From positions 1 to 13,713 of the forward strand of contig JAJRQX010000034.1 in NCBI GenBank assembly GCA_024280065.1: DNA of 13,713 nt. Direction: 5' to 3'. Position numbers and translations under genes: made by a program. The notes beneath the pieces were generated by a model. That model searched no databases, had not been told where the DNA came from, and saw only the letters and a list, made by a program, of their open reading frames with translations. Source of the stretch: Aquificota bacterium. GTDB lineage: Bacteria > Aquificota > Aquificia > Aquificales > Aquificaceae. Positions 1 to 13,713 of this stretch are shown here, piece after piece (the first letter of the stretch is position 1; the number at the start of each line of letters is the position of its first letter).

Positions 1-38
1 ACGAGCCACTCCATAAACGGTCTCGGTATTTCACCCAC
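1..38 (-). CDS. Start of an unidentified gene, cut by the window edge
   Basis: Reading the minus strand past the radical SAM gene, a GTG codon at 38-36 sits six bases after an AGGAGG ribosome site that lies inside the end of that gene. It opens a frame beginning MGEIPRPFMEWL, which continues out of the window. The GTG overlaps the end of the upstream gene, as do other genes in this region, so translational coupling is likely. Twelve codons are too few to assign a function. A second GTG at 34-32 in another frame is also possible but is less well spaced from the ribosome site. Confidence 0.4.
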   Translation of the reverse strand, partial: MGEIPRPFMEWL

Positions 39-1236
39 CTCTTTTCCTCCTGACCTTCTCAAGGAACTCAGGGGTGATCACATCTACCCCTTCCTCCGTA
101 GCCATCCTCTCTACTATTCTTATGACCACCCTTCTCAGGAAGAGCGGGACCCTCCTTATCCTCTCCCTGGCTTCCTCACTCCACGGGAGCGTGAAGCTGT
201 CGTCCCCGTGGTCGGTCACAGGTACAGGTTCTTCAGTCCCTTCAGGCTCATAGTCGCAGAGTGGGTCCTCGCCCATCAGGTCTCCCGTTTCCGTCAATGC
301 CCTCGCCCTGCAACCACCGCATATCAGCCTGAACCTGCAGAGACCGCACCTTCCGGAGTAATCCTCACCTCTTAAGGTCTTCAGTATCTCCGAACCCTCC
401 CAGACCTCCCTAAGTGTCTCCCTTGAGATGTCCCCCACCACCACGGGGAGGTAGGGACAGGGATAAACCCTCCCCCTCTCGTCCACCCTAAGGTAGAACC
501 TCCCTGCGGGACACCCCCTAGTTCCACCGGTTACCGGGAGATCAAACTCGGGAAAGAACCTGTATATGTGGGGGGCACACCTGGGTCTGACCATGACCCT
601 TCTCTCCCTAAGGGCCAGGTTCCCTATCCTCCTCAGGGCCTCTTCGTATCTCTCAGATGATATGAAGCTCCTGACCGCCCTTCCCGTGCAGACAACGAAG
701 AAGAAGTTGAGGATCTTAACGCCGAGGTCCACCGCCAGGTCTCTTATCTCCTCTATCTGGTCAAGGTTCTGATCCGTGACCGTGGTGTTTATCTGGGTTT
801 CCAATCCCAGATCCTTACAGATCTTTAACGTTTCAATCGCCCTTTTCCAGGAACCCTTAACTCCTCTGAAACTGTCGTGGAAGTGGGGGTCCACTGAGTC
901 TACGCTGACGCTGACACCTTTAAGACCCACTTCCACCAAACGCTTACCTCTTTCCTCTGAAAAACCTATACCTGTGGTGGCCAGAACCGTAACGAAACCG
1001 AGATCCGAAGAGAGCTTCACGATATCTTCAAGGTCCTTTCTCAGCATAGGCTCTCCGCCTGTGATTATAACCATGGTGAATGGGTTAAGATCCTTCAGGT
1101 CCCCGAGTACCTTGGCCACCATCTCCGGATGCATGTCGTGGCCCTGCCTCCTGGCGTCCATGAAGCAGTGCGGACAGTCCAGGGGGCATCTGGACGTCAC
1201 GCTGAGGGAGAGGAGATAGGGTTTCACAACTTCCAT
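31..1236 (-). CDS. Radical SAM/SPASM protein with C-terminal PCP-reductase-like domain
   Basis: A 401-residue radical SAM enzyme. The SAM cluster motif CxxxCxxC is C17, C21, C24, followed by the GGEP motif at 60-63. A SPASM-type cysteine set for extra Fe-S clusters follows: C242, C260, then C297, C300, C306, C309 and C327. The tail (about 351-397, starting PWSEEARERI and containing ITPEFLEKVRRK) looks like the small PCP-reductase domain named after light-independent protochlorophyllide reductase. Known radical SAM/SPASM proteins near heme d1 genes (NirJ, AhbC, AhbD) act on tetrapyrrole side chains. A tetrapyrrole substrate is therefore a reasonable inference here, but it is not shown; peptide modification is an alternative. 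The gene overlaps the end of the universal stress protein gene by 13 bases and is probably co-transcribed with it. It is distinct from the true nirJ at the other end of the window. Confidence 0.85.
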   Translation of the reverse strand: MEVVKPYLLSLSVTSRCPLDCPHCFMDARRQGHDMHPEMVAKVLGDLKDLNPFTMVIITGGEPMLRKDLEDIVKLSSDLGFVTVLATTGIGFSEERGKRLVEVGLKGVSVSVDSVDPHFHDSFRGVKGSWKRAIETLKICKDLGLETQINTTVTDQNLDQIEEIRDLAVDLGVKILNFFFVVCTGRAVRSFISSERYEEALRRIGNLALRERRVMVRPRCAPHIYRFFPEFDLPVTGGTRGCPAGRFYLRVDERGRVYPCPYLPVVVGDISRETLREVWEGSEILKTLRGEDYSGRCGLCRFRLICGGCRARALTETGDLMGEDPLCDYEPEGTEEPVPVTDHGDDSFTLPWSEEARERIRRVPLFLRRVVIRIVERMATEEGVDVITPEFLEKVRRKRGG

Positions 1237-2231
1237 TCGGGGGTCCCCTCTGAACCTCCTACGAGGACGCTCACGGGTGAGAACCTGACCACGTTCTCAG
1301 CTACCGATCCTATATCCATACCTTCCGACCTGTGTCTACCGAACCTGCCGACAGCTATCAGACCAGCCCCCACGCGGGATGCGTACCTGCATATTCCCTC
1401 GTAGATGAAACCCTCAACCGTCTCACAGATAACCTTGCCCCTGAAGCCCATCCGTTCAAGGACCTCCTTACCCCTCTCAAGGACCATTTCACCGACCTTC
1501 CTGAGGCCCTTGTCTATAAACTCATCGTGGAGTCTTTCCTGCTCCTCGGACTTAAAGGAGAAACCGCCCGCATGATACATGAAGCTCTTGATCTTCCCAA
1601 ATATGAACCTGTGGAGGTTCGTATCGTAAACATAGAGCAGGTAAAGATCGGACCCCATCAGGTCAGCTATCCGAGACACCAACCCGAGAAGATTGATAGA
1701 GTAGCCGCTCCCGTCCAAGCCAACCACTATCTTTCCAAAACCTGAGTCCCTTTTAACAACGAGAACGTTCCCACAGAATCCCCTCAGGACCCTCAGGCAG
1801 ACGCTCCCCAAGAACCCCTCCCTTGCCCTGTTGAAACCGTGAGACCCTAAGACAACGAGGTCCGGCCTCTCCTCCTCCGCCACCTCAAGGATAGCCTTGA
1901 AGTTCTTACCCTCCCTGGCCACCCACCTGAAGCTTACCCCTGCCTCACCGAACATGCCCGAGAAGGGCTCAAGGTAGGAGAGTGAGATCCTTTCCATCAC
2001 CTCCCCTATGAGCTTGTCGTGGAACTCTCTCTGTTTTGAGAGGAAACCTTCCTCCCTGTATTTTTCAGGCAGTATAGGTTCCATTACCCTGAAGGCCTTT
2101 TCGTGCAGGGATGCGTTGTAGCCGTGAACGCCTACAACTTCTGACCCGAAGGCCTCCGCGAGCTTCAGCGTGATCTCCGCTACGGGGCGGGAGAGGGAAC
2201 TGTTGTCAACCGCAAATAAGATCTTCCTCAT
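1224..2231 (-). CDS. Universal stress protein with two UspA domains
   Basis: A 335-residue cytoplasmic protein with two UspA folds in tandem, roughly residues 1-162 and 165-330. Each begins with a strand of the KILFAVD / KIVVGLD type and carries an intact ATP-binding signature G-2x-G-9x-G-S: residues 129-143 in the first domain and 295-309 in the second. Both halves should therefore bind nucleotide, as ATP-type Usp proteins do. The ATG is placed by homology of the first strand. No Shine-Dalgarno site precedes it, so the mRNA may be leaderless. It is the first gene of a minus-strand pair with the radical SAM gene and diverges from the Rrf2 regulator with only 23 bases between, so control by that regulator is likely. 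The precise stress is unknown. Confidence 0.9.
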   Translation of the reverse strand: MRKILFAVDNSSLSRPVAEITLKLAEAFGSEVVGVHGYNASLHEKAFRVMEPILPEKYREEGFLSKQREFHDKLIGEVMERISLSYLEPFSGMFGEAGVSFRWVAREGKNFKAILEVAEEERPDLVVLGSHGFNRAREGFLGSVCLRVLRGFCGNVLVVKRDSGFGKIVVGLDGSGYSINLLGLVSRIADLMGSDLYLLYVYDTNLHRFIFGKIKSFMYHAGGFSFKSEEQERLHDEFIDKGLRKVGEMVLERGKEVLERMGFRGKVICETVEGFIYEGICRYASRVGAGLIAVGRFGRHRSEGMDIGSVAENVVRFSPVSVLVGGSEGTPEWKL

Positions 2232-2241
2232 TTTTGTCTAT

Positions 2242-2256
2242 ATAATATCATATTAT
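2242..2256. promoter_or_regulatory. 15-bp perfect palindrome between divergent usp and rrf2-type genes
   Basis: ATAATAT-C-ATATTAT fills most of the 23-base gap between the two divergent start codons. The plus strand holds a consensus TATAAT at 2241-2246, and the minus strand holds TATGAT at 2252-2247, so likely -10 elements for both directions lie in or overlap the palindrome. Rrf2 regulators bind dyads of this general size. I infer that this is the operator through which the regulator controls itself and the stress-protein operon. Confidence 0.6.
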
Positions 2257-2692
2257 GATGATTTATTCAGATACGGTCAGATACGCCCTCATGGCGCTCG
2301 CCTACCTCGCCTACAACAAGGGTCGCCTGGTCAAGGCGGATGAGATAGCCAAAGCTCAAGGGATACCGAAACCCTTCCTATCCAAGATCCTCCACGAGCT
2401 TGCCAAGAAGGACATCCTCTACTCGGTAAAGGGTCCCAAGGGCGGTTTCACCCTGAAGGTGGACCCCGCAAGCCTCTCCATGTGGGATGTGGTAGTCCTT
2501 ATGGGGGAGGAGGGCAAGTTTGACGCCTGCGTCCTCATGCCTAACAAGTGCGAGGTTTACGAGACGAACCCCTGCGTGATCCATAACAGATGGGAAAAGC
2601 TGAAGAAGAGGATCGTTGAGTTCCTAAAGGAGACCACCATAGCGGACCTGATAAGCGTTGAGGACAAGCACATCAAGACCTTAATACCCTGA
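2255..2692 (+). CDS. Rrf2-family transcriptional regulator (NsrR/IscR-like)
   Basis: A 145-residue winged-helix regulator of the Rrf2 family. The N-terminus (SDTVRYALMALAYLA) and the recognition region (about 27-68, IPKPFLSKILHELAK then GPKGGFTL) are typical. Three cysteines, C92, C99 and C107, lie in the loop where NsrR and IscR bind an Fe-S cluster; their spacing (6 and 7 intervening residues) is slightly wider than the usual 5 and 5. Family members sense NO, cluster status or redox, and the surrounding NO genes favour NO sensing, which is inference. The start is ATG at 2255 or the adjacent ATG at 2258. No ribosome site is visible and TATAAT lies 9-14 bases upstream, so the transcript is probably leaderless. 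The 3' end overlaps the convergent NnrS-like gene by 20 bases. Confidence 0.88.
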   Translation: MMIYSDTVRYALMALAYLAYNKGRLVKADEIAKAQGIPKPFLSKILHELAKKDILYSVKGPKGGFTLKVDPASLSMWDVVVLMGEEGKFDACVLMPNKCEVYETNPCVIHNRWEKLKKRIVEFLKETTIADLISVEDKHIKTLIP

Positions 2693-3878
2693 TGTAGATA
2701 AATATACCCCTGCTCACGTTGTAGGTGAGCAGGACGAAGGAGAGAAGGTAGAGGGGTAGGTGGGCGCTGTAGAGGGGTAGGTCTGTCTGGAGGGAGATAA
2801 GGATAACGCCCACCGAGACCATGTGCACACCGACGTGAAACCAGATCGATCTCTGACTTATGACCTCGTGCATGGTGGGGGCGTTCCTTATACCTTTAGT
2901 TGAGAGGTGTATCCAGACAAGGAACGGGATTATCCTATACATCATCGCCATTATCACAGTCTGGGCGAAGGTTCCGAAGAGGACCAGAAAGGTCAGGAAC
3001 AGGCTGTAGCTGATGTTCCTTAACGGGAAGATCAGGGAGGAGGCTACCAGGAACACCATGCTCAGATACCAGAGAGTAACTAACGGATCCCTCACCTTCC
3101 TCCTTCTGAGAAGCAGGTTTCTGACTGTGAGGAATGCGAAGGCGATGGTGAGCCCCGATATGAACAGGTCAGGGGCAACGCTACCTTGGAATACAAGCTT
3201 GGATAGTATTACCAAGGAAAGGGCTAAAGGCATCCTGTCCCTCACAACCTTCGGATAGGGAGGGGCTACGAAGAACATCTCCACCACCTGAAAAGCGACG
3301 GAGATAACGAGCATGGCGACCCACCCGTAGAGCATAACGGTTAGGTGGAGGTCCATCACGGTTCTCATGTTGAGGTCGATGTGTCCCTCCTGTACCAGAA
3401 CGAGCAAAAGTCCCAGAACCGCTCCCGCACCCAGCATGAAGACCGCGTGTTTCATACCCCTGGATGTAGGGACATAGCTCTCAAGCTTGAAGAGAGGCAA
3501 TCCTAAGAAAAGCAGGACCAGGAGTATACTGAGGAAGACCACAAGACCTCCGATCAGAGGTGATCCTCTCAGGAAACCCCCTACAAGAAGAATGACACCC
3601 GCCAGCAGGGTTATGTGGACCACCGTAGCTTTAAGGAGAGGCCTATTTACCACCGCTCCGGCTACGACCGGAACCATCTGGAAGAGGGCTCCTATCATCG
3701 TCATACCTGCAAAGCCGAGGGTGTAGATGTGGACGAGGGCGGGGAGGTTGAGGTATCCCTTAAAGGTCATATAAACACCTAGCAAGACACCGAAGATACC
3801 GAACAGGCAGGCGGTCAGAAAGAACCTGGCGACTATGCTGAAAGGGGGTAAGTATAGGAGGTTCAGGTTACCTGTCAT
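2673..3878 (-). CDS. NnrS-like polytopic membrane protein
   Basis: A 401-residue, very hydrophobic protein with about 12 predicted membrane helices, the length and helix number of the NnrS family. The early segment around H50 (ALVHIYTLGFAGMTMIGALF, then PVVAG) follows the NnrS pattern of a histidine helix followed by a GF...P..G motif. A second histidine region, DLHLTVMLYGWVAML (175-189, H178), and a late MMYRIIPFLVWIHLSTKG segment also resemble heme-binding helices of heme-copper-oxidase-like membrane proteins. NnrS proteins are heme-containing and protect cells during NO exposure, but their chemistry is unsettled. The start codon overlaps the hemerythrin stop as ATGA, so the two are translationally coupled. 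Family assignment is moderate, because similarity to divergent oxidase-subunit-I-like proteins is also possible. Confidence 0.65.
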   Translation of the reverse strand: MTGNLNLLYLPPFSIVARFFLTACLFGIFGVLLGVYMTFKGYLNLPALVHIYTLGFAGMTMIGALFQMVPVVAGAVVNRPLLKATVVHITLLAGVILLVGGFLRGSPLIGGLVVFLSILLVLLFLGLPLFKLESYVPTSRGMKHAVFMLGAGAVLGLLLVLVQEGHIDLNMRTVMDLHLTVMLYGWVAMLVISVAFQVVEMFFVAPPYPKVVRDRMPLALSLVILSKLVFQGSVAPDLFISGLTIAFAFLTVRNLLLRRRKVRDPLVTLWYLSMVFLVASSLIFPLRNISYSLFLTFLVLFGTFAQTVIMAMMYRIIPFLVWIHLSTKGIRNAPTMHEVISQRSIWFHVGVHMVSVGVILISLQTDLPLYSAHLPLYLLSFVLLTYNVSRGIFIYIRVLRS

Positions 3879-4309
3879 ACTTCTCCCAGGCTCGCCAGCC
3901 TCTCTACCACCTCCTCCCTGTTAAGGTGCTGGTCCGACATAGGGTACAGTATCTGCTCCTCCTTCATGTTGTGCTGTTGCAGGAGGACCATCAGTGAGTC
4001 CCCGACAGATAGGAACTCTTCCTTGTTTCTGGTCTTCAGAGCTTCCTCAAGCCTCTCAAGGAGCTCCCTCGCCTGCTGATGCTCAAACCTCATAACCTGG
4101 GTAGGACCCATCGTTATCCCGGTCCTCGCCTCAAACTCGGGAAACAGTATTTCCTCCTCCTTCCTGAAGTGCAGAAGGGTCTTCTCCTTGAATAGGTTGA
4201 ATGCCTCCTCCGCCTCCTTCCACCTATCCTCCGCAACAGCCTTCTCAGCGTCCGCATAGAACCTGTCACACTTTCTGTGCTCTTCTGCAAGATACTGGGT
4301 TATGAACAT
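3875..4309 (-). CDS. Hemerythrin-like (HHE) cation-binding protein
   Basis: A 144-residue all-helical hemerythrin-fold protein. Likely di-iron ligands are H11 (EEHRKCDRF), H47 and E51 (LLHFRKEEEILFPE), H77 (FEHQQAREL), and H113 with E117 (LQQHNMKEEQILYP). Such proteins bind O2 or NO, or handle iron; in denitrifiers they often accompany NO-response genes. I start it at ATG 4309 because a GGAGGT site lies six bases upstream; an in-frame GTG at 4333 would put that ribosome site inside the coding region. It is the middle gene of a minus-strand operon, 39 bases after the cytochrome b fusion and overlapping the NnrS-like gene by four bases. Cytoplasmic, with no signal peptide. Possible role: NO or O2 scavenging, or protection of Fe-S and di-iron sites (inference). 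Confidence 0.88.
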   Translation of the reverse strand: MFITQYLAEEHRKCDRFYADAEKAVAEDRWKEAEEAFNLFKEKTLLHFRKEEEILFPEFEARTGITMGPTQVMRFEHQQARELLERLEEALKTRNKEEFLSVGDSLMVLLQQHNMKEEQILYPMSDQHLNREEVVERLASLGEV

Positions 4310-4315
4310 ATCCCC

Positions 4316-4321
4316 ACCTCC
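4316..4321 (-). promoter_or_regulatory. Ribosome binding site that fixes the hemerythrin start
   Basis: On the minus strand GGAGGT lies six bases before ATG 4309. It supports this ATG over the in-frame GTG 24 bases further upstream. Confidence 0.8.
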
Positions 4322-4337
4322 ATAAGTAAACACTTAT
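4322..4337. promoter_or_regulatory. Inverted repeat upstream of hemerythrin
   Basis: ATAAGT-AAAC-ACTTAT is a dyad with six-base arms and a four-base spacer. It lies in the 39-base gap between the cytochrome b fusion gene and the hemerythrin gene. Next to it, 4342-4351 is the palindrome TAATATATTA, and ATAATAT (4341-4347) repeats one arm of the palindrome beside the Rrf2 gene. These may be an internal promoter and operator; AT-richness makes chance similarity possible. Confidence 0.35.
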
Positions 4338-4348
4338 TTAATAATATA

Positions 4349-6292
4349 TTACCTCCCTATTTCAAAGAAACCCGTTTCCTCAGCGTAGGTTATCGCAGTG
4401 CTCGTTGCGGGGTTCATCCTTTTCCTTAATGTGAACCTGATCACCTTCTCCGGATGAGCGGTCTCTTTCAGTGTTAGCTCCAAGGTGTGTGTTCCGGGGG
4501 ATACAAGAAACTCCTCGTAAACGTATACTGAAGCGTCTCTCCTCAGACCTCTCGGATTGTAAGTCTTCCTGAGGATCTCCCCCCCGTCCATCTTAAGGAT
4601 TACCTCTATGGGCGATCTCTCAAGGGCTATGTTCTGGACAGCCTGCATGTGTCTGAGCTTGCTGTAGACCTTCTCCACCCTCTTCACTGGAGAAGACCTG
4701 TACTTGAAGGTTAGGACGACAAGGGCCTTGTCCTCAGGGTAGAATCCCATCCTGTCAACGGTTAAGGGATAGAAGCTGAGGAAGGGAAGAAGTAACATAA
4801 CACCACTGAGGAGGTGGTTCACCTTCAGCTTTGAGAGTATCCTTACATCCTCGGGGAGCTTTCCACCTTCTATCTCTCTTAGGAAGGCGTCCAGCTCACC
4901 GCTTATATCCGCGGTTGTCGGAGCCTCCACTATCCTGACCTTTCCCCTCGGGAGTGTCTTCAAGAGTCTGGGTCTCCTCTTTCCTGTGAACCTCTCCTCC
5001 GTCCACAGGGTCCCTTCCCTGAAGTAGCAGTCTAAACCGTCGCAGGTGACTATCAGGACACCGCCTGTTAGCTTCAGTATCTCTCTCATCCAGACAGCGT
5101 TTACAGCTCCTGCACAGGGTAGTGTGTAGACCGTAACGCCCTGTCTCTCGGGAACTTCAGCAGAGAAGGAACATCTGAAGACGAGGAGTGTGGGCCTGTT
5201 CTCCCCAACCTGGTTCACGATCTCCGTAAAAGGAACCGTGGGTATCATGCTGGCGTTGTAGTTGCAGGAAGCTATGCATATACCACACCCTGCGCACTTG
5301 TTATCCAGCACAACCGCTTTCTTTTTGCCGTTTACCTGCTTCATGTATATGGCTTCGTAGGGGCAGTCTATGAAGCACTGCTCACAACCTTCGCACTTGT
5401 CCTCAACTACGTATGCGGGTGGGTTTCTCCTCCCCTTCACTATCCACGGGAAGACGATGAGGATACCAAAGAGACCCAAGAATATTATCCAGTTTACGGA
5501 CAGCGGGAAGACCTTGAAGAGGGGGTATCCCGTGAGGTAGAACCAGTCCATACTCATGCCGAAGGGGACCTTACCGAGGTCCGCGGGGGGGTCGCTCTTC
5601 GCCGGAAAGACAATTGAGACCCCTACAACGTATAGGGTGAGGAGTATCATGAGATACTTGGGTGGGAATATCCTCGGTCTTGAGATCCTCATAACGTGTA
5701 CCCAAAGGGTAAATACGAGGAGTATTGTGACAGCTATATGTCCGAAGAGGAGTATCCTGAAGAGACCTCCCAAGTTCTTTACGTCCGTCCCCAGGAAGGC
5801 ACTCATGAGGGTATGTCCGAATATGGGTATAACGCTGAAGAACTTGGCTGTGAGTAGGCCTATTAGCTGAGCCCTCTCGTCCCAAGCGAGGAGGTAGCCG
5901 GAAACTCCTATCGCCCAGAATATTATCAGCGTGGACACACCCGAAACCCAGGCCACCCACCTGAAGAGCCTGAACCTGTCCGTCAGGATCATGTGAACCA
6001 TGTGAAGGACCGCAAAGAGTATGAGACCGTCGGAGGAGTACCTGTGGACGCTCCTCATGAGGCTTCCCAGGAAGGAGGATGAGATGGCTTCCACTGACTG
6101 ATAGGCCTCCTCGGGGTCAACCTCGTAGAAGAAGAACAGGTATATACCAGAAATAATGTCGATTATAAGCAGAAAGACGGTTATGGCTCCTAAGTAGTAC
6201 ATGGGGTTCAGTTTTGAGGAGTAAACACCGCTGAGGGTGTATGAGATCCTCTGGATAAACCTGTAGGTGGAACTCGGAGAGACCAGCTCCAT
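4349..6292 (-). CDS. Cytochrome b / ferredoxin / MvhD-like fusion with periplasmic tail
   Basis: A 647-residue multidomain protein. Residues 1-285 are a cytochrome b of the bc1/b6 type with about six membrane helices. The bis-heme ligands are H83/H97 and H185/H199, each pair 14 apart as in mitochondrial cytochrome b. The position of the quinol-site PEWY motif reads MDWF (248-251). Residues 296-350 carry two [4Fe-4S] sites (C300, C303, C306, C310; C333, C336, C339, C343). Residues 368-458 resemble the MvhD/hydrogenase delta Fe-S domain, with C374, C393, C417 and C422. A last helix (about 494-511) precedes a beta-rich tail of about 135 residues that should lie in the periplasm if the earlier topology is right. 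This suggests quinone-linked electron transfer with cytoplasmic Fe-S carriers. No Rieske or cytochrome c1 gene is nearby. It is first in the operon with hemerythrin and the NnrS-like gene; its exact function is unknown. Confidence 0.85.
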   Translation of the reverse strand: MELVSPSSTYRFIQRISYTLSGVYSSKLNPMYYLGAITVFLLIIDIISGIYLFFFYEVDPEEAYQSVEAISSSFLGSLMRSVHRYSSDGLILFAVLHMVHMILTDRFRLFRWVAWVSGVSTLIIFWAIGVSGYLLAWDERAQLIGLLTAKFFSVIPIFGHTLMSAFLGTDVKNLGGLFRILLFGHIAVTILLVFTLWVHVMRISRPRIFPPKYLMILLTLYVVGVSIVFPAKSDPPADLGKVPFGMSMDWFYLTGYPLFKVFPLSVNWIIFLGLFGILIVFPWIVKGRRNPPAYVVEDKCEGCEQCFIDCPYEAIYMKQVNGKKKAVVLDNKCAGCGICIASCNYNASMIPTVPFTEIVNQVGENRPTLLVFRCSFSAEVPERQGVTVYTLPCAGAVNAVWMREILKLTGGVLIVTCDGLDCYFREGTLWTEERFTGKRRPRLLKTLPRGKVRIVEAPTTADISGELDAFLREIEGGKLPEDVRILSKLKVNHLLSGVMLLLPFLSFYPLTVDRMGFYPEDKALVVLTFKYRSSPVKRVEKVYSKLRHMQAVQNIALERSPIEVILKMDGGEILRKTYNPRGLRRDASVYVYEEFLVSPGTHTLELTLKETAHPEKVIRFTLRKRMNPATSTAITYAEETGFFEIGR

Positions 6293-6354
6293 GTCCCGCC
6301 TCCGAGGAGAGTAATTACATACTTACCTTCCTCTACCTAATTAAATTAAGAATA

Positions 6355-6373
6355 ATTGATAGGTAAATCATAA
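6355..6373 (-). promoter_or_regulatory. Shared 19-bp motif, copy 1 (divergent cytochrome b / NO reductase promoter region)
   Basis: On the minus strand this reads TTATGATTTACCTATCAAT. All 15 defined positions of TTATGATTT-N4-ATCAAT are identical to the copy before nirS. The core is a dyad, TGAT-N6-ATCA. It contains a TATGAT that could be the -10 of the minus-strand operon, about 75 bases before its start codon. It could also act on the plus-strand operon, whose start lies 105 bases away. The bound factor is unknown; the half-site resembles FNR-family half-sites, but the spacing is two bases longer. Confidence 0.55.
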
Positions 6374-6415
6374 ATAATTCTTATGGCTTTCATCACAATC
6401 TCTTATAGAAAATTG

Positions 6416-6437
6416 AGTAAGAGGTCATAAACTTACT
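6416..6437. promoter_or_regulatory. Inverted repeat in the leader of the heme-copper operon
   Basis: AGTAAG (6416-6421) and CTTACT (6432-6437) are perfect inverted arms separated by ten bases. The site lies 41-62 bases before the first start codon of the operon. It could be an operator or a weak RNA hairpin; no direct evidence decides. Confidence 0.3.
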
Positions 6438-6477
6438 TATAGAGGTGAGTGAATAAGCATTTACGGAGGTAGGGAAG

Positions 6478-6651
6478 ATGAGCGAGGAGAAGAAAGCCCC
6501 TTTCCTTCAGCTGGTGTTTGATGACTTTATACTCTTACTTTTCCTTGGAGTAGCTATCTACGCTGTTTCCTATCTTATCTGGGGTCTCATAGAGATAGCG
6601 TGGACCCCGCCCATACCTGATGAGATCAAGGAGGCCCTCTTAGGGAGGTGA
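6478..6651 (+). CDS. Small single-helix subunit of the heme-copper complex
   Basis: A 57-residue protein with one membrane helix (about 18-40, within FILLLFLGVAIYAVSYLIWG), preceded by a charged N-terminus (MSEEKKAP) and followed by a short polar tail. Single-helix subunits of this kind accompany ba3-type oxidases (subunit IIa of the Thermus enzyme is one). I infer that it is a structural subunit packing against subunit I. A GGAGGT site precedes the ATG. The stop lies five bases before the subunit II start, so the two are coupled. It is the first gene of the operon. Confidence 0.7.
   Translation: MSEEKKAPFLQLVFDDFILLLFLGVAIYAVSYLIWGLIEIAWTPPIPDEIKEALLGR
6643..6650 (+). promoter_or_regulatory. 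Ribosome binding site deciding the subunit II start
   Basis: GGGAGGTG, overlapping the stop of the small subunit gene, has its GGAGGT core seven bases before ATG 6657. The alternative in-frame GTG at 6648 lies inside this site, so ATG 6657 is the better start. Confidence 0.75.
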
Positions 6652-6656
6652 GAGCC

Positions 6657-7187
6657 ATGGCACTTCTTCCGCCGAGGGAAGGGTGGTTTCATCAGAAGGT
6701 AGCTAAGGATGAGAAGATCTGGATGGGGCTTGCCTTCGTGGTGTCCCTGTTCCTCTTCTTCTGGATGATCATATGGCACGTTTACGCCAAACAGAACCCC
6801 TCCTTCGTAACCTACAAGACAACGCCCGAAGAGTTCTACGAGCTTACCCAGGCCTTCATAGAGAAGTACAAGGTAGGAGAGGAGAACGGGATACCTGTGG
6901 TCAAGCCCCCTCCGGGGAGCGACGTGTTTCTCCTCGCCCGCCAGTTCAGGTGGGAGCCCGTCCTGATACTAAAGAAGGGTGAGGAGTACAGGTTCCACAT
7001 ATCCTCTTTAGACGTCCTTCATGGTTTTTCCCTCCAGCCCGTAAACATGAACTTTATGGTCTACCCCAAATACGATTACGTCCTGACCTTCAGACCAACG
7101 TCCGCGGGTGAATACTACATAGTCTGCAACGAGTTCTGCGGTATAGGGCATCACATGATGATAGGCAAGATCGTCGTTGAGGAGTAG
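6657..7187 (+). CDS. CuA subunit II of a ba3-like heme-copper reductase (probable NO reductase)
   Basis: A 176-residue protein with one N-terminal helix (about 21-42) anchoring a periplasmic cupredoxin domain. All copper ligands of a binuclear CuA centre are present: H122 in DVLHGF, then C157, C161, H165 and M168 in VCNEFCGIGHHMM. It should take electrons from a periplasmic cytochrome c or other carrier and pass them to subunit I. The short N-terminus without a second helix and the overall length match B-family (ba3) subunit II. E19, in DEKIW, lines up with the Thermus ba3 glutamate at the K-channel entrance (YEKGW), from memory of that sequence. Neighbours: small subunit upstream, subunit I 13 bases downstream. 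In the norSY-senC loci of ammonia oxidisers a similar pair is proposed to be the sNOR. Confidence 0.88.
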   Translation: MALLPPREGWFHQKVAKDEKIWMGLAFVVSLFLFFWMIIWHVYAKQNPSFVTYKTTPEEFYELTQAFIEKYKVGEENGIPVVKPPPGSDVFLLARQFRWEPVLILKKGEEYRFHISSLDVLHGFSLQPVNMNFMVYPKYDYVLTFRPTSAGEYYIVCNEFCGIGHHMMIGKIVVEE

Positions 7188-7200
7188 GGAGGTGTGAGTC

Positions 7201-8895
7201 ATGGCTGTTGCAACCCACGGTGGTGAGCAGTGGTTCAGGACATGCGATGTGACGGGTTTTAAGGTGGATGTAAGGGCGGAGAGGATAGCCAAGGTAAACG
7301 CGGTTATGGCTGTGGTCTCCTTCCTGATAGCGGTTATAGCCGCACTCCTCCTCGTCCTCACCAGGTGGCAGATAATACACCTGCTCCCCGTTGACTGGTA
7401 TTACAGAGTCCTGACACTTCACGGACTTGACGCCTTAGTCTTCTGGATAATCTTCTTTGAGCTCGCCGCTCTCGTCTTCGGATCAACGGCCTTCCTGAAC
7501 ACCCGCATGTCTTCACCCTTCGTGGGCTGGACTGGAACTGCTCTGGCCATCTTGGGCTTCCTCATGGTGAACTATATGATCCTGACTGGGAACGCGGACG
7601 TCCTTATGACCTCCTACGCACCCCTGAAGGCCCACCCCCTCTTTTACCTCGGTATGATACTCTTCGCGGTGGGAGCCCTGCTCATAGTCTCAACCTTCTT
7701 CGCGAACCTGATGATCTGGAGAAGGGAGAATCCGGGTCAGTCTCTGCCTCTATTCGTTTACGGTCTTATGGCCGCAGCGATAATAGCGGTGATAACCATA
7801 GTCTCGGGAGCGATCATCTACATACCCACATTCCTCTGGTCCCTCGGGATCATAAAGGACATAGACCCTGCGGTTTACAAGCTCGTGTGGTGGGGGCTCG
7901 GACACCCATCTCAGCAGATAAATGTCTCAGCCCACGTAGCTGTGTGGTACCTTCTCGCCTTCCTGACCGTGGGAGGGCAGTCCATAAACGAGAAGATAAG
8001 CAGGTTTGCCTTTATCCTGTACATAGTAGCCATAAACGTGGCCTCAGCCCACCATCTGCTCGTTGACCCTGCGGTAAGCCCTGTCTGGAAGGTCTGGAAC
8101 ACAAGCTACGTTATGTACTTAGCGGTCTTTGCTTCCATGATCCATGCATTCGCGGTTCCCTCGGCTATAGAGGTAGCCCAGAGGAAGAGGGGCTACACGA
8201 AGGGCCTCTTTGAGTGGCTCAAGAGAGCTCCCTGGGGCAACCCTGCCTTCTCGGGTCTCATGCTCTCCATGATAATCTTCGGGTTCATAGGTGGTATAAC
8301 GGGTGTGGTGAACGGTATGGAACAGACCAACATAATAGCCCACAACACCCTCTCCGTTCCCGGACACTTCAAGGGAGCGGTTGTCGGCGGAACAGCATTG
8401 GCCTTCATGAGCGTTACATACTACCTCATACCCCTCCTCTTCAGGAAGAAGATAGCCTTCTACGGTGTTGCCAAGTACGTTCCCTGGATATTCGGCATAG
8501 GTGTGGCGATACTCGCTGTATCGATGTATATACTCGGAGCGTTCGGCATACCGAGGAGGCACTGGGACATCACCTTCTCCGGTGGGCCATTCACCTTCAC
8601 CTACAACCCCGTTACTGATTTCTTCTGGGCCCTCTTCGGCATAGGAGGTCTCCTTGCGGTTGTGGGTGCCCTCATCTGGATAGTCCAGGTCGTGGTATCT
8701 GTCTTCTTCGGACAGCCCTTCAGGGGACCCCAGGACCTCCAGATACCGATAGCTGAACCCGTCCAGATGGACGAAGAGCACAAAGGTTTCGCAGCACCTG
8801 GGACATTTGTCCTCGTTCTCCTTTTCATAGTCGCCTTCATCATATTCGTAGCTCTGAACTACGGCTGGCTCTCAGCCATGTGGGAGGTGAGATAG
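7201..8895 (+). CDS. Heme-copper reductase subunit I, ba3-like, probable NO reductase (sNOR type)
   Basis: A 564-residue integral membrane protein with about 12-13 helices, aligning along its length with B-family (ba3) subunit I. H74 (LTLHG) is a low-spin heme ligand. H235 (GLGHP) and H284/H285 (SAHHLLVDP) are the copper or iron B-site ligands. H389 (VPGHF) is the high-spin heme ligand. Two key residues differ from oxygen reductases. The cross-linked tyrosine four residues after the first B-site histidine is Q239; the same position is a glutamate in cNOR. The second low-spin heme histidine, two residues after H389, is K391. With SenC downstream and nirS nearby, this favours the sNOR group (norSY-senC type), reducing NO to N2O. 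A divergent O2 reductase remains possible. The K-channel threonines of ba3 appear to be His and Ala here (tentative alignment). Confidence 0.85.
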   Translation: MAVATHGGEQWFRTCDVTGFKVDVRAERIAKVNAVMAVVSFLIAVIAALLLVLTRWQIIHLLPVDWYYRVLTLHGLDALVFWIIFFELAALVFGSTAFLNTRMSSPFVGWTGTALAILGFLMVNYMILTGNADVLMTSYAPLKAHPLFYLGMILFAVGALLIVSTFFANLMIWRRENPGQSLPLFVYGLMAAAIIAVITIVSGAIIYIPTFLWSLGIIKDIDPAVYKLVWWGLGHPSQQINVSAHVAVWYLLAFLTVGGQSINEKISRFAFILYIVAINVASAHHLLVDPAVSPVWKVWNTSYVMYLAVFASMIHAFAVPSAIEVAQRKRGYTKGLFEWLKRAPWGNPAFSGLMLSMIIFGFIGGITGVVNGMEQTNIIAHNTLSVPGHFKGAVVGGTALAFMSVTYYLIPLLFRKKIAFYGVAKYVPWIFGIGVAILAVSMYILGAFGIPRRHWDITFSGGPFTFTYNPVTDFFWALFGIGGLLAVVGALIWIVQVVVSVFFGQPFRGPQDLQIPIAEPVQMDEEHKGFAAPGTFVLVLLFIVAFIIFVALNYGWLSAMWEVR

Positions 8896-8898
8896 CCC

Positions 8899-9648
8899 AT
8901 GGCTCCCCTCCTTGTCCCCCTCCTTCTTTCTCTCCTTTTTTACTCCTTCTCAGTGGAGATGGTCCCGGAGGCTCAAAGGGTGATAGGGAGGAGCGTCCCG
9001 AACGTGGAGCTTATCCTTGAGGACGGGAGCGTGAGGACGCTGAAGGAGATCTCGGAAGGGAAGGTAACCTTACTCTCCTTTGTCTACACTGGGTGCACCT
9101 CCGCCTGTCCGATGATAGTGAGGGGTATAAAGGAAGCTGTTGCTGGTTTGAATGAGCGCAAATTTAGGGTCCTCCTCGTGGACTTTGACCTGAGGGACAC
9201 ACCTAAGGACCTGAGGGATTTCAGGCTGAGAAGGTCCATACCCGATGACTGGGTGCTGGCCAAGGCTGAAAGTGAAAACTTGGAGAGGCTCACCAGGGCG
9301 GTTGACTTTAAGTTCTTCTACGATGAGAGGACAGATATGTTCGCCCACCCAAACGTCCTTATAGTCCTCACACAGGATCTTAAGGTCTCAGCTTACTTCC
9401 TTGGCGTCTCTTACAGCAGAGACAAGCTGGCCAAGGCGGTAGATAAGGCTTCCGCAGGTGATCTTAGCCTGAACCCAATAAAGAGCTTGCTTCTAAAGTG
9501 CTTCAGATACGACCCTATTACGGGAGCCTACACCGTTGACTGGTCCTTCGTTGCTATGGTCTTTGGGGGTCTTATCCCCATACTCGGTATGGCCTACTAC
9601 CTGTTTCTCAGGGACGCCATTGCAAACCTAAGGAGGGCATTGCTGTGA
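8899..9648 (+). CDS. Sco1/SenC copper chaperone with C-terminal membrane anchor
   Basis: A 249-residue thioredoxin-fold protein with the Sco copper site: C66 and C70 in YTGCTSACP, and H150 in MFAHPNV. Sco proteins deliver copper to CuA, which fits the CuA subunit encoded two genes upstream. An N-terminal hydrophobic stretch (1-17) is a signal peptide or signal anchor. Unusually for classical Sco, a second helix (about 215-236) lies near the C-terminus, after a CFRYDPITGAYTVDW segment. The domain should lie on the periplasmic side. It starts three bases after the subunit I stop, with GGAGGTGA lying before the stop, and it is the last gene of the operon. The same gene order, with SenC after two heme-copper subunits, is known from norSY-senC loci. 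Confidence 0.9.
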   Translation: MAPLLVPLLLSLLFYSFSVEMVPEAQRVIGRSVPNVELILEDGSVRTLKEISEGKVTLLSFVYTGCTSACPMIVRGIKEAVAGLNERKFRVLLVDFDLRDTPKDLRDFRLRRSIPDDWVLAKAESENLERLTRAVDFKFFYDERTDMFAHPNVLIVLTQDLKVSAYFLGVSYSRDKLAKAVDKASAGDLSLNPIKSLLLKCFRYDPITGAYTVDWSFVAMVFGGLIPILGMAYYLFLRDAIANLRRALL

Positions 9649-9670
9649 GGGTACTTACCAAACCGATAAT

Positions 9671-9689
9671 TTATGATTTGTTCATCAAT
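9671..9689 (+). promoter_or_regulatory. Shared 19-bp motif, copy 2 (upstream of nirS)
   Basis: TTATGATTTGTTCATCAAT begins 51 bases before the nirS start and matches the copy at 6355-6373 at every defined position of TTATGATTT-N4-ATCAAT. The dyad is TGAT-N6-ATCA. TATGAT (9672-9677) could serve as a -10, giving a leader of about 38 bases. It lies in the same orientation relative to nirS as copy 1 does to the cytochrome b fusion gene. Confidence 0.6.
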
Positions 9690-9721
9690 AAATCCTTATT
9701 AACCTGCGGAGGTGAGCTGTC

Positions 9722-11371
9722 ATGAGGTCTCTGAAGCTGGGTCTTCTGGCGGGGGTCCTTTCGGCGGGAGCTGTGTTTACCGGCGTCTCCGCTGAAGTCC
9801 CGAAGCTGACCCCGGAGGAGATGAAACGGGCGTCAAAGATCTACTTTGACAGGTGTGCTGGATGTCACGGTATGCTGAGGAAGGGTGCTACCGGACCTCC
9901 CCTCACTCCTGACATAACTAGGCAGAGGGGTCTCAAGTATCTGAAGACCATAATCACCAACGGGACCCCAGGAGGTATGCCTGACTGGGGTAGGCAGGGT
10001 ATACTCACGAAGGAAGAGATAGAGCTTGTGGCCAAGTTCCTTATGCATGAACCACCCGAACCTCCCCTCATGTCCCTCGCGGATATGATGAAGTGGTGGA
10101 AGGTCTACATACCTCCGGAGGAAAGACCAAAGAAGCCCCAGCACAACCTGAACTGGAAGAACTTCATGGGTGTGATCCTCAGGGATGTGGGCAAGGTGGC
10201 GATCATAGACGGAGATACAAAGAAGCTGGTTAGCATAGTGGACACAGGCTTTGCGGTTCACATATTCAGGTCCTCCGGGACGGGCAGATACTTCCTGACC
10301 ATAGGAAGGGACGGTAAAGCAACCCTCATAGACCTCTGGCTCAAGAAACCCGACAAGGTGGCGGAGGTGAAGGTCTGCTACGACGCAAGGTCCATAGACA
10401 CATCCAAGTATAAAGGACCTAAGGGAGACTTTATGGACAAGCTGGTCATAGTCGGCTGTTACTGGCCTCCCAGCTTCGTGATCCTGGACGGAAAGACACT
10501 GGAACCTCTTAAGATAGTGAACACGAGCGACTACACCTGGGATACGAACGAGTACGTTAGGGAGTCCAGGGTAGCATCCATAGTTGCATCCCACTACGAT
10601 CCCGAGTGGGTCGTCTCCAACAAGGAGGTAGGAAAGGTTCTGCTGGTCAACTACGAGGACATTTCAAACCTCAAGATCCACATGATAGACGCTGAGAGGT
10701 TCCTCCACGACGGCGGATGGGATATGTCCAAGAGATACTTCCTAGTCGCTGCAAACATGAGGAACAAGATAATCGTAATAGACACAAAGGAGAAACGGTT
10801 CGTAGCTGAGATAGAGACGGGTATAAAGCCTCACCCCGGAAGGGGTGCCAACTTCGTTCATCCCAAGTACGGTCCTGTCTGGTGCACGGGGCACTTGGGT
10901 TCCAACAACGTGGCCTGCATAGGGACAGACCCCAAGTACCACTCAAGGTACGCCTGGAAGCTGGTGGCCAACATTGAGCTTCCTGGACCGGGCGGGGGCA
11001 CCCTGTTCATAAAGACCCACCCCAAGTCTCCCCATATCTGGGTTGACAGGACGCTCAGTGCGGACCCCAAACTCCAGAGACAGCTCTACGTGATAGACAA
11101 GAGGTCCCTCAAAGTCATAAAGACCATCAACGTTATAGACGAGCTCAGAAAACTCGGCTACAAGAACATAGACGGCAGGGTTGTCCATCCGGAGTTTGAC
11201 ATGTACGGGAGGGAAGTATGGGTGTCCGTATGGGGAAGGAAGGACAGGCCCTCCGCCATTGTTGTCTTTGACGACAGGACGATGAAGATCAAGAAGGTCA
11301 TAACTGGAGACTGGGTGAGGACGCCGACCGGAATATTCAACGTCTACACGACGACCAACGACATCTACTGA
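9722..11371 (+). CDS. nirS: Cytochrome cd1 nitrite reductase NirS
   Basis: A 549-residue periplasmic enzyme reducing nitrite to NO. A signal peptide ends near A24 (GVSA/EVPK). The N-terminal cytochrome c domain has CAGCH (C45, C48, H49) and the axial methionine M86 in GTPGGMPDWG. The eight-bladed d1 propeller follows. H180 (AVHIFRSS) is the proximal heme d1 ligand, and H329 (FLHDGG) and H371 (PHPGRGAN) are the active-site histidines, corresponding to H327 and H369 of the Pseudomonas aeruginosa enzyme. The C-terminus TPTGIFNVYTTTNDIY is typical. Length is normal and no key residue is missing. A GGAGGT site lies eight bases before the ATG. It heads a plus-strand operon with the c-d1-c protein and nirJ, and carries the 19-bp shared motif in its promoter region. 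The NO produced would feed the heme-copper reductase encoded just upstream. Confidence 0.97.
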   Translation: MRSLKLGLLAGVLSAGAVFTGVSAEVPKLTPEEMKRASKIYFDRCAGCHGMLRKGATGPPLTPDITRQRGLKYLKTIITNGTPGGMPDWGRQGILTKEEIELVAKFLMHEPPEPPLMSLADMMKWWKVYIPPEERPKKPQHNLNWKNFMGVILRDVGKVAIIDGDTKKLVSIVDTGFAVHIFRSSGTGRYFLTIGRDGKATLIDLWLKKPDKVAEVKVCYDARSIDTSKYKGPKGDFMDKLVIVGCYWPPSFVILDGKTLEPLKIVNTSDYTWDTNEYVRESRVASIVASHYDPEWVVSNKEVGKVLLVNYEDISNLKIHMIDAERFLHDGGWDMSKRYFLVAANMRNKIIVIDTKEKRFVAEIETGIKPHPGRGANFVHPKYGPVWCTGHLGSNNVACIGTDPKYHSRYAWKLVANIELPGPGGGTLFIKTHPKSPHIWVDRTLSADPKLQRQLYVIDKRSLKVIKTINVIDELRKLGYKNIDGRVVHPEFDMYGREVWVSVWGRKDRPSAIVVFDDRTMKIKKVITGDWVRTPTGIFNVYTTTNDIY

Positions 11372-11381
11372 GGAGGGTGGT

Positions 11382-12986
11382 ATGGCCTCTCTCATCTCAC
11401 TGCGCTCCCTCGCCCCCTCCCTTTCTCTCTTTTTCCTTTTTTCCTTTGCAGGAGAGGGCCTCTATATGAAGCTCTGTGCCAGCTGCCACGGAGAAGACAG
11501 GCTCGGCAGAACAGCACCCCCCCTGATACCTGACCTCATGAGGTTCAAAACCGAGGAGGATCTGAGGAAGGTCATAAGGGAAGGTATACCCGCTTCAAAC
11601 ATGCCCGGCTTTGACCTGAGCCGGAAGGACCTTGAGTCTCTGATCAGGTTCATAAGGTCTCCCATCCCTGAGGTCAGGTGGGACCTTGATGATAGTGTGA
11701 GGACCTCAAGGACCCTGGTGGAAAGGGAAAAACCGAACTACGGAGAGGTCAGCCTTAAGGACCTCGTGGTCTTCGTAGACAAAGGAAAGGGAAGGGTGGT
11801 TCTGCTTAGGGGCTCCGAGGTTATAGACTCCTTCCCCTTCAGGAACGTTCACGGAGGTGTGAAGTTCACTGAGGAGGGTTTCTATATACCATCAAGGGAC
11901 GGCTGGGTCATTTACTACAGCCTCAGGGATAGGAGGCCTGAGGTAAAGTTAAGGGCCTGCGTCTACCTTAGGAACGTGGCTGTAAACGGAAACCTGGTTG
12001 CGGTCGCCTGCACCCTCCCCCGTTCCCTCCTCATTGCTGACAGGCTCCTGAGACCTGAGAGGTTGATCCCTCTGGAGGGGAGGCCCTCCGCGGTATACCC
12101 GTACCGGGATGGTTTCGTGGTCGGTTTCAGGGACAGACCCTTAGTCGCTCTCGTGGGCAAGGACGGAAGTATACGCTACGTGAAGGTGGACACCCCTCTG
12201 GAGGATTTCTTCATAGACCCCTTCAGCAGGTATCTGGTAGGAAGTTCAAGGGAGGTTGAAGGGATAGTAGTTTACGAACTACCAGATTTCAAAAAGGTCA
12301 CATCCGTAGAAACAGGCTCCCTTCCCCACCTCTTCGCCACCGCATTCTGGTACTGGAATGGAACCTTCTTCTTCGGAGCGCGCCACATAAACGACACAAA
12401 GGTGACCCTCTGGGATATGACCTCCTTTAAAAAGGTGGCGGAGGTGGACACGGGAAGTAACGGCTTCTTCGTCAGGACCCACCCTTCCACCCCGTATCTG
12501 TGGTTGGACGGGGGAGACGGTGAGCTGGTCCTTGTAGACAAGAGGAGCTTTGAGGTGAGGAGGGTAGAGCTTCCCAGAGGAGGCAAGGTGACCCACGTTG
12601 AGTTCTCGGGAGACGGCGAGCTTGCCTACGTAAGTGTGAAAGGTCAGGGACTCCTGATCCTTGATGCCCGCATCTTTAAAGAGGTGGCTTTCCTCAAAAC
12701 TCCCCTTCCTTCGGGCAAGTACAACCCCCTGATGAAAACGGGGAAGGGTCTTAAGGCGCTTCTGGGATTTGAGGTCTTCATGAGGAAGTGCTGGGGGTGT
12801 CACCACCCCACCAGGCAGGCCTTCGGTCCCTCCTTCAGGTGGATAGCGGAAAGCAGGAGCAGGGATCTGATAGTCGCCCGCATGATAAACCCCGTAAGAC
12901 CCATGCCCAAGATAGACCTGTCCCCGGAGGAGGTGGAGGCCCTCATTAGCTTCATGGAGGTCTTGAGAGATGGGTGGTTTGATTGA
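11382..12986 (+). CDS. NirN/NirF-like d1-type protein fused to a second cytochrome c (c-d1-c)
   Basis: A 534-residue exported protein (hydrophobic N-terminus, about 1-22). An N-terminal cytochrome c domain has CASCH (C32, C35, H36) with M74 as probable axial ligand. A heme-d1-type propeller follows (about 120-445), with candidate ligands H157 (NVHGGV) and H316 (SLPHLF). A second cytochrome c domain at the C-terminus has CWGCH (C470, C473, H474) with M508 in RPMPKIDLS. The first two parts match NirN, which completes heme d1 by dehydrogenating a propionate of dihydro-heme d1; the propeller also resembles NirF. The third resembles NirC, the small cytochrome c that partners with these proteins, so this looks like a NirN-NirC (or NirF-NirC) fusion. 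The gene starts ten bases after nirS with a strong GAGGAGGG site overlapping the nirS stop. Confidence 0.85.
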   Translation: MASLISLRSLAPSLSLFFLFSFAGEGLYMKLCASCHGEDRLGRTAPPLIPDLMRFKTEEDLRKVIREGIPASNMPGFDLSRKDLESLIRFIRSPIPEVRWDLDDSVRTSRTLVEREKPNYGEVSLKDLVVFVDKGKGRVVLLRGSEVIDSFPFRNVHGGVKFTEEGFYIPSRDGWVIYYSLRDRRPEVKLRACVYLRNVAVNGNLVAVACTLPRSLLIADRLLRPERLIPLEGRPSAVYPYRDGFVVGFRDRPLVALVGKDGSIRYVKVDTPLEDFFIDPFSRYLVGSSREVEGIVVYELPDFKKVTSVETGSLPHLFATAFWYWNGTFFFGARHINDTKVTLWDMTSFKKVAEVDTGSNGFFVRTHPSTPYLWLDGGDGELVLVDKRSFEVRRVELPRGGKVTHVEFSGDGELAYVSVKGQGLLILDARIFKEVAFLKTPLPSGKYNPLMKTGKGLKALLGFEVFMRKCWGCHHPTRQAFGPSFRWIAESRSRDLIVARMINPVRPMPKIDLSPEEVEALISFMEVLRDGWFD

Positions 12987-13013
12987 TGTGAGCACAAGGA
13001 TCGGAGGGCCAAG

Positions 13014-13713
13014 ATGCTCAGGATAACCGAGTTCGTCAGGTCAGCCCTTGAGGGTAGAGAACCCGGGTTCCCCGAGGGCATGATCCTTATATGGAACCTC
13101 ACAAACAGATGCAACCTGTACTGCAGGCACTGTTACTCCTCAGCAAACCTGGACGTCGATGGCGAGATCTCAAGGGAGGAGGCCCTCTCCCTTATACCCT
13201 CCCTCAGGAAGTTGGGGGTCAGGTTCGCGATCTTGTCGGGTGGGGAACCGCTTCTGAGGGAGGACCTTATTGAGATAGCCCTAAAACTCAGGTCTTACGG
13301 TATTAAGACCTACCTCTCCACCAACGGAACCCTAATAACTAAGGAAAACGTGAAAGAGATCGCGAGCTCTTTTGACTACGTCGGTATAAGCGTAGACGGA
13401 ACACCGAGAGTTCACGATACCTTCAGGGGCAGGGCTTCCTCCTTTGAGTCGGCGGTAAAAGCTCTGGAGATATGCCTCTCCGAAGGTGTAAGGACAGGTA
13501 TAAGGTTTACCCTGAGCGGTCCCACCATAGGTAGCCTCCCCTTCGTGCTCAGGCTGGCGCGACTGATGGGTATTCCCAAGGTTTATGTATCCCACTTGGT
13601 TTACGCAGGGAGGGGACTGAGGCTGACAGACGTAGAGAAGAGGGAGAGAAGGGCAGCGGTTGAGTTCATAGTGAGGACCGCAATTGACTGGGTTGAGAGG
13701 GGTGTTGAGACTG
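13014..13713 (+). CDS. nirJ: Heme d1 biosynthesis radical SAM protein NirJ (3' end outside window)
   Basis: The first 233 codons of a radical SAM protein; the frame is open to the window edge. The N-terminus (MLRITEFVRS, then LIWNLTNRCNLYCRHCYSS) is that of NirJ, with the cluster cysteines C33, C37, C40 and the SGGEP motif at 75-79. STNGTLI, YVGISVDG and VSHLVYAGRGLR also follow NirJ. NirJ acts on didecarboxysiroheme, removing propionate side chains on the way to heme d1. Its SPASM-like C-terminal cysteines would lie outside the window. A GGAGG site precedes the ATG, and the gene lies 27 bases after the c-d1-c gene in the same operon as nirS. Confidence 0.93.
   Translation, partial: MLRITEFVRSALEGREPGFPEGMILIWNLTNRCNLYCRHCYSSANLDVDGEISREEALSLIPSLRKLGVRFAILSGGEPLLREDLIEIALKLRSYGIKTYLSTNGTLITKENVKEIASSFDYVGISVDGTPRVHDTFRGRASSFESAVKALEICLSEGVRTGIRFTLSGPTIGSLPFVLRLARLMGIPKVYVSHLVYAGRGLRLTDVEKRERRAAVEFIVRTAIDWVERGVET

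What the first reader, a model, noticed from the sequence alone, without database searches (positions are those of the whole stretch)
4349..6292. Cytochrome b fused to ferredoxin and MvhD-like domains
One polypeptide joins a bc1-type bis-heme b domain, two [4Fe-4S] sites and an MvhD-like [2Fe-2S] domain, then crosses the membrane again. Predicted topology puts the Fe-S part in the cytoplasm and the tail in the periplasm. MvhD-type domains normally link hydrogenase or heterodisulfide reductase modules, so a direct fusion to a quinone-type b domain suggests an undescribed route between the quinone pool and a cytoplasmic redox partner, possibly with bifurcation. Its divergent pairing with the NO reductase candidate hints at a role in NO metabolism.
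Basis: partly seen in the sequence, partly recalled or inferred. Interest (0 to 1): 0.8.

Follow-up and report, generated by a model that had tools for sequence, protein, structure and literature searches.

The report
Cytochrome b partner of NO reductase
A membrane heme protein with a cytoplasmic iron-sulfur module built into it is found, in the bacterial groups sampled, almost only in genomes that carry one little-studied type of nitric oxide reductase, usually close beside it, which suggests an undescribed way of feeding electrons to (or assembling) an enzyme that makes the greenhouse gas nitrous oxide.

Summary
ORF 4349-6292 (minus, 647 aa) carries four heme-b histidines, eight ferredoxin cysteines and four MvhD cysteines, essentially invariant. 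Correction: structure superposition places the Fe-S/MvhD module in the cytoplasmic loop between helices F and G of a seven-helix bc1-type cytochrome b; a periplasmic beta-sandwich tail follows. No Rieske motif was found in 80 loci; the genome has a separate bc1. The divergent neighbour is an eNOR-type NO reductase (Gln for the active-site Tyr, 64 of 64 aligned copies). Of 777 genomes in three sampled groups, 90 have both, 1 eNOR only, 5 this cytochrome only, 681 neither. In three of the 90 (and as a second copy in a fourth) the Fe-S/MvhD module is swapped for a [2Fe-2S]-FAD-NAD(P)H reductase; in 9 of 80 loci a NuoF-like gene sits beside it. Best reading: a dedicated transmembrane electron-transfer partner of eNOR, taking electrons from a cytoplasmic donor, NAD(P)H in some lineages. 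A CcoG-like assembly role and quinol bifurcation remain open; nothing is proven biochemically. No description was found in the open library, but the main eNOR paper was not held. New variant of a known kind; interest about 0.74.

The parts
4349..6292 (-). Cytochrome b with inserted 2[4Fe-4S] + MvhD module and periplasmic tail (647 aa), called b-FeS here
5435..6205 (-). Cytochrome b part, residues 30-286 (helices A-F; heme ligands H83, H97, H185, H199; PEWY-like D249-W250)
4820..5434 (-). Cytoplasmic F-G loop insertion, residues 287-491: two [4Fe-4S] sites (C300-C310, C333-C343) and MvhD-type domain (C374, C393, C417, C422)
4352..4744 (-). Periplasmic beta-sandwich tail, residues 517-647; a separate gene in some proteobacterial relatives
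6293..6477 (.). Divergent intergenic region; imperfect inverted repeat 6347-6360 / 6370-6383
6478..6651 (+). 57-aa protein with one likely membrane span (by inspection), homologue upstream of eNOR subunit II in 62 of 63 loci, window included
6648..7187 (+). eNOR subunit II, CuA cupredoxin
7201..8895 (+). eNOR subunit I (H235..Q239 in place of His..Tyr; CuB His pair H284-H285)
8899..9648 (+). SCO1/SenC-like copper protein
3875..4333 (-). Hemerythrin-like (HHE) protein just downstream of b-FeS (15-bp gap); membership in the system not shown
2673..3878 (-). 401-aa hydrophobic protein, no Pfam match above cut-off, overlaps the end of the HHE gene; membership not shown

Best explanation
The protein is the dedicated transmembrane electron-transfer partner of the eNOR-type NO reductase encoded beside it. 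It is a bc1-type bis-heme cytochrome b whose F-G loop on the cytoplasmic side holds two [4Fe-4S] clusters and an MvhD-type [2Fe-2S] domain, without a Rieske gene of its own. Shown by sequence and model: cofactor ligands, topology, co-inheritance with eNOR, and the existence of relatives in eNOR clusters in which the cytoplasmic module is an NAD(P)H-type flavin reductase instead. Inferred: (1) the cytoplasmic module takes electrons from a soluble donor: NAD(P)H directly in the reductase-fused variant, NADH through a NuoF-like flavoprotein where that gene is adjacent, an unknown donor in Aquificota; (2) electrons pass to heme bH and bL and can exchange with quinone at a PEWY-like site on the periplasmic face; (3) they reach the CuA centre of eNOR directly or through quinol and cytochrome c, with the periplasmic tail perhaps helping to dock; (4) NO is reduced to N2O.
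For: Co-occurrence: window's phylum (Aquificota by the names of its nearest relatives) 21 of 136 genomes with b-FeS and the same 21 with eNOR-I; class of G136: the same 6 of 345; order of G150: 63 both, 1 eNOR only, 5 b-FeS only, 227 neither; Fisher p about 1e-110 over 777, genomes not independent. eNOR-I or CuA subunit on the same contig in 65 of 80 loci, eNOR-I within three genes in 59. Protein distances correlate, r = 0.947 over 59 loci, permuted maximum 0.28. Ligands almost invariant. Module swap: in G591, G741 and G745, and as a second copy in G548, the cytochrome b near a Gln-type eNOR carries Fer2 + FAD_binding_6 + NAD_binding_1 instead of Fer4 + FlpD, and keeps the D-W motif; all 120 listed relatives of this variant have the same five Pfam domains. 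NuoF-like gene one gene away in 9 of 80 loci. Separate Rieske, cytochrome b and c-type cytochrome together in the own genome. cd1-type genes beside the window eNOR.
Against: No electron transfer, heme or cluster has been measured, and no model coordinates were available for heme-to-cluster distances. No NuoF-like gene lies beside b-FeS in the window or in the fetched Aquificota and Bacteroidota loci; the own genome's only NuoF found has a NuoE-like gene upstream, as in complex I. The own bc1 could itself feed CuA through cytochrome c, so a second donor is not strictly needed. Co-occurrence alone fits an assembly factor equally well. Whether the reductase-fused variant always goes with eNOR was not tested. 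Moving electrons outward would dissipate membrane potential. Six genomes in the order of G150 have only one of the two genes.
Confidence: 0.65

Rival explanations
1. It is an assembly reductase for eNOR, working like CcoG for cbb3 oxidase: electrons from the cytoplasm or quinol keep copper (or the CuA cysteines / SCO) reduced during metal insertion, and the periplasmic tail contacts SCO and subunit II.
For: The layout (TM core, two [4Fe-4S], last TM, periplasmic beta domain) resembles CcoG, which has two tetranuclear clusters, an Ig-like C-terminal domain, cupric reductase activity and a gene next to the cbb3 genes (PMC7558416, passages). A homologue of the window SCO occurs in 61 of 80 loci, directly before b-FeS in most Bacteroidota loci. 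An NAD(P)H reductase domain would suit this role too.
Confidence: 0.18
2. Quinol bifurcation without Rieske: quinol oxidised at the periplasmic site sends one electron to eNOR CuA and the other through bL, bH and the Fe-S/MvhD chain to a cytoplasmic low-potential acceptor (NAD+ or ferredoxin), so NO reduction would drive reverse electron transport.
For: PEWY-like D-W motif almost invariant; Fe-S path on the cytoplasmic side; NAD-linked partners or domains in some lineages; an analogous scheme (quinol to NAD(P)+ plus nitrite) has been proposed for anammox Rieske/cytochrome b complexes with an NAD(P) oxidoreductase (PMC12954380, sections 3 and 13).
Against: Without a Rieske domain no known gate forces one-electron splitting; solved relatives of the reductase domain in the variant are mostly enzymes that oxidise NAD(P)H (named; direction recalled); no acceptor is identified in Aquificota.
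Confidence: 0.11
3. It is an ordinary Rieske/cytochrome b (bc-type) subunit that happens to lie near eNOR.
For: Clear homology of the membrane part to bc1 cytochrome b.
Against: No Rieske motif in 80 loci (the single motif hit is an SCO domain); the own genome's bc1 has its own cytochrome b on another contig; near-obligate co-occurrence with eNOR.
Confidence: 0.04

Closest known systems
Cytochrome b of bc1 complexes
   Different: About 200 residues with three Fe-S sites inserted between helices F and G; periplasmic tail after G; no Rieske motif nearby
MvhD/FlpD, electron-transfer subunit of methanogen hydrogenase-Hdr complexes
   Same: Domain homology and the four cysteines
   Different: Built into a membrane cytochrome b; no hydrogenase or Hdr partner seen (not searched for)
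Cytochrome b fused to Fer2-FAD-NAD(P)H reductase (e.g. P0248, P0280; no published description looked up)
   Same: Same type of cytochrome b core with D-W motif, found near eNOR in G591, G741, G745, G548
   Different: Cytoplasmic module is a plant-type [2Fe-2S] ferredoxin plus flavin reductase after helix F instead of Fer4 + MvhD
Anammox Rieske/cytochrome b complexes with NAD(P) oxidoreductase (PMC12954380)
   Same: Cytochrome b linked to a cytoplasmic flavin/Fe-S module and to nitrogen-oxide chemistry on the other side
   Different: They have Rieske, subunit IV and multiheme cytochromes; here one chain without a Rieske gene, tied to eNOR
CcoG/FixG cupric reductase of cbb3 oxidase assembly
   Same: TM part, two [4Fe-4S], last TM, periplasmic beta domain, gene next to a heme-copper enzyme
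   Different: Membrane core is a bis-heme cytochrome b; MvhD domain added; no sequence link of the tail detected
norSY-senC (sNOR) cluster of Nitrosomonas
   Same: CuA subunit, heme-copper subunit I and SenC/SCO together
   Different: Window enzyme has the eNOR Gln signature; no b-FeS gene is mentioned in the passages seen

Membership tests
eNOR (neighbouring enzyme) | Gln in place of the active-site Tyr of subunit I (PMC8756737) | tested here: met
   H235..Q239, 64 of 64 aligned copies, window included
eNOR (neighbouring enzyme) | Two-subunit enzyme with cupredoxin (CuA) subunit II | tested here: met
   Subunit II 6648-7187 directly upstream, CuA motif
eNOR (neighbouring enzyme) | Proton channel | not tested
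   Channel residues not examined
eNOR (neighbouring enzyme) | NO reductase activity | not testable with these tools
   needs biochemistry
Rieske/cytochrome b (bc-type) complex | Bis-heme cytochrome b with four histidines | tested here: met
Rieske/cytochrome b (bc-type) complex | PEWY-type motif at the quinol site | tested here: inconclusive
   Aligned as M-D-W-F-Y; D249 77/78, W250 78/78; Pro and Glu not kept in the window
Rieske/cytochrome b (bc-type) complex | Rieske protein encoded with it | tested here: not met
   0 of 80 loci by motif, ORFs of 70 aa or more; one hit was an SCO domain
Rieske/cytochrome b (bc-type) complex | Cytochrome c1/f encoded with it | tested here: inconclusive
   No profile search; another CxxCH protein within three genes in 10 of 80 loci, of differing families
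MvhD/FlpD domain family | FlpD profile match and four cysteines | tested here: met
   27 of 27 isolated regions match PF02662; cysteines align with 5odc_D
MvhD/FlpD domain family | Association with hydrogenase or Hdr | tested here: inconclusive
   Only FlpD protein in the own genome is this one; hydrogenase and Hdr genes not searched for; genome 79% complete
CcoG/FixG | FixG-type C-terminal domain | tested here: inconclusive
   No Pfam hit; all-beta model with generic matches only
CcoG/FixG | Cupric reductase activity | not testable with these tools
   needs biochemistry
Anammox-type NAD(P)-linked cytochrome b complex | NAD(P) oxidoreductase encoded with it | tested here: not met
   Not beside the window gene; NuoF-like in 9 of 80 loci, NAD(P)H reductase domain fused in four proteobacterial genomes

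The most novel reading that the evidence does not exclude
A Rieske-free, NO-driven electron bifurcator: quinol oxidised at the periplasmic face of this cytochrome b is split between the CuA site of eNOR and, through hemes bL/bH and the Fe-S/MvhD loop, a cytoplasmic NAD+ or ferredoxin acceptor, so that NO reduction powers reverse electron transport in autotrophs.
Probability: 0.11. Interest if true: 0.93.

Novelty: new variant of a known kind. Interest (0 to 1): 0.74.

Why it matters
How eNOR-type NO reductases, which make N2O and are predicted to have a proton channel, receive electrons or are assembled is open as far as I could read. A near-obligate partner that joins a quinone-type cytochrome b to an exchangeable cytoplasmic module (Fe-S/MvhD in most, an NAD(P)H reductase in some) makes the question directly testable, offers a marker that separates eNOR clusters from look-alike cytochrome oxidases, and points to a cytochrome b working without a Rieske protein of its own.

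Tried and rejected

Each sampled group was centred on a genome chosen because it carries the cluster (G000, G136, G150). Of 21 locus genomes searched for eNOR-I, two had no match (G139, G147) and one only the 29% paralogue (G141); L016 was not held. Five b-FeS-only genomes (G660, G672, G684, G758, G776) and one eNOR-only genome (G597, a fragment) were not followed up; some b-FeS matches in that group are fragments (G684 and G694 most of all). Three of the 63 'both' genomes there (G591, G741, G745) have only the reductase-fused variant. Dropped before the tally: L001 and L002; own-genome loci fetched later (L082-L085) were not in it. In L063 and L065 eNOR-I is cut by the contig end and was counted as absent; L079's b-FeS was not caught by the clustering. 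SCO counts differ by method: 62 by cluster and length (includes cut eNOR-I pieces), 61 by BLAST, which I use. Thresholds: E<=1e-30 for b-FeS, E<=1e-60 for eNOR-I, so distant eNORs (haloarchaea, Rhodothermus) were not tested for the partner. Whether it is in print: paper searches listed no description that I recognised; the likely main eNOR paper (10.1073/pnas.2316422121, identifier and content recalled) is not held.

Full report
What is there. The ORF at 4349-6292 on the minus strand encodes 647 aa. Pfam finds a cytochrome b N-terminal domain (24-203) and a 2[4Fe-4S] ferredoxin (293-347); the MvhD-type (FlpD) match is just under cut-off for the whole protein and above it for the isolated region, and 27 of 27 isolated regions scanned match FlpD. 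A profile of that region matches solved MvhD chains, with the four cysteines on MvhD cysteines. In 78 copies the four heme histidines, eight ferredoxin cysteines, W250 and three MvhD cysteines are 78/78, D249 and the fourth MvhD cysteine 77/78.

Architecture. The AF2 model is confident (pLDDT 88.7, pTM 0.85). Foldseek and VIA-align match it to cytochrome b of bc1 complexes. In many rows the match runs from model residue about 14 to 519 on chain residues about 24 to 344, so the last membrane helix superposes on helix G (helix limits recalled). The Fe-S/MvhD module is thus an insertion in the cytoplasmic F-G loop of a seven-helix cytochrome b. A profile comparison with the genome's own bc1 cytochrome b (probability 97.4%) aligns its PEWY motif with M-D-W-F-Y. 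The tail after helix G is all-beta (pLDDT 91.3), has no Pfam match and only generic structural matches. It is a separate gene in L076, L077 and L081, and in many genomes of the order of G150 it matches as a separate stretch beside the main one. Loop charges fit cytochrome b topology.

Neighbours in the window. Divergently, from 6478: a 57-aa protein, a CuA subunit II, a heme-copper subunit I and an SCO protein, then cd1-type genes and a radical SAM gene. Subunit I carries Gln at the position of the catalytic Tyr (H235..Q239) in 64 of 64 aligned copies, with the CuB pair H284-H285. The literature gives Gln as the eNOR signature (PMC8756737, passages) and lists eNOR among biochemically characterised NORs (PMC11388526, passages). 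The small protein has a tblastn homologue upstream of subunit II in 62 of 63 loci, window included; in L043 only 61 bases were at hand.

Neighbours elsewhere. In 80 loci (79 fetched plus the window) eNOR-I or CuA is on the contig in 65, eNOR-I within three genes of b-FeS in 59; a window-SCO homologue in 61; a CtaB-like gene (named from its sequence, no family search run) in 13; a NuoF-like gene in 9, each time one gene away (family confirmed on one member), in seven of them with two b-FeS copies. No Rieske gene was found by motif. Another CxxCH protein lies within three genes in 10. In most Bacteroidota loci the order is CuA/cytochrome c subunit, subunit I, SCO, b-FeS on one strand.

Co-occurrence. 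Window's phylum: 21 of 136 genomes have b-FeS, the same 21 have eNOR-I. Class of G136 (a Chitinophagaceae MAG): the same 6 of 345. Order of G150 (a gammaproteobacterial MAG): eNOR-I in 64 of 296, b-FeS in 68 of 296, 63 shared. Together 90 both, 1 eNOR only, 5 b-FeS only, 681 neither; Fisher p about 1e-110, to be read loosely because related genomes are not independent and each group was centred on a carrier. Of 21 further genomes behind fetched loci, 18 have a clear eNOR-I. Pairwise distances of the two proteins correlate (r = 0.947, 59 loci, permuted maximum 0.28), to which shared species history contributes.

Module swap. Some matches in the order of G150 cover only the cytochrome b part inside longer frames. 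Reading four of them showed cytochrome b followed by a plant-type [2Fe-2S] domain, FAD_binding_6 and NAD_binding_1 in G741 and G548, G591 (within a longer frame) and G745. In G591, G741 and G745 this is the only cytochrome b of the kind that matched; G548 has it beside an MvhD-type copy and a separate tail gene. All four lie near a Gln-type eNOR-I and keep the D-W motif. The 120 best relatives of the G741 protein all carry the same five Pfam domains; the closest solved relatives of the reductase part include benzoate dioxygenase reductase and NqrF. So the cytoplasmic module of eNOR-linked cytochrome b is exchangeable, and in one version it is an NAD(P)H-type reductase. This is the best clue to the job of the MvhD version in the window.

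Own genome. G000 (79% complete) has three PF00115 matches: an oxidase-like subunit I on C179 (type not determined), the eNOR, and a paralogue below cut-off. The window protein is its only FlpD match. A Rieske, a second cytochrome b and a c-type cytochrome lie together on another contig. Its single NuoF match has a NuoE-like gene upstream.

Interpretation. The strongest inference is that b-FeS serves eNOR. Electron supply is preferred to assembly because the cofactor chain runs from a cytoplasmic docking module to a periplasmic quinone-type site and because NAD(P)H-linked partners or domains appear in several lineages. The CcoG parallel (PMC7558416, passages) keeps assembly alive. Quinol bifurcation to NAD+ has a published analogue in anammox Rieske/cytochrome b complexes (PMC12954380, outline and sections 3 and 13), but here there is no Rieske gene and, in the window, no NAD-linked gene beside it.

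Literature. Other passages seen: sNOR clusters in Nitrosomonas (PMC6967387, PMC5118430), eNOR in Zetaproteobacteria and Gallionellaceae (PMC8114936, PMC10734462). None of the passages seen mentions this partner. The probable main eNOR paper was not held, so novelty is provisional.

Noticed in passing
window 6478-6651 (+): 57-aa hydrophobic protein directly upstream of eNOR subunit II; homologue at this place in 62 of 63 loci, window included; below the length cut-offs used for ORF listing.
   Followed up: partly
L093, L094, L095 (G591, G745, G741) and L096:1822-4290 (G548): Cytochrome b fused to Fer2 + FAD + NAD(P)H-reductase domains near eNOR; the same five Pfam domains in all 120 listed relatives.
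   Followed up: partly
L084 (own genome C156:523-1815, minus): 431-aa relative of heme-copper subunit I without the CuB His-His pair, beside a CtaB-like gene; related genes in 55 of 136 genomes of the phylum, some right next to eNOR-I in genera g3 and g6, and fused to SCO in L019.
   Followed up: partly
L057, L060, L061, L063, L065, L067, L068, L071, L072: NuoF-like gene adjacent to b-FeS; seven of these nine have two b-FeS copies.
   Followed up: partly
L018 and most other Bacteroidota loci: CuA subunit II carries an added CxxCH heme c motif.
   Followed up: no
window 11382-12986 (+): cd1-type protein with the cytochrome c domain matched in two stretches and two CxxCH motifs ((locus W)).
   Followed up: no
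window 31-1236 (-): NirJ2/AhbD-like radical SAM protein with a C-terminal PCP_red domain.
   Followed up: no
window 2673-3878 (-): 401-aa hydrophobic protein without a Pfam match above cut-off; same family in 9 other loci; overlaps the hemerythrin-like gene by 4 bp.
   Followed up: partly
window 6347-6383: Imperfect inverted repeat (14-nt arms, 9-nt spacer) in the divergent region, only partly kept in the closest relatives.
   Followed up: partly
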